This document shows, one piece after another, positions 1-54,048 of a stretch of 54,048 nucleotides of DNA. Origin of the DNA: a bacterium HR15 (GTDB lineage: Bacteria > Armatimonadota > Fimbriimonadia > Fimbriimonadales > GBS-DC); the NCBI GenBank assembly GCA_002898555.1, contig BEHR01000025.1, positions 1 through 54,048 of the forward strand. Direction: 5' to 3'. Both the position numbers and the translations under genes were made by a program. The notes under the pieces are model-generated. The model was not told the DNA's origin. It worked only from the letters and a program-made list of their open reading frames with translations, and made no database searches. Within the stretch, counting starts at the first letter, position 1. The number at the start of each line of letters is the position of its first letter.

Positions 1-406
1 GTCCAAAGGGACAGCCCCTGCGCAGGGGATTGAAACCCACGTGGCCCGCGGAGCTTGGAAAGATCCGGTCCAAAGGGACAGCCCCTGCGCAGGGGATTGA
101 AACTGGACGAGCCAGGCGTCTGCCCGCTCGCCATCGTCGGCTACCCTATAGTCCAAAGGGACAGCCCCTGCGCAGGGGATTGAAACATGGACGAGCCAAG
201 CGTCCACCGCCTCTCCGTCGGTCCAAAGGGACAGCCCCTGCGCAGGGGATTGAAACGCTGGCCCCATGTCGGGGTCGAGGGGCACCTCGACCCCTCCGTC
301 CAAAGGGACAGCCCCTGCGCAGGGGATTGAAACAGACACAGACAGTCTCCTTCGCCATTTCCAAAGGTTCGTCCAAAGGGACAGCCCCTGCGCAGGGGAT
401 TGAAAC
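1..406 (+). CRISPR. CRISPR array, leader-distal end, six repeats and five spacers
   Basis: Six identical 36-bp repeats lie at 1-36, 68-103, 151-186, 221-256, 298-333 and 371-406. Each begins GTCCAAAGGG, has a perfect 14-bp palindrome CCCCTGCGCAGGGG in the middle and ends ATTGAAAC. The five spacers are 31, 47, 34, 41 and 37 bp, an unusually wide spread. The ATTGAAAC end normally marks the 3' side of the repeat, so transcription should run left to right, with the leader and newest spacers beyond the left edge of the window. The last repeat is not degenerate. No cas gene is present in the window, so the type cannot be assigned; the repeat style fits type I or III systems. Confidence 0.97.
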
Positions 407-427
407 AGTATCCCCTTCAGGTATACT
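400..427 (+). promoter_or_regulatory. Putative promoter using the last CRISPR repeat as -35
   Basis: TTGAAA at 400-405, inside the 3' end of the last CRISPR repeat, is followed after 16 bp by TATACT at 422-427. A strong ribosome site (AAGGAGG, 432-438) and the ATG of the Uma2 gene at 446 follow. The pairing is inferred from sequence only. Confidence 0.45.
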
Positions 428-445
428 CTGCAAGGAGGTGAGCCG

Positions 446-1144
446 ATGAGCCAGACCGCTGCTCAAGCAAAGCCCGTGATCGAGTACCCCAGCACGGATG
501 GTGAACCAATGGCGCAGAACACTCGACAGTACCGCTGGATTGTGACGATCCAGGGGGGACTGGCTGCTATGTTTCTTGATCGTCCCGATGTGTTCGTAGC
601 AGGCGACCTCTTCTGGTATCCCATCGAAGGCGATAACAGGACGCGCGTTGCCCCTGATGTGATGGTTGTCTTCGGCAGACCGAAGGGCGACCGCGACTCG
701 TACAAACAGTGGGAAGAGGGAAACATCCCGCCTCAGGTGGTGTTTGAAATCGCTTCGCCCAGCAACACGCCCAGCGAATGGATTAGCAAGACCCTTTTTT
801 ACGAGCGGTTCGGCGTGCAGGAGTTCTACATCTATGACCCCGATACGGGCGAGTTGCAGGGTTATGTCCGCGGCGAGGATGGGCACTTGATGCCTGTACC
901 GGAAATGCGCGGCTGGGTCAGCCCCCTGTTAGGCGTTCGTTTCGACCTGGAAGGTACTGAACTGGTGCTAACCACACCCGATGGCAAGCGGTTCCAGCCA
1001 TATGAAGAGTTAGCGGCCGCGTTGGAACATGCCCAACAGCTGGTGGAGCGGGAGCGTCAGCGTGCCGAAGCCGAGCGTCAGCGTGCCGAGCAGCTGGCGC
1101 AGAAGCTGCGCGAACTGGGCGTGGAGCCGAATGAAATAGATTAA
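446..1144 (+). CDS. Uma2 family endonuclease-like protein (DUF820)
   Basis: A 232-residue protein of the Uma2/DUF820 family, which has a PD-(D/E)XK nuclease-like fold. Candidate active-site residues are D71 in APDVMVVFG, E101 in VVFEIASPS and K115 in WISKTLFYE, followed by the family signature around FYIYDPDTG (127-135). Residues about 190-225 form a charged coiled coil (repeated ERQRAEAERQRAEQ), common at the C-terminus of this family. The ATG at 446 has AAGGAGG 8 nt upstream. The gene starts 40 bp after the CRISPR array and lies 3 bp before the next gene. The biological role of Uma2 proteins is not established; they are expanded in cyanobacteria and some thermophiles. Nothing here shows that it belongs to the CRISPR system. 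Confidence 0.88.
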   Translation: MSQTAAQAKPVIEYPSTDGEPMAQNTRQYRWIVTIQGGLAAMFLDRPDVFVAGDLFWYPIEGDNRTRVAPDVMVVFGRPKGDRDSYKQWEEGNIPPQVVFEIASPSNTPSEWISKTLFYERFGVQEFYIYDPDTGELQGYVRGEDGHLMPVPEMRGWVSPLLGVRFDLEGTELVLTTPDGKRFQPYEELAAALEHAQQLVERERQRAEAERQRAEQLAQKLRELGVEPNEID

Positions 1145-1147
1145 GCG

Positions 1148-2686
1148 ATGGAGACGGCATTCGAACGGGAGCTGGAAGTGCTGGTACGGGCACGCTACCC
1201 TCTGCTCTATGTGCTGACCTCCGAGGAGCGTCGCGCCGAGGAGTTGGTGCGTTTGGTGGCGAATCGGGTGCAGAAACGGCTGCATGTCTGGACCCTTACG
1301 CGCGGCTACGAACCTCCATTACCCGCGCCTGCGGAAAGCGAACGGCGCGACCGACTCACGCCCGATATCGAGGCACTGATGACGCTCTTTCGTCCCTACG
1401 AGAACGCGATTCTCCTGCTGAAAGACTTTCATCCCTATCTGGGGGATTCGCGCGTGATTCGGCTGCTGCGCGACCTCTCACCGCGCCTTCACTCATCGGG
1501 ACGCACACTTATCGTGATCAGCCCTGTGCTGAAACTGCCCCCTGAGCTGGAAAAGGAGATGACCGTGCTGGAGATGCCCTTGCCCACACGCGAGGAAATT
1601 GCGCATAAGTTGCGCGAGATCCTGCTGATGTTGCGCGATAAGCCCGGCGTGGCGACCGAGGTGCCGCCCGATGCGTTCGAAGAGCTGGTACAAGCCGCTC
1701 AAGGACTCACGATGGAGGAGATCGAAAATGTGTGTGCGCGCTCCGTCATCGAGCATCGCCAGCTGAAGGCGGAAGTGATTCTCACCGAGAAGCAGCAAAT
1801 CGTGCGCAAGTCGGGCGTGCTGGAATACTATGCAGCGCAGGAGCGCATAGAGGACATCGGCGGGCTGGATGTGCTAAAAGAGTGGCTACGCAAGCGACGC
1901 GCAGCTTTTTCGGAACAGGCACGCGCATTTGGGCTACCCACCCCGAAAGGCGTGCTCCTGCTCGGCGTGCAAGGCTGCGGCAAGAGCCTCACAGCAAAAG
2001 CGATTGCCAATCTCTGGAATCTGCCGATGCTGCGCCTCGATGTGGGGCGCGTGTTTGGCAGCCTGGTGGGCGCATCGGAGGCGAATATGCGCCTTGCGAT
2101 TCGCACCGCCGAAGCCGTTGCACCCTGCATCCTCTGGATCGATGAGTTAGAAAAGGGTTTTTCAGGGGTGCAAAGCTCCGGTATGTCGGATGCAGGCACA
2201 ACGGCGCGCGTATTCGCCACCTTCCTCACATGGATGCAGGAGAAGAAATCGCCCGTGTTCGTCGTGGCAACCGCGAACGAGGTCTCGCTGCTGCCGCCTG
2301 AACTGCTGCGCAAAGGGCGGTTCGACGAGATCTTCTTTTTAGACCTGCCGAACGAAAGCGAGCGTGAACAGATTTTTGCGATTCACCTGCGTAAGCGCAA
2401 GCGCGATCCGGCGCAATTCAACCTCAAGAAGTTGGCACGAGCCACAGAAGGCTTCTCCGGGGCGGAAATCGAGCAAGTGATTCTTGGCGCGCTGTTTAAT
2501 GCTTTTGACGCAGGACGCGACCTGACGATGGATGACTTGCTCGGCGAGATTAAGTCGGTCGTGCCCCTCTCGGTGATGATGCGCGAGGAGATTGACGAAC
2601 TGCGCACATGGGCACAGCTGCGCGCTCGCCCTGCCAGCAGCCCTAACCATCTCCGCAAGACCCCCAAAAAGCCCCCTACCCCTTGA
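1148..2686 (+). CDS. Ycf46-like AAA family ATPase
   Basis: A 512-residue protein with the architecture of cyanobacterial and plastid Ycf46. The N-terminal half (about 1-220) resembles a degenerate AAA module with no Walker A. The C-terminal half is a classical AAA ATPase with Walker A GVQGCGKS (273-280), Walker [12 protein letters not shown] (327-337), a second-region-of-homology segment near [11 protein letters not shown] and a helical lid. It probably acts as a cytoplasmic ring ATPase that remodels proteins; Ycf46 has been linked to photosynthesis and carbon uptake in cyanobacteria, but the substrate here is unknown. It follows the Uma2 gene by 3 bp, so they are probably co-transcribed. Its stop codon lies inside the -35 hexamer of the next promoter. 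Confidence 0.88.
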
Positions 2687-2711
2687 CAAAGGGGGGGGGA
2701 TATGCTATAAT
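2683..2711 (+). promoter_or_regulatory. Perfect consensus sigma-70 type promoter
   Basis: TTGACA (2683-2688) and TATAAT (2706-2711) are exactly 17 bp apart, with an extended -10 TGC just before TATAAT. The -35 overlaps the stop codon of the upstream ATPase gene (2684-2686). It drives the small exported protein at 2757. Confidence 0.9.
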
Positions 2712-2756
2712 TTACTTAGTGGGAATCATCCCACAGTGGAAGGAGGGTATGCAACG

Positions 2757-3269
2757 ATGCGTAGAGTAGCTTGGCTTGGTGCGTTGATGGTGCTGACCAG
2801 CGCGTTTGCGTTGGCGCAGACTTTTACCGTACGCGGTGCTTTTGGCGCTGGCGCTGCTGGCGCCCCCGACTCGGATCAGCCAAACGCCTTCTTCTCGTTT
2901 GGCGTTGCTAAGATCAGCTACGGTGATCGCTCCTGGCAAGGAGGCTGGTTCAGCCTAACTACTCGCCAGGATAGCCAACTTGTCTCGCTGGTTATGTTCC
3001 GCCTCGAAGAGCTGAGCGTCGATACGGCAGCGCATACGGCGAGCTTCAGCGGTCAGGCGATTTTGACAGTTCGCACGCGCACGGGCTTTGAGCGGGTACG
3101 CGGCACGGTGCAGGTCAGCGTTGCCGATAACCGCTCGCGTGACGGCAGCGGCGATCCTGACACGCTGGAAGTGACCTTCGTGGACCAGGATGGCAACACG
3201 GTGTTCAGCTATTCGGGTGAGGTGAAGCGCGGCGATATTGCCGTGTTTGAGTTCTCGCGCGGACGCTGA
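2757..3269 (+). CDS. Small exported protein of unknown function
   Basis: A 170-residue protein. The ATG at 2757 is chosen because AAGGAGGG lies 9 nt upstream and the residues that follow form a clean signal peptide: MRR, a hydrophobic stretch (VAWLGALMVLTSAFA), and an ALA-Q cleavage site near residue 20. The mature part is rich in beta-prone segments and polar residues with no motif I recognise. Post-complex-like segments (ISYGDRSWQGGWFSL; GTVQVSVADN) suggest a single beta-sandwich or barrel-like domain. It has its own perfect promoter and a following hairpin, so it is a monocistronic and probably highly expressed secreted or periplasmic protein. Function unknown. Confidence 0.82.
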   Translation: MRRVAWLGALMVLTSAFALAQTFTVRGAFGAGAAGAPDSDQPNAFFSFGVAKISYGDRSWQGGWFSLTTRQDSQLVSLVMFRLEELSVDTAAHTASFSGQAILTVRTRTGFERVRGTVQVSVADNRSRDGSGDPDTLEVTFVDQDGNTVFSYSGEVKRGDIAVFEFSRGR

Positions 3270-3293
3270 ACCCGTTGCTCTGTCGGATGTTTC

Positions 3294-3325
3294 AGCCGCC
3301 CATGGGGACATACCCGTGGGCGGCT
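3294..3325. terminator. Bidirectional hairpin terminator
   Basis: A 13-bp stem (AGCCGCCCATGGG paired with CCCGTGGGCGGCT, one G-T wobble) with a 6-nt loop sits between the stop codons of the convergent exported-protein gene and the alkyltransferase-like gene. TTTAAA follows on the plus side. Confidence 0.75.
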
Positions 3326-3631
3326 TTAAAGTTCCCACTGGCACTGTGCCATACAGACCCTGCCCGTATCATCGAAGGGCACGCCTTCAGATTCCAGGTA
3401 GGCACGCTGCAGCTGTGCCAGCATCGGGTCACGGCGGGCGATGCACAATGTGCCATCCGCGCCAACCACACGCCACCAGGGCACATCATCGGGCGCGAAC
3501 GCCATCCAGCGTCCCACCTGGCGTGCGGTGATAGGAGGCACCTGCTCGGCAATCTGCCCGTAGCTCACCACCCGCCCGGCAGGTACACGCCGCACCAGCG
3601 CATAGACCTGCTCCGCCGCCGAACGCGCCAT
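3326..3631 (-). CDS. Alkyltransferase-like (ATL/MGMT-family) DNA-binding protein
   Basis: A 101-residue protein that matches the C-terminal DNA-binding domain of O6-alkylguanine-DNA alkyltransferase: VPAGRVVSYGQIA at the start of the winged helix, a recognition helix around TARQVGRWM, then DVPWWRVVGADG. In true alkyltransferases the motif is PCHRV; here it is P51-W52-W53-R54-V55, so the alkyl-accepting cysteine is absent. The family is known to bind O6-alkylguanine lesions and flag them for nucleotide excision repair rather than repair them directly. The gene diverges from lpxD across 27 bp. AGGGAG lies just before the ATG. The N-terminal domain of MGMT is missing, as is normal for ATL proteins. 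Confidence 0.88.
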   Translation of the reverse strand: MARSAAEQVYALVRRVPAGRVVSYGQIAEQVPPITARQVGRWMAFAPDDVPWWRVVGADGTLCIARRDPMLAQLQRAYLESEGVPFDDTGRVCMAQCQWEL

Positions 3632-3644
3632 CTCCCTGAAAAGG

Positions 3645-3653
3645 TATTATACT
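3645..3653. promoter_or_regulatory. Overlapping divergent -10 elements
   Basis: The 27-bp gap between the divergent ATL and lpxD genes holds TATTATACT. The plus strand reads TATACT (3648-3653), 5 nt before the lpxD ATG. The minus strand reads TATAAT (3651 down to 3646), 14 nt before the ATL ATG. No good -35 is visible for either, and the lpxD transcript would be essentially leaderless. Confidence 0.55.
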
Positions 3654-3658
3654 GGCTG

Positions 3659-4681
3659 ATGGCGAGCTATCGGCTGGTGGAGTTGGCGGAATGGGTGCGC
3701 GGCGTGGTGCGGGGCGACCCGAACCTGACCATTACTGCCGTCGGAGGACTGCAGGATGTGCCTGCAGGTGGGCTCACTTTTGCCGAGGATGAGCGCAATC
3801 TGCGCCTTGCGCTTCAATCGCCCGCCGCTGCCATCCTTGTTCATCCGAGCCTGGTGGAGAATCTTCGCAGCGAGAAGAGCTTCCTGCTACATCCCCAGCC
3901 CCGACTGGCGTTTGCGCAGCTCCTCACGCTGTTCAGTCCGTTCCAACCCCCTGAGCCAGGCATCCATCCAACGGTCGTGATGGGCGAAGGGTGTGAGCTG
4001 GGCGATGAGGTCGCGCTCATGCCCTATGTGGTGCTGGGCAATCGGGTGCGCCTCGGACAGCGCGTGCGTGTCTATCCCTTCTGCTATATTGGCGACGAAG
4101 CGGAAATTGGCGACGACACCGTGCTTTATCCCCATGTGGTGGTCATGCCCCGCGTGCAGATTGGACAACGGGTGATCATCCATCCAGGTGCCATTATCGG
4201 TGGCGATGGGTTCGGCTATGTGCAACACGAGGGCAGCCATTATAAAATCCCACAAATTGGCACCGTTGTCATCGAGGATGATGTGGAGATCGGTTGCAAC
4301 ACCTGCATCGACCGTGCCACAACGGGCGAGACGCGCATCGGCAAGGGCACGAAAATCGACAATCTGGTGCAAGTGGCGCATAATGTGCAGGTGGGCGAGC
4401 ATTGCTTGCTGGTTTCGCAGGTTGGCATCGCGGGCAGCACCGTTTTGGAGGAACGGGTGGTGTTGGCAGGACAGGTGGGCGTGAAAGACCATGTGCGTAT
4501 CGGGCGTGGCGCGGTGGTGGGTGCGCAAGGTGGCGTGTCCAAAAACCTGCCCCCCGGCGGCGTCTATTGGGGCACACCTGCCATTCCCCACCGTGAATGG
4601 CTGCAGATATTAGCGCACCTCTACAAACTGCCCGAGCTGGTCAAACGCTTGGAGGAGCTGGAAAAGCATCTCAAAAGATGA
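3659..4681 (+). CDS. lpxD: UDP-3-O-acylglucosamine N-acyltransferase
   Basis: Third enzyme of lipid A synthesis: it transfers a 3-hydroxyacyl chain from acyl-ACP to UDP-3-O-acyl-glucosamine in the cytoplasm. The 340 residues match the family length (E. coli 341). Residues 1-98 form the uridine-binding domain, about 102-310 a left-handed beta-helix of hexapeptide repeats, and the last 30 residues a C-terminal helix (LYKLPELVKRLEELEKHL). H241 in VQVAHNVQVG is the expected catalytic histidine. A longer open frame begins at 3275, but it runs over the ATL gene and adds non-homologous sequence, so ATG 3659 is used. There is no Shine-Dalgarno site; TATACT ends 5 nt upstream. With kdsB this indicates an LPS-bearing outer membrane. 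Confidence 0.95.
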   Translation: MASYRLVELAEWVRGVVRGDPNLTITAVGGLQDVPAGGLTFAEDERNLRLALQSPAAAILVHPSLVENLRSEKSFLLHPQPRLAFAQLLTLFSPFQPPEPGIHPTVVMGEGCELGDEVALMPYVVLGNRVRLGQRVRVYPFCYIGDEAEIGDDTVLYPHVVVMPRVQIGQRVIIHPGAIIGGDGFGYVQHEGSHYKIPQIGTVVIEDDVEIGCNTCIDRATTGETRIGKGTKIDNLVQVAHNVQVGEHCLLVSQVGIAGSTVLEERVVLAGQVGVKDHVRIGRGAVVGAQGGVSKNLPPGGVYWGTPAIPHREWLQILAHLYKLPELVKRLEELEKHLKR

Positions 4682-4744
4682 AGGTGGGGGGCGAACACTA
4701 AGGGAATGGGTAGCTGGCGGTGGAAAATAAGGCGGTTGATGGCG

Positions 4745-6661
4745 ATGGAGCCTCATGAAATTCTCATCCGCACGGCGCGCCTACTGCGCGAATGGCTCGC
4801 GCCCCTGCCCAAAGAACCCCCCGAAACAACATGGCAGCGACTCTGCCCTCAAGTTCGCATGGACGCATGGCTTACTCAGCTTATGACGCATTTACCCATC
4901 CACCCAACCGCCGTGCCACCGTCTGAGCGGGCACGCATTCTGAAGGAAGCTGATGACCTGCTGCAAGGCAATTGGCGATTGTTCGGGTATACGGTGCTGC
5001 TCGATAACCCACCCTGTTGGCATCGCAATTACTTGCTGGGCAAAGAATGGATGGATGCTCCAGCAAAAATCATTGACTATCGCCGCATCGATGTGGCGGG
5101 TGGGGTGAAGTATGTATGGGAGCTGGCACGCCATCAGCCCATTTTGAGACTGGCACAGGCATATGCGCTGACGGGTGAATCGCGTTATGCCGAGACCTGC
5201 CTACGCTGGTGGCTCGATTACCTTGAGCGCAACCCACGCGGCTGGGGCATCCACTGGACAAGCGCATTAGAGCATGCGATTCGGGTGTTTGTGTGGCTGT
5301 ATACGCTGCGATTGCTCGCCTCCTCGGCTCAGGGCGCGTGGGATAGCCTGCGTACCGAGGGAGCCAGGTTGCTCGGTGCCATTCTCCAGCACGGGGAATA
5401 TATCGAACGCCATCTGTCGCCCGGCTCCTCTGCCAACAACCACTTGATTGGCGAGGCGGCGGCGTTAGCGTTCGCAGGGAGCCTCTTGCCCGATTGCCCC
5501 CTTACCCGACGATGGAGGCACACAGGCTACACGCTCTTAGAACGCGAAGCCCTCCGCCAGTTCTACCCCGATGGGGTAAACGCTGAACAAGCCTTTGGCT
5601 ACCTGCCTTTCGTGTGGGAGTTCTATCTCCATGCCTATCGCCTGCATCCGATGCCAACAACCGTAGCGGAGCGGTTGATCAAAAGTATTGAGTTTGTGCG
5701 GAATGTGATAGATGCTTCGGGCTATGTGCCCCAGGTGGGCGATGAGGACGACGGCACGGTGGTCCCGCTCTGGAGCGAGGGTGGCAATCGGCATAGGGTG
5801 GTGGGGCGTGCGCTCGCGATGATGCTCGACTGCGAGCCGCCTCCCGCCTTCAGCGAGGTGGACGATACGCTGTGCCTTTGGCTTTCTGGGACGCCTGCGC
5901 CCACAGGGTCGCGCCTGACCGAATCGCGCCTTTACCCGGAAGGTGGCTATGCCGTGCTGCACAAGGAACCCTGGCAAGTGCTGTTCGACGCGGGTCCGTT
6001 GGGGCTGGGTAACCTCGCCGCGCATGGGCATGCGGACGCACTCAGTGTATGGGCGTCTTTAGATGGCAAACCGTTCTTGATAGATGCGGGAACCTACGCG
6101 TATCACGAGGACCCTGAGTGGCGCAACTATTTTCGCGGTACATCCGCGCACAACACGATTGCCCTCAACGGCGAAAACCAGTCGGGGATTCTGGGCCCCT
6201 TCCTGTGGGGAAGAAAAGCTTGGGCATACCTTTCGCAAACAGAGCTGACACACGACGCGGTGGTGGGGGAATTAGGCGACTATTTGCCCGAAGCGATGGT
6301 GGCACGCCGAGTGGAGCTTCACCGTCAACGGCTCCTGATCACCGATGTGATTGCCTCCTGCTTTGAGGGCGATTTCCCTGACTTTATGCGGAGCCTCCAC
6401 TGGCACTGGCACTTCCACCCCGACTGGCAGGTGGAGCTGACGGAGGAGGGTTGGCATATCCGCGATGGGGAGCGTGTTTGCCTACTGCGGGTGGAGGGCT
6501 TGCCGCCAAACGCGCAGACCCGCCTCTACCGGGGAGATGAGCGAACGAAACTCGGCTGGTACTCGCCCCGATTCGGGCATAAGCTGCCCTGCCACACATT
6601 GCAGGTCGTTGCGCCTGCATCCAAACTGAACATAGTACGGTGGGAATTCCAGAAGCAGTAG
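4745..6661 (+). CDS. Heparinase II/III family polysaccharide lyase-like protein
   Basis: About 638 residues. The N-terminal half is an alpha/alpha toroid of the alginate-lyase/heparinase type, with the family-typical SSANNHLIGEAAAL motif near residue 235. The C-terminal half is the heparinase II/III-like beta domain with GNLAAHGHADALSVWASLDG (candidate catalytic His region) and FRGTSAHNTIALNGENQ. Known members cleave uronic-acid polysaccharides by beta-elimination; many are linked to exopolysaccharide clusters. No signal peptide is obvious. Possible starts are 4706, 4739 and 4745; 4745 (MEPHEILIRTARLL) is preferred because AAGGCGG is 9 nt upstream and family members begin this way. Lies 63 bp after lpxD and 49 bp before purC. 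Substrate unknown. Confidence 0.85.
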   Translation: MEPHEILIRTARLLREWLAPLPKEPPETTWQRLCPQVRMDAWLTQLMTHLPIHPTAVPPSERARILKEADDLLQGNWRLFGYTVLLDNPPCWHRNYLLGKEWMDAPAKIIDYRRIDVAGGVKYVWELARHQPILRLAQAYALTGESRYAETCLRWWLDYLERNPRGWGIHWTSALEHAIRVFVWLYTLRLLASSAQGAWDSLRTEGARLLGAILQHGEYIERHLSPGSSANNHLIGEAAALAFAGSLLPDCPLTRRWRHTGYTLLEREALRQFYPDGVNAEQAFGYLPFVWEFYLHAYRLHPMPTTVAERLIKSIEFVRNVIDASGYVPQVGDEDDGTVVPLWSEGGNRHRVVGRALAMMLDCEPPPAFSEVDDTLCLWLSGTPAPTGSRLTESRLYPEGGYAVLHKEPWQVLFDAGPLGLGNLAAHGHADALSVWASLDGKPFLIDAGTYAYHEDPEWRNYFRGTSAHNTIALNGENQSGILGPFLWGRKAWAYLSQTELTHDAVVGELGDYLPEAMVARRVELHRQRLLITDVIASCFEGDFPDFMRSLHWHWHFHPDWQVELTEEGWHIRDGERVCLLRVEGLPPNAQTRLYRGDERTKLGWYSPRFGHKLPCHTLQVVAPASKLNIVRWEFQKQ

Positions 6662-6710
6662 GGAATTGGGTATGGATGCCAAATCTTCAACCTGTGCGAG
6701 GAGGGTACAT

Positions 6711-7640
6711 ATGGATATGACCGTTATGGAGACTCAATTGCCGCTGCCCTTGCATGCACGGGGCAAAGTGCGAGACACCTATCGGTTGGACCATGCGCTC
6801 CTGATGATTACCACGGACCGCCTCTCCGCGTTCGATGTGGTACTGCCGACCCCCATTCCCGACAAGGGGCGCGTGTTGACGGGTTTGAGCGCGTTCTGGT
6901 TCCGTCGCTTCGAATCGTGGATGCCCCATCATCTGATCAGCACCGAATGGGATGCTATCGCGGAGGCACTGCGAAACGCGGGTATCGCCGAACCAGAGGC
7001 GTATCGCTCCCTGCTTGAAGGGCGCACGATGTTGGTCAAACGGGCACAGCCGTTCCCGGTGGAGTGCGTGGTACGCGGCTATCTCGCCGGCTCACTCTGG
7101 AAGGAGTATGTGGATACGGGTGGTACAACCAGCAGCGCATCCATTGAGTTGCACGGCATCCGCTTGCCAAGCGGGCTGCGCGAGTCGGACCGCCTGCCCG
7201 AACCCATTTTTACCCCCGCAACCAAAGCGCAGGTGGGACACGACGAAAACATCTCCTTTGAGCAAGTGGTCACCATGATTGGCGAGGAGTATGCGCATCG
7301 CCTGCGCGAGCTGAGCCTGCGCCTCTATCTGGAAGCAGTGGAGTACGCCTTGCCACGCGGTATAATCATTGCCGACACCAAGTTCGAGTTCGGACTGGAC
7401 AGCGAGGGACATATCTTACTCATCGATGAGGTGCTCACCCCCGATTCCTCGCGCTTCTGGGACGCGACGCTCTATCAGCCCGGTCGTTCCCAGCCGAGTT
7501 ATGACAAGCAGTTCGTGCGCGACTATCTCGAATCGATAGGCTGGAACAAGCAGCCACCTGCTCCACCGCTTCCGCCCGAAGTGGTGCAAAAAACCGCCGA
7601 AAAGTATCGTGAGGCATATCGGCGGTTGATTGCAGCGTAA
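6711..7640 (+). CDS. purC: Phosphoribosylaminoimidazole-succinocarboxamide synthase
   Basis: SAICAR synthetase of purine biosynthesis, which joins CAIR and aspartate using ATP. The 309-residue protein has the N-terminal ATP-binding segment [55 protein letters not shown], and the C-terminal [26 protein letters not shown] block. It belongs to the longer (about 300 aa) yeast-like/Bacteroidota-like form. The start at 6711 has AGGAGGG 5 nt upstream; an upstream in-frame ATG at 6672 lacks a site. The purine gene purA is 33 kb away, so purine genes are scattered here. Confidence 0.95.
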   Translation: [309 protein letters not shown]

Positions 7641-7869
7641 ATGACAAGTAGCGACTGGAATCGAGGGCGTTCGAAAACTGTTTCATAAACCTCTCTGGCT
7701 CCCTCCTGGGAGTCAGAGGGAGCCTCTTGTTGCTTTGCGAGTGCCCCCGCGCAGCAGGGGCATTTGCAAAGAAGGCATGCGGACATAAAAAACCTACCCC
7801 GTCAACCCCTATATATCGGAAATTTCGGGGAGTTTTGCCCAAATCTGGGGGTTTGTGGGGCAAAACCCC
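7641..7869. other. Non-coding region with three strong hairpins before the dcw promoter
   Basis: No gene is visible. Three inverted repeats are present: 7697-7724 (9-bp perfect stem GGCTCCCTC/GAGGGAGCC followed by TCTTGTT, a plausible purC terminator); 7733-7771 (15-bp stem with two G-T wobbles, CTTTGCGAGTGCCCC against GGGGCATTTGCAAAG); and 7832-7866 (9-bp perfect stem GTTTTGCCC/GGGCAAAAC) ending 3 bp before the dcw -35 hexamer. A copy of the GAGGG(T/C)GTTCGAAAA motif lies at 7663-7678. Confidence 0.7.
7697..7731 (+). terminator. Probable purC terminator
   Basis: A perfect 9-bp stem (7697-7705 with 7716-7724) and 10-nt loop, followed by TCTTGTT. It lies 57 bp after the purC stop. The T-rich tail is weak. 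Confidence 0.55.
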
Positions 7870-7898
7870 TTGACAAACGCGCATCGATGTGCTATAAT
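7870..7898 (+). promoter_or_regulatory. Consensus promoter of the dcw operon
   Basis: TTGACA (7870-7875) and TATAAT (7893-7898) are 17 bp apart, with an extended -10 TGC. Spacing and the CCCCTTGACAAA context match the promoter at 2683. Transcription should start near 7905, just before the GTGG repeats. Confidence 0.92.
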
Positions 7899-7906
7899 AT
7901 ATCCCA

Positions 7907-7950
7907 GTGGAGACTTGGTGGAGACTCAGTGGTAGATTGGTGGTAATTCG
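7907..7950 (+). promoter_or_regulatory. Four 11-bp direct repeats, probable MraZ operator
   Basis: GTGG occurs at 7907, 7918, 7929 and 7940, an exact 11-bp period. The units read GTGGAGACTTG, GTGGAGACTCA, GTGGTAGATTG and GTGGTAATTCG. They start at or just after the predicted transcription start and end 29 bp before mraZ. MraZ is known to repress its own operon by binding several closely spaced TGG-containing direct repeats near the promoter, so this is the natural operator. The link is inferred. Confidence 0.75.
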
Positions 7951-7978
7951 AGGCGCAGGCGTAGGTTGGTGAAGCGCG

Positions 7979-8422
7979 ATGGCGAAGTTTCAAGGCGGAA
8001 GCTACTACGCAGTAGATGACAAGGGGCGGATCGTGATTCCGATGCGCTTCCGCTCGATGCTGGGCGAGCGTTTCATCATCACGCGGGGTTTCGGCGGCTG
8101 CCTCTTTATCTTCACCAACGACCAATGGCAGCGACTGGGCGACAAGTTCGACGACGGCGCACTGTTCGACCCGCGCAAAATCCGCCTGCAGCGATTTTTA
8201 TACACGAACGCCGCAGAGGTCAACCCTGACAGTCAGGGGCGCGTCGCCATTCCACAGGAGCTGCGCGACTGGGCGCAGATTGAGCCGAACTCGGAAGTGC
8301 TGATCGCTGGGTGTGCAAACTGGATTGAAATCTGGAGCCGCGCGCGCTACGAGAGCATTATGCAAGCCGAGCTGGAGAACGGTGACGAATTGATGCAATT
8401 GGCAGTTGAGATGAATATCTGA
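7979..8422 (+). CDS. mraZ: Transcriptional regulator MraZ
   Basis: A 147-residue protein with two tandem AbrB/SpoVT-like half-barrels, each with the signature: DDKGRIVIPMRFRSML (residues about 14-29) and DSQGRVAIPQELRDWA (about 84-99). MraZ forms ring oligomers that bind direct repeats and repress the dcw operon. It is the first gene of the operon, directly after the 11-bp repeat operator, and ends 7 bp before rsmH. The Shine-Dalgarno site is weak (GGTGAAG), which may keep MraZ level low relative to the downstream genes. Confidence 0.95.
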   Translation: MAKFQGGSYYAVDDKGRIVIPMRFRSMLGERFIITRGFGGCLFIFTNDQWQRLGDKFDDGALFDPRKIRLQRFLYTNAAEVNPDSQGRVAIPQELRDWAQIEPNSEVLIAGCANWIEIWSRARYESIMQAELENGDELMQLAVEMNI

Positions 8423-8429
8423 GGTCGCC

Positions 8430-9362
8430 ATGCACAAGCCGGTGATGTTAGACGAGGTTATCCAATTGCTAAGCCCGCCACCGGGCGGGGTGGCGGTGGA
8501 CGGCACGGTGGGGGCGGGCGGGCACGCGCGTACCCTCGCCGAACGGTTGGGCCCCACCGGCACCCTCATCGCCATCGACCGCGACACGAGCATGCTGGAC
8601 CTTGCCTATCAAACCCTGCGCGACCTGCCTATCACGCTCCACATGGTGCATGGCGACTATCGAGACCTGCCCGCCATTCTGGATGAGCTGGGCATCCCCC
8701 AGGTGGACACCATCCTCATCGACATGGGGGTCTGCTCCGATCAGTTGGACGACCCGGAGCGCGGGTTAGCGTTCCGCTATGATGCGCCGCTCGATATGCG
8801 CCTGGACCGCTCCCAGAGCGAGACAGCGGCGCACCTGCTGCGGCGGGTATCAGTGGGGGAACTGGCACGCATCCTGCGTGATTATGGCGGCGAGCGGTGG
8901 GCAAACCCCATCGCGAAAGCCATTATCCGAAGGCGCGAAGCGGGGCGCATGAACACCACCGGCGACCTGGTCGCCGCTGTGCTGGAAGCCATCCCGCGCA
9001 AGTATCAGGAGAAGCGCATCCATCCCGCCACGCGCACCTTCCAAGCGATTCGAATCGCGGTCAACCGAGAGCTGGACCGGCTGCAGGAATCGCTGCAGGC
9101 AATTTGTGGCTGCCTGCGTATCGGCGGGCGCATCGTGGCGATTGCCTACCATTCGCTGGAAGATCGCGCAGTCAAGCACGCCTTTCGCGAGTTGAGCGTC
9201 CGTCAGCCGGTCCATGCACTGGCAACCAGCAAGATGCCGACCGCTACACGCCCAGTGCTGGAGGTGCTAACGCCCAAGCCACTGGAGCCGAGTGACGAAG
9301 AGATTTGTCAGAACCCGCGGGCGCGCAGTGCGAAACTACGCGCCGCGCAACGGATAGGATAA
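8430..9362 (+). CDS. rsmH: 16S rRNA (cytosine1402-N4)-methyltransferase
   Basis: A 310-residue SAM-dependent methyltransferase that modifies C1402 of 16S rRNA. DGTVGAGGHA (24-33) is the SAM-binding glycine-rich loop, followed by LIDMGVCSDQLDDPERGLAFRYDAPLDMRLD, the family-typical substrate segment, and IAYHSLEDRAVKHAF near the C-terminus. The length is that of the family. The gene is second in nearly all dcw clusters, as here, 7 bp after mraZ. The initiation region reads GAGGTCGCC-ATG. Confidence 0.96.
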   Translation: MHKPVMLDEVIQLLSPPPGGVAVDGTVGAGGHARTLAERLGPTGTLIAIDRDTSMLDLAYQTLRDLPITLHMVHGDYRDLPAILDELGIPQVDTILIDMGVCSDQLDDPERGLAFRYDAPLDMRLDRSQSETAAHLLRRVSVGELARILRDYGGERWANPIAKAIIRRREAGRMNTTGDLVAAVLEAIPRKYQEKRIHPATRTFQAIRIAVNRELDRLQESLQAICGCLRIGGRIVAIAYHSLEDRAVKHAFRELSVRQPVHALATSKMPTATRPVLEVLTPKPLEPSDEEICQNPRARSAKLRAAQRIG

Positions 9363-9414
9363 CGCAGGGGCAGATTTGTGAACCTGCCTTAGAGAGGGAC
9401 AAGGAGGTGCATGC

Positions 9415-9840
9415 ATGAAAACTTTACAGGAACCAGTATCAAGCAGGGTGCAAAGAGGAGCCTCGCTACCGCGCGTCGCTTCGGCACCAGCGCGCCCCGC
9501 ATCGCGCGCTCCTAAGCCTACACCCCACCCCGCTCGCCACTGGCTGATGGGCGCCGCATTACCGCTTTGCCTCTGTCTGGTTTTCATCAGCGTCCATCTG
9601 ACAGGGCTTGCCCTGCTCAACTGGGAGAGCGCACGCCGCGCATGGCTCGAAAAAGAGGCGCAGCGCATCCAACAACAGAATGAGGTGCTGCGCGCCCGCT
9701 TGAATGCCATTTCAGCGGAACCACTGGTGCGGCGCTGGGCAGAAGCGCAGGGCATGGTGCGTGCCGAGACCCAAGCGGTACAAACGATTCAATTGAGGCA
9801 AGCCGCAAGCAGCAAGTGGCAAATCGCACGCAATGAGTAG
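9415..9840 (+). CDS. ftsL: FtsL-like cell division protein
   Basis: A 141-residue bitopic membrane protein: a basic, proline-rich cytoplasmic N-terminus (1-42), one membrane segment (about 43-67, LMGAALPLCLCLVFISVHLTGLALL), then a periplasmic coiled coil (about 70-110, AWLEKEAQRIQQQNEVLRARL). The position between rsmH and the septal transpeptidase and the topology identify it as FtsL, a divisome scaffold; sequence conservation in this family is very low, so it is named mainly from context. AAGGAGG is 7 nt before the ATG. No separate FtsB gene is seen here. Confidence 0.8.
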   Translation: MKTLQEPVSSRVQRGASLPRVASAPARPASRAPKPTPHPARHWLMGAALPLCLCLVFISVHLTGLALLNWESARRAWLEKEAQRIQQQNEVLRARLNAISAEPLVRRWAEAQGMVRAETQAVQTIQLRQAASSKWQIARNE

Positions 9841-9876
9841 GGGAAGACTGTGTGTCTACCCCGCCCAAACGGTGTC

Positions 9877-9901
9877 AGGGCAGACCAAGCGGGTCTGCCC
9901 T
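9877..9901 (+). promoter_or_regulatory. Hairpin directly before the pbp2 ribosome site
   Basis: A perfect 10-bp stem (AGGGCAGACC, 9877-9886, with GGTCTGCCCT, 9892-9901) and 5-nt loop ends four bases before AGGAGG (9906-9911) of the following gene. With no T-run it is not a standard terminator. It may set mRNA processing or translation of the transpeptidase. Confidence 0.6.
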
Positions 9902-9918
9902 ATGCAGGAGGCGATTCA

Positions 9919-11736
9919 ATGAGGCATCGGAGAGCAGCTGTCCGAATAGCTACAGAGGCTCGCATTCGCGAGCAGGAACAGAAACGCCTGCTATGTGCGA
10001 GCGGGCTGCTCACACTGGGCGGAATGCTCATCATCGGGCGTCTGTTCAGCCTGCAAGTGCTTCAGGCGGACCAGATGCGCGAGGCGGCACGCATCCGACG
10101 CGAACGCACACGACCCCTGCTCGCGCGCCGCGGTGCCATCCTCGATCGCTGGGGACGACCACTCGCACAGACCGATTTCTATTATCACCTTGCAATAGAC
10201 CCACGCAGCGTGCGTGATCCCACTGCCGTCGCGCGTTGGCTCGCCAGCGGGCTGGGGCTACCAGTTGGACGGTTGGAAGCGATGATTCAGGAAGCACAGA
10301 CGCGCAACGCCCGCTACCTACGCATCGCTGCCTTCATCCCCCAACATCGTGCGGAACCGTTCCTGCAAAAATATCGCAAAACCCCTTTGCACCAGCGACC
10401 TGCCCTCCTCATGAAGGAGGTCATTCCCGCACGCGAGCTGCCCGAAGGTCGTCTCGCAGCGCAGGTAATCGGGCTAACTGCCCTGGAAGAGGATCGCGAG
10501 CAGGGCAACATGCTCAAACCGCTGTGTGGAGTGGAACTGACCCTGAATCGGCAGCTGCAGGGTGTCAACGGGCGCGAGGAAGGTGAAATCGCACCGGGCG
10601 GCTTGATTATCCCCGAAACGCTCGAAGTGCGTGTCCCACCCGTGGATGGTCAGTCGGTACGCCTGACTCTCGATGTCGCGATTCAAGAGGCAGTGGAGCA
10701 GGCACTGGACGAATTAGTGCAACGACACAAGCCGAAGGGCGCGCTCGCGCTGGTGCTGGATCCCCATACGGGCGAGATCCTCGCGCTTGCCAATCGCCCC
10801 ACTTTTGACCCGAACACGCGCAAGGGGCTGGAGCGCAGCATGGAACCTTTGCGCAACCGCGCCATCACCTTCTTGTATGAGCCGGGTTCCACTCTCAAAC
10901 CCATCACGATTGCGGCTGCCCTGGATCGGGGCATCATCCGACCAACAGACAGATTCGCCTGCAAAAACAACTTTGTAATCAATAAGAAACGCATCGGCTG
11001 TGTGGTGCATGGGCGTGGGCATGGGGTGCAAACGCCCGAAGCGGTGATCAAAAACTCGTGCAATGTTGCCTCCGCTCAGATTGGTTTGCGCATGGGGTTG
11101 GCGCGGCTCTACGATGGCATCCAACGGTTCCATTTGCTGGAGCCGACCGGCATCGAGCTGCCTGCGGAATGGACGGGTTGGACCGACCCACCCGACCGCA
11201 TCCGTTACGGGCGTGCGCTACGGGAGGCGAACCTTGCCTTCGGACAGGGCATATTCGTGACGCCACTCGCCCTCGCCGCTGCCTACGCGGTCTTCGCCAA
11301 CGAGGGACGCTGGGTACAACCGCATCTGCTTTATGGACGGAGTGACCTCCGAACCACTCAGGTGCTTCACCCTGAAACGGCGCGCTTGATCTTGCATGCA
11401 CTGGTGCGCGCTGTGGAGGAAGGCACAGGCACACGAGCGCGCCTTCCAGGCTACTGGATTGCGGGTAAGACAGGCACGGCGCAGAAGGCGATTCCGAAAC
11501 ATGGCTATGTGCGCGGCAAGTATATCGCCTCCTTTATCGGCATCCTGCCTGCCGATAACCCGCGCGCGGTGGTGATGGTGCTTGCCGACGAGCCTCAAAA
11601 CGGGTACTATGGAGGAGAGGTGGCGGCACCAACCTTCCGCCGAATCGCTCAGTTCCTTATCTGGTACTGGAAGATTCCTGCCTCGAACAGGTCCAACCTG
11701 TCAGACAAAGCTATTCGCTGGGGGAATCGCGCATGA
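9919..11736 (+). CDS. ftsI: Septal peptidoglycan transpeptidase (PBP2/FtsI type)
   Basis: A class B penicillin-binding protein of 605 residues. One membrane anchor (about 25-44) precedes the PBP dimerisation domain (RRGAILDRWGRPLAQT, about 70-86) and the transpeptidase domain. Active-site motifs are S324-T-L-K327, S380-C-N382 and the KTG in WIAGKTGTAQKA. No C-terminal PASTA domains are present. It cross-links septal peptidoglycan with FtsW. An open frame starts upstream at 9850, but ATG 9919 has AGGAGG 7 nt upstream and a normal basic N-terminus, so it is chosen. The stop overlaps the murE start (ATGA). Confidence 0.94.
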   Translation: MRHRRAAVRIATEARIREQEQKRLLCASGLLTLGGMLIIGRLFSLQVLQADQMREAARIRRERTRPLLARRGAILDRWGRPLAQTDFYYHLAIDPRSVRDPTAVARWLASGLGLPVGRLEAMIQEAQTRNARYLRIAAFIPQHRAEPFLQKYRKTPLHQRPALLMKEVIPARELPEGRLAAQVIGLTALEEDREQGNMLKPLCGVELTLNRQLQGVNGREEGEIAPGGLIIPETLEVRVPPVDGQSVRLTLDVAIQEAVEQALDELVQRHKPKGALALVLDPHTGEILALANRPTFDPNTRKGLERSMEPLRNRAITFLYEPGSTLKPITIAAALDRGIIRPTDRFACKNNFVINKKRIGCVVHGRGHGVQTPEAVIKNSCNVASAQIGLRMGLARLYDGIQRFHLLEPTGIELPAEWTGWTDPPDRIRYGRALREANLAFGQGIFVTPLALAAAYAVFANEGRWVQPHLLYGRSDLRTTQVLHPETARLILHALVRAVEEGTGTRARLPGYWIAGKTGTAQKAIPKHGYVRGKYIASFIGILPADNPRAVVMVLADEPQNGYYGGEVAAPTFRRIAQFLIWYWKIPASNRSNLSDKAIRWGNRA

Positions 11737-13286
11737 AGCCATTAAGTGAGTTGCTGCAGGGAATCGGGCTGCGCTGGACACTGCATCGGGATGCCAGCAT
11801 CCGGGGCATTCAGGTCGATTCGCGCCGCGTGCAGCAAGGGGACCTATTCGTCGCGCTAACGGGCGCACATCACGACGGGCACCACTTTTTATCGGATGCG
11901 CTTGCACGGGGCGCAGCTGCTTTGCTGGTGAGCAATACAGATGCCGTTCCTCCAGACACACCCGCCTGGGCATGGGTTGAGAATACGCGCGACGCGCTCT
12001 GGCGAATTGCGCAGCGGTTTTATGACGACCCCAGCCGCCAGTTGCTGGTGGTCGGCGTCACGGGCACGAACGGTAAGACGACCACCACCTATCTCATGCG
12101 CGCCATTTTCGAAACGGCAGGGCTGCCCTGTGCGTTGATTGGCACGCTGGGCGCACAACTACCCTGCTCGCCCACTTTATCTCCGCTCCCGAACGGGTCT
12201 GAACCATCCGACTCAACCGAATCGCTGTACACAGGGCTGACCACGCCGGAAACCTTCGAGATTCAGGCGATTCTGAAGCAAGCCGTCGAGCGCGGAGCAC
12301 GCGCCGCCGTGATGGAGGTTTCCTCGCACGCGCTCGATCAACGACGCGCCGACGGCGTCCGCTTCGACGCCGCCATTTTCACAAACCTGACGCAGGATCA
12401 TCTGGACTATCACCCTACGATGGAAGCCTACGCTCAGGCGAAACTGCGCCTGTTCACCGAGCTGGCGCGTCAATCGGGCAAGCCATTCCGCGCAATCATT
12501 AATCTCGATGCCGAGTGGGGCGCATGGTTTGCCGAACGCGCCGAGGGCGACCTCTGGACCTACGGCACACACCCTCACGCACGAGTCCGCGCCGAGCAGA
12601 TCCAATTGAATAAGGACGGCATCCAATTTATGGTTCACATTGCAGATAGAGAACCCTCGCTGCAGCCCACCAGATTCCCTGTCCAGATTCGCTTGAGTGC
12701 GCCCCACAATGTGCAGAACACGCTGGGAGCGGTGGCTGCCGCGCTCAGCCTCAGACTGCCTGTGGAAGCCATTCAGCAAGGGCTGTTGCGGGTGGAGCGC
12801 GTGCCGGGGCGATTCGAGCGCGTGCCCATCGATGCGCCCTTCGAAGTGATTGTTGACTATGCGCACACACCGGATGCACTTGCCCGATTGCTGCAGGCAG
12901 CGCGCATGCTCCAGCCATCGCGCCTCACCCTCTTGTTCGGCTGTGGGGGCGATCGCGACCCCACCAAACGCCCCAAAATGGGGGCAATCGCCGCTGAACT
13001 GGCTGACCGCGTCATCTTGACCTCGGATAACCCGCGCACAGAACCCCCGGAGCGCATCCTGCAGCAGATTCTGGAAGGCATCCCCGCCGAATGGCGCCAT
13101 AAGGTGGTTGCCGTTGAACCTGATCGACGCACGGCAATTGCCCTTGCTCTTCAGGAAGCCGTGCCAGGGGAAATCATCCTTTTGGCAGGTAAGGGGCACG
13201 AGGAGTACCAGATTATCGGTACCGTGAAGTTTCCCTTTAGCGATCGGCAAACCGTGTTGGAACTGATAGGAGCGAAGCGAGCATGA
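11733..13286 (+). CDS. murE: UDP-MurNAc-tripeptide synthetase
   Basis: Adds the third amino acid of the stem peptide (cytoplasm, ATP-dependent). 517 residues: an N-terminal UDP-binding domain with VDSRRVQQGDLFVALTG, central ATPase with GTNGKTTT (111-118), the substrate loop TGLTTPETFEIQ, MEVSSHALDQRR, FTNLTQDHLDYH, and a C-terminal domain with D432-N-P-R435. DNPR is the motif of meso-diaminopimelate-adding MurE enzymes, so mDAP is the likely residue, although relatives that use ornithine are known in some deep phyla. Overlaps ftsI by 4 bp and murF by 4 bp. Confidence 0.96.
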   Translation: MKPLSELLQGIGLRWTLHRDASIRGIQVDSRRVQQGDLFVALTGAHHDGHHFLSDALARGAAALLVSNTDAVPPDTPAWAWVENTRDALWRIAQRFYDDPSRQLLVVGVTGTNGKTTTTYLMRAIFETAGLPCALIGTLGAQLPCSPTLSPLPNGSEPSDSTESLYTGLTTPETFEIQAILKQAVERGARAAVMEVSSHALDQRRADGVRFDAAIFTNLTQDHLDYHPTMEAYAQAKLRLFTELARQSGKPFRAIINLDAEWGAWFAERAEGDLWTYGTHPHARVRAEQIQLNKDGIQFMVHIADREPSLQPTRFPVQIRLSAPHNVQNTLGAVAAALSLRLPVEAIQQGLLRVERVPGRFERVPIDAPFEVIVDYAHTPDALARLLQAARMLQPSRLTLLFGCGGDRDPTKRPKMGAIAAELADRVILTSDNPRTEPPERILQQILEGIPAEWRHKVVAVEPDRRTAIALALQEAVPGEIILLAGKGHEEYQIIGTVKFPFSDRQTVLELIGAKRA

Positions 13287-14689
13287 GACCACTGAACTTA
13301 CGCGAAGTTGCAGAGGCGTTGCGAACGGCATTACCTGTCTCCCTCACGGGGGAGGAGCAGGTGCGAGGCGTTACTACGGATAGCCGCACCGTCCAGCCAG
13401 GCGACCTGTTTTTTGCTCTGCGAGGCGAGCGCACCGACGGGCATCACTACCTGCAGGAGGTGTTTGCGAAGGGCGCGGTCGCTGCTGTCGTGGAGTATCT
13501 GCCTATCGGAGCGGAGGGCTTCCCCCTGCTGCGTGTGCCTTCCACCCTGCAGGCGTTGGGCACACTGGCACACCACTACCGCGCGACAATGCCCGACCTG
13601 ATTGTGGTCGGTATCACGGGCAGCACGGGCAAGACCAGCACACGCGCGATGGTCGCCACCGCGATCGAAGCGGGTTTCCCCAGCGCAGTCCACAGCAGCC
13701 CAGGCAACTTCAACACCGAGATCGGTGTGCCCCTCACTATTTTTGGGCTGGAACCGTATCACCGGGTGTTGGTGCAGGAGATGGCGATGCGCGGGCGCGG
13801 ACAAATTGCCTACCTCGCGGATATAGCTCGCCCCCAAATCGGGGTTATCACCCAGATTGGCTGGTCGCACATCGAGATGCTGGGCAGTCGTCAGGCAATT
13901 GCCGAAGCGAAGAGCGAGCTGCTCAAGGCGTTACCTGCTGATGGATTGGCAATCCTACCGCGCGATGATCGATTCTATGAGTTTCTGCGCGAACAAGCTC
14001 CCTGCCCCGTGTTGACCTTTGGGCGCAGTCCCGATTCGGACGCCTGTCTGGTGCAAACACGCCTTGCACCCCATAGCACCACAGGGCTGATCCGCCTGAA
14101 AAAGACCCTCCTCGACCAGTCTGACATGCTGGATGTGGAACTGGAATTGCCCTATCTGGGCGAACACCTATTGATGAACGCGACGATTGCTTTGCTTGTG
14201 GCTGCTGTGCTTGGCGTCGATCCTTACCGGGCAGCACGCGCGTTGGAGACCGTGCAACTGCCCGAGATGCGCATGGCGATCCAGCCACAGCCTGGTGGTT
14301 GGACATTGATCAACGACGCCTATAACGCGAACCCCGATTCGATGCGTGCCGCGCTGCAGGTGTTGCTCTATCAGGCGCCTGCGCAGCGACGCATCGCCAT
14401 TCTTGGCGACATGAAGGAACTGGGTCCCTACAGCATGCGCCTGCACTGGCAGCTGGGGCGTTGGCTCGCCACTCAGCCGATCGATTACCTGATTTTGGTT
14501 GGAACCGATGTGCTATGGACGGCGGCAGCCGCCAAGGAGGGCGGATATCCACCCCAGCGTGTGCTGCACTTCGAGAACCCTCTGAGTGCGGGCGAATGGC
14601 TCTGGCGCAATGTGCAGAAGGGCGACTGGGTCCTGCTCAAAGGCTCCCGCGCAATCGGTCTCGAGCGTCTAATGAGCGTGAAGGTGTGA
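13283..14689 (+). CDS. murF: UDP-MurNAc-tripeptide-D-Ala-D-Ala ligase
   Basis: Adds D-Ala-D-Ala to complete UDP-MurNAc-pentapeptide. 468 residues with the three Mur-ligase domains: N-terminal TDSRTVQPGDLFFALRGERTDGHHY, the ATP loop GITGSTGKTSTR (about 111-122), AMRGRGQIAYL, and C-terminal NDAYNANPDSMRAAL and ILGDMKELG, all typical of MurF. The ATG overlaps the murE stop by 4 bp, and the stop shares one base with the mraY start (TGATG), consistent with translational coupling. The D-Ala-D-Ala substrate would come from the Ddl half of the MurC-Ddl fusion encoded 5 kb downstream. Confidence 0.96.
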   Translation: MRPLNLREVAEALRTALPVSLTGEEQVRGVTTDSRTVQPGDLFFALRGERTDGHHYLQEVFAKGAVAAVVEYLPIGAEGFPLLRVPSTLQALGTLAHHYRATMPDLIVVGITGSTGKTSTRAMVATAIEAGFPSAVHSSPGNFNTEIGVPLTIFGLEPYHRVLVQEMAMRGRGQIAYLADIARPQIGVITQIGWSHIEMLGSRQAIAEAKSELLKALPADGLAILPRDDRFYEFLREQAPCPVLTFGRSPDSDACLVQTRLAPHSTTGLIRLKKTLLDQSDMLDVELELPYLGEHLLMNATIALLVAAVLGVDPYRAARALETVQLPEMRMAIQPQPGGWTLINDAYNANPDSMRAALQVLLYQAPAQRRIAILGDMKELGPYSMRLHWQLGRWLATQPIDYLILVGTDVLWTAAAAKEGGYPPQRVLHFENPLSAGEWLWRNVQKGDWVLLKGSRAIGLERLMSVKV

Positions 14690-15717
14690 TGGAAGTTCTC
14701 GTTCCCGCGCTTGTGGCGTTGGTTCTTGGCAAGCCCATTATCGGGGCGCTGGCGAAACTCAACATTCGTCAGACCATCTATGCCTACGCACCCGACACTC
14801 ATCGCGCGAAGGAGGGCACGCCCACGATGGGCGGGTTCATTATGCTATTTGCCGTCGCGGGCGGGCTACTTGCCCTGATACCCAGTGTCCAGGCTGCTCC
14901 TGCCCTGCTCCATATCCGCCACTTCCCCGTCGCTCTTTCACCGTTTGCTCTGCTTTTCAGCACAGCTCTGCTTTTTGCCCTGCTGGGCTTCGTGGACGAT
15001 TATCTTGTGCGTCGCTGGCTGGGGCGGCGCGGGCTGGAATGGAAGGTTAAACTCCTGCTCCAGTTTCTGGCAGCGGGCATCGCTCTCTATGCCATAGCAG
15101 ATATCCCACCCCAACTCTTGCGTGGTGAACTGCTGCCGCAGCCCCCTTCCCTACCCTCCGTCATGTGGGTATTTGGGCTGGTGTGGGTCGTTGCGTGGGT
15201 GAATGCGTTTAACCTGACTGACGGCTTGGATGGGCTGGCAGCGGGTTTAAGCGTAATCGCCTTTGGCGTGCTTGCTGCGATCGGTCGGGATGCGCTGAGC
15301 ATTATCACTGCCATGCTCTGGTGCGGCGCGGCACTGGGCTATCTCTGGTGGAACCTGCACCCAGCGCGCGTGTTTATGGGCGACACAGGTTCGATGGCGC
15401 TCGGCGCAACCTTCGGACTGATTACCTGGCGTGAGATCGCACTGGCACAATCCGTCGGGCAGGCCGGAAGATGGGCACCAGTCGAGTGGATGGCTCTTTG
15501 TGTGCTGATCGGTTTGGTGTTCGCGCTGGAGATGGTCTCGGTGGTGTTCCAGCTGAGCGCGGTGAAACTGCTGAAACGGCGCCTGTTCCGTGCCACGCCT
15601 ATCCATCATCACTTTGAACTGCTCGGTTGGCAGGAAAGCGAAATTGTGGGGCGGTTCTGGCTTGTGGGTGCGCTTGCGGGTCTAACCGCGTATACCTTAT
15701 CGGGAGGTATGCCATGA
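14689..15717 (+). CDS. mraY: Phospho-MurNAc-pentapeptide transferase
   Basis: Polytopic inner-membrane enzyme that moves phospho-MurNAc-pentapeptide to undecaprenyl phosphate, forming lipid I. 342 residues with about ten membrane segments. Family signatures are visible: RAKEGTPTMGGF, LGFVDDYLVRR (Asp pair), NAFNLTDGLDGLAAG, ARVFMGDTGSMALGA, and PIHHHFELLGWQE. The open frame extends upstream to 14461 inside murF, but ATG 14689 overlaps the murF stop (TGATG) and gives the expected N-terminus. The stop overlaps murD by 4 bp. Confidence 0.96.
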   Translation: MEVLVPALVALVLGKPIIGALAKLNIRQTIYAYAPDTHRAKEGTPTMGGFIMLFAVAGGLLALIPSVQAAPALLHIRHFPVALSPFALLFSTALLFALLGFVDDYLVRRWLGRRGLEWKVKLLLQFLAAGIALYAIADIPPQLLRGELLPQPPSLPSVMWVFGLVWVVAWVNAFNLTDGLDGLAAGLSVIAFGVLAAIGRDALSIITAMLWCGAALGYLWWNLHPARVFMGDTGSMALGATFGLITWREIALAQSVGQAGRWAPVEWMALCVLIGLVFALEMVSVVFQLSAVKLLKRRLFRATPIHHHFELLGWQESEIVGRFWLVGALAGLTAYTLSGGMP

Positions 15718-17051
15718 ACTGGCGGGGTAAGCGTGTGGCGGTGATTGGTGCGGGACGCAGCGGCTGCGATGCCGCGCGCGCATTGCACCAGCTCGGCGCT
15801 CAGGTGACCTTATATGACCGTGCAGAGCCGCTCTGCCCGATTCTTGAGGAGGACATCCCCCTGATTACAGGGCGAGACATCCCTGACTGGGAGGGGTTGG
15901 AGCTGATTATTGTCAGCCCTGCCCTGCCCCCGAATCACCCCCTGTTCGTAGAAGCAAGGCTTCGTGGTGTCCCTGTTTGGAGCGAGATTGAGCTGGGCTA
16001 CCGAATTGCGCAGGCGCCTCTTATCGCCATCACAGGCACGAACGCAAAGACCACCACCGCCGCGCTTATCCATCACCTGCTTACCCAAGCAGGCATACGG
16101 GCGCACCTGTGCGGCAATATCGCAGGCACCGAGCAGGACCAGACGCTGACCACTGCGGCTTTGCTTGCCCGTGCCGATGAATGGATTGTCGCCGAGGTCA
16201 GCTCCTTCCAGCTGCAGAATGTGCATCAATTCCGTCCCCATATCGCGGTCATCACGACCATCACACCTGACCATTTGAACTGGCACGGCTCTTTTGAGGC
16301 CTATGCCCGTGCGAAGGGGCGTCTGCTGCACCATCTGCAACCAACCGATTGGGCGGTTCTGAATGGCGCAGATGAGGGCATCCAGCAGTTACTGCGTTGG
16401 CTGCGTGCAGACGGCTGCCCGGGCCTACAAAATGTGGAGCGCAATGGGCATCTACTGCTGGACTTGCCAGATCCATTTAGCTCGGCGGAAGTCTCGCCCG
16501 CCCAGCTCAGTTCGGCACTCGCCGCCCAGATCGCGGCTCAGGTCGCTCGCCTGCTCGGCTGTCATGAGCAGCAGATTCAGGATGGGTTGGCAACCTTTCG
16601 GGGCGTGCCACACCGCATGGAGCTGGTCGCAGAGGTCAAGGGCGTGCGCTTCATCAATAACTCGATGTGTACAAATGCCGCTGCGCTGGGGCATTCGCTG
16701 AAGATGGCACCCAAACCATGCATCGTGATTGCCGGAGGCGTGGATAAAAATAACTCCATCGATGCGCTGGCAGATGCGATTCGCCACCATTGCCGTGCCG
16801 CGCTGCTCATTGGGGTGGACGGTGAGCGGATCGGCGCGAGTCTCAGCGCGAAAGGTTATTCGCGTTGGCACTATGCCGGCACCCTGGAGAGCGCGGTGCA
16901 GCAAGCTTTCCGATGGGCGTTGCCGGGGGATACCATTATTCTTGCGCCCGGCTGTGCCAGTTTCGACCAGTTCGAGAGCTTTGTTCAGCGCGGCGTGCAA
17001 TTTCGCGAGCAAGTTTACCGACTCATGCAAAGCGAGGCAAATCAGGGATGA
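15714..17051 (+). CDS. murD: UDP-MurNAc-L-alanine-D-glutamate ligase
   Basis: Adds D-glutamate as the second residue of the stem peptide. 445 residues: Rossmann-like N-terminus (KRVAVIGAGRSGCDAARAL), ATP loop ITGTNAKTTT, EVSSFQLQNVHQFRPHIAVITTITPDHLNWHG, and C-terminal IAGGVDKNN and LAPGCASFDQFESFVQRG. The P-loop has Ala where Gly is usual (GTNAKTT for GTNGKTT), a conservative change. GGGAGG lies upstream of the ATG, which overlaps the mraY stop (ATGA). The next gene, ftsW, starts in a 4-bp overlap. Confidence 0.95.
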   Translation: MNWRGKRVAVIGAGRSGCDAARALHQLGAQVTLYDRAEPLCPILEEDIPLITGRDIPDWEGLELIIVSPALPPNHPLFVEARLRGVPVWSEIELGYRIAQAPLIAITGTNAKTTTAALIHHLLTQAGIRAHLCGNIAGTEQDQTLTTAALLARADEWIVAEVSSFQLQNVHQFRPHIAVITTITPDHLNWHGSFEAYARAKGRLLHHLQPTDWAVLNGADEGIQQLLRWLRADGCPGLQNVERNGHLLLDLPDPFSSAEVSPAQLSSALAAQIAAQVARLLGCHEQQIQDGLATFRGVPHRMELVAEVKGVRFINNSMCTNAAALGHSLKMAPKPCIVIAGGVDKNNSIDALADAIRHHCRAALLIGVDGERIGASLSAKGYSRWHYAGTLESAVQQAFRWALPGDTIILAPGCASFDQFESFVQRGVQFREQVYRLMQSEANQG

Positions 17052-18391
17052 AGACTATCCGGCGAACAGTGAATGGTAATTCGCGCGTAGCCAGGCAAGT
17101 GGCAAGCGATGCACGGGGAGCAGCCCAGGGGGCATTATGCCTGCCTCACGCCTCCTCAATGACCGTCCATCACGCTTCGCCCAAAACCTGCTCCTCGTTG
17201 CTTGTTTTTCTTCCGCTGCTATTGTGCCTTGTGGGGCTGGTCTTCCTTGTCAGTGTTAGCATCGGGGGGATTTTGAAGCCGAACATGCCACCCGCTTCGC
17301 CTTTGGAGCCGTTTCGTCCTGTCATTCAACAGGCGTGCTGGGTTCTACTCGGTGTCGGCATCATGCTGACGCTCTCCCGTATACCGCTCAGTTTTTATCA
17401 GGCCAGTGCGTGGCTGTGGCTGATGCTGTTGAGCATGGTGCTGATTGCCCTTTGGAAGGTGCCGGGATTGGGCACGGAGCGTAATGGCGCGGTGCGCTGG
17501 ATAGAGTTCTCGGTGCCGCTGCTGGGGCGCGTGGGTGTTCAACCTTCCGAACTCTTCAAACTGGCGACCCTGCTCTATTTCGCTGCGTTGTACAGCCAGA
17601 TAACGCCGTCAAGGCGAACACGACGGCTTCCCGCTTCAACATGGCTCTACGGTCAAAACATCCCCTCTTCCTATCGAGTGGCCTGGGGTAAGGGCGCATA
17701 CTGCATCGTTGCGCTGTGGCTGGTTGCGCTGGTCGCGATTGAGCGTCAGCCCGACTTCGGCACGATGGTACTGGTGTTCGCCTTAGGTGTCGGTGTGAGC
17801 TTTCTGGGCGGCGCGAGTGTGTTTAAAATCGCTGCCTTGGGACTGCTTGCCATGCTGGGCTTCACGGCATGGGTTGCTTTGCCGCATTTGACAGGGGTAG
17901 ATCAGCACAGGACAGGCTACCGCCTTGAGCGTATTCGGGCGATGTTAGACCCTTGGGCGTATGAATATGATAGGGGCTTTCAAATGGTGCGGGCGCAGAT
18001 TGCGGTGGGCAGTGGCGGTTTCGCTCGCCTTGCGTTGGGCGAGGGGCGCGAAAAACGCTATTTGCCTGCTGCCGAGAACGACTACATCTTTGCCACAATT
18101 GCCGAGGAGACGGGCTTCGTCGGCTGCGCTCTCTGCATCGGGCTATTCGCATGGCTGGTAGCGACCCTGTTGAGTCTGGCATCGCGCGCACCCACACGCT
18201 TCGGACGGCTCTTTGCCGGGGGACTTGCTCTCTGGATTGGTTTGCAGGCACTTATCAACATCGGCATGGCGATTGGGCTGCTGCCGACCGTGGGAGTGCC
18301 GTTGCCCTTTATCAGTGCAGGCGGCTCATCGATGCTCAGCCTGATGGCAGCGCTGGGGATCGCATTAGCGATTGCGAGGGAGACACGATGA
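17048..18391 (+). CDS. ftsW: Septal peptidoglycan glycosyltransferase FtsW (SEDS family)
   Basis: A SEDS polytopic membrane protein that polymerises lipid II at the septum. 447 residues: about 45 cytoplasmic residues, then ten or so membrane segments. Family motifs: GVQPSELFKLA, ERQPDFGTMVLV, a long extracytoplasmic loop GYRLERIRAMLDPW-YDRGFQMVRAQIAVGSGG, ENDYIFATIAEETGFVG, and PLPFISAGGSSMLSLM. It could be RodA by sequence alone, but its place between murD and murG in the dcw operon argues for FtsW. The ATG overlaps the murD stop by 4 bp; earlier in-frame starts lie in murD. Confidence 0.93.
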   Translation: MKTIRRTVNGNSRVARQVASDARGAAQGALCLPHASSMTVHHASPKTCSSLLVFLPLLLCLVGLVFLVSVSIGGILKPNMPPASPLEPFRPVIQQACWVLLGVGIMLTLSRIPLSFYQASAWLWLMLLSMVLIALWKVPGLGTERNGAVRWIEFSVPLLGRVGVQPSELFKLATLLYFAALYSQITPSRRTRRLPASTWLYGQNIPSSYRVAWGKGAYCIVALWLVALVAIERQPDFGTMVLVFALGVGVSFLGGASVFKIAALGLLAMLGFTAWVALPHLTGVDQHRTGYRLERIRAMLDPWAYEYDRGFQMVRAQIAVGSGGFARLALGEGREKRYLPAAENDYIFATIAEETGFVGCALCIGLFAWLVATLLSLASRAPTRFGRLFAGGLALWIGLQALINIGMAIGLLPTVGVPLPFISAGGSSMLSLMAALGIALAIARETR

Positions 18392-19506
18392 AAGTAGCCA
18401 TCGCCGGCGGCATCACCGGTGGACATCTGTTCCCCGCGCTCTGCGTGGGCGACGCACTGCAGCAGGCAGGTGCGCAGCTGCTTTATCTGGGTGCGCGGCA
18501 TGGGCTGGAGGCACGCATGCCCATCCCCTTCCCTGCTCTGCTGCTTGAAATGAGCGGGTTGCGCTCCACCATGCGACGCCCATGGAGGATGTCCCTTACC
18601 CTCTGGCAGGCAACCCGCGAAGCGAGACGCGCGCTTCAGCAATTCAACGCCGAGCTGCTTTTTTGCACAGGTGGCTATTCGTCGTTGCCCGCCGCGTTGG
18701 CGATGCGCGCCCTGCACAAACCCATCGTGCTGCTGGAGCCAGATGCCTTCCCTGGTCGTGCCAATCGCTGGTTGGCAAGGTTCGCACAGTGTGTCTGCCT
18801 GAATTTCGAAGAGGCAGCGAAACACTTTCCGCGCGGCAGCAAAATTCTCCGCACAGGGCTACCCGTCCGCGCGGGCGTGTGCCGTCCAGAGGTACGCCCC
18901 GAAGAGGCACGCGCCCACTTCGGACTCCTACCGGACCGATTCACCGTGTTGGTGATAGGCGGCAGCCAGGGCGCGCAGTCGCTGAACGAGATTATCTTGA
19001 ACACCGTGCAATATATTCCATCGGGCGAAATCCAGTGGCTGCATATCACAGGCGAGGCACACTACGAGACCGTTCGCGCCACTGCCGACCGCCTTGCACT
19101 GAACGGGAACTATCGTCCCCTGCCCTTTCTGGAGGCGGAACGGATGGGATTGGCATACCGAACCGCCGACATTGCCATCGCGCGCGGCGGTGCTGGCACC
19201 ATCACCGAACTGGCGCTGAACGCGCTGCCCGCGATATTAGTCCCCTACCCCTATGCGGCAGGGGGGCATCAGCGGTATAATTGTCAGACGATGGTGCAAC
19301 GGGGAGCAGCCCTGATGATCGAACAGCATGAACTCTCGCCCGAACGGATTGCGCAGGCAATCCTCACGCTGCGTGACTGCCCATCACGGCGCATGGAGAT
19401 GAGCCAGCGCGCCTTCGGATGGGCAGTTCCTAACGCCACCGAGCGCGTGCTGAAGGTTATCCTGTCGCTCCTGTCCAACGAGATAGGCAACCACACGGGT
19501 TGTTGA
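18388..19506 (+). CDS. murG: UDP-GlcNAc:lipid I N-acetylglucosaminyltransferase
   Basis: Converts lipid I to lipid II on the cytoplasmic membrane face. 372 residues in two GT-B Rossmann domains: N-terminal MKVAIAGGITGGHLFPAL (glycine-rich loop), FCTGGYSSLPAALAM, and C-terminal VIGGSQGAQSLNEII, IARGGAGTITELALNALPAILVPYPYAAGGHQRYNCQTM, the UDP-GlcNAc binding signature. The ATG overlaps the ftsW stop by 4 bp. It ends 12 bp before murC-ddl. Confidence 0.96.
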   Translation: MKVAIAGGITGGHLFPALCVGDALQQAGAQLLYLGARHGLEARMPIPFPALLLEMSGLRSTMRRPWRMSLTLWQATREARRALQQFNAELLFCTGGYSSLPAALAMRALHKPIVLLEPDAFPGRANRWLARFAQCVCLNFEEAAKHFPRGSKILRTGLPVRAGVCRPEVRPEEARAHFGLLPDRFTVLVIGGSQGAQSLNEIILNTVQYIPSGEIQWLHITGEAHYETVRATADRLALNGNYRPLPFLEAERMGLAYRTADIAIARGGAGTITELALNALPAILVPYPYAAGGHQRYNCQTMVQRGAALMIEQHELSPERIAQAILTLRDCPSRRMEMSQRAFGWAVPNATERVLKVILSLLSNEIGNHTGC

Positions 19507-19518
19507 GGAGGAACGGCG

Positions 19519-21963
19519 ATGCAATCTCCAACGGGCATCCCTTTGACCGTAGGGCGTGAACCCAGCTTGCAAGACCGATTCCACCTGATCGGGATCGGAG
19601 GCGCAGGCATGTCGGCACTGGCGCGTTGGCTGGTAGACCTTGGCGCAACGGTCAGTGGCTCCGATCTTGTCGAATCACCCGTGTTAACCGAGTTGCGTGC
19701 GCGTGGCGTCCGCGCCTACGCTCCTCACGACCCGACCCAGATGGGTGAACCGACATGGGTGGTTGTGTCCGACGCAGTGCATCCCGACAACCCCGAGGTG
19801 ATCGAAGCGATGCGACGCGGGCTGCCCCTGTGGCGACGCTCGCAGTTGATGGGCTGGCTGCTCAAACCCTATCGGGTGATTGCAATCAGCGGCACGCACG
19901 GCAAAACAACCACCACGGCTATGCTCGCTACCATTCTGGAGGAGGCAGGTTATGACCCGCTGGTGCTGCTGGGGGGTGATATGCCGTCCGCGCCACCGCC
20001 CTGGGCGGGCAACATCCGCTTAGGCAAAGGGAAGTGGGCGGTTGTAGAAGCATGCGAAGCGTACGAGGCGTTTCTGGACCTGGAGCCAGAAATCGCGCTT
20101 GTCACCAATATAGACCCCGACCATCTGGACTATCACGGCACTTTTGAACGATTGCAGCAAAGCTTTGCGCGATTTTGTCAGCGAGTTCGCCCCAGCGGAC
20201 ACAGGGTGTGCTGCGGAGATAATCGGGGCGTGCAGGAGATGTGCAAACAGCTCCATGCGCGCGGCTCGCATGAGCGACCGCCCCTGCTCTACGGCTTTGG
20301 CGGGCATAACGACCTGCGTGCAGAGATCTTGAAGCGCACCCCAGATGGCACCGATTTTCGTCTGCTGCTATCTCACTTATCGGGCTTGCCCGGCTGGTCC
20401 GAGCTATCCCACGCACCGACCTTCCATTTGCCTTTGCTCGGCGACCATAATGTGCAGAACGCGCTGGGCGCGATTGCCGTCGCGATGCTGCTGGGCATCC
20501 CGATCGAGGCGCAGCGGCACGCCCTCGCGCGATTTCTGGGGGTGAAGCGTCGGCAGGAACTGATTGGCGAGGCAGCCGGCATTACCCTGGTGGATGATTA
20601 CGCTCACCATCCTGTTGAAATCGAGGCGACCATCGCCGCGCTGCGCCAACGGTTTCCCAACCGCCGTCTCGTCGTGATTTATCAACCTCATCTTTACAGC
20701 CGCACACGCGATCAGCTGGAAGGGCTGATTCACAGCTTGCGCGCGGCCGACCGAGTGGTCATCACGGACATCTACCCCGCCCGCGAGAAGCCCATCCCCG
20801 GCATCAGTGCGTCGCTGATTGCCGATGGCTTGCTGGAACAAGATCATCCACCCACGCTCTATGTGCCCATCAAGGAACAGATCCCGCATCGCCTGCTGCC
20901 ACACCTTTTGCCAGGCGATGTGGTCGTCACGATGGGCGCGGGCGATATCGACAAAATCGGTGCTGTGCTGCTGCGCCTATTAGAAGCGCGCGGGCAGGTG
21001 CGTCGCCTGCGCATCGCGGTGCTGATGGGGGGAGACTCGCCAGAGCGCGATGTATCGCTCCTGTCGGGCATGCGCGTGCTGCAAGCGTTAGATCCCGAAC
21101 GCTTTGTTGGCATCCCTGTGGACCCTGCGCTGAGGCAGGGTAAAGAGGGTGTCTGGGGACTGCTCGATTTGCTGCAGAATGAGCCTCCGGACCTTGCCTT
21201 CATCGCGCTGCATGGGCGGCATGGCGAAGACGGTGCGATTCAAGGGCTGCTGGAAATGCTCGGTATCCCCTACACCGGCTCTGGCATCCTGCCCAGCGCG
21301 CTCGCCATGAATAAATACGCGGCGAAGATTGTTCTGCAATCGGTCGGGCTAACCACCCCACCCGGCATCCTGGTTCACCAAGCGGACCTGCAGGACGGAG
21401 TCGATCCGCGCGACCTTCCTGGGCTGTCTCGTCTGAAACTGCCGTTAATTGTGAAGCCGAACGAGGGCGGCTCCACGCTGGGCACAACGCGCGTGTGGGA
21501 GTGGGAGCAGCTGCCACGCGCGCTGCGCAAAGCCTTCGCGTATGACGAGCGTGCCCTGATCGAGGAACTAATCGAGGGGGTGGAGGTTTCGGTGCCCGTT
21601 GTTGGCACTCGTGCGCCTCAGGCATTGCCCCCCGTTGAGATTGCACCACGCACGGGCTTCTATGGCTTCCAGGCAAAATACACCCCTGGCATGACCGAGG
21701 AGATTGTGCCTGCGCGCCTGTCCGACGAGATCCTCGAACTGCTGAAAGCGACCGCACTTCGGGCACATCTTGCGCTCGGCTGCCGTAGCATGAGCCGCGT
21801 AGACATTATCCTACGCGACTTCACCCCGTTCATTCTGGAGGTGAACACTGTTCCTGGCTTAACGCCCACTTCCCTGCTCCCGCGCAGCGCGGAGGCAGCG
21901 GGTATCCCCTTCCCACAGCTCATTACTCTCCTGATTGAGGATGCACTGGGGGGCTGGCGATGA
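19519..21963 (+). CDS. murC-ddl: MurC-Ddl fusion: UDP-MurNAc-L-Ala ligase and D-Ala-D-Ala ligase
   Basis: A bifunctional 814-residue protein. Residues about 20-490 are MurC: HLIGIGGAGMSALARWL, ATP loop SGTHGKTTTT (124-133), NIDPDHLDYH, VDDYAHHPVEIEATIAAL, and DIYPAREKPIPGIS. Residues about 497-814 are a complete Ddl: RIAVLMGGDSPERDVSLLSG, FIALHGRHGEDGAIQGLLE, ATP-grasp segment LPLIVKPNEGGSTLG, and FILEVNTVPGLTPTSLLPR. Both active sites look intact. It thus makes the first residue of the stem peptide and the terminal D-Ala-D-Ala. MurC-Ddl fusions are known in Chlamydiae. There is no frame break at the junction near 20990. GAGGAGG is 7 nt before the ATG; the stop overlaps ftsQ by 4 bp. Confidence 0.95.
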   Translation: MQSPTGIPLTVGREPSLQDRFHLIGIGGAGMSALARWLVDLGATVSGSDLVESPVLTELRARGVRAYAPHDPTQMGEPTWVVVSDAVHPDNPEVIEAMRRGLPLWRRSQLMGWLLKPYRVIAISGTHGKTTTTAMLATILEEAGYDPLVLLGGDMPSAPPPWAGNIRLGKGKWAVVEACEAYEAFLDLEPEIALVTNIDPDHLDYHGTFERLQQSFARFCQRVRPSGHRVCCGDNRGVQEMCKQLHARGSHERPPLLYGFGGHNDLRAEILKRTPDGTDFRLLLSHLSGLPGWSELSHAPTFHLPLLGDHNVQNALGAIAVAMLLGIPIEAQRHALARFLGVKRRQELIGEAAGITLVDDYAHHPVEIEATIAALRQRFPNRRLVVIYQPHLYSRTRDQLEGLIHSLRAADRVVITDIYPAREKPIPGISASLIADGLLEQDHPPTLYVPIKEQIPHRLLPHLLPGDVVVTMGAGDIDKIGAVLLRLLEARGQVRRLRIAVLMGGDSPERDVSLLSGMRVLQALDPERFVGIPVDPALRQGKEGVWGLLDLLQNEPPDLAFIALHGRHGEDGAIQGLLEMLGIPYTGSGILPSALAMNKYAAKIVLQSVGLTTPPGILVHQADLQDGVDPRDLPGLSRLKLPLIVKPNEGGSTLGTTRVWEWEQLPRALRKAFAYDERALIEELIEGVEVSVPVVGTRAPQALPPVEIAPRTGFYGFQAKYTPGMTEEIVPARLSDEILELLKATALRAHLALGCRSMSRVDIILRDFTPFILEVNTVPGLTPTSLLPRSAEAAGIPFPQLITLLIEDALGGWR

Positions 21964-22937
21964 GAAGGCGCATACGCAGCACACACCGAACTCCTCCCGC
22001 TACGCCTATGCTGGTCGTTGGTCCGGCGCAAGCGGTTGGGAGGGTACGCCCTGCTCGCCGGGTCAGGCGTCGCCCTTCGCGGCTTGTGGTTCCCTTTGCG
22101 CGGCTCGTGGCTCACTCCGCGCTGATCGAACAAATTCTTTGGCTGCTTGTTGGGGGGCTTTTGGTGCTGAGTGTGTGGGCATCTCCACGAATGCAGCCAC
22201 GGCGGCTCGTGGTGCATGGCGCTCCTTCTGCCGCGCAGCCTCTGATCGAGTCCCGCCTCCGCTCGCTTTGGCAAAAGCAGCCCTATAGCATGCGGCTGGG
22301 TGCGCGCACCCTCGAGAAGGAGTTGAAACGGCTCGGCTGGGTCGCTGGGGTGCAGGTGCGCCCGCAACTGCCTGCCCAGCTCCATCTCCACCTCCAGCCG
22401 CGCGAGGCGTTCGTAGAAGTGCGCACGGAGTACGCACAACCAATGCTTCGGCTTCGCCCGACGCGCGTTTTTATCGACCCGACAGGAATCGTTTTCCAGC
22501 TGCCGAATCCTCCTGCCCAGGCACGAGGCGGGGTCATTTTGCTTTCAGGGAGCGTTGCCCTGCCACCCGAAGGCATGCTGCCAGAGGGTTCGCCTCTCTG
22601 GCGTGCATTCGCGCTGTTGCGGGCATTATGTGACCAGGATCGCTCCACCCGATATGCCCGAACTGTCCGAATCGAGCCAAATGGCGAGATGAGCCTGAGC
22701 TGTCAGGCAGAGGGAGGTCTGTTGATGCGGTTTCGGTTAGGCGATGCCGCCCTGTACCAGCAGCAGGCGCAGGTGATTCACCTGCTGTTGCGCAATTCAC
22801 CAGCGCAGGTCGCGCGGTGGGAATATGTGGATCTCAAAAGTCCTTTCCACCCGGCGGTTAAGCCGCGCGCGACACAGGGCAACCTGCCTCGCGCGTCTGA
22901 CCTGCCCGACTCATCGAACAGAGAAAAAACACACTAA
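21960..22937 (+). CDS. ftsQ: FtsQ/DivIB-like cell division protein with POTRA domain
   Basis: A 325-residue bitopic membrane protein. The first 55 residues are very Arg/Pro rich and cytoplasmic; a membrane segment spans about 57-75 (IEQILWLLVGGLLVLSVWA). Residues about 80-150 fit a POTRA domain (LVVHGAPSAAQPLIESRLRSLW through LKRLGWVAGVQVRPQLPAQLHLHLQPREAF), followed by a beta-rich region and a disordered tail. FtsQ/DivIB links early and late divisome proteins. Sequence similarity is modest; context and the POTRA-like pattern support the name. Overlaps murC-ddl by 4 bp. Confidence 0.85.
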   Translation: MRRRIRSTHRTPPATPMLVVGPAQAVGRVRPARRVRRRPSRLVVPFARLVAHSALIEQILWLLVGGLLVLSVWASPRMQPRRLVVHGAPSAAQPLIESRLRSLWQKQPYSMRLGARTLEKELKRLGWVAGVQVRPQLPAQLHLHLQPREAFVEVRTEYAQPMLRLRPTRVFIDPTGIVFQLPNPPAQARGGVILLSGSVALPPEGMLPEGSPLWRAFALLRALCDQDRSTRYARTVRIEPNGEMSLSCQAEGGLLMRFRLGDAALYQQQAQVIHLLLRNSPAQVARWEYVDLKSPFHPAVKPRATQGNLPRASDLPDSSNREKTH

Positions 22938-22939
22938 CC

Positions 22940-23692
22940 ATGGAAAATAAGCGTGTGCAGTGGCTCATCTTTTTTGTGATCTGGCTGGTTGTGGGGGCGT
23001 TGCTGGGCATCGCGCTCAAAGCTCAGTTCCGACTACACACGGCGGAATTGCCCAGCACTCGCCTGCCTGAATTGGCACGCGCCTATGTGCAAGAAAAGCG
23101 CACTGTGCAGGCGATGGAAAACGAGATTCGTCAGCTTCGGCAAAAAATGACCGAACTCGAAAACGCGCTTGCCACAGGCACCAAGCAAACCAAAGTGCTG
23201 AACGATAGCCTGCAAGCTGCCAAGATGCTGGCAGGGCTGGTGGAGGTGGAAGGTCCTGGCATCGAGCTCATTCTGCGGGATAGCGAACGGCGACCTGCCC
23301 CCGGTTCCACCGAATCGCTGCTGATCGATCTCTACATCATTCACGATTACGACCTGCTGCGTGTGGTGAACGAGTTGCGTCAGGCGGGTGCGGAAGCCAT
23401 CGCCATCAATGGGCAGCGACTGGTCGCCACGAGCGCGATTCGCTGCGTGGGACCCGTGATCTATATCAACGATATCAAAATGGCATCGCCTTTTGTCATC
23501 CATGCGATTGGCGACCCGAATACGCTGCTGGGCGCGCTCAAAACGCCGGGTGGGGTGCTGTCAGATATCATCGATGCGGACCCTAAGATGGTGGAGATGC
23601 ATGCCCGTGACCGAGTGCGTATCCCCGCCTATACGGGGTCCACACAGTTCCGATTTGCGAAACCGGTGCCCTCGGAGGAGGTTACAAAGTGA
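22940..23692 (+). CDS. DUF881 family membrane protein
   Basis: A 250-residue protein with one membrane segment (about 8-28, WLIFFVIWLVVGALLGIALKA), a coiled coil (about 50-85), and the DUF881 domain: VEVEGPGIELILRDSE, LLIDLYIIHDYDLLRVVNELRQAGAEAIAINGQRLVATSAIRCVGPVIYIND, then IHAIGDPNTLLGALKTPGGVL. The family (Bacillus YlxW/YlxX) is encoded next to divIB and sbp in dcw clusters; its function in division is not defined. Starts 2 bp after ftsQ and overlaps sbp by 4 bp. Confidence 0.92.
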   Translation: MENKRVQWLIFFVIWLVVGALLGIALKAQFRLHTAELPSTRLPELARAYVQEKRTVQAMENEIRQLRQKMTELENALATGTKQTKVLNDSLQAAKMLAGLVEVEGPGIELILRDSERRPAPGSTESLLIDLYIIHDYDLLRVVNELRQAGAEAIAINGQRLVATSAIRCVGPVIYINDIKMASPFVIHAIGDPNTLLGALKTPGGVLSDIIDADPKMVEMHARDRVRIPAYTGSTQFRFAKPVPSEEVTK

Positions 23693-24048
23693 TTGCCATA
23701 GGAATGCTGGGGCTTTTGCTGGGGCTACTACTTGCCTACTTGCTGCTGGATATTCCCATTCCAGCGGAGTGGGCATCGTATCTGTCGCTGGCAGCATTAG
23801 CGGGGCTGGATACCGCTTTCGGTGGTTGGCGCGCCGCCCTCGAAGGGCGGTTCCACCCCGATGTGTTCGTGTCGGGGTTCATCGTGAACGCGCTGCTCGC
23901 CTCGCTGCTGGCGTATTTGGGCGACCGCATGGGCGTAGACCTCTTCCTCGCTGCGGTCGTCACGCTTGGCGGACGGATGTTTCTGAACCTCTCCATCATC
24001 CGCCGCTACTATCTTAATCAGTGGTCGCTAAGAAGGTCACGCGGATGA
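23689..24048 (+). CDS. sbp: Small basic membrane protein Sbp (DUF1290)
   Basis: A 119-residue membrane protein with three or four hydrophobic segments: IGMLGLLLGLLLAYLLL, YLSLAALAGLDTAFGGWRAALEGRF, VFVSGFIVNALLASLLAYLGDRMGVDLFLAAVV. The RxALEGxFHxDVFVSGF segment is the DUF1290 signature. The start is GTG (23689), overlapping the DUF881 stop, with GGAGGAGG 7 nt upstream. In Bacillus and relatives sbp lies between divIB and ftsA, exactly as here. Function unknown. Confidence 0.92.
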   Translation: MIAIGMLGLLLGLLLAYLLLDIPIPAEWASYLSLAALAGLDTAFGGWRAALEGRFHPDVFVSGFIVNALLASLLAYLGDRMGVDLFLAAVVTLGGRMFLNLSIIRRYYLNQWSLRRSRG

Positions 24049-25295
24049 ACCCGATGGTCGCGCTCGATATCGGCACAACGAAGGTCTGCTGTCTCATCGC
24101 CCGCCTGATGGCGGACGGGATGATCCAGATCGTCGGCTATGGCGTGGCTCCATGCCGCGGGCTGCGTCAAGCGACGGTTGTCGATATCGACCAGACCGTG
24201 GCAGCTATCGAGCAAGCTGTCCATGACGCCCAATCGATGGCGGATATCCCTGTCCATCATGCCCTTGTGGGCGTGACGGGCGCCCATATCGAGACCATCC
24301 AGCGTCGTGCCGAGATAGTCATCACCCGTCCCGACCGCGAAATCGCCGAAGAGGACCTCGAACGCCTCCGTTTCCAAATTCAGCAGATTGCGCTACCCCC
24401 TGACCGCGAACTGCTCCATACGCTGATCCGCTCTTATATCGTGGATGGGCAGCGCGGCATCGCCAATCCCGTCGGCATGAGCGCGACCCATTTACAAGCG
24501 GAAGCGCTCCTTGTGACAGGAGGGCTGACCTTTCTGCAGAATATTCGACGGTGTGTGGAGCGCGCGGGATTACAGCCGCAGATGCTGGTGCTGGAACCGT
24601 ACGCCTCCGGGCAAGCGGTGCTAACTCCCGAAGAGCGCGAAGTGGGCGTTGCCCTGCTCGATATCGGTGGTGGCACGACCGATGTCGCGGTGTTCCTCGA
24701 GGGGAGCCTCGCTTTCACGGCCTCGGTACCGCTCGGGGGCAACCATGTGTCGCGTGATGTATACTTAATGTTCCGTATCGCCTCTCCCGAAGAGGCGGAG
24801 CGCGTCAAGCGGGAGTACGGCTGCGCCTTAGCGGAGCGTGTGCCCCACGACGAGCTGGTTAGCTATCTGGAGATGGGCACCTTGCAGCAGCGGCGCGTGC
24901 CACGCCGTCTCTTGACCGAAGTGATCGAGGAGCGAATGCGCGAAATTTTCGAGATGGCTTATGCCAAGATTCAGCGTTCGGGTCTCACGCACCGACTGGC
25001 GGCAGGCGTGGTGCTGACCGGCGGCGGCGCCTGCCTGCCATGCACCGCCGAGCTGGGGCGGCAGGTGTTTGAATCGCTGCCTGTGCGCATCGGCATCCCG
25101 ACGCTTCAAACCTATGCCGCAGGCGAGGGGGAAATCGGCATGGCGCAAAGTATCCAGCAACCCGCTTTCGCCACCGCCGTCGGACTGCTCCTCATCGGGG
25201 CACAAGAGCGCATGCTCCACCCCGATGAGGGAACCACCCAACGCCTGTGGAAGTGGTTCGTACAAAGGTTCAAACGCCTGTTCAAACGACCGTAG
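24045..25295 (+). CDS. ftsA: Cell division protein FtsA
   Basis: Actin-like ATPase that tethers FtsZ to the membrane. 416 residues from ATG 24045: [17 protein letters not shown] (phosphate 1), the 1C domain, [21 protein letters not shown] (phosphate 2), [12 protein letters not shown] (adenosine motif), and a C-terminal basic amphipathic tail ([17 protein letters not shown]) that serves as the membrane-targeting helix. An in-frame GTG at 24021 could add eight residues, but ATG 24045 overlaps the sbp stop (ATGA), the habit of this operon. Followed 29 bp later by ftsZ. Confidence 0.95.
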
Positions 25296-25324
25296 CACTT
25301 CATCCAGAGAGAAGGAGTACCGCC

Positions 25325-26515
25325 ATGGCAAAGGATAGCACGCAAGTGAGCAAGGCAAAGAGCGGTGGAACGGAACTGAGGCAAGCCTGCATCAAAGTCG
25401 CCGGCGTGGGAGGCGGTGGGAGCAATGCCGTCAACCGCATGATCGAGGTGGGCGTGCAGGGCGTGGAATTCATCGCGATGAATACCGACGCGCAGGTGCT
25501 GAACCTCTCGCACGCGCCCTACAAACTGCAACTGGGTCCAGGCGTCACACGCGGGCTGGGCGCAGGGGGCAATCCCGAAGTGGGACGCAAGGCTGCCGAG
25601 GAGAGCCGCAACGAAATCTATCACATCCTCGAAGGCGCAGACCTGGTCTTCATCACCGCTGGCTTAGGCGGTGGCACCGGCACCGGCGCTGCCCCCGTTA
25701 TCGCGGAAATCGCCCGCGACCTCGACGCACTGACGATTGCCGTTGTCACGAAGCCCTTCCGCTTCGAAGGACCCCGCCGCGCCAAAGTCGCGGATGCAGG
25801 CGCTGAGCAGCTCCGCCAGTATGTTGACGCGATGATCGTGATCCAGAACAGTCGCCTCGTAGACATCACCGATCGCACCACGACGATGTCCGAAGCTTTT
25901 CGCCTCGCTGATGATGTGCTGCGCAGCGGCGTGCAGGGCATCTCCGACATCATCCAGAAACCCGGCATCATCAATGTGGATTTCGCCGATGTGCGCACCA
26001 TCTTCAAGGACGCCGGCACCGCCATGATGGGGCTGGGCAAAGGCACAGGCGAGCAGCGCGTGCTGCAAGCGATGCAGAACGCGATGACCAGCCGACTGCT
26101 CGAAGCCTCTATCGACGGTGCGTTGCGTATTCTGGTCAATATCACCACACCGCCCGATGTGGGTCTGCACGAAATCGAGGAAGCGATGAACCTGCTGTAC
26201 GAACGCGCCGACCACGAAGATGCCAACATCGTCTGGGGCTGGGTGACAGACGACACCAACAACGATGTGGTCTATGTCACCTTGCTGGTGACCGGATTCC
26301 CCGCGACACCACCCGAACAGGCGGTGATCCAGGTCGAGCGCAAGGAGGAACCCGCGCCTACTATTATTGTGCCGCCCGTTGCGGGGCGCACGGCGGCACG
26401 CCCGACGACACCCCCAGTCGCTCCCCCACGCGACGGTCCCAGCTCGGAGCGCAAACCCGACTCGGAAGATTACGACCTGCCCGCCTTTCTGCGCCGACGC
26501 GACATCAAGTCCTGA
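25325..26515 (+). CDS. ftsZ: Cell division protein FtsZ
   Basis: Tubulin-like GTPase that forms the Z ring. 396 residues: [16 protein letters not shown] near residue 25, GTP-binding [29 protein letters not shown]-type switch, [11 protein letters not shown] synergy loop, then a Pro/Thr-rich linker (about 335-380) and the conserved C-terminal peptide [14 protein letters not shown], which binds FtsA and other partners. GAAGGAG lies 7 nt before ATG 25325. It is the last gene of the operon, with a strong terminator 10 bp after the stop. Confidence 0.97.
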
Positions 26516-26524
26516 ACAAACAAC

Positions 26525-26562
26525 GGTGCGACGGCAGAATTGCCGTCGCACCCTGCCCTTTT
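26525..26562 (+). terminator. Strong terminator of the dcw operon
   Basis: A perfect 12-bp stem (GGTGCGACGGCA, 26525-26536, with TGCCGTCGCACC, 26541-26552) with loop GAAT, followed by CTGCCCTTTTATA. It lies between the convergent ftsZ and macB-like genes. Confidence 0.9.
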
Positions 26563-26630
26563 ATAAGCTTACCGACATCCATCCCGTTCGGTAGCGGGTG
26601 CTAACATCGGACGAGCAAGGGACCTCCCTT

Positions 26631-27860
26631 TCACTCATATCGCAAGGCGACGATAGGGTCCAAATTGGCAGCCCGCCAGGCAGGATATAGCCCGAACACC
26701 ACCCCCACCGACGCCGAGAACAGGAACGCCCCAACCGCTGCCCACAGTGGAAAGTAGAAACTCAATCCATTCTCCCCAAATGCATCAGATTGCTTCGTAA
26801 GCCACTCAATCCCCTCACCGAAGCCCCAGCCAAGCGCCATGCCGATAAGCCCGCCAATCGTTGCCAGCGTCGCCGATTCAATCAGAAACTGGAGCAGGAT
26901 CTGCTCTTTGCGTGCGCCTACCGCCTTGCGAAGCCCAATCTCGCGTGTCCGCTCCGTGACGGAAACCAGCATAATGTTCATGATGCCGATACCACCCACC
27001 AGCAGCGCCAGCCCTGCAATGCCACCCAGCAATACACCAAACAGCGAGATGACGCGCGTAATCGCCTGCAGAATGCTTTCCAGTGTGTCCACGCGGAAAT
27101 CGGGCTGATTGTGATGCAGGCGCATCAGTGTTTCCCAGATGGCGTCCATCGCCGCGGTGGTCTGCTCGCGTGAGTGGGGCATGGCAAAAATCACCGAGAG
27201 CTGTTCATCGCCCGCCCAACGGCGCAGCGCGGCATTCAACGGCAAATAGAGGGCGTTATCTTGATCCTCGCCAAAGGCACGCCCGCGCTTTTTCAACACG
27301 CCTATCACACGCACCTGCGTGCCGTCCAGCAGAATGTCCTGCCCGATCGGATCGCGCCTGCCAAACAGCCTCTGCGCCGTTTCATAGCCCAGCACAGCGA
27401 GCTTCTCACCTGCTTCAATCTCGCGAGGTTCAAAAAAGCGTCCCTGCGCAATCTCCAGTGCGCGGGCGGTTAGGTAGCCGTCGGCAACACCCGTGACGGT
27501 CGCTCGCACCTTCTCGCCCTGATAGATGATCTCTTTCTCGCCCAGCCCGCGTTCCGCCGTTACGACACGCAGCGTATCCAACGAACGGATTGCCACGAAG
27601 TCCTGCAGCGTTAGCCCCTCCACCGTGCCGCCGCGCTCCTCGCGACGCAGGCGCTCGGAGGGGTCATACGCCACGATAATCACATCGGAGCCGAGTTTTT
27701 CGAATTCCTCGATCACGCTGGCACGGGCGCCCTCAATCAGCGCGACCATCACCACCACCGCCATCACGCCGATAATCACACCCAGCATGGTGAGGAACGA
27801 GCGCAGTTTATGCGCCCGCAGCGTGTCCAACGCGACCTTGATCGACTCGATCAGCCCCAT
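26631..27860 (-). CDS. MacB/FtsX-type ABC transporter permease
   Basis: A 409-residue permease with the MacB topology: one membrane segment near 20-42 (LRSFLTMLGVIIGVMAVVVMVALIEGA), a large extracytoplasmic MacB core domain (about 45-265), and three C-terminal membrane segments (about 270-300, 328-350, 370-398) with ERTREIGLRKAVGARKEQILLQFLIES between them. Together with the MacA-like adaptor directly upstream (stop and start codons adjacent) it should form a tripartite or two-component exporter for peptides, macrolides or lipids. The N-terminal ATPase domain of true MacB is absent and no separate ATPase gene lies next to it, so the ATPase must be encoded elsewhere. Confidence 0.92.
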   Translation of the reverse strand: MGLIESIKVALDTLRAHKLRSFLTMLGVIIGVMAVVVMVALIEGARASVIEEFEKLGSDVIIVAYDPSERLRREERGGTVEGLTLQDFVAIRSLDTLRVVTAERGLGEKEIIYQGEKVRATVTGVADGYLTARALEIAQGRFFEPREIEAGEKLAVLGYETAQRLFGRRDPIGQDILLDGTQVRVIGVLKKRGRAFGEDQDNALYLPLNAALRRWAGDEQLSVIFAMPHSREQTTAAMDAIWETLMRLHHNQPDFRVDTLESILQAITRVISLFGVLLGGIAGLALLVGGIGIMNIMLVSVTERTREIGLRKAVGARKEQILLQFLIESATLATIGGLIGMALGWGFGEGIEWLTKQSDAFGENGLSFYFPLWAAVGAFLFSASVGVVFGLYPAWRAANLDPIVALRYE

Positions 27861-29525
27861 TTAGCGCTCACGCTCCTCTTCGCGCCCTTCACGAATCTCG
27901 AACCGGCGGCGGGCAGGCCCGGCAAACGGTGGTTTCACCACTTGATCCCCTTCCTGTAGACCTTCGAGAATTTCGGCATGGCTGGTGTTGCGCAAGCCCA
28001 CTTTGACGAACACCTTTTCGTATCTTGGCTTGTTCGGCACATCGCGGGTGTTCCGATGGAGCTTCAACACATAGTAGCGTTCACCCTCTTTCCCCAGTGC
28101 TTCGAGGGGCAAGAGCAGCGCGTTTTGCCGCACGGCGGTCAGGATGCGGCAGCGAGCGGTCATACCGGGGCGCAGCGCCGCGTCGCTTTGCTGCAGATAA
28201 ATCTCCACCGCGAACTTGACCACGCCCAGCGCGCCAAGCGGAGAGCCACCGCCAGAGGGTTGCTGCGCCGCGGGCGCGATGCGCTTGACCACACCGCGGA
28301 AGGTGCGTTCCGGCAGCGCATCCACCTTGACCTCCACAGGCATCCCCACACGCACTTTGGCGACATCCAGTTCGTTCAGGTTGAGCTTTACGCGCATCTG
28401 CGAGAGGTCCGCCACTTGCATGATGGGGGTGCCCTCGCCAAAGCCGGTCGTACCCGACATCACCAGTTCGCCCACCTCGCGATAGCGGCGGGTAACGATG
28501 CCGTCGATGGGGCTGCGCACATCGGTCTCGGCCAATTGAATGAGCCAGTTGCGCAGCTGGCTGGAGGCTTGTTTCTCAGCGGCTTGCGCCTGTTTCAGCT
28601 CCAGTTGGCGCATCTCTATCTCGCGCAGTCGGTTGCGAGCGGCTTCCCGTTCCGTTAGCGCCGCTTCATATGCCTTGCGCTTGATTTCATCCTGCACCGC
28701 GCTGGCGCGGGCGCGTTCCAGCTCAGCACGCGCCGATTCGAGACTCGCCTTCGCGGTTTCCAATTCGATGCGCTGCTGCTCCGCTAACTGCTGCTGACGC
28801 TGGCGTGCCGACTGGAGTTGGCTCTGGGCGAGGGTCAGCGCGGTCTGGGCAGCATCCAGCTGCTGACGCGACACATAGCCCTTTTCGAGCAGCGTGCGCA
28901 CGCGCTCATAGTGGCGCTGTGCCTCTTGGAGGCGGGCTTCCGCATCACGCACAGCATTCTCAGCATCGACGCGCTCCTGGGGATGTTTCACCTGTTGCAG
29001 CAGGCGGAGGTTCTCCTGCGCGTTCTGATAAGCGGTTTCGGCAGCACGGATAGCAGCCTGTGTCATGATGGGCTGCGCCTGCAACTCGCGTTCGAGCTGC
29101 TCCACACGCAGCTCCGCTTGACGCAGTTGCAGTCGCGCCTCTTTCGCCTGAATCTCTAAGGCAATTCTGGCGCGTTCGGTGCTCGCTTGTGCGGACTCGA
29201 CCTGTGCGCTGCCCTGCTCCACCTGCTGCTGTACCTCACGCGGGTCGATTCGCGCCAACAGCTGCCCCTGGCGCACACGGTCACCCTCGTCCACATAGAG
29301 GGCGGCGAGCCGTCCCGACACGCGCGATTTAATCTCCACGGTGCGCACCGGCTCAATGGCACCCGATTCGGTGACATCAACGATCAGGGTGCCCCGTTTG
29401 ACCGTGTAAAGCCGCTCGTTCGGATTACCCGCTTTTACGCCTGTGCCACGCAGCGCCCAAAAAACGCCCCCAGCGATCAATAGTACCCCAAGGGCGATCC
29501 CACATCCGACCAGTCCCCTTCGCAT
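27861..29525 (-). CDS. MacA/HlyD-family periplasmic adaptor protein
   Basis: A 554-residue membrane-fusion protein: N-terminal membrane anchor (about 6-26), lipoyl-like half (VKRGTLIVDVTESGAIEPVRTVEIKSRVSGRLAALYVDEGDRVRQGQLLARIDP), a very long alpha-hairpin (about 95-335, rich in Gln, Glu and Ala heptads), second lipoyl half (DVRSPIDGIVTRRYREVGELVMSG), a beta-barrel domain (LNELDVAKVRVGMPVEVKVDALP) and a membrane-proximal C-terminal domain. The hairpin is longer than in typical MacA, which may reflect a wide periplasm or a different outer-membrane partner. The stop is immediately followed by the permease ATG. GGGTAAACTATAC upstream could be its promoter. Confidence 0.93.
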   Translation of the reverse strand: MRRGLVGCGIALGVLLIAGGVFWALRGTGVKAGNPNERLYTVKRGTLIVDVTESGAIEPVRTVEIKSRVSGRLAALYVDEGDRVRQGQLLARIDPREVQQQVEQGSAQVESAQASTERARIALEIQAKEARLQLRQAELRVEQLERELQAQPIMTQAAIRAAETAYQNAQENLRLLQQVKHPQERVDAENAVRDAEARLQEAQRHYERVRTLLEKGYVSRQQLDAAQTALTLAQSQLQSARQRQQQLAEQQRIELETAKASLESARAELERARASAVQDEIKRKAYEAALTEREAARNRLREIEMRQLELKQAQAAEKQASSQLRNWLIQLAETDVRSPIDGIVTRRYREVGELVMSGTTGFGEGTPIMQVADLSQMRVKLNLNELDVAKVRVGMPVEVKVDALPERTFRGVVKRIAPAAQQPSGGGSPLGALGVVKFAVEIYLQQSDAALRPGMTARCRILTAVRQNALLLPLEALGKEGERYYVLKLHRNTRDVPNKPRYEKVFVKVGLRNTSHAEILEGLQEGDQVVKPPFAGPARRRFEIREGREEERER

Positions 29526-29580
29526 TGATGATACTGTCCCCTGTATAGTTTACCCGATACTCAGCGTTCCCTCTGTTTTT

Positions 29581-30999
29581 TTATGCCTTGTGGATACAGT
29601 GCCCGGCAGCGTCGTGGAAGGCTTCCATCAGCGATTCCACAAGGGTTGGGTGTGGATGGATGGTGTCGACCAGTTCATCGAGTGTGGCTTCCAGTTTGAT
29701 CGCCAGCACTGCTTCCTGCAAGAGGTCGCTGGCATGTTCGCAGCAGATATGGACACCTAAAATTTGCCCATAGTGGGCATCGGCGACCACTTTGACTAAC
29801 CCCTCGCGCACACCCGCCGCCATCGCACGTCCCAGAATGCGGGGCGGAAACTTGCCGAGGCGTACCTCGTAGCCTTGCTCGCGTGCTTGCTGTTCGGTCA
29901 ATCCCACGCTGGCGACTTCGGGCACTGTATAGACCACATTCGGAACGGCGCGATAGTCCATGCGTCGCTCCGCCCCGAAGCAGTTCTCTGCTGCCACGAT
30001 ACCCTGCATACTTGCCACATGCGCCAAGGGCGCGATACCCACCAAATCACCTATCGCATAGATATGCGGGACATTCGTGCGCATATACTCGTCGACCGCT
30101 ACCCAGCGCTTATTCATCTGAATGCCAACCGTTTCCAGCCCGATGCCTTCCACATTCGGCTTGCGCCCAACGGCAATCATCACGAGTTGCACCTCGATGG
30201 TCTGATCTCCTTTGGGGGTTTCGACATGACAGAGCCAGCGGTCGCTCGTGCGCTCAGCGGATTTGAGCGTGCTATTCACCATAAACTGAATGCCCTGCCG
30301 ACTGAGGGCACGCTCCGCCTCCCGCGCAATCTCCTCATCGAAGGTAGGCAGAATCTGGGGCATCATCTCCACGACCGTCACTTGGGCGCCGAGCGCGTTG
30401 AACACATAGGCGAACTCCACACCGACCGCACCCGCGCCCAGAATGAGCATGCTTTCGGGCACGAAGGGCGCGTTCACAGCATCGTCGCTCGTCCAGACAT
30501 TTTCGCCCTCCAGCCCTGGGATGTTGAGCTTCATCACACGGGAGCCTGTGGCAAGAATGATATGCCGAGCCCGAATGATCTGCTTGCTCCCATCGGCTTT
30601 CGTGACTTCAATCGTGTGAGCATCCGTCAGCCGCCCTGTGCCTTCGACCGATTGCACACCGTTCTTTTTGAACAGGGTCGCGATGCCGTTGCGCAAGGTT
30701 TTGACGATTTTCTCTTTGCGTGCCTGCATCTGGGCAAAGTCATAGCGTACTTCCCCACTAATTTGGATGCCCATCTCCCCAGCGTTTAGCACCTGTTGGT
30801 AGCGTTCTGCATGGGCAATCATCGCCTTACTGGGGATGCAGCCCCAGTTGAGGCAGGTGCCGCCGAGAAATTCGCGCTCGATGCAAACCACTGTACCGCC
30901 ATGCTCGCGGGCGAGCTGCCCCGCACGGATGGCCGCCACATAGCCGCCTGGTCCCGCGCCCAGAATCGCCACTTCTGCATCGTAGGTTTCTGTCACCAT
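29581..30999 (-). CDS. lpdA: Dihydrolipoamide dehydrogenase (E3)
   Basis: FAD-dependent E3 subunit of 2-oxoacid dehydrogenase or glycine cleavage complexes. 472 residues: FAD motif EVAILGAGPGGYVAAIRAGQ (9-28), redox pair C49 and C54 in GGTCLNWGCIPSK, NAD motif ILGAGAVGVEFAYVFNALGAQVTVVE, second FAD motif IYAIGDLVGIAPLAHVAS, and the dimer-interface HPHPTLVESLMEAF with the active-site His. The ATG at 30999 has GGGAGGT 6 nt upstream; the 12 residues before it are rejected. No E1 or E2 gene is in the window. Confidence 0.95.
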   Translation of the reverse strand: MVTETYDAEVAILGAGPGGYVAAIRAGQLAREHGGTVVCIEREFLGGTCLNWGCIPSKAMIAHAERYQQVLNAGEMGIQISGEVRYDFAQMQARKEKIVKTLRNGIATLFKKNGVQSVEGTGRLTDAHTIEVTKADGSKQIIRARHIILATGSRVMKLNIPGLEGENVWTSDDAVNAPFVPESMLILGAGAVGVEFAYVFNALGAQVTVVEMMPQILPTFDEEIAREAERALSRQGIQFMVNSTLKSAERTSDRWLCHVETPKGDQTIEVQLVMIAVGRKPNVEGIGLETVGIQMNKRWVAVDEYMRTNVPHIYAIGDLVGIAPLAHVASMQGIVAAENCFGAERRMDYRAVPNVVYTVPEVASVGLTEQQAREQGYEVRLGKFPPRILGRAMAAGVREGLVKVVADAHYGQILGVHICCEHASDLLQEAVLAIKLEATLDELVDTIHPHPTLVESLMEAFHDAAGHCIHKA

Positions 31000-31054
31000 G
31001 TTAGACCTCCCTTGTCGACAGTGTTGGCTTGGCAAGCGCCGTGCCTGCCAGCCT

Positions 31055-31060
31055 ATTGTA
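31055..31060 (-). promoter_or_regulatory. Possible -10 element for lpdA
   Basis: The minus strand reads TACAAT at 31060-31055 inside the 75-bp gap before lpdA. The matching -35 is poor. Confidence 0.35.
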
Positions 31061-31074
31061 CCTAAAGGGCGTGT

Positions 31075-32163
31075 TCAGAACGAGTCGGCAGGTAGGAAGA
31101 GGGCGGGGCGTGGCGGGAAACGCTTTTTAAGAGCATCGGAGATTTCTGCCATGTCCAACGGGCTATAAAGCCCAAACAGCAGGCGCAGCGCCTGCGCCGC
31201 GCTAAGGGTTTCGATCTCGGCGGGGGTAGGTGCGCCGCTCAGTTGTTCAAACGCCGCCCACAGTCGCTCGGGATGTCCCACACGCACCATCGGGTGGCGT
31301 TGCGGAGTGAAGTGCAAACTTGTCAAGCGCGGGCGCAGCCACCGCTCCACATCCGGCAGCGAGACGAACCATCGAACATGTTCCGCGCCCGCTTGCAGCG
31401 CCATCATGTTGGTGAAAGCAATGATGGCTTCTACAAGGGTTGGCTCCAGCGTGTCAGCACCCCACTCGGTGAGCGAGATTGCCTTCACACGCTGCGCCCC
31501 ATCCTCTGCACGATGGGAGTGGGTCTCTATCGCGAAGTAGCCCAGTGGCTCGCCTGCGCATTCAGCAATATAGAAACTCCGCCGCCAACGCTCATCCCCC
31601 CAGCGCAGCCATACTTGCCAGTAAGACTCGTCCCGAATCACGGTGAAAGGATGGTTTGCGTAAGTATGTGCATGCCAGCGACGCACAAAGGGCAGATCTT
31701 CGGGTTCCGCAGCGCGAAATCGCCAATCCGCGCCGAGCGGCATCGGCTGCGGTACGGATACAGGCAGGGGCAAGTTGAAGGTTTCCCAACCCAGCCGCGC
31801 ATAGAAGTCATGAATGCCCGTAAACAGCAATCCGAACAGAAAGTCTTCGGAGTCGATCACCTCGTGGGCATCGCGCATCAGCTGGGAGGCAAAGCCATGC
31901 CCACGATAATCCGGTAGAGTGGCAACATTGGCAATCCCTGCCATCCACACGCGATGCCCGTTCAAACGCACGGCGCGCCGCACAATTTGCACCGCGGCGA
32001 CCAGTCGCCCATCCGCCTCGCAGACGCGGGTGTATTCAGGCTTCCACAGCGGGTCGTCGAAATAGCGCACAAAATAGTCCGTGCCGGGGGTAAAGACCTG
32101 CGTCCACAGCTGTAGGCATTCGGGTCGCTCGTCGGGATGCAGGGCGCGGTATCGTGGTCGCAT
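31075..32163 (-). CDS. GNAT family N-acetyltransferase, Eis-like
   Basis: A 362-residue acetyltransferase with tandem GNAT-like modules. The N-terminal module carries the acetyl-CoA signature (IANVATLPDYRGHGFASQLMRDAH, about 80-103) and FYARLGWETF. The central part (about 140-280) looks like a second, degenerate GNAT fold (PEDLPFVRRWHAHTYANHPFTVIRDESYWQVWLRWGDE), and the C-terminal 90 residues resemble the sterol-carrier-like domain of Eis proteins. Substrate unknown; Eis relatives acetylate lysines or aminoglycosides. Its ATG directly follows the zinc-ribbon gene stop, so it is third in a three-gene operon. Confidence 0.85.
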   Translation of the reverse strand: MRPRYRALHPDERPECLQLWTQVFTPGTDYFVRYFDDPLWKPEYTRVCEADGRLVAAVQIVRRAVRLNGHRVWMAGIANVATLPDYRGHGFASQLMRDAHEVIDSEDFLFGLLFTGIHDFYARLGWETFNLPLPVSVPQPMPLGADWRFRAAEPEDLPFVRRWHAHTYANHPFTVIRDESYWQVWLRWGDERWRRSFYIAECAGEPLGYFAIETHSHRAEDGAQRVKAISLTEWGADTLEPTLVEAIIAFTNMMALQAGAEHVRWFVSLPDVERWLRPRLTSLHFTPQRHPMVRVGHPERLWAAFEQLSGAPTPAEIETLSAAQALRLLFGLYSPLDMAEISDALKKRFPPRPALFLPADSF

Positions 32164-32457
32164 CTACTCCCCTATATCCTCTGGCAGCTCCTCACCTGTT
32201 TCGAACAGGTCGTCGCCTATCAGCCGCTTGCGCTCCTCTGCCGCCAGGTCATCCAGCCCGACCTCGCCTTCCACGAAAGCGATCTCTTCATCGGGTCCCG
32301 CTGCGATCTGCTCCTCCTCATCCTCCGCAATGGGGAGTGGGAACCACTGCATCGGGTTCACCTTGCGGCAGCTGTCGCACACGAATCGGATATTGACCGA
32401 AGCCATCCAGAGAGGGATCTTTTCCAGCGTTTTGCCGCATTCCGAGCAGGTAATCAT
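32164..32457 (-). CDS. Small zinc-ribbon protein
   Basis: A 97-residue protein. C4 and C7 (CSECG) with C27 and C30 (CDSC) form a four-cysteine zinc ribbon; the last 50 residues are strongly acidic (EDEEEQIAAGPDEEIAFVEGEVGLDDLAAEE). It overlaps the upstream small membrane-protein gene by 4 bp and abuts the GNAT gene. No enzyme motif. It may be a nucleic-acid or protein-binding adaptor; function unknown. Confidence 0.8.
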   Translation of the reverse strand: MITCSECGKTLEKIPLWMASVNIRFVCDSCRKVNPMQWFPLPIAEDEEEQIAAGPDEEIAFVEGEVGLDDLAAEERKRLIGDDLFETGEELPEDIGE

Positions 32458-32720
32458 CGTGTTGTCGCCTCCCGTTGACCTGTTGCAGGCTGGTTCTCTT
32501 TTTTCGCTTGCTCCTCCTCCAGTTCGCGCAGGTATTGTCGATGGGAGAGAATGCCGTTAATGAGCATGATGACGGCGGCAAGCAGATAGAGCCAAGCGAG
32601 GCGCGGATCCACATCCTGACCGGGGTCCGCGATGGCTTCATTCCCTCGCGCCAGCCCAATCAGCCCGATCACCGCCAGAATCAGCGCGATCCAGAAATCT
32701 GTCTTTTTCCACCAGCCCAT
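32454..32720 (-). CDS. Small two-segment membrane protein
   Basis: An 88-residue protein with two hydrophobic segments (about 8-24, FWIALILAVIGLIGLA; about 42-58, LAWLYLLAAVIMLINGI) and a charged helical C-terminus (HRQYLRELEEEQAKKE). The open frame extends upstream to 32870, but ATG 32720 follows a TATAAT box by 10 nt and gives a sensible N-terminus. First gene of the operon with the zinc-ribbon and GNAT genes. I do not recognise the family. Confidence 0.75.
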   Translation of the reverse strand: MGWWKKTDFWIALILAVIGLIGLARGNEAIADPGQDVDPRLAWLYLLAAVIMLINGILSHRQYLRELEEEQAKKENQPATGQREATTR

Positions 32721-32730
32721 AGCGAAAGCA

Positions 32731-32736
32731 ATTATA
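32731..32736 (-). promoter_or_regulatory. -10 element of the membrane protein/zinc ribbon/GNAT operon
   Basis: The minus strand reads TATAAT (32736-32731), 10 nt before the ATG at 32720, leaving a leader of only a few bases. A -35 is not evident. Confidence 0.5.
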
Positions 32737-32760
32737 CCCAAGCGATCGAATGACGAGTAA

Positions 32761-32779
32761 GGGCGCGTTCGTCGCGCCC
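32761..32779. terminator. Small GC hairpin downstream of the PQQ-propeller gene
   Basis: GGGCGCG (32761-32767) and CGCGCCC (32773-32779) pair across a 5-nt loop. It lies 33 bp after the stop of the propeller gene on the minus strand. There is no convincing T-run, so this is a weak terminator call. Confidence 0.4.
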
Positions 32780-32811
32780 CTCCCCGAACGAGATGGCTGG
32801 TTTCCCGCTCT

Positions 32812-34884
32812 TTAGCAGCCCTGCCCGAAGTTGAACAGCACGGCAAGCAGGTCAGCGTCGTCGACCACACCGTCCTGGTTCACATCTTCTGGCAAGCAGC
32901 CCGTCTGACCGAAGGCGAACAGCACGGCGAGCAGGTCCGCATCGTCGACGCAGCCGTCGGCGTTCGTGTCACCCTCCGGCGCAGGGGCAAAGGCGTAGAG
33001 CGTCTGCGGATCCTCGTTATCGCGCACAGCGGCGACATAGACCGTGCCATCAGCGCCAACCGCTGGCGAGACATTCCCAAAGTAGTTGTAGGGGAGCTGG
33101 AACCGCCACAGCATGGTCGCGTTGGGTCCATTATCGCGCACCGCATAGAGATAGGTGGTGGCGAAGTCAACCTGATCGGCAGCATAGAAGATTCGCCCAC
33201 AGGTGACGACGGGCCAGCCGCTGAACTCACCACTGCCAGCAGGTTTGAACTGCCAGCGGATGGTACCGTCTGGGCGAATCGCGGTGATCCCGCCACCAAT
33301 GACGCCATGCTGGTTCAGATCCACATTCACTCGTTTGCCTGCCAGCGCCCCGGTCAGCCCGACCAGTTGCAGCCCGTTCACGACCGCATAGGTGTTCAGA
33401 AAATCAATCTCTACGGTAATGGAGATTGTGCCGCTGGCATCGGGTGAGATGCCGCGATAGACCACATAGTTCTCACCCTCGCGGTAACCCGTGAATGGTC
33501 CCACCGGGCCGGGGGTTACCGTTTGCGTCACACCGCCCACGGTGAACACGGCGTTCTGGTCGTTGGCGATGGGCGTGAACGAGTAGAGGTACAGGTCATA
33601 AGTGCCAGCGGGCACTTCGGTCAGCCGAATCTCAGCGGGTCCGTTGTAGCCGTGCGCCCCCAGATAGTGGTAATCGCGCATCAGGTCATCGCCATCGGAG
33701 GGGGGATAAGTGGACGCTTCCGCGAAGTCGATTACAGCGATATCGATAGGTGTTGACGAGTCGTCATGTGCGCGCAAGTTCTGCAAGGTCCAGGGGCGTG
33801 GCAGGTCGTTGCTGCCGACCACCGAGTTCCAGAAGTCGCCCGGCGCACCCGTCGCGGCAGGACCCACCATGATGGGCGGCGGCACCACCACACGGCCACC
33901 GCTGTAGATCGTGCCGTCGCTACCAATCGCGGGGTTCTGATACTGGTTCATCCCGTTATACACATCGGAGAAGATTTGCCACAAGATTTGGCCATCGGAC
34001 GCCCGCAGCGCCGTGAGCACCGGGTTGCCCGCATCGGAGAACGAGGTGATGTACAGGGTCTGCCAGTCGAGACTCGCGACGGCATTCCCCCACCAGTGGT
34101 AGTTCAGCCCGAACGCGATATCACGCGACCATACGAGCTGCGCCGAGGGACCTGTGTCTTCGATCACCACAGCGGAGCCTGTTGTCGAGTTGTTCACGAA
34201 GGCGATGCGTGTCCGCCCGGAGAGAGGGTCGGTCCATACGGGTCCCAGCGTCTGGAACGGCACGCCTGAAGGGAAAGGTGAGTTATAAACCCAAATGAGG
34301 CTGCCATCCGCCGCGCGAAGCGCCACAATCTTCGCTGGGTCGGAATTGTCGCGCACATAGAGGCGCGTTCGGTCCGGGCTAAGCAACACAATCCCGCGCC
34401 CGAAGTCACTGCCCGCCAGGCCCAGATCACTGGCACGCTGGATCCAGACAGGTGCGCCCGTGTTGATGTCGAGTGCCGCGATAATCGATTGACCCGCCGG
34501 CTGGGAAGAAGCGCGCCCCGTCGTGTAAACTCGCCCAGCAATCTCGTCGACCGTCACACCACTGTACGAGAAGTTGCCGAACCCGACCACATTTGGATCA
34601 CTGACCCAAAGGGTTGTGCCCGTCGCCGCGTCGAGTTTCCAGACCTGCCCCTGATGATTCGGGCCCCAGGTCTTGAAGTACATGTACTGCCCGCCATGGC
34701 TGAAAGTAATGCTTCCGTGCGCAATACCACGGGAAAGTTGCTTCTGCCACCGAATCTGCGGGGTGGCAGCGCGTGTTGCAGGAGCGAGTCCACGCAGTCC
34801 CTCACCATGCGGTGATGTGTGCAGAGTCTGTGTCCAGACCACACCACTGATTAGCACCAATGTCACCGTTGCCAAGTATCTCAT
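32812..34884 (-). CDS. Exported PQQ-like beta-propeller protein with dockerin-like repeats
   Basis: A 690-residue exported protein: signal peptide (1-18, ending VVWTQ), PQQ-like propeller blades (WKLDAATGTTLWVS, IIAALDINTGAPVWI, VALRAADGSLIWVY, TALRASDGQILWQIF, AIRPDGTIRWQF), and at about 335-510 an inserted beta-sandwich domain (DYHYLGAHGYNGPAEIRLTEV, GTYDLYLYSF, GENYVVYRGIS, NGLQLVG) of carbohydrate-binding/malectin-like appearance. The last 55 residues carry two EF-hand-like dockerin repeats (DTNADGCVDDADLLAVLFAFG and DVNQDGVVDDADLLAVLFNFG). Likely an extracellular or surface binding protein rather than a quinoprotein enzyme; no catalytic residues are evident. AGGAGGTGAAGCG precedes the ATG. 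Confidence 0.88.
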   Translation of the reverse strand: MRYLATVTLVLISGVVWTQTLHTSPHGEGLRGLAPATRAATPQIRWQKQLSRGIAHGSITFSHGGQYMYFKTWGPNHQGQVWKLDAATGTTLWVSDPNVVGFGNFSYSGVTVDEIAGRVYTTGRASSQPAGQSIIAALDINTGAPVWIQRASDLGLAGSDFGRGIVLLSPDRTRLYVRDNSDPAKIVALRAADGSLIWVYNSPFPSGVPFQTLGPVWTDPLSGRTRIAFVNNSTTGSAVVIEDTGPSAQLVWSRDIAFGLNYHWWGNAVASLDWQTLYITSFSDAGNPVLTALRASDGQILWQIFSDVYNGMNQYQNPAIGSDGTIYSGGRVVVPPPIMVGPAATGAPGDFWNSVVGSNDLPRPWTLQNLRAHDDSSTPIDIAVIDFAEASTYPPSDGDDLMRDYHYLGAHGYNGPAEIRLTEVPAGTYDLYLYSFTPIANDQNAVFTVGGVTQTVTPGPVGPFTGYREGENYVVYRGISPDASGTISITVEIDFLNTYAVVNGLQLVGLTGALAGKRVNVDLNQHGVIGGGITAIRPDGTIRWQFKPAGSGEFSGWPVVTCGRIFYAADQVDFATTYLYAVRDNGPNATMLWRFQLPYNYFGNVSPAVGADGTVYVAAVRDNEDPQTLYAFAPAPEGDTNADGCVDDADLLAVLFAFGQTGCLPEDVNQDGVVDDADLLAVLFNFGQGC

Positions 34885-34909
34885 CGCTTCACCTCCTCAT
34901 TGGTCTTGC

Positions 34910-34935
34910 TTTCTCGCCCGGAAACGGGCGAGAAA
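34910..34935. terminator. Intergenic hairpin between pseudopilin and propeller genes
   Basis: A perfect 10-bp stem (TTTCTCGCCC, 34910-34919, with GGGCGAGAAA, 34926-34935) lies in the 100-bp gap between the pseudopilin gene stop (34985) and the propeller gene start (34884). It may terminate or attenuate read-through on the minus strand; no long T-run. Confidence 0.5.
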
Positions 34936-34984
34936 TTGCTCTTTTCACGCCAATCAATCTCTGCAGCGAGGGCTGAGGTATCTC

Positions 34985-35833
34985 TTATCGGCAGAAGTTG
35001 GCTACCGCTTGTCGCATATGGATGGGGCAATCGGTGCCGCAGCGTCCAAGCGTGATTTCGCCCCACTGCCACATGTTGCCCATCGGCGTTGTGCCCTCGC
35101 AGCGGCGTGGCATATAGGTCTGATCGGGGCGGAACCATTTGGCGTGCCCATCCGCTAAGGTGTAATTGCTGCCGTTGCTATGGGCGATCAGGCTCGCCCA
35201 GAAGTTCGCGTCGAGGTCTTGGTCGCGATCGGCTTCTGCGCAAACCCAGCACTCGTCGGAAATCGCCCACCACCACTGCATATTGTTGGGCACAGGGGTT
35301 CCATCAGGCGCACGGTGCAGCACCGTGCCGACACCCACACATTCGTTGAAGATAATGGTGCGCGCGGGTTCATCCACCTCGGCTTCCTTGCGCACCACCC
35401 CGGGACCCGCGCGTGGGTAGGGCGGATTAATCCAGGCAATCACATAGGCGTTCGCAGAAAAGTTGCGCACACCATAAATCTCATAAATTCGGTCTGCCTG
35501 TGTGCGCCCAATGTTGTACCAGCGACGCAGCACATCATAGGCGATACCTTGCGTCGGGCAGCGATAGACCCCCAGACTTTTCACATAGGGGAAAATGCGC
35601 TCCGCCCAGTTAGCTACCAGCCCAGTGCCTTCGGCCGCCGGTGGATATACCTGGTCATAGTCATTCAGGTACATCATCACCGCCTGACCCATTTGCCGTT
35701 GGTGTGATAGGCACGCGGTTTGCTCTGCCTTCTTGCGTGCCTGCGCGAATACAGGAAACAGGATGGCCGCCAGCAGCGCAATAATGGCGATCACCACCAA
35801 CAACTCGATGAGCGTAAAGCCTTGTCGGCTCAT
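34985..35833 (-). CDS. Pseudopilin-like protein with prepilin N-terminal methylation site
   Basis: A 282-residue type IV pilin/type II secretion pseudopilin-like protein. MSRQG is cleaved before [28 protein letters not shown] (class III signal, Glu at mature position 5). The large C-terminal domain has the pattern [24 protein letters not shown] and the conserved LADGHAKWF near the end, typical of a lineage-expanded family in Armatimonadota, Planctomycetota and relatives. Many Cys and Trp residues suggest a folded surface domain. AAGGAGG precedes the ATG; it starts 11 bp after a paralogue, so the two form an operon. Exact role unknown. Confidence 0.9.
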
Positions 35834-35844
35834 TCAGCACCTCC

Positions 35845-36597
35845 TTATGGGCATGCAGTGCGTTCACCCAGATGCACCGCCCACTTGAGTTTGGGCGGGT
35901 TGCAGTCGAACAAGGTTTCGTCCGTTGTTTGCAGGATGGGTGTGCCGTTGGACTGGCGGGCGTAAAGCGCGTTGCCGCGGAACCATTTGGCGTGCCCATC
36001 GGCAAAGGAAACAATCGTGCCTTCGCTGTGGCGCGTGGAGTAGCCGCCCGTCTTATCCATCGGCAACACGCGGGTGCGATTCTCGAAACCGAAGGGCATC
36101 ACCATATAGCCGCCCAGTGGTTCAGGTGCCGCCGGATCCTGCACGCTATCCAGCACAAGGATTGCTGCCGATGGGCGCGTCACCTTGCTGAGAGAAACCA
36201 CATAATCCATCGTCGATTGATAAGGGAAGCCCCAAAACCAGTTCAAGCCGTACGCCAAGTTCAGCCGCTCCTGCCAGGTGGCGCCGTAAGCGGCTCGCGC
36301 CGCGGATGGACAGCGATAGACACCCGTGTCTTTCACATAGGGCGCAATCATCGCGGTCCACAGCGGCGCATCCGGGGAAACAGGTCGGAAAGCCCATGCC
36401 ACGACGGGCATCATCTGGTTGTAGTCGTTGGCATACATCAGGAAGGCTTTGGCAATCTGGTTAAGATTGGAAGTACACCCACTTTGACGCGCTTTTTCGC
36501 GCACCCGTGCAAACACGGGGAACAGGATCGCCGCCAGAATGGCGATAATCGCGATCACCACCAGTAACTCGATCAATGTGAAGCCGCGCCTGCGCAT
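35845..36597 (-). CDS. Pseudopilin-like protein, second copy
   Basis: A 250-residue paralogue of the downstream gene. MRRRG precedes [33 protein letters not shown]; then [37 protein letters not shown] and [18 protein letters not shown]. The central region differs substantially from the downstream copy, so it is an old duplication. The initiation region is AAGGGGCGAAG-ATG. No promoter is clear in the 138-bp gap to kdsB upstream; GGGGTATACC at about 36622-36631 (minus strand) is a candidate -10. Confidence 0.9.
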
Positions 36598-36735
36598 TCT
36601 TCGCCCCTTACCTTAATTTAGGTATACCCCATCTGACCAGCCCTGCTTCGTCGGGGGCACAACAACGAGGTTCAGCGTCCCCTTTGGCGCTTACTCAATC
36701 TTTTAGACGAGGCAGGGCGACAAAAGTTCTGCCCT
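36598..36735. other. Short gap between kdsB and the pseudopilin operon
   Basis: 138 bp with no gene. Apart from a possible -10 (TATACC on the minus strand near 36625) nothing recognisable is seen. Confidence 0.4.
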
Positions 36736-37476
36736 TCACGCTGAGTGTTCGTTGCGGCTTTGCTCCAGAATCTGGCGCACGCGGACGAGGTCGGCTTCGG
36801 TGTCGACGGCGATGGAAGCATGTTCGAACTGCACCATGCGGATGCGATAGCCATGCTCCAGCACGCGCAGCTGTTCCAGCGCCTCGGTGCGTTCCAAAGG
36901 CGTCGGCTCCCATTCTGCAAACTGCAGGAGCAGCTCGCGGCGATAGACATATAGCCCGATGTGCTTATAGACGGGCAGGTCGGTTGCCTCGCGTGGATAA
37001 GGAATGCGCGAGCGGGAAAAATAGAGCGCGTCGCCTCGCTGATCCAGCACGACCTTCACCACGCTGGGCGCGTCGTATTCGTGTGGTTGGGCAAGGCAGT
37101 AGAGGCTGCTCATCATCACTTGGGGGTCATCGAGCAGCGGCTGCACGGCGCGATCGATGCCGCGCGGGTCTAACAGCGGTTCATCGCCTTGAATGTTCAC
37201 ATAGATCTCGCCGTCGGTGCGACGGGCGACCTCCGCAAGACGGTCGGTGCCGCTGCGATGGGCATGGCTGGTGAGTATCGCACGCGCCCCGAACGATTCG
37301 GCGGCTTGCATAATCTCCGTGTCAGGGGTTGCGATGTAAAGCTCATCGAGGGTCTGTGCCTGGCGCGCTCGCTCCCAGACCCACTGGATCATCGGCTTGC
37401 CCGCAATCGGCAGCAAGGGTTTGCCGGGCAGCCGCATCGCCGCCATGCGCGCGGGGATTACACCAATGACCTTCAT
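36736..37476 (-). CDS. kdsB: 3-deoxy-manno-octulosonate cytidylyltransferase (CMP-KDO synthetase)
   Basis: Activates KDO with CTP for LPS core synthesis. 246 residues, with the family motifs VIGVIPARMAAMRLPGKPLLPIAGKPMIQWVWERA at the start, ILTSHAHRSGTDRLAEVA, IYVNIQGDEPLLDPRGID, YFSRSRIPYPRE, YKHIGLYVYRRELL, and EQLRVLEHGYRIRM. ATG 37476 overlaps the stop of the upstream DUF1015 gene (ATGA) and is preferred over 37491. Together with lpxD it indicates a KDO-containing LPS. Confidence 0.95.
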   Translation of the reverse strand: MKVIGVIPARMAAMRLPGKPLLPIAGKPMIQWVWERARQAQTLDELYIATPDTEIMQAAESFGARAILTSHAHRSGTDRLAEVARRTDGEIYVNIQGDEPLLDPRGIDRAVQPLLDDPQVMMSSLYCLAQPHEYDAPSVVKVVLDQRGDALYFSRSRIPYPREATDLPVYKHIGLYVYRRELLLQFAEWEPTPLERTEALEQLRVLEHGYRIRMVQFEHASIAVDTEADLVRVRQILEQSRNEHSA

Positions 37477-38702
37477 TGCCCGATTCTCCACAGAATTAGC
37501 CCCGATAATACCTTTGGGTAGAAGTAGGTCGATTTGTGGGGCATGCGCCCGCCCGCTTGCGCCACTTGTTGCAGGACAGCGATGCGGGGCGGATTCAGCA
37601 GAAATGCCACTGCGCTTTCGCCCAGACGAACCGCCTCCATCGCTTCTTGGGTGGAGCGTGTATAGCGGATGTCCGCGGTGACATAGCCCAGCGCGGGCAT
37701 CAATCGCTCATGCAACCACCAAGCGTCGAAGCGTGTGAGCACTTCAGGCACGCCGGGAACGGGTTCAAATGCTCGCGGGCGAATCAACCATGCCCCAAGG
37801 GTCTCACCACGCCAGAGAAAGCCAATCGCTTCACCATCGGACGCCTGCACCCGCTCAAAGAGGGTATCTGGTGAGCTGTCTTGCACCTCAAAAGCGGTTT
37901 CTATGTGTCTGCGCCACTCGCTGGGTGCGCCAGGTGGCAACTGCGCCAGAAGGCGATGGGTGGGCAGGATGACCAGACCTGGCTCATCGATGGGCGCCAG
38001 CAGGATGGGCAGAAAGCGTTCGGGCGAGCCCTCATGCCCGTACTGCTGTCCAAAGCGCAGCGCGGTCTCGTAGCGATGATGACCATCTGCGATCCAGATG
38101 CGCACCTCTCGAAATGCCCGCTCGATGCGGTCCACAAGCACGGGATTGGTCAAGCGCTCCAACCGATGCTGAGATCCTTCGGGCAGGTCATCACCCTCCA
38201 GATAGGCAATTGGCTCCCATAACGCGCCTTCCAACACCTCCCGTAGCGTGGGTGTGGGTTCGTACAGCCCGAAAATCGCCTCCAGATGAGTGCGCGTCGC
38301 CTCCAGCAGGCGGAAACGATCCTCTTTCACGCCGGGAAAGGTGTGTTCATGAGGCAATACAACACCCCGCTCGTAAGGCTCTGTGTGCAACAGCACGAAA
38401 TAGCCTGTGCGGGTGCGCGTGCCTCCTGTCAGTGGGTCGACAAACTGCTGACGGTAGCGATAGATGGCAGGTGCCGGGTCGAGCTGCAGCACTCCCTCCT
38501 GCAGCCAGTGTTCGAGCAGCTTCTGTGCTCGCTGATAGCGTCCTTCATCCCCTTCGGGCAAGGTCAGGTGTACAATATTGTACGGGCTAAGATTTGCCAG
38601 GATCGCCCGCTGATCGGCGTCGATCACATCATAGGGCGGGGCGACTACCTCTGGAATCAACCGTGCGTACCGCAAGGCTCGAAACGCGCGTATTGTTGCC
38701 AT
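37473..38702 (-). CDS. DUF1015 family protein
   Basis: A 409-residue protein that begins MATIRAFRALRYARLIPEVVAPPYDVIDADQRAILANLSPYNIVHLTLPEGD, the DUF1015 signature, and contains VLPHEHTFPGVKEDRFRLLEATRTHLEAIFGLYE and WIADGHHRYETALRFG. The family is widespread; some members are annotated as serine kinase-like on the basis of homology to SerK. The HHRYE segment suggests an active site. Start 38702 has AGGAGAAGGA upstream. It overlaps kdsB by 4 bp; a link to LPS is possible but unproven. Confidence 0.88.
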   Translation of the reverse strand: MATIRAFRALRYARLIPEVVAPPYDVIDADQRAILANLSPYNIVHLTLPEGDEGRYQRAQKLLEHWLQEGVLQLDPAPAIYRYRQQFVDPLTGGTRTRTGYFVLLHTEPYERGVVLPHEHTFPGVKEDRFRLLEATRTHLEAIFGLYEPTPTLREVLEGALWEPIAYLEGDDLPEGSQHRLERLTNPVLVDRIERAFREVRIWIADGHHRYETALRFGQQYGHEGSPERFLPILLAPIDEPGLVILPTHRLLAQLPPGAPSEWRRHIETAFEVQDSSPDTLFERVQASDGEAIGFLWRGETLGAWLIRPRAFEPVPGVPEVLTRFDAWWLHERLMPALGYVTADIRYTRSTQEAMEAVRLGESAVAFLLNPPRIAVLQQVAQAGGRMPHKSTYFYPKVLSGLILWRIGQ

Positions 38703-38737
38703 CGGTTCCTTCTCCTGCTTTTCCAATAGGATACCCT

Positions 38738-39802
38738 CTAATGCCATTCGCGCCAGGCTTTGTACGCGATATAAGGCAGGCGCAGGAGATAGTAGCCCGC
38801 AAATCCCATCACTCCGCGCCAGAGGGAGGGTTTCATGGGTCGGAGCGATACGCGCCTTAGCTCGCCTGTGCGATAGGCGTGATCCAGCGCGGCGTAAGTT
38901 GCCTCGATGCCCTCACGCGCCACCCACTCAGCAATCTCATCCGACGCCGTGCGTTGCAGCAGTTGCTCCGGCAGCACAATCCACGGACGCAGCTCTCGGT
39001 AGAGCCGTTGCAACGCAGGCGTGTAGCCCTCATGCGCCGCTTGCTCACGCAGCACCGCGTAGCGCTCCAGGTCCAGAGGGTACGAATCGGGCAGGTTCGC
39101 GATCGCCTGCACACATAGCAACAACCAGCGCAACCGCTCCCTGTCCCAAATAGGGTCAAACGCGCGGATTTCAATCGTACCCAGCCGCCGCGCAAAAATC
39201 AAATCTTGGAAGCGATAGGTCGGATCTTCGCGCAAAGGACCAATGGCAAAGGAGTGCGCCACCCGGTATGATTGCCCGAAGTAGCGTCCGCCTGCATAGG
39301 GGCTGCTGGCGGAAAGCAAAATCAGCAACGGGAGGAAGTAGGCCAAGTTTGCATAAATCCGCTCGCGCTGCCCATCGGGCACGGCAAGATGGATGTGCAG
39401 TCCGCCCGTGTTCGTGGGCGATTCCACATCGAACAGATGCCCCACAGGCACCAGATACGCGGAATCCACGGCACTTGCCAGCTCAAGGCGGCGCTGACGC
39501 AACTCAAGCAGCAACGCATCGGGCGTAGGCTGCGGGGTGGTCGCGATCTCAACCGTGCTCATCAGGCATTCGCGGGCGTCAACGCCGCGCGCGAAGTTCG
39601 TGGCAGAGTAGCGATAGTAGTGGCGCGGATTGCGCAACAGCAGGCGAGACATGTAGTAGAGCGAACTCAGGTGCGGGCGCGTCGGCTCCGTAATGAAGAG
39701 TTCCTCTTCCAAGCCCATGCTGTAAATGACGCCTCCATGCACCTGGCTTCGGCTCAGATAAGCCAGCCGCTCAGCACTCGCACTCCAGCGAAGCTCCTGC
39801 AC
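38738..39802 (-). CDS. GCS2-type carboxylate-amine ligase-like protein
   Basis: About 354 residues in the glutamate-cysteine ligase 2 (YbdK-like) family: MGLEEELFITE (metal/ATP binding, EEEL), NTGGLHIHLAVPDG, LILLSASSPYAGGRYFGQSYR, LGTIEIRAFDPIWDRERLRWLLLCVQAIA. It should form an amide bond between glutamate-like acid and an amine with ATP; substrate unknown. The start is uncertain: TTG 39811, GTG 39802 (8 nt after TATAAT, possibly leaderless) or ATG 39718 (GGAGG 13 nt upstream). A second, distant family member lies 2 kb away beyond purA. The C-terminus ends in a hydrophobic/basic segment (GYYLLRLPYIAYKAWREWH). Confidence 0.82.
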   Translation of the reverse strand: MQELRWSASAERLAYLSRSQVHGGVIYSMGLEEELFITEPTRPHLSSLYYMSRLLLRNPRHYYRYSATNFARGVDARECLMSTVEIATTPQPTPDALLLELRQRRLELASAVDSAYLVPVGHLFDVESPTNTGGLHIHLAVPDGQRERIYANLAYFLPLLILLSASSPYAGGRYFGQSYRVAHSFAIGPLREDPTYRFQDLIFARRLGTIEIRAFDPIWDRERLRWLLLCVQAIANLPDSYPLDLERYAVLREQAAHEGYTPALQRLYRELRPWIVLPEQLLQRTASDEIAEWVAREGIEATYAALDHAYRTGELRRVSLRPMKPSLWRGVMGFAGYYLLRLPYIAYKAWREWH

Positions 39803-39810
39803 CGCCAACA

Positions 39811-39816
39811 ATTATA
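39811..39816 (-). promoter_or_regulatory. -10 element for the GCS2-like gene
   Basis: Minus-strand TATAAT at 39816-39811. It lies just downstream of the possible TTG start, which argues against that start. Confidence 0.5.
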
Positions 39817-39884
39817 GCATGCAGGTCTCCCTTCGCTGTTTATCGTGCGCTTAGGGTACAATATATCCGAACGGAGGAAGCGGA

Positions 39885-40289
39885 ATGAAGAAGATTCTGG
39901 TGGTAGACGACGAGCGACATATCGTTCGCCTTATCCAGGTGAACCTGGAGCGTCAGGGCTATCAGGTCGTCACGGCGCATGACGGGAAGGAGGCGCTGGA
40001 AAAGGTGGCTTCCGAGAAGCCCGATCTGGTCGTGCTCGATGTCATGATGCCCTACATGGACGGGTTTGAGGTGCTGCGCCACCTGCGGCGTAACCCTGAA
40101 ACCGCAGAGCTGCCCGTGATTATGCTCACCGCTAAGGCGCAGGATATGGATGTTTTTCGCGGGTACCAGGAGGGTGTAGACATGTATCTCACCAAGCCCT
40201 TCAACCCGCAGGAGTTGCTGGCATTTGTGCGACGGATTTTCCGCGCGCGCGAGACAGGGGAAGATGGTGAAAGCCGTTATCAACTCTGA
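39885..40289 (+). CDS. Single-domain response regulator (CheY-like receiver)
   Basis: A 134-residue stand-alone receiver domain: acidic pair D8-D9 (VVDDE), phosphoacceptor D52 (VVLDVMMPYMDG), T82 (MLTAKAQ) and K104 (YLTKPF). No output domain follows, only a 20-residue tail. No histidine kinase is in the window, so the partner is unknown; the sequence style is that of PhoB/CheY-type receivers. GGAGGAAG is 6 nt before the ATG and TACAAT (39857-39862) is a possible -10. The following small membrane-protein gene overlaps its 3' end by 26 bp. Confidence 0.92.
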   Translation: MKKILVVDDERHIVRLIQVNLERQGYQVVTAHDGKEALEKVASEKPDLVVLDVMMPYMDGFEVLRHLRRNPETAELPVIMLTAKAQDMDVFRGYQEGVDMYLTKPFNPQELLAFVRRIFRARETGEDGESRYQL

Positions 40290-40491
40290 AGACCGAACCC
40301 GCTGCTGGTACGGCTGGATGATCGGCGCCGCCGTGATTACCGCCGCGATAACCGCCTTCGCGATCTACCGGCGCATTCAAGAGCGTCATGCCCAGCCGGA
40401 ATATCGCGCCGAGCGTGCCTACCAGCGCGGGCTGAAACAGGTGCAAGCGGTCGAAGAGCGCATTCCGCGCTGGCTGGCAGAGCGCAGCTAA
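40264..40491 (+). CDS. Small single-span membrane protein
   Basis: A 75-residue protein with one membrane segment (about 15-35, WYGWMIGAAVITAAITAFAIY) and a basic amphipathic C-terminal helix (RRIQERHAQPEYRAERAYQRGLKQVQAVEERI). The ATG at 40264 lies inside the receiver gene, preceded by AGGGGAAG. The tight overlap suggests translational coupling to the receiver, hence a possible membrane partner for it. No known family recognised. Confidence 0.6.
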   Translation: MVKAVINSEDRTRCWYGWMIGAAVITAAITAFAIYRRIQERHAQPEYRAERAYQRGLKQVQAVEERIPRWLAERS

Positions 40492-40575
40492 GACGCCCGC
40501 AAGGAGCGTGTGGCGGGCAGGGCATTCCAGTTCCCTGCTCGCTATTCGCTATCGAAACAAAGAAGGAGGCACTGC

Positions 40576-41844
40576 GTGGCGGTTCGTGTCGTGGTGGGTG
40601 CGCAGTGGGGCGACGAGGCGAAAGGCAAAATCGTCGACCTGTTCGCACAGCAAGCCGACCTCGTGGTGCGCTACGCTGGCGGCAGCAACGCGGGGCATAC
40701 CGTCTGCACCGATGGGCAAACCTACAAGTTCCATCTCATACCTTCCGGAATTTTGCATCCCCATGTCACGCCCGTGATTGCCGATGGAGTGGTGATCGAT
40801 CTGCGCGCGCTGGAAGCGGAAGCGAACGCCCTCGCCACGCAGGGCATCGACACCCGCCGATTGCGCATTGGGTTGGGCGCACACCTTACCCTGCCCTATC
40901 ACCGCCTGCTGGATGAGCTGCAGGAAGCCCATGCCGAAGGTCGCCTCGGTACCACCCGGCGCGGTATCGGACCCACCTACGCCGACAAAGCGGCACGAAT
41001 CGGTTTGCGCATGGCAGACCTGTTAGACCCTGCACGCTGCCGCGCCCGCCTGCAGCGCGTGCTGACCGCGCGGAATGCCATGCTGCAGCGCGTGTATGGA
41101 GCGCAACCGCTTGAGGTCGATGTGCTGATGGCGGAGCTAATGCACCATGCCGAGCGGTGGCGCGAACATCTGGTCGACGCGCCTGCGCTGCTAATGGACG
41201 CGCTCGACGCGGGACGAGCCATCCTGATGGAAGGGGCGCAGGGCACGCTGCTCGATCTGGACTACGGCACTTACCCCTATGTCACCTCGTCGCATCCGGT
41301 GGCGGCGGGGGCATGTTTAGGCACAGGCATTCCGCCCAATCGGCTGGATGAGATCTGGGGCGTGGCGAAAGCCTACACCACGCGCGTGGGCGAAGGTCCA
41401 TTCCCCACTGAGCTGCATGACGAGGTGGGCGATTATATCCGCGAGCGCGGACGCGAATATGGCACCACCACCGGCAGGGCGCGTCGCTGCGGCTGGCTCG
41501 ATCTGGTGGCGTTGCGCTACGCAGCGCGGGTGAACGGCTTTCACGCGCTCGCCATCACCCTGCTGGATGTGCTGTCGGGATTGCCCACGCTGCGCGTCTG
41601 CACTGCCTATCGCCTGGATGGACAGCTCACACGCCAGTTCGTAGCCGACGGGTTCACCCTTGCCCGCTGTGAGCCAGTGTATGAGGAGCTGCCCGGCTGG
41701 CAGGAGGAGCTTAGCGACTGCCGCCGACGCGATGCGTTGCCCCTGAACGCGCAGCGCTATGTGGAGTTTATCGAGTCGTATGTCGGTGTGCCGGTCCGCC
41801 TCATCTCGGTCGGACCTGCCCGCGAGCAGACCATCGTTGGTTAG
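40576..41844 (+). CDS. purA: Adenylosuccinate synthetase
   Basis: Makes adenylosuccinate from IMP, aspartate and GTP, the first committed step to AMP. 422 residues from GTG 40576: VVVGAQWGDEAKGKIVDLFAQQADLVVRYAGGSNAGHT (GDE, GxGK-type loop and NAGH), TTRRGIGPTYADKAARIGLRM, LMEGAQGTLLDLDYGTYPYVTSSHP, GVAKAYTTRVGEGPFPTEL, and TTTGRARRCGWLDLVALRYA. AGAAGGAGG is 6 nt upstream of the GTG. Its stop overlaps the stop of the convergent carboxylate-amine ligase gene (TTAG). Confidence 0.96.
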   Translation: MAVRVVVGAQWGDEAKGKIVDLFAQQADLVVRYAGGSNAGHTVCTDGQTYKFHLIPSGILHPHVTPVIADGVVIDLRALEAEANALATQGIDTRRLRIGLGAHLTLPYHRLLDELQEAHAEGRLGTTRRGIGPTYADKAARIGLRMADLLDPARCRARLQRVLTARNAMLQRVYGAQPLEVDVLMAELMHHAERWREHLVDAPALLMDALDAGRAILMEGAQGTLLDLDYGTYPYVTSSHPVAAGACLGTGIPPNRLDEIWGVAKAYTTRVGEGPFPTELHDEVGDYIRERGREYGTTTGRARRCGWLDLVALRYAARVNGFHALAITLLDVLSGLPTLRVCTAYRLDGQLTRQFVADGFTLARCEPVYEELPGWQEELSDCRRRDALPLNAQRYVEFIESYVGVPVRLISVGPAREQTIVG

Positions 41845-42968
41845 GCAGGCGGATTGGCATCGATACCCTCTTTCGTCGCCTGGACCAACCAGTCGACCAC
41901 CGCGTTCAGGTCGCCCCCCGATTCGTCGTAGATGCGCAGCTGGTAATCCGCGCTGGTGCCCTCTTTCACGATGCGCCGAGCATATTTCGCCTCTTCCCAA
42001 CAGCCCAGTTGCTCGGCATAAGGGCGAATCAAGGCAAGTAGTTCCTCCAGCAACTCTTCATACGGAACGCTTTTGCTGATGCCGAAATCGATCAGTTCGC
42101 CCCGAACGCCGTAGCGCACCGCCCGCCACTTGTTCTCACGGATCAGGTCCCGATGATAAATACGCCACGACTGGTTGTTGCGCCGCAAATCATATAAAAA
42201 AGCGACCAGCGACTGGATCAGGGCGACGAGGCACACAGCGTCCTCGATGCGTGTGCAGACATCGCAGATGCGGAACTCCAGCGTTTTGTAGGTCGGATGC
42301 GGACGCACATCCCACCAAACCTTCGTGCGGTCATCAATCGCGCCCACACGCTCTAAGGTCGTCATGAAGGCATCGTAGTCGGCATAGGAGTGGAAAGCAT
42401 CGGGGATGCCGGTGCGTGGCAGCGTTTCGAACACCACGCTGCGATAGGACATCAGCCCGGTGCGCCGACCGTCCCAAAAAGGCGAGCTGACCGACAGCGC
42501 CAGCAAGTGCGGCAGAAAGTAGCGCACCTGATTGAAAATATCGATAGTCAACTCCAGATCGCCGATACCCACATGCACATGCATGCCGAAGATGAGCAGG
42601 CGGCGGGCGATGTCCTGCATGTTCTCTTCGAGTGCCTTGTAGCGCAGCTTGGGCGTGATGGTCTGGTCAATCCAGCGGGCGAAGGGATGCGTGCCCGCCG
42701 CCACTATACGCTTGCCGTTCGCCTCCGCGATTTCGACCAGCGCACCGCGCAACCGTCGCAGCTCCTGACGCACCTGCTGCACATTCTCGCAAATCTGGCT
42801 GCCCACCTCAATCTGCGACTGCATGAACTCCTCTTTGACCTGATCTTGCAAGCGCACGCGCCCATCAGGCAGGATTTTCGAGACATAGGAGTCGAGGGCG
42901 CGCGTCTCGGCGTCCACAATCTGGTACTCCTCTTCCACGCCCAGCGTCAGCGGTAGTCCCTTGAACAT
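41841..42968 (-). CDS. YbdK-type carboxylate-amine ligase (GCS2 family)
   Basis: A 375-residue protein that matches the family closely: LTLGVEEEYQIVDAETRALDSYVSKIL, VGSQICENVQQVRQELRRLRGALVEIAEANG, AAGTHPFARW, FGMHVHVGIGDLELTIDIFNQVRYFLPHLLALSVSSPFWDGRRTGLMSYR, and TYKTLEFRICDVCTRIEDAVCLVALIQ. Members have weak glutamate-cysteine ligase activity in vitro; the natural substrate is unknown. It is closer to the standard family than the paralogue at 38738-39802. No strong Shine-Dalgarno site is seen. Converges on purA with overlapping stop codons. Confidence 0.92.
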   Translation of the reverse strand: MFKGLPLTLGVEEEYQIVDAETRALDSYVSKILPDGRVRLQDQVKEEFMQSQIEVGSQICENVQQVRQELRRLRGALVEIAEANGKRIVAAGTHPFARWIDQTITPKLRYKALEENMQDIARRLLIFGMHVHVGIGDLELTIDIFNQVRYFLPHLLALSVSSPFWDGRRTGLMSYRSVVFETLPRTGIPDAFHSYADYDAFMTTLERVGAIDDRTKVWWDVRPHPTYKTLEFRICDVCTRIEDAVCLVALIQSLVAFLYDLRRNNQSWRIYHRDLIRENKWRAVRYGVRGELIDFGISKSVPYEELLEELLALIRPYAEQLGCWEEAKYARRIVKEGTSADYQLRIYDESGGDLNAVVDWLVQATKEGIDANPPA

Positions 42969-43024
42969 GGGTCATCACCGCAAGGAAGATTCGAACAGGC
43001 GTCGGGAATCTCCTGCCTATGGCT

Positions 43025-43402
43025 TCATTTTGAGGGTCGGTGCGCTTGCAGGAAGTGGTCATGCCCCACATAGTAATGCACCGAGCGTTCGGCAGGTTTG
43101 CACCAGACCAGTCCCTTAGGCATCACACCAAAGAACGGTTCCACGACGCGGTTCGCTTCCTCCAGGGTGATGGGGCTGCCGTCTTGGCGACGCACGAGGC
43201 AGTGCAGCAGGTCGTCCTCGCCTTCGAACTGCACCCAATAGCCGTCGATGTCGCCACCATAGGGCGTGGCGGGGTTCATCGGAATCGGTTCTGCCCGTTC
43301 AATCGCGTCCAGCACCGCCTGCAAAATGCGCCACGCTTCAGGATGCAACATCATTAGAGGATACCCCACAGGGAGCATCGGCAGAGCAGATGGGTACTCC
43401 AT
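43025..43402 (-). CDS. Conserved-looking hypothetical protein
   Basis: About 125 residues with no motif I recognise. The central part (PEAWRILQAVLDAIERAEPIPMNPATPYGGDIDGYWVQFEGEDDLLHCLVRRQDGSPITLEEANRVVEPFF) reads as an ordered alpha/beta domain, and the tail has several His (HYYVGHDHFLQAH). The start is uncertain: ATG 43402 or an ATG near 43354. It lies 56 bp before the YbdK-type gene in the same direction and may be co-transcribed with it. Confidence 0.65.
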   Translation of the reverse strand: MEYPSALPMLPVGYPLMMLHPEAWRILQAVLDAIERAEPIPMNPATPYGGDIDGYWVQFEGEDDLLHCLVRRQDGSPITLEEANRVVEPFFGVMPKGLVWCKPAERSVHYYVGHDHFLQAHRPSK

Positions 43403-43413
43403 TAACCCCAAGA

Positions 43414-43440
43414 GACCCTCCCCCTTTCAGGAGGAGGGTC
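43414..43440. terminator. GC-rich hairpin between a dockerin-tagged gene and the hypothetical gene
   Basis: An 11-bp stem with one wobble (43414-43424 with 43430-43440) and 5-nt loop. On the minus strand it is followed by CTCTTGGGG. It lies about 100 bp after the stop of the exported-protein gene at 43539 and may end that transcript. Confidence 0.5.
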
Positions 43441-43538
43441 CGAATGGGGATTTGGCATGGCAGGCAGCACTCACCTGCCATTCAACTAAAAGCAGGGTGG
43501 TGTATTACTGGGTGTGCGGTTTAACAGGGGCAACCCCA

Positions 43539-44591
43539 CTAATACTCAGTACCAAACCATTGCAGTACCATCAATATATCCGCATCGTCGACCAAGCCGT
43601 CACCATTAATGTCGGCCAGTGATTCGCGACCATCATGACCGTAGTCTACAATCACACTTAGAAGGTCCCCGTCATCCACGCTGTAACTCCCATCTATATC
43701 GGACCTCACAGCGTCCAGGGGAACCGGGATTGTGGAGCGAAAGGCAACCATATACACGGCTAAACTCGGTGCTGACGCAGCCGTACCCGACATTGTACAA
43801 CTCATGCAGCAGGGGCCGCAGGAGGAGGGGTCGGGGGATACCACAGCTATAGACGTGGCACTAAGATAGGAACTATTCGTTCCAATAAGCAAGTACCGCC
43901 CAGGGGGGAGAACAAGGGTACGCCAAATATGCTTTTGATTAGGTTGGTCCGTCAAAAACTCCTCATAGAAAACCGCTCGCCCCTCTGAATCCAAGATAGA
44001 TACAGAGAAGCCCGCTCTGATAGTATAGTCGAAAGATGGTTCAGCAAAAAGTCCTCCACATTGACCGCTTGCACCTGACGAGCTACCGACCAAGTGCATC
44101 CAGTCGAGTATTATGGCCACAGGACCTCGCTCAGGCATTATGAAAGGCAGTTGGAATTCCGCGGCACTACCACCTCCAGATCCAGCGACTTCGAGGGCAA
44201 AATCCCAACAATCATTGCTAACCATTGCCACTGCCTCAGCACCAATCGTCCCGTAACCGTAAGCGGTTATCCAAGCCTTATTACCTCTGGCTGTGGATGT
44301 TGAATCTGCCTGCGCTCCTACAACGACTGATCCTCTGCCTCCACCTATAGTTGGAGGGCCCCAATCTGAAGAATACTGGTCTAAGACTGCAGCCCCGGTG
44401 CCCGCTGCGCAAGCTACTTCGCTGGTGATGGGACGGCTGATGGGAGATCGTTGTTCATTCCGTAGCGCACTTGCAAAGGCGCTAACATAGACGCTCTCCC
44501 CAACGGGATATCGGAATCCGGATTGTCCATAGGATGGACAGCATCCAACTAAGACAAAAATCCACCAGTACACTATTGACTTTGCTCGCAT
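43539..44591 (-). CDS. Exported protein with C-terminal dockerin-like repeats
   Basis: A 350-residue exported protein. ATG 44591 has GAGGAGGTCACGATA upstream and opens a signal peptide (MRAKSIVYWWIFVLVGCCPSYGQ); the Cys pair near residue 17 could also mark a lipoprotein. The body is Ser/Gly rich with beta-sandwich character (GPVAIILDWMHLVG, RTLVLPPGRYLLIGTNSSYLSA) and a Cys cluster (SSCGPCCMSCTMSG). The tail has two degenerate dockerin repeats (DIDGSYSVDDGDLLSVIVDYG and DINGDGLVDDADILMVLQWFG). A/T-ending codons look commoner than in neighbouring genes, a hint of recent acquisition. Function unknown. Confidence 0.82.
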   Translation of the reverse strand: MRAKSIVYWWIFVLVGCCPSYGQSGFRYPVGESVYVSAFASALRNEQRSPISRPITSEVACAAGTGAAVLDQYSSDWGPPTIGGGRGSVVVGAQADSTSTARGNKAWITAYGYGTIGAEAVAMVSNDCWDFALEVAGSGGGSAAEFQLPFIMPERGPVAIILDWMHLVGSSSGASGQCGGLFAEPSFDYTIRAGFSVSILDSEGRAVFYEEFLTDQPNQKHIWRTLVLPPGRYLLIGTNSSYLSATSIAVVSPDPSSCGPCCMSCTMSGTAASAPSLAVYMVAFRSTIPVPLDAVRSDIDGSYSVDDGDLLSVIVDYGHDGRESLADINGDGLVDDADILMVLQWFGTEY

Positions 44592-44828
44592 TATCGTGAC
44601 CTCCTCTTCTAGTATTTGGCAGTGACTACACTGCCCCAACCTGCTACCCCTTATTGCGTGCGAGCAAGTGGCACTTGCTGCACCTTCATGGTTGTACCCC
44701 ATTTCAGGGGCATTTGTTAAGGGGGGGTGGTGTTCGAAAATTCGCGCGGCTCGCCCTCCAAGTGCCTGATGGATTTTTCGAACACCCTCTATGCCCTCCC
44801 GAAGCGGCTCTTAGTATACCTACCCAGT
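44592..44828. other. Intergenic region with palindromes, a weak promoter and an inverted-repeat element
   Basis: Contents, all bearing on the minus-strand gene at 44591: palindrome GGCAGTG-ACTA-CACTGCC (44618-44635); 17-bp odd palindrome AGCAAGTG-G-CACTTGCT (44663-44679); promoter-like TTAACA (44720-44715) and TACAAC (44696-44691) 18 bp apart; and a 63-bp element at 44727-44789 bounded by GTGTTCGAAAA inverted repeats. Confidence 0.6.
44727..44789. repeat. GTGTTCGAAAA inverted-repeat element, 63 bp
   Basis: The left end reads GTGTTCGAAAATTCGCG and the right end is its inverse, GATTTTTCGAACACCCTC (44772-44789). Related ends occur at 7663, 48085 and 50193. No coding capacity; it resembles a tiny MITE-like or regulatory repeat. 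Confidence 0.55.
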
Positions 44829-45710
44829 TCATGGATCATTGGCGAACTGAAGAGTATAACAGAGCCGTTTAATCCAGTTATAATTGCCGCCTCTACACGC
44901 TGAATAGGTATGGTCCATATCCGGATCATATTGCCACATGTTGGTATGATCGGAGTTGATGGGACGACAGGTCTCATGCAGGTGGGTGAACTTGGCGTGC
45001 CCGTCGGCGAAGACGAGATTCATCCGCTTGTCGCTACCACGGTGACGAGCTCCCCAATTGCTGTAAGGGCTTTGGTCCCATGTACCGGGGCGATGGTAGG
45101 GCATCCATGGTCCATAATCAGGAAAGACATCCTTGCTCTCGCCGAGCAGGATCGCTGTGGCAGGATGCGTGATGGCGGTCATGCGATAATTCAATCCGGC
45201 TTTCCATGCTCCGGTGCCCGGTGTGAAGGAAGACTTAAAGAAGGCATGGTAGTAGAAAATACCCCGCCTGAAAAACGGCTGAATCCGCCTCTCAGGGGGC
45301 CAACATACCGCGGCGCCAGGTGCTTCCCACGGATTGGCAGACGCATCATCTAAGCTCCGCGAGAGGGGGTTGGTAGGACAGAAGAAGATATCCGCGCTTT
45401 TCACATAAGGCAAGACGATGTGTTTCCAGTTTCGGCACAGGTTTTCCTGATACCTTTCGTGGCATGGATCAGGGTTTGGCTCCACAAGGATCGTTTCGCG
45501 TCGCAGAGGAAGCCCGTCGTCGTAGTCGGTAGCATAGCCGATCAGGGCGAGCCCAAGTTGCCTCATGTTGCTTGCACACTGGGTGAGGCGCGCCGATTCA
45601 CGCGCCTGAGCGAACACAGGAAACAGAATTGCCGCCAGAATGGCGATAATCGCAATCACGACCAGCAGTTCGATCAAAGTGAAGCCAGTATGTCGCATTG
45701 AATGTTTCAT
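44829..45710 (-). CDS. Pseudopilin-like protein, third copy
   Basis: A 293-residue member of the same prepilin family as the two genes near 35-36.6 kb. MKHSMRHTG precedes [72 protein letters not shown] lies near the C-terminus. The frame extends upstream, but ATG 45710 has AGGAGGT 8 nt upstream. It follows the LacI and small membrane-protein genes by 13 bp, so it is probably in their operon and under the LacI regulator's control. Confidence 0.9.
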
Positions 45711-45723
45711 GATCGGGCACCTC

Positions 45724-45960
45724 CTATCGTGTGTTGGATGGATTGGGTTGCGATTGACCTGATGGAAAGGGTCTCTCCTCCGGCGGAGGCGGTATGCCAG
45801 GGGGCAGCTCGCCGGGATGCACCGGATTGCCTGCACCTGCTTCCTTTGCGCTGATGATGCCCGAAGGCGTGCGGAAGAAGTAGTAGTAGACCGCCACGAC
45901 GATAATCACCAGCGCCACAATAATGCCCCATGCAAGCTTGGGATCGATTTCCGTCTTCAT
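45724..45960 (-). CDS. Small membrane protein with proline-rich tail
   Basis: A 78-residue protein: short acidic N-terminus, one membrane segment (about 9-29, [21 protein letters not shown]), then a Gly/Pro-rich exported tail ([22 protein letters not shown]). ATG 45960 overlaps the LacI stop (ATGA) and has GGGGAGG upstream. It sits between a regulator and a pseudopilin gene, so it may help pseudopilin assembly or localisation; this is inference only. Confidence 0.75.
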
Positions 45961-47006
45961 CGTTTTGCCTCCCCTGATGCCCCGCACGAGGCGCGGATGT
46001 CCAGCGCGGGCGTATAGAGGCGGGTGCGCGGCTCCACACGCTCGTTGCGGATAAGTTTGACCAGCATTTCCAATGCGTCCGCCGCCATCTGATAGATGGG
46101 CTGGCGTACGCTCGTCAGAGGCGGATTCGTATGTTCACAAATCGGTGTCGAATCGTAGCCCACAATCGCAAAATCGTCGGGCACTTTGATGCCCAGCTCA
46201 TTGCAAAGGCTCAAGGCTCGAATCGCCACCTCGTCGCTCCAGGCGAAAAGTGCGGTGGGTCGGTCAGGTCGGTGCAAAAGGTCAGCAAGTGGGGTCAGGT
46301 CTGCGCCGCCATGGTGAGCGGGAACAATCCATTCGTCGCGCACGGGCAGCCCATGCGCTGCCATCGTTTGGCGATAACCCTGCAGGCGGTCGCGGGCACT
46401 GCAGGCAGAGGGTGAACCCGCAAGGTGCGCGATACGCCGATGACCCAACCGAATCAGGTGCTCCACCGCCATCCGCGCGCCTGCGACATTATCGCAATCC
46501 ACCCAGTACACATCGTCGCGGTGGCTGCGCGTGAAGAACAGCACATGGGGGAAGCCGCGTTCCGTGAGCAGGTCGGTTAGCGGGTCATCGTAGTCGCGCA
46601 GGAGCAGCGCACCGTCCACGCGCCCGTCCATCAGCGTCTGCGCCTCTGCCTCTACCGACGACTGGGCCCGTGTGAGCATGAGGATGTCGTAGCCCAGCTC
46701 AATCGCTTTATCCGATACACCGTGCATCAACTCGTTGGTGAAGCCGGACCAGCCTCGAAAAATGGCAGGAAACTGCAGCACGACCGCGATGGTATCGGTG
46801 CGTTTGCGCACCAGCGCGCGGGCAACCGCGTTCGGGTAGTAGCCCAGCTCCTGCACGATAGCCAGCACGCGCTGGCGCGTCGCCTCGCTGATGGGCACTG
46901 CCGTTGGGCGATTGTTTAAAATGTTCGAGACCGTCACCTTCGACACGCCCGCACGCCTCGCCACATCCTCCAGCGTCACTCTGCGCCGATTCATGCTGTT
47001 GCTCAT
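45957..47006 (-). CDS. LacI family transcriptional regulator
   Basis: About 349 residues: N-terminal helix-turn-helix VTLEDVARRAGVSKVTVSNILNNRPTAVPISEATRQRVLAIVQELGYYPNAVARAL, followed by a periplasmic-binding-protein-like sensor domain (RTDTIAVVLQFPAIFRGWSGFTNELMHGVSDKA; HLIRLGHRRIAHLAGSP; ALFAWSDEVAIRALSLCNELGIKVPDDFAIVGYDSTPICEHTNPPLTSVRQP). The ligand is probably a sugar or related small molecule. The start could be ATG 47006 (AAGGAGGT almost touching) or ATG 46994 (13 nt after the site). Neighbours suggest it controls the exported dockerin protein upstream and the pseudopilin downstream; a palindrome at 48011-48038 is a candidate operator. Confidence 0.92.
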   Translation of the reverse strand: MSNSMNRRRVTLEDVARRAGVSKVTVSNILNNRPTAVPISEATRQRVLAIVQELGYYPNAVARALVRKRTDTIAVVLQFPAIFRGWSGFTNELMHGVSDKAIELGYDILMLTRAQSSVEAEAQTLMDGRVDGALLLRDYDDPLTDLLTERGFPHVLFFTRSHRDDVYWVDCDNVAGARMAVEHLIRLGHRRIAHLAGSPSACSARDRLQGYRQTMAAHGLPVRDEWIVPAHHGGADLTPLADLLHRPDRPTALFAWSDEVAIRALSLCNELGIKVPDDFAIVGYDSTPICEHTNPPLTSVRQPIYQMAADALEMLVKLIRNERVEPRTRLYTPALDIRASCGASGEAKR

Positions 47007-47023
47007 ACCTCCTTGTTGGGACG

Positions 47024-47051
47024 GGGAGCCTCCCAACAACGGGAGGCTCCC
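47024..47051. terminator. Perfect GC-rich hairpin before the LacI gene
   Basis: An 11-bp perfect stem (GGGAGCCTCCC, 47024-47034, with GGGAGGCTCCC, 47041-47051) and loop AACAAC. It lies between the dockerin-tagged gene stop (47071) and the LacI start. Without a T-run it may be an attenuator or mRNA end rather than a classical terminator. Confidence 0.6.
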
Positions 47052-47070
47052 TCTTGGGCACGGTCTGGAC

Positions 47071-47958
47071 TTACCCACCTGCACCAAAGTTGAACAGAAC
47101 GGTCAGCAGGTCCGCGTCGTCGACTCGGCCGTCCAGATTAACATCGCCCACGCTTTGGCCAAGTACCGTCTTGCCGTTGAGCTTGATGTTACAGAACTGG
47201 ACAGAGCCACCTGGATTGGTGCCGCTGCCGATGTTGTTGAACTGCACATAGCCGCCTATGGAGAAGAAGCGTAGCCCGTGCGGACCACAGTTGTAGTTGC
47301 TGGCGGCATCCCCGGGAGTGAGCCAGCCGCTGTTGGCAATTTCGTTGCCGCTCGCGTTCTTGATAGCGTACTGCACCTTCTTCTGGCTGCCATCATAGCG
47401 GAACACGATGGTCACCGAGCCACCGGTATAGCGCACGCCACTCCCGTTCCAGAAGGGCAGACGTCCGCCAAACGCCGCGATTTCGCCGCCGCTGCCGCCT
47501 CCATTCTCGTTCGCGACCATAAACTGCCCATCCGCCCACCATCCGCACTGGTTGTTGATGCTGGATGGGTAGCGCGGGAAGGGTCGCTCGACCACAAAGA
47601 TGCCCGTTTCGATGGTGCGCGAAGCCTGCATGTTGGGGTTAATCGCGATGGTCACTTCAAGCTCCAGGGTGGAGCCATTCGAGTCGGGGTCAAAGACTGC
47701 CGGGCTAATGCCGTCCAAAGTAATGAACCAGACATGGCGATTTGCCCAGCCACAGGAGCAATCGTTCCCGTTCGGACACGCATCGTGTTGGCAATCGAAC
47801 GAGCCGTCCGAGATAGTCAGGCAGCCGTTCGCAAATGACGCGGCGAAGTTCGAGAAGGGGTCGTCCGCAAAGAAGTACGGGCGTACCCACACATCCTGAG
47901 CGCCTGCCCACATCGACACGGCGGCGCTTGCCATCAGTACCATCAGCCATCGCTTCAT
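47071..47958 (-). CDS. Exported protein with one dockerin-like repeat
   Basis: A 295-residue exported protein: signal peptide MKRWLMVLMASAAVSMWAGAQ, then a beta-rich domain with a Cys-rich segment (DCQHDACPNGNDCSCGWANRHVWFITLDG) and aromatic patches that resemble lectin or carbohydrate-binding folds (GGSVTIVFRYDGSQKKVQYAIKN; FFSIGGYVQFNNIGSG). The C-terminus is a single dockerin-like unit GDVNLDGRVDDADLLTVLFNFGAGG. GGAGG lies before the ATG at 47958. It has its own near-consensus promoter and a palindrome in the leader. Function unknown. Confidence 0.82.
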   Translation of the reverse strand: MKRWLMVLMASAAVSMWAGAQDVWVRPYFFADDPFSNFAASFANGCLTISDGSFDCQHDACPNGNDCSCGWANRHVWFITLDGISPAVFDPDSNGSTLELEVTIAINPNMQASRTIETGIFVVERPFPRYPSSINNQCGWWADGQFMVANENGGGSGGEIAAFGGRLPFWNGSGVRYTGGSVTIVFRYDGSQKKVQYAIKNASGNEIANSGWLTPGDAASNYNCGPHGLRFFSIGGYVQFNNIGSGTNPGGSVQFCNIKLNGKTVLGQSVGDVNLDGRVDDADLLTVLFNFGAGG

Positions 47959-48010
47959 CGCTTTTACCTCCGTTCGTTGGATTTTGAACCAATCGGCACG
48001 GTGCATAGAG

Positions 48011-48038
48011 GCTAATCGAGTGCCGTTAACCGATTAGC
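48011..48038. promoter_or_regulatory. Palindromic operator candidate in the leader of the exported-protein gene
   Basis: GCTAATCG (48011-48018) and CGATTAGC (48031-48038) are perfect inverted repeats 12 bp apart. They sit directly downstream of the predicted start of transcription (about 48038, minus strand). The CG-centred halves resemble LacI-family operators, and a LacI gene is the next gene downstream. Confidence 0.5.
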
Positions 48039-48044
48039 GTCTCT

Positions 48045-48074
48045 ATTATACCCCATTCAATGTGCCTTTGTCAA
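48045..48074 (-). promoter_or_regulatory. Near-consensus promoter of the exported dockerin gene
   Basis: The minus strand carries TTGACA (48074-48069) and TATAAT (48050-48045), 18 bp apart, upstream of the gene starting at 47958. The CCCCCTTGACAAAGG context matches the promoters at 2683 and 7870. Confidence 0.8.
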
Positions 48075-48084
48075 GGGGGTGTCG

Positions 48085-48098
48085 AGGGTGTTCGAAAA
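48085..48098 (+). repeat. Single copy of the GAGGGTGTTCGAAAA motif
   Basis: GAGGGTGTTCGAAAA-type motif between two divergent genes, 13 bp upstream of the minus-strand -35 and about 10 bp upstream of a plus-strand TAAAAT. No partner inverted repeat is found nearby. Confidence 0.5.
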
Positions 48099-48120
48099 TG
48101 CCGCAGGGTAAAATCGCTCT

Positions 48121-49140
48121 GTGGCAACCGGGGAAAATTTGGCTGCTGGTTCAGAGAGAGACATCGCGTGGCAGAGTCGGGTGGCAGGGTTTCGGTTTCG
48201 GTTGCAGGGCGTGCCCAACGCTATGAGCCAGCCGATGGTTGACCCGCTGCACGGGTGGCACTTCGCCTATTGTGTGCAAGGCTTCGTGCTGGAGCCGAAC
48301 CCGACCCTGCTGATAGAAATCTTCGCCTCCAGCCAGCCACTCTATCCCTATGCCCAGCATGCCTGTCGCCTCCTGCTGCACTGCTATGAACTCATTCGCA
48401 CGCGACTGGGGCTGGAGCATCCGCTGAAATATGACCGACAGTTACGCGTATTCCTCTGTCGCGAGGGCAAGGCGGGGGCGGAACAGCAGCGGAATCTCAT
48501 CTATCTCTATCGAGTGAGCGAGCAGATGCCACCATCCGAATGGCTTCGCGAGCTAACGCATGAGTACGGGCATTTTGTGTTGCCGCCCATCAACTCCTTT
48601 GTGGAGCCAGAAGCGTGGGCGAACGGCGATTTGGGCGAACGGCTACTTGGCATGTGGCTGCTGAACGCGCTAAAGGCGAACCAGATAGACTCAGAAGCCA
48701 TTATGGGCGCCTCGGCATCGTCCCTAAGTGCCTATGTGGAACATACGGTACAGCCCCTGCTAAAACGCATGGCGCGTGAGGGGCTGTCGCCCGTGCGGTG
48801 GCGTTCGCGCAAACGCGACGGCTACGAAGAGTTTCTCGCACTCGCGCTCTATGCCGAGCAGGTCTATGGTGTGGAGCGACTGGGGCGTGCGATGCGAATC
48901 GCGGGTGGCGTGGAACCCAACGACTTCCTCAACGGCTTGCGCGAGAGCCTGTTGGAGCCGCCGCGCCTGAAGGTTAACCTATTGCGCAATCCCTCGTGGC
49001 TGTTGCTGCCGGGTGGCACCCGTCGCTGGCGTCTTCTATCCCCGCGCGAGGCGCGCCTCACGCCTGACCCCAAACGCCCCGACTGGGTGAAATGCGATTG
49101 CCAGCAGCGGACAGTGTGGCTGCAGCAGGTCAATCGCTGA
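48121..49140 (+). CDS. Putative HEXXH metalloprotease-like protein
   Basis: A 339-residue protein with H147-E148-Y149-G150-H151 in WLRELTHEYGHFVLP, followed by EPEAWANGDLGERLLGMWLLNAL, whose Glu residues could be the third zinc ligand of a gluzincin-type fold. The C-terminus (after about 270) is a small beta-rich domain. No signal peptide is evident, so it may act in the cytoplasm. The GTG at 48121 is used; TAAAAT (48109-48114) ends 6 nt upstream, so the message could be leaderless. ATG 48223 is an alternative start that keeps the whole catalytic part. I do not recognise the family. Confidence 0.7.
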   Translation: MATGENLAAGSERDIAWQSRVAGFRFRLQGVPNAMSQPMVDPLHGWHFAYCVQGFVLEPNPTLLIEIFASSQPLYPYAQHACRLLLHCYELIRTRLGLEHPLKYDRQLRVFLCREGKAGAEQQRNLIYLYRVSEQMPPSEWLRELTHEYGHFVLPPINSFVEPEAWANGDLGERLLGMWLLNALKANQIDSEAIMGASASSLSAYVEHTVQPLLKRMAREGLSPVRWRSRKRDGYEEFLALALYAEQVYGVERLGRAMRIAGGVEPNDFLNGLRESLLEPPRLKVNLLRNPSWLLLPGGTRRWRLLSPREARLTPDPKRPDWVKCDCQQRTVWLQQVNR

Positions 49141-49162
49141 ACCTGCCGAATCTCGGTTTGGG

Positions 49163-50194
49163 ATGAGCACGCTGAACTTGGCGCTGATTGGCGCAGGTGG
49201 CATTGGCAAGCATCTATCGCGTCAGCTCAAGAAAATCGAGCAGGGACTGCAGGTGACGGAGGCGCAACGACAACTGCCACATTTCCCCTTGCCTGAAGGC
49301 TGCACCATGCATCTGCAGGGCGTTTATGACGACGATTCCGTCGCTGCGGAGCAAGCCGCGTCCGAGCTAAAAACACGCGTCTATCCCACGCTGAGCGCGC
49401 TGCTGCAGGATGAAGCGGTGCAGGCGGTGATTGTCGCGACGCCCCCCTTTACCCATGCCGAGCTGGTGTTGCAAGCGTTTGCGCACGGCAAGCATGTGTT
49501 TTGCGAGAAGCCGATGGCGCTGTGCCTTGAGGATTGCGACGCCATGCTCCAAGCGGCGCAGCGCGCCCAGCGTCTGCTTATGGTAGGTCAGGTACTGCGC
49601 CTGTTCCCACTATTCTGGCTGTCCAAACGGTTGCTGGAGGCAGGGCGCATCGGGCGCGTGCTTGCAATCAATGTGCGACGCACGGGCTACGATATCGGCT
49701 TTTACAGTCGGGGTTGGCGCGCGCAGGAGGCGCGAAGCGGCGGGCTGGTTTTGGAGATGAATGTGCATGAGCTGGACTACATGCGATGGATCGGTGGCGA
49801 GGTGCGGCGCGTCTTTGCACAAGGGATTCGCCCGTTGCCCGAAACCGATTTCATTCAGCACTGGCAGGGTTTGCTGGAGTTCGAAACGGGCGCCATCGGT
49901 GTGTTGGAAGCAAGCATCATTGACGCGCTCAGCGGCTATCGTGTGCAGCTGGTGGGTGAGCAAGGCAGCATCGCACACAGCGGTTTTAGCGGCGAACTTG
50001 TCGTGCGTACCCACGATGGCAACGAGGAAAGATTCACCCCAGAACAGGTGGGCACGCCCGATCCCTATCTGTGGGAGCTGGTCGCCTTTGCACGCGGAAT
50101 CTGGCTGAACGAGCCTTTACCTTTTGATGGCAACGATGGTCGTCAAGCGGTCGCGCTCGCGCTTGCCTGTTTGCAATCGATACCGATAGACTGA
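49163..50194 (+). CDS. Gfo/Idh/MocA family oxidoreductase
   Basis: A 343-residue NAD(P)-dependent sugar or inositol dehydrogenase-like protein. Rossmann loop LALIGAGGIGKHLSRQLK (6-23), AVIVATPPFTHAELVLQAFAHGKHVFCEKPMAL with the EKP catalytic Lys, and a C-terminal alpha/beta domain with GGLVLEMNVHELDYMRWIGGEV. The substrate cannot be told. Starts 22 bp after the metalloprotease-like gene in the same direction. Its stop codon overlaps the first bases of a GAGGGTGTTCGAAAA-type element. Confidence 0.9.
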   Translation: MSTLNLALIGAGGIGKHLSRQLKKIEQGLQVTEAQRQLPHFPLPEGCTMHLQGVYDDDSVAAEQAASELKTRVYPTLSALLQDEAVQAVIVATPPFTHAELVLQAFAHGKHVFCEKPMALCLEDCDAMLQAAQRAQRLLMVGQVLRLFPLFWLSKRLLEAGRIGRVLAINVRRTGYDIGFYSRGWRAQEARSGGLVLEMNVHELDYMRWIGGEVRRVFAQGIRPLPETDFIQHWQGLLEFETGAIGVLEASIIDALSGYRVQLVGEQGSIAHSGFSGELVVRTHDGNEERFTPEQVGTPDPYLWELVAFARGIWLNEPLPFDGNDGRQAVALALACLQSIPID

Positions 50195-50311
50195 GGGTGT
50201 TCGAAAAATCGCGTAGACATCCAGCACCCGCACGCGAGCACCCACCCACGAACACGCCCACCCCACACGCCCATGCGCACTTTGCATACTCCCGATTTCT
50301 CAAACATCCTC
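50193..50311. repeat. GTGTTCGAAAA inverted-repeat element, 119 bp, C-rich core
   Basis: The left end GAGGGTGTTCGAAAAATC (50193-50210) pairs with the right end GATTTCTCAAACATCCTC (50294-50311), 15 of 18 positions complementary. The core (about 50222-50276) is a low-complexity run of CACCC/CACGC units. No gene is present between the oxidoreductase stop and the reductase start at 50338. Confidence 0.5.
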
Positions 50312-50319
50312 CCTTGGGG

Positions 50320-50325
50320 TAAACT
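50320..50325 (+). promoter_or_regulatory. Possible -10 for the reductase gene
   Basis: TAAACT lies 12 nt before ATG 50338; TTCTCA at 50297-50302 is a weak -35 at 17 bp, inside the inverted repeat. The leader would be about 5 nt. Confidence 0.35.
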
Positions 50326-50337
50326 TTAAGCCAGTCT

Positions 50338-51339
50338 ATGCATCACGAGCTGTATGACATCACCTTCATCGGTGGGGGACCGGTAGGGTTGTTCGGCGCG
50401 TTCTATGCCGGGCTGCGGGGCATGCGCACCAAGATCATCGATAGCCTGCCCCAGCTGGGCGGACAATTGGTTGCGCTCTATCCCGAGAAGTATATCTACG
50501 ACATGCCCGGCTTTCCCGAGGTGCTGGCGAAAGACCTCGCGGCACATCTGATCCGCCAAGCGACGCGATTCCAGCCGACGGTCTGCCTGGAGGAGCGTGC
50601 CGAGCAGCTTACGCGCGAGGACGACCACTGGGTTATCACCACCCACAAGGGGGTTCAGCACCATACGCGCACGGTGGTCATCTGTGCGGGGGCAGGTGCG
50701 TTCACGCCACGCCGATTGCATGCTGAAGGCGTTGCCGATTTCGAGGGCAACGGGGTCTACTATGGCGTGCGTGAGAAGATGCAATTCGCTGATAAACGCC
50801 TGCTAATTGTGGGCGGTGGCGATTCCGCCGTCGATTGGGCGCTGCATCTCTACCCAATTGCTCGCGAGACGACCCTTATCCATCGTCGGCACGAGTTCCG
50901 CGCTCACGAGCAGAGTGTGCGTCAACTGCTCGAATCGCCCGTGCGTGTGTTGACGCCTTATGAACTGCGCCGCGTGAAGGGCAATAGCACCGTCCAAAGC
51001 GCAACCATCTTCCACAACAGGACGCAGGAGGAGATGGAACTCCCCGTTGATGCCGTGATACTCAATCTCGGTTTTGTTGCCAGCCTCGGTCCGATTAAGC
51101 AGTGGGGACTGGAACTGGAGGGCAACGCGATTAAAGTAGATCACCTGATGCGGACGAACCTGCCCGGCGTCTATGCTGCGGGCGATGGCTGTACCTACGA
51201 AGGCAAGTTGAAGTTGCTCGCTACAGGCGTGGGCGAGGTCTGTATCGCGGTCAACCATGCCAAGCATATGCTGGATCCCGGCGCGAAGATGTTCCCCGGG
51301 CACAGTAGTGAGATGACTTTACCCCCGCTTACAGGCTGA
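50338..51339 (+). CDS. Thioredoxin reductase-like ferredoxin/flavodoxin-NADP+ reductase
   Basis: A 333-residue flavoprotein of the YumC-type FNR family: FAD motif YDITFIGGGPVGLFGAFYAGLRGMRTKIID, LPQLGGQLVALYPEKYIYDMPGFP, NADP motif LLIVGGGDSAVDWALHLYPIARETTLIHRR, and AAGDGCTYEGKLKLLATGVGEVCIAVNHAKHML. The CxxC pair of thioredoxin reductases is absent, which separates this group. It passes electrons between NAD(P)H and ferredoxin or flavodoxin. The last 21 bp overlap the 3' end of convergent trpA. Confidence 0.92.
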   Translation: MHHELYDITFIGGGPVGLFGAFYAGLRGMRTKIIDSLPQLGGQLVALYPEKYIYDMPGFPEVLAKDLAAHLIRQATRFQPTVCLEERAEQLTREDDHWVITTHKGVQHHTRTVVICAGAGAFTPRRLHAEGVADFEGNGVYYGVREKMQFADKRLLIVGGGDSAVDWALHLYPIARETTLIHRRHEFRAHEQSVRQLLESPVRVLTPYELRRVKGNSTVQSATIFHNRTQEEMELPVDAVILNLGFVASLGPIKQWGLELEGNAIKVDHLMRTNLPGVYAAGDGCTYEGKLKLLATGVGEVCIAVNHAKHMLDPGAKMFPGHSSEMTLPPLTG

Positions 51340-52116
51340 TTTAAGCGCACGCACGAAATCACCCACGACCCTTGCCCAGTGGGGTGAATCGGCATACTCA
51401 TGCAAGTAGTGCACGATTTGGCTACCTACGACCGCGCCCTCCGCGATGCGAGCAACCGTGCGCACATGCTCCGGCTTGGAAATGCCGAAGCCGACCGCGA
51501 CGGGCAAGGCGGTATGTTCGCGGACCCGCGCGAGGAGGTCGGGTAGGTCAGGCGGCAGTTCGTCGCGCGCACCGGTGACCCCGGTGCGCGAGACGCAGTA
51601 GATAAAGCCCTGTGCCCGCTCTGCCACCAGCCGAATGCGTTCGGTGGTGCTGGTCGGTGTCAATAGAAAGATGGTCTGCAATCCCGCAGCGCGAGCATAA
51701 GCCAGCCACTCATCTGCCTCGTCGGGCGGCAGATCGGTAATCAAGCAGGCGTCGAAGCCCACCCGATAAGCGTCCTGGGCAAATCGCTCTGTCCCATAGC
51801 GTAGCACAGGATTATAGTAAGTAAAAGCAATCAAAGGCATCTCAATAGACTCACGACAGCGGGCGACCGCTTCCAGAATGCGTGGTGGGGTGACGCCCTT
51901 CGCTAAAGCCCGATCCATCGCTGCCTGAATCACGGGCCCATCGGCTAAGGGGTCGCTGAAGGGGAAGCCAATCTCCACCATATCCGCACCTGCATCTTGC
52001 AACAGTTGAAGAATCTCGGGCAACTGTTCCAGCGAGGGGTCGCCCGCTGTGATGTAGACAATCAGGGCTGCCTCGCCCGCCTGTTGAAGCGCGTGGAATC
52101 GTTCCGATATACTCAT
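51319..52116 (-). CDS. trpA: Tryptophan synthase alpha chain
   Basis: Cleaves indole-3-glycerol phosphate to indole and glyceraldehyde-3-phosphate, passing indole to TrpB. 265 residues: LIVYITAGDPSLEQ, catalytic E48 and D59 in ADMVEIGFPFSDPLADGP, IAFTYYNPVLRYG, LLTPTSTTERI, YCVSRTGVTGARDELP, and VGFGISKPEHV. GAGGAAA lies before the ATG. TrpB is not in the window; pepF lies 58 bp upstream in the same direction. The C-terminal seven codons overlap the 3' end of the reductase gene on the other strand. Confidence 0.96.
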   Translation of the reverse strand: MSISERFHALQQAGEAALIVYITAGDPSLEQLPEILQLLQDAGADMVEIGFPFSDPLADGPVIQAAMDRALAKGVTPPRILEAVARCRESIEMPLIAFTYYNPVLRYGTERFAQDAYRVGFDACLITDLPPDEADEWLAYARAAGLQTIFLLTPTSTTERIRLVAERAQGFIYCVSRTGVTGARDELPPDLPDLLARVREHTALPVAVGFGISKPEHVRTVARIAEGAVVGSQIVHYLHEYADSPHWARVVGDFVRALKSACKRG

Positions 52117-52174
52117 CCCGTTTCCTCAATCCCTCTCCATCGCGAATAGCTCAGCGAGTTTTTGGGCGCGAAAC

Positions 52175-53986
52175 TTAGGCAGAGGGTGCGATGCTGTGCG
52201 TGAGCTGTTCGAACTGCTCGATATCTGCCCGAATCACATCGAAGCTACTCTGCCAGAAGGCTGGTGTGCGAATGTCGAAGCCGAACTCACGCGCGAGGTC
52301 TGTCGCGCTCGCCATGCCCGTTTTCGAGAGCAGGTCATCATAGCGGGCGCGGAAGCCCTGCGGGTCGTTCTGATAGAGCGCGTACAGCCCCAGCCCAAAC
52401 AGCAAGCCGAACATATAGGGGTAATTGTAAAAGGCACTGTTGTAATAGTGCGGCTTCGCAGCCCACATATAGGGATGAAGCGCGTGTTCATCCAGTCCGT
52501 CACCATAGGTCTCCTTCTGCGCTTCGAGCATCAGTTCGCACAGTTCGCGTGGGCTTAGCTCGCGCTCCTGCCGACGCTCGAACAACCGCTTTTCGAACAG
52601 GAATCGGCTGGTGATGTCCACCACGACCTGACACATGCCCTGCAGCGCAGCTTCCAGGATGGCGAGGCGTTCCTCCTGGTCGGCTTGCTGCAATGCTGCC
52701 TGGCGGACAATCGTCTCGCAGAAGATGCTGGCGGTCTCGGCCAGTGTCATAGGGATTTGTCGTTGCAGATAGGTGCGCGGAGCGAGACAGAGATTGTGAT
52801 AGGCGTGCCCTAATTCATGCGCTAAGGTACTCACCGCGCCGAAGGCGGGCTTATAGTTGACCAGAATGCGCGATTCATCCCGCCGTAAGCGCATGCAGAA
52901 TCCGCCGTCGCGTTTGCCGGGGCGCGGCTCTGCATCGATCCAGTTCTCGCGGAAGGCGCGCTCGGCAAACGCACGCAGCTTGTCCGAATAGGTGGCGAAC
53001 TGCTCGGTGATGAACTGGGTCGCCTCCGCGTAATCCCACGGACGCGGCTTCTTGCCGACGGGTGCAAAAATGTCGTACCATGCGCACCGTTCGATGCCCA
53101 GTAAGCGGGCTTTGAGATGCAAGTAGCGACGGAAGTCGGGGAACGCCTCATAAGCGGCGGCGAACATCGCTTCGAGCGTTGCCTCATCGATGGCATTCCG
53201 AAAGAGCGACGCCTCCAGAGCCGATTGCCAGCCGCGCTTGCGCACAAGCAGGTTCGTCTCGCCCTTGATACTGTTAAGCGCGCTGGCGAGAGGCAACGCG
53301 TACTGCTCCCATGCCTTCAGTTCCGCCTCGTAGCCAGCACGACGCACCTCCCTGTCGGGGTCAAATGCCAGGTTGCGCACCATGCTCATCGGCATCACCT
53401 GTCGCTCGCCGCGCAGTTCCACCTCTACCATAATCTGCGAGGTCAGATTGCCGTAGAGCTTGCTCCATGCGCTGCTGCCCGTAAGGCTCATCTCGGTGGC
53501 AAGTGCTTCCTCGTCGGGCGACATCATATGCTGTGCCGCGATGCGACTGCGCTGCAGCCAATAGGCATGCGCACGGGCAAGTTCCGAGCGTTCGGTAAGC
53601 GCGTCGACATCCTGCGTGCCTGCCCATGCGGTGAGGCGTGTGGTGAGCTTTGCGAGGCGCACACTGTGTTTCTCCATCTCGCTCAGTCGCGCTTGCGCGA
53701 ACTCATCCCGCGAATCGGTGGTCACGAAACTGTAGATGTATGCCCCAAGTGTCCATGCCTGCTCCTGAAGCGCATTGTACGCGGGCACAAGGTTATCGAA
53801 CAGGTGCGCTGCAAGCTCCGGAGGCAGAGGTTGCTCCATCCTGTCAATTCGGGCTTCGTCAAAAAGCCCTTCCAGCTCCTCCAGCGCACGCACAAAGGCA
53901 CGAAAATCGCGTTCGAACTCCGGCGAGTCCAGCCCCGGATAGACCACGCTCATCTCCCAACGGGGTAGCGCACTGGCTGTTTTCAT
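52175..53986 (-). CDS. pepF: M3 family oligoendopeptidase F
   Basis: A 603-residue cytoplasmic zinc metallopeptidase that degrades short peptides. The zinc motif is H390-E391-L392-G393-H394 in STLAHELGHAYH, with the third ligand in AETASIFCETIV about 25 residues on. The C-terminal half has HALHPYMWAAKPHYYNSAFYNYPYMFGLLFGLGLYALY, the M3 substrate-channel segment. The start is ATG 53986 (MKTASALPRW); the frame extends to 54010 without support. There is no Shine-Dalgarno site; TACAAT ends 9 nt upstream, so the message may be leaderless. Confidence 0.95.
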   Translation of the reverse strand: MKTASALPRWEMSVVYPGLDSPEFERDFRAFVRALEELEGLFDEARIDRMEQPLPPELAAHLFDNLVPAYNALQEQAWTLGAYIYSFVTTDSRDEFAQARLSEMEKHSVRLAKLTTRLTAWAGTQDVDALTERSELARAHAYWLQRSRIAAQHMMSPDEEALATEMSLTGSSAWSKLYGNLTSQIMVEVELRGERQVMPMSMVRNLAFDPDREVRRAGYEAELKAWEQYALPLASALNSIKGETNLLVRKRGWQSALEASLFRNAIDEATLEAMFAAAYEAFPDFRRYLHLKARLLGIERCAWYDIFAPVGKKPRPWDYAEATQFITEQFATYSDKLRAFAERAFRENWIDAEPRPGKRDGGFCMRLRRDESRILVNYKPAFGAVSTLAHELGHAYHNLCLAPRTYLQRQIPMTLAETASIFCETIVRQAALQQADQEERLAILEAALQGMCQVVVDITSRFLFEKRLFERRQERELSPRELCELMLEAQKETYGDGLDEHALHPYMWAAKPHYYNSAFYNYPYMFGLLFGLGLYALYQNDPQGFRARYDDLLSKTGMASATDLAREFGFDIRTPAFWQSSFDVIRADIEQFEQLTHSIAPSA

Positions 53987-53995
53987 AGTGAGGGA

Positions 53996-54001
53996 ATTGT
54001 A
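53996..54001 (-). promoter_or_regulatory. -10 element for pepF
   Basis: The minus strand reads TACAAT (54001-53996), 9 nt before the pepF ATG. The -35 region is not convincing. Confidence 0.4.
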
Positions 54002-54048
54002 CCTGACCAAGGGCTTTTGACTCCGATGGGAGCGAGTTTTTGGGGCAG

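Follow-up and report, generated by a model that had tools for sequence, protein, structure and literature searches.

In bacterium HR15, a member of the Armatimonadota, the promoter of the dcw cluster carries four GTGG boxes that follow one another at exactly 11 bp. From the sequence we infer that this array is the operator through which MraZ represses its own cluster, and for this reading, with the binding, the ring contacts and the repression that it entails, the probability can be put at about 0.9. Judged by its recurrence across phyla, GTGG is the general MraZ box, so that the motif is not new; what is new, relative to the published sites compared here, is the 11-bp pitch. That pitch is uniform in two families of the phylum (f1, to which the genome belongs, and f19) and is mixed with 10 bp elsewhere in the phylum.

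Four in-phase boxes at the mraZ promoter

The window, that is, the whole stretch of 54,048 nucleotides that was analysed (contig BEHR01000025.1), contains a promoter on the forward strand with a -35 hexamer, TTGACA, at 7870-7875 and a -10 hexamer, TATAAT, at 7893-7898, which are separated by a 17-nt spacer and match the σ70 consensus at 12 of 12 bases. The first predicted MraZ box (7907-7917, GTGGAGACTTG) begins 8 nt past the -10 element, about at the predicted transcription start, just where the earlier note on this DNA had placed it, and is followed on the same strand by box 2 (7918-7928, GTGGAGACTCA), box 3 (7929-7939, GTGGTAGATTG) and box 4 (7940-7950, GTGGTAATTCG), the last of which ends 28 nt before the mraZ ATG. 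The GTGG cores at 7907, 7918, 7929 and 7940 are spaced exactly 11-11-11 bp, without gap or slip. The description of "four exact 11-bp repeats" given previously holds for the core and the pitch and not for the spacers, which are unlike each other; position 5 of each box is A or T. A consensus that had been offered for the boxes, GTGGWNANTYR, does not stand up in relatives: it fits three of the four boxes in the window (box 3 being the exception) and 17 of the 52 aligned boxes of the family, a count in which the four boxes of genome G005 stand one base out of register.

The arrangement is confirmed as a real feature of this DNA. When the 338-nt intergenic region was shuffled 20,000 times with its dinucleotides preserved, GTGG repeated four times at 11 bp was never recovered, and any 4-mer repeated four times at any period from 8 to 13 was recovered four times. 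When up to two mismatches are allowed, the array pattern has one match in the 54-kb window versus 0.01 expected. In the whole 3.0-Mb genome the four-box pattern has a single match; a three-box pattern has five, two of them belonging to the array itself, and a reversed control of the three-box pattern has zero.

The gene downstream, mraZ (7979-8422, forward strand), encodes the presumed regulator, a protein of 147 aa that matches PF02381 (E 1.4e-27; 95.9 bits against a cut-off of 23) and, by phmmer, the MraZ chains 1n0e, 9qlr, 9qlg and 9sx6 of the PDB, and that is 65% identical to MraZ of a Fimbriimonadia MAG. It opens the dcw cluster and is followed on the same strand by the second gene, rsmH (mraW; 8430-9362; PF01795, E 1.8e-99), beyond which lie ORFs of mur-, mraY- and penicillin-binding type (read by eye); the array thus occupies the mraZ-rsmH promoter.

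Comparison with described MraZ sites

MraZ, which regulates division genes in bacteria and is widely conserved, forms an octameric ring in the species in which it has been characterised. Its operator in E. coli was reportedly described by Eraso et al. 2014. In E. coli K-12, GTGG direct repeats begin 7 nt past the -10 element (TAAACT, picked by eye), the boxes number four when a final GGGG is included, and the gene order mraZ-rsmH is the same as in the window; however, the pitch there is 10 bp and the boxes read GTGGG, with G at position 5, whereas the pitch in the window is 11 bp and this position is A or T.

Other sites are considered here as they are described in the portions of the cited papers that were at hand. 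These report that MraZ represses the dcw cluster in E. coli and Mycoplasma genitalium (PMC8475190) and that, in B. cenocepacia, the fragment to which MraZ binds has four repeats of 7 nt, spaced by 3 nt, downstream of the -10 element (PMC7761207). The latter repeats, like those in the window, lie over the transcription start, but 7-nt repeats with 3-nt spacers give a period of 10 bp rather than 11. The site in Mollicutes, (AAAGTGKN3)3, shares with the window a GTG core and direct repeats at the dcw promoter, and differs in having three repeats at 10 bp instead of four at 11 (PMC5282649, PMC8475190). A further regulator of mraZ, different from MraZ, is treated in PMC9602371. All of the published MraZ sites compared here have a 10-bp pitch.

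By these standards, the array in the window stands where an MraZ operator is expected, at the mraZ-rsmH promoter, consists of at least three direct repeats with a GTG/TGG core, overlaps the predicted start and is conserved together with mraZ. It departs from them in its pitch, 11-11-11 rather than 10 bp, and consequently is called a variant. Whether MraZ can use an 11-bp pitch is partly answered, since M. gallisepticum MraZ has been found to bind an 11-bp HsdC motif, (GTGTTAN5)2, about as strongly as its own 10-bp site (PMC5282649). That motif resembles the window array in having a GTG core at 11 bp and being bound by MraZ in vitro; it differs in that its regulator is a restriction-system C-protein and in that it has two repeats, and in vivo the HsdC operon was unaffected by MraZ overexpression (PMC5282649). 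Because one MraZ does bind an 11-bp repeat in vitro, the 10-bp pitch is better regarded as a property of the sites that have been described than as a proven need of MraZ.

Conservation of the array in the family

The earlier note had proposed that its interpretation would fall if the repeats were not conserved upstream of mraZ in relatives. The outcome was the opposite: the exact four-box pattern is found at mraZ in 13 of the 18 genomes of family f1. In G005, three GTGG cores stay in phase and box 3 has decayed to ATAG; in G002, MraZ is strongly diverged and the boxes are absent. An mraZ match is lacking in G001, G016 and G017, which, for assemblies in 210 to 440 contigs, is weak evidence of absence. 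TTGACA is present in 13 of 13 aligned f1 promoters, and the distance from the -10 element to box 1 is 8 nt in 12 of them and 9 nt in the remaining one. Within the aligned boxes, the core holds 1.55-1.86 bits per base, compared with 0.27-1.19 for the spacer. In most members of genus g4, box 4 is GGTGGTGA and lies 9 nt ahead of the ATG (by eye).

The boxes are missing where MraZ has diverged, as in G002, or is unmatched, as in two other members of the order with 1.5-Mb genomes (G054 and G055; loci L168 and L170), which have kept rsmH and have neither an mraZ match nor the boxes; this coupled loss comprises three genomes, two of them from one genus.

Pitch of the boxes across the phylum and beyond

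PF02381 is matched in 258 of 291 Armatimonadota genomes. From the matches listed, 184 loci were taken, the best-scoring first and then further families, which makes the sample non-random; 182 of them have an MraZ ORF, and the 146 with rsmH as the next gene and free of N runs were kept, one per genome, from 27 families. A fixed chain score for GTGG alone gave many weak calls in families f3 and f5 and was therefore dropped in favour of the distances between GTGG pairs, counted in the 320 nt upstream of mraZ. These distances fall overwhelmingly at 11 bp (104 pairs) and 10 bp (40 pairs), with none at 9 bp, one at 12 bp and between one and seven at each of the other distances from 5 to 16 bp. As controls, the 320 nt of downstream coding sequence gave no pairs at 10 bp and three at 11 bp, and when the first 107 promoters, in three groups, were shuffled with their dinucleotides preserved, no distance in any group exceeded 0.7 pairs. 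Unbiased 4-mer autocorrelation also detected the 11-bp period in several families, and, of 20 loci of the first set that have no recognised rsmH, some have such pairs as well, three at 10 bp and three at 11 bp.

Counted by genome, 37 of the 146 have only 11-bp steps, 13 only 10-bp steps, 13 both and 83 neither. Besides its occurrence in f1, the exact four-box pattern is present at mraZ in 8 of the 10 genomes of f19, so that 21 of the 30 genomes matching it anywhere do so at mraZ; in the other nine the matches are DnaA-box arrays, tandem repeats or lie in other places, and a reversed control of the pattern matches in 10 of 291 genomes, about the same number as these nine. (In G260 (L165), two convergent ORFs that do not adjoin mraZ flank a perfect tandem array of GTGGAGACCCA, a word that is also found in Armatimonadota MraZ boxes.) All three genomes of f22 that have a step have one of 10 bp, and f10 and f11 mix the two pitches, with chains such as 10-11-10-11. 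In f3, the large family of the order, and in f5, the GTGG repeats are replaced by TCCC as read on the coding strand, which is GGGA on the opposite one; TCCC pairs number 22 at 11 bp and 16 at 10 bp over the 146 promoters, in 28 genomes, mostly of f3 and f5, and some of these repeats overlap the -10 element itself. A 10- or 11-bp step of either GTGG or TCCC is present in 88 of the 146 promoters. The remaining 58 have neither, which means either that the 10/11 rule is not universal or that boxes can be more degenerate than GTGG.

The longest arrays in the survey are those of genus g56 in f10 (loci L108, L180, L181 and L115), which by reading consist of seven boxes in G072, G073 and G074 and six in G071, at an 11-bp pitch and about 20 nt past the -10 element, with GTGG, ATGG or TTGG as the core. 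In f11 (L105, L119, L120, L131) and f10 (L062, L114), the ribosome-binding sequence and the start codon of mraZ lie partly within boxes (by reading), and operator and translation start there use common bases.

Outside the phylum, PLSDB, which includes chromosomes filed as plasmids, yielded 29 records with an MraZ match, 11 of which were used together with E. coli K-12. The GTGG core is present at mraZ in Bacillus, Paenibacillus, Subdoligranulum, Bacteroides, Nonomuraea, Tsukamurella, Aeromonas and E. coli. All 21 GTGG pairs found between 5 and 16 bp, in 10 of the 12 records (9 of the 11 other than E. coli K-12), are at 10 bp. The Burkholderia record has GTG repeats at 10 bp rather than GTGG pairs, and the Shinella record showed neither GTGG nor GTG repeats at mraZ; if the core is relaxed to GTG, isolated 11-bp steps are seen in Paenibacillus and Legionella. 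Genomes with an 11-bp GTGG step and genomes with only 10-bp steps number 50 and 13 inside Armatimonadota versus 0 and 10 outside, for which the Fisher p of 1.8e-6 overstates the evidence because the genomes are related. Among the titles and abstracts of open-licence papers, no description of an 11-bp MraZ operator, no relevant paper on MraZ in Armatimonadota and none on the structures 9qlr, 9qlg and 9sx6 were found; PMC5089854 yielded nothing on MraZ sites. The earlier proposal of a new type of MraZ operator would survive as regards the pitch, which differs from 10 bp, and not as regards the GTGG core, which is shared across phyla; as far as sequence can tell, the interpretation of which it formed part is partly supported.

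Alternative explanations

Each of four other accounts of the repeats was rejected on the evidence that follows. A DnaA box has the motif TGTGGATAA (TTATCCACA), and boxes of this kind at mraZ could link division to replication. The same genome does have a three-box GTGGATAACTT array at an 11-bp pitch, DnaA-box-like and adjoining a recF-like gene (L002, 1501-1526; likely to be the origin of replication), and GTGGATAACCT arrays are present in relatives. The GGATAA part, however, is absent from all four boxes of the window and from the aligned f1 boxes, and mraZ arrays of equal pitch but with different spacers occur in many families, so that DnaA boxes are a very improbable explanation. An origin by tandem duplication, leaving a functionless by-product, would explain why boxes 1 and 2 are identical at 9 of 11 bases; it is the least credible of the four, since different genera have kept the array at an unchanged distance from the -10 element and GTGG has persisted while the spacers diverged.

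The repeats are also rich in G, and a G-quadruplex motif has been proposed downstream of the Staphylococcus aureus mraZ promoter, with similar ones in other bacteria, in the part of PMC11796246 considered here. By the G4Hunter threshold of 1.2 taken from that source, the best 25-nt score over the window array (0.72) is too low, as are the scores of the f1 members (0.64-1.12), and the conserved feature is the 10/11-bp phasing, for which a quadruplex has no need; there is little chance that the array acts in this way. The E. coli K-12 MraZ box array (L166) itself scores 1.68, from which it may be that the reported mraZ G4 motifs are MraZ box arrays. Action in the RNA, through a leader structure or an overlapping ribosome-binding sequence, might be suspected from the closeness of GGTGGTGA to the ATG in g4 and from the boxes of f10 and f11 that reach the start codon (by eye). 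It is likewise hard to credit for the window, where box 4 lies well clear of the ATG and the leader at 7905-8000 folds no better than its shuffles (z +1.06), and what is conserved is pitch rather than complementarity.

A model for MraZ at the 11-bp array

The array is placed like the known MraZ sites, and the simplest reading is therefore an autorepression in which MraZ occludes the region of the start. MraZ would bind the array through four adjacent DNA-binding units of its ring, each of which would read one GTGG on the same face of the helix. The bound protein would cover about +2 to +45 and block initiation or escape by RNA polymerase, and MraZ would thereby repress its own dcw cluster.

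A more tentative suggestion, with the odds rather against it, is that the geometry in which the MraZ ring engages its operator DNA is a different one in Armatimonadota, the dcw start possibly being wrapped on the ring. At 10.5 bp per turn, boxes at 11 bp would drift by about +17 degrees per step and boxes at 10 bp by about -17; with the 11-bp pitch, the DNA would either be undertwisted or follow the ring with the opposite twist, and the 10-11-10-11 alternation would average 10.5 bp. Arrays of six or seven boxes (up to 77 bp), as in genus g56, would be enough for nearly the whole MraZ octamer, and if they engage it, the dcw start region could wrap on the ring. With the same GTGG core, a pitch of 11 or mixed 10/11 bp and up to seven boxes, these promoters would form a natural series on how the ring reads DNA, bearing on the choice between a ring that flexes, DNA that untwists and a protein that has changed. 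The dcw promoters of uncultured Armatimonadota also become recognisable as putative operators, and searches for MraZ sites that are restricted to 10 bp would miss 11-bp arrays.

An element upstream of the -35 sequence

Just upstream of the -35 hexamer, an f1-conserved element (7798-7869, forward strand) contains CCCC and AATT repeats at helical intervals of about 10.5 bp, with CCCC pairs 10, 21 and 31/32 bp apart. It is perhaps a second MraZ site on the reverse strand, a UP-like element or curved DNA. The genome holds no second strong copy of it; a 27-nt partial match is found at another promoter.
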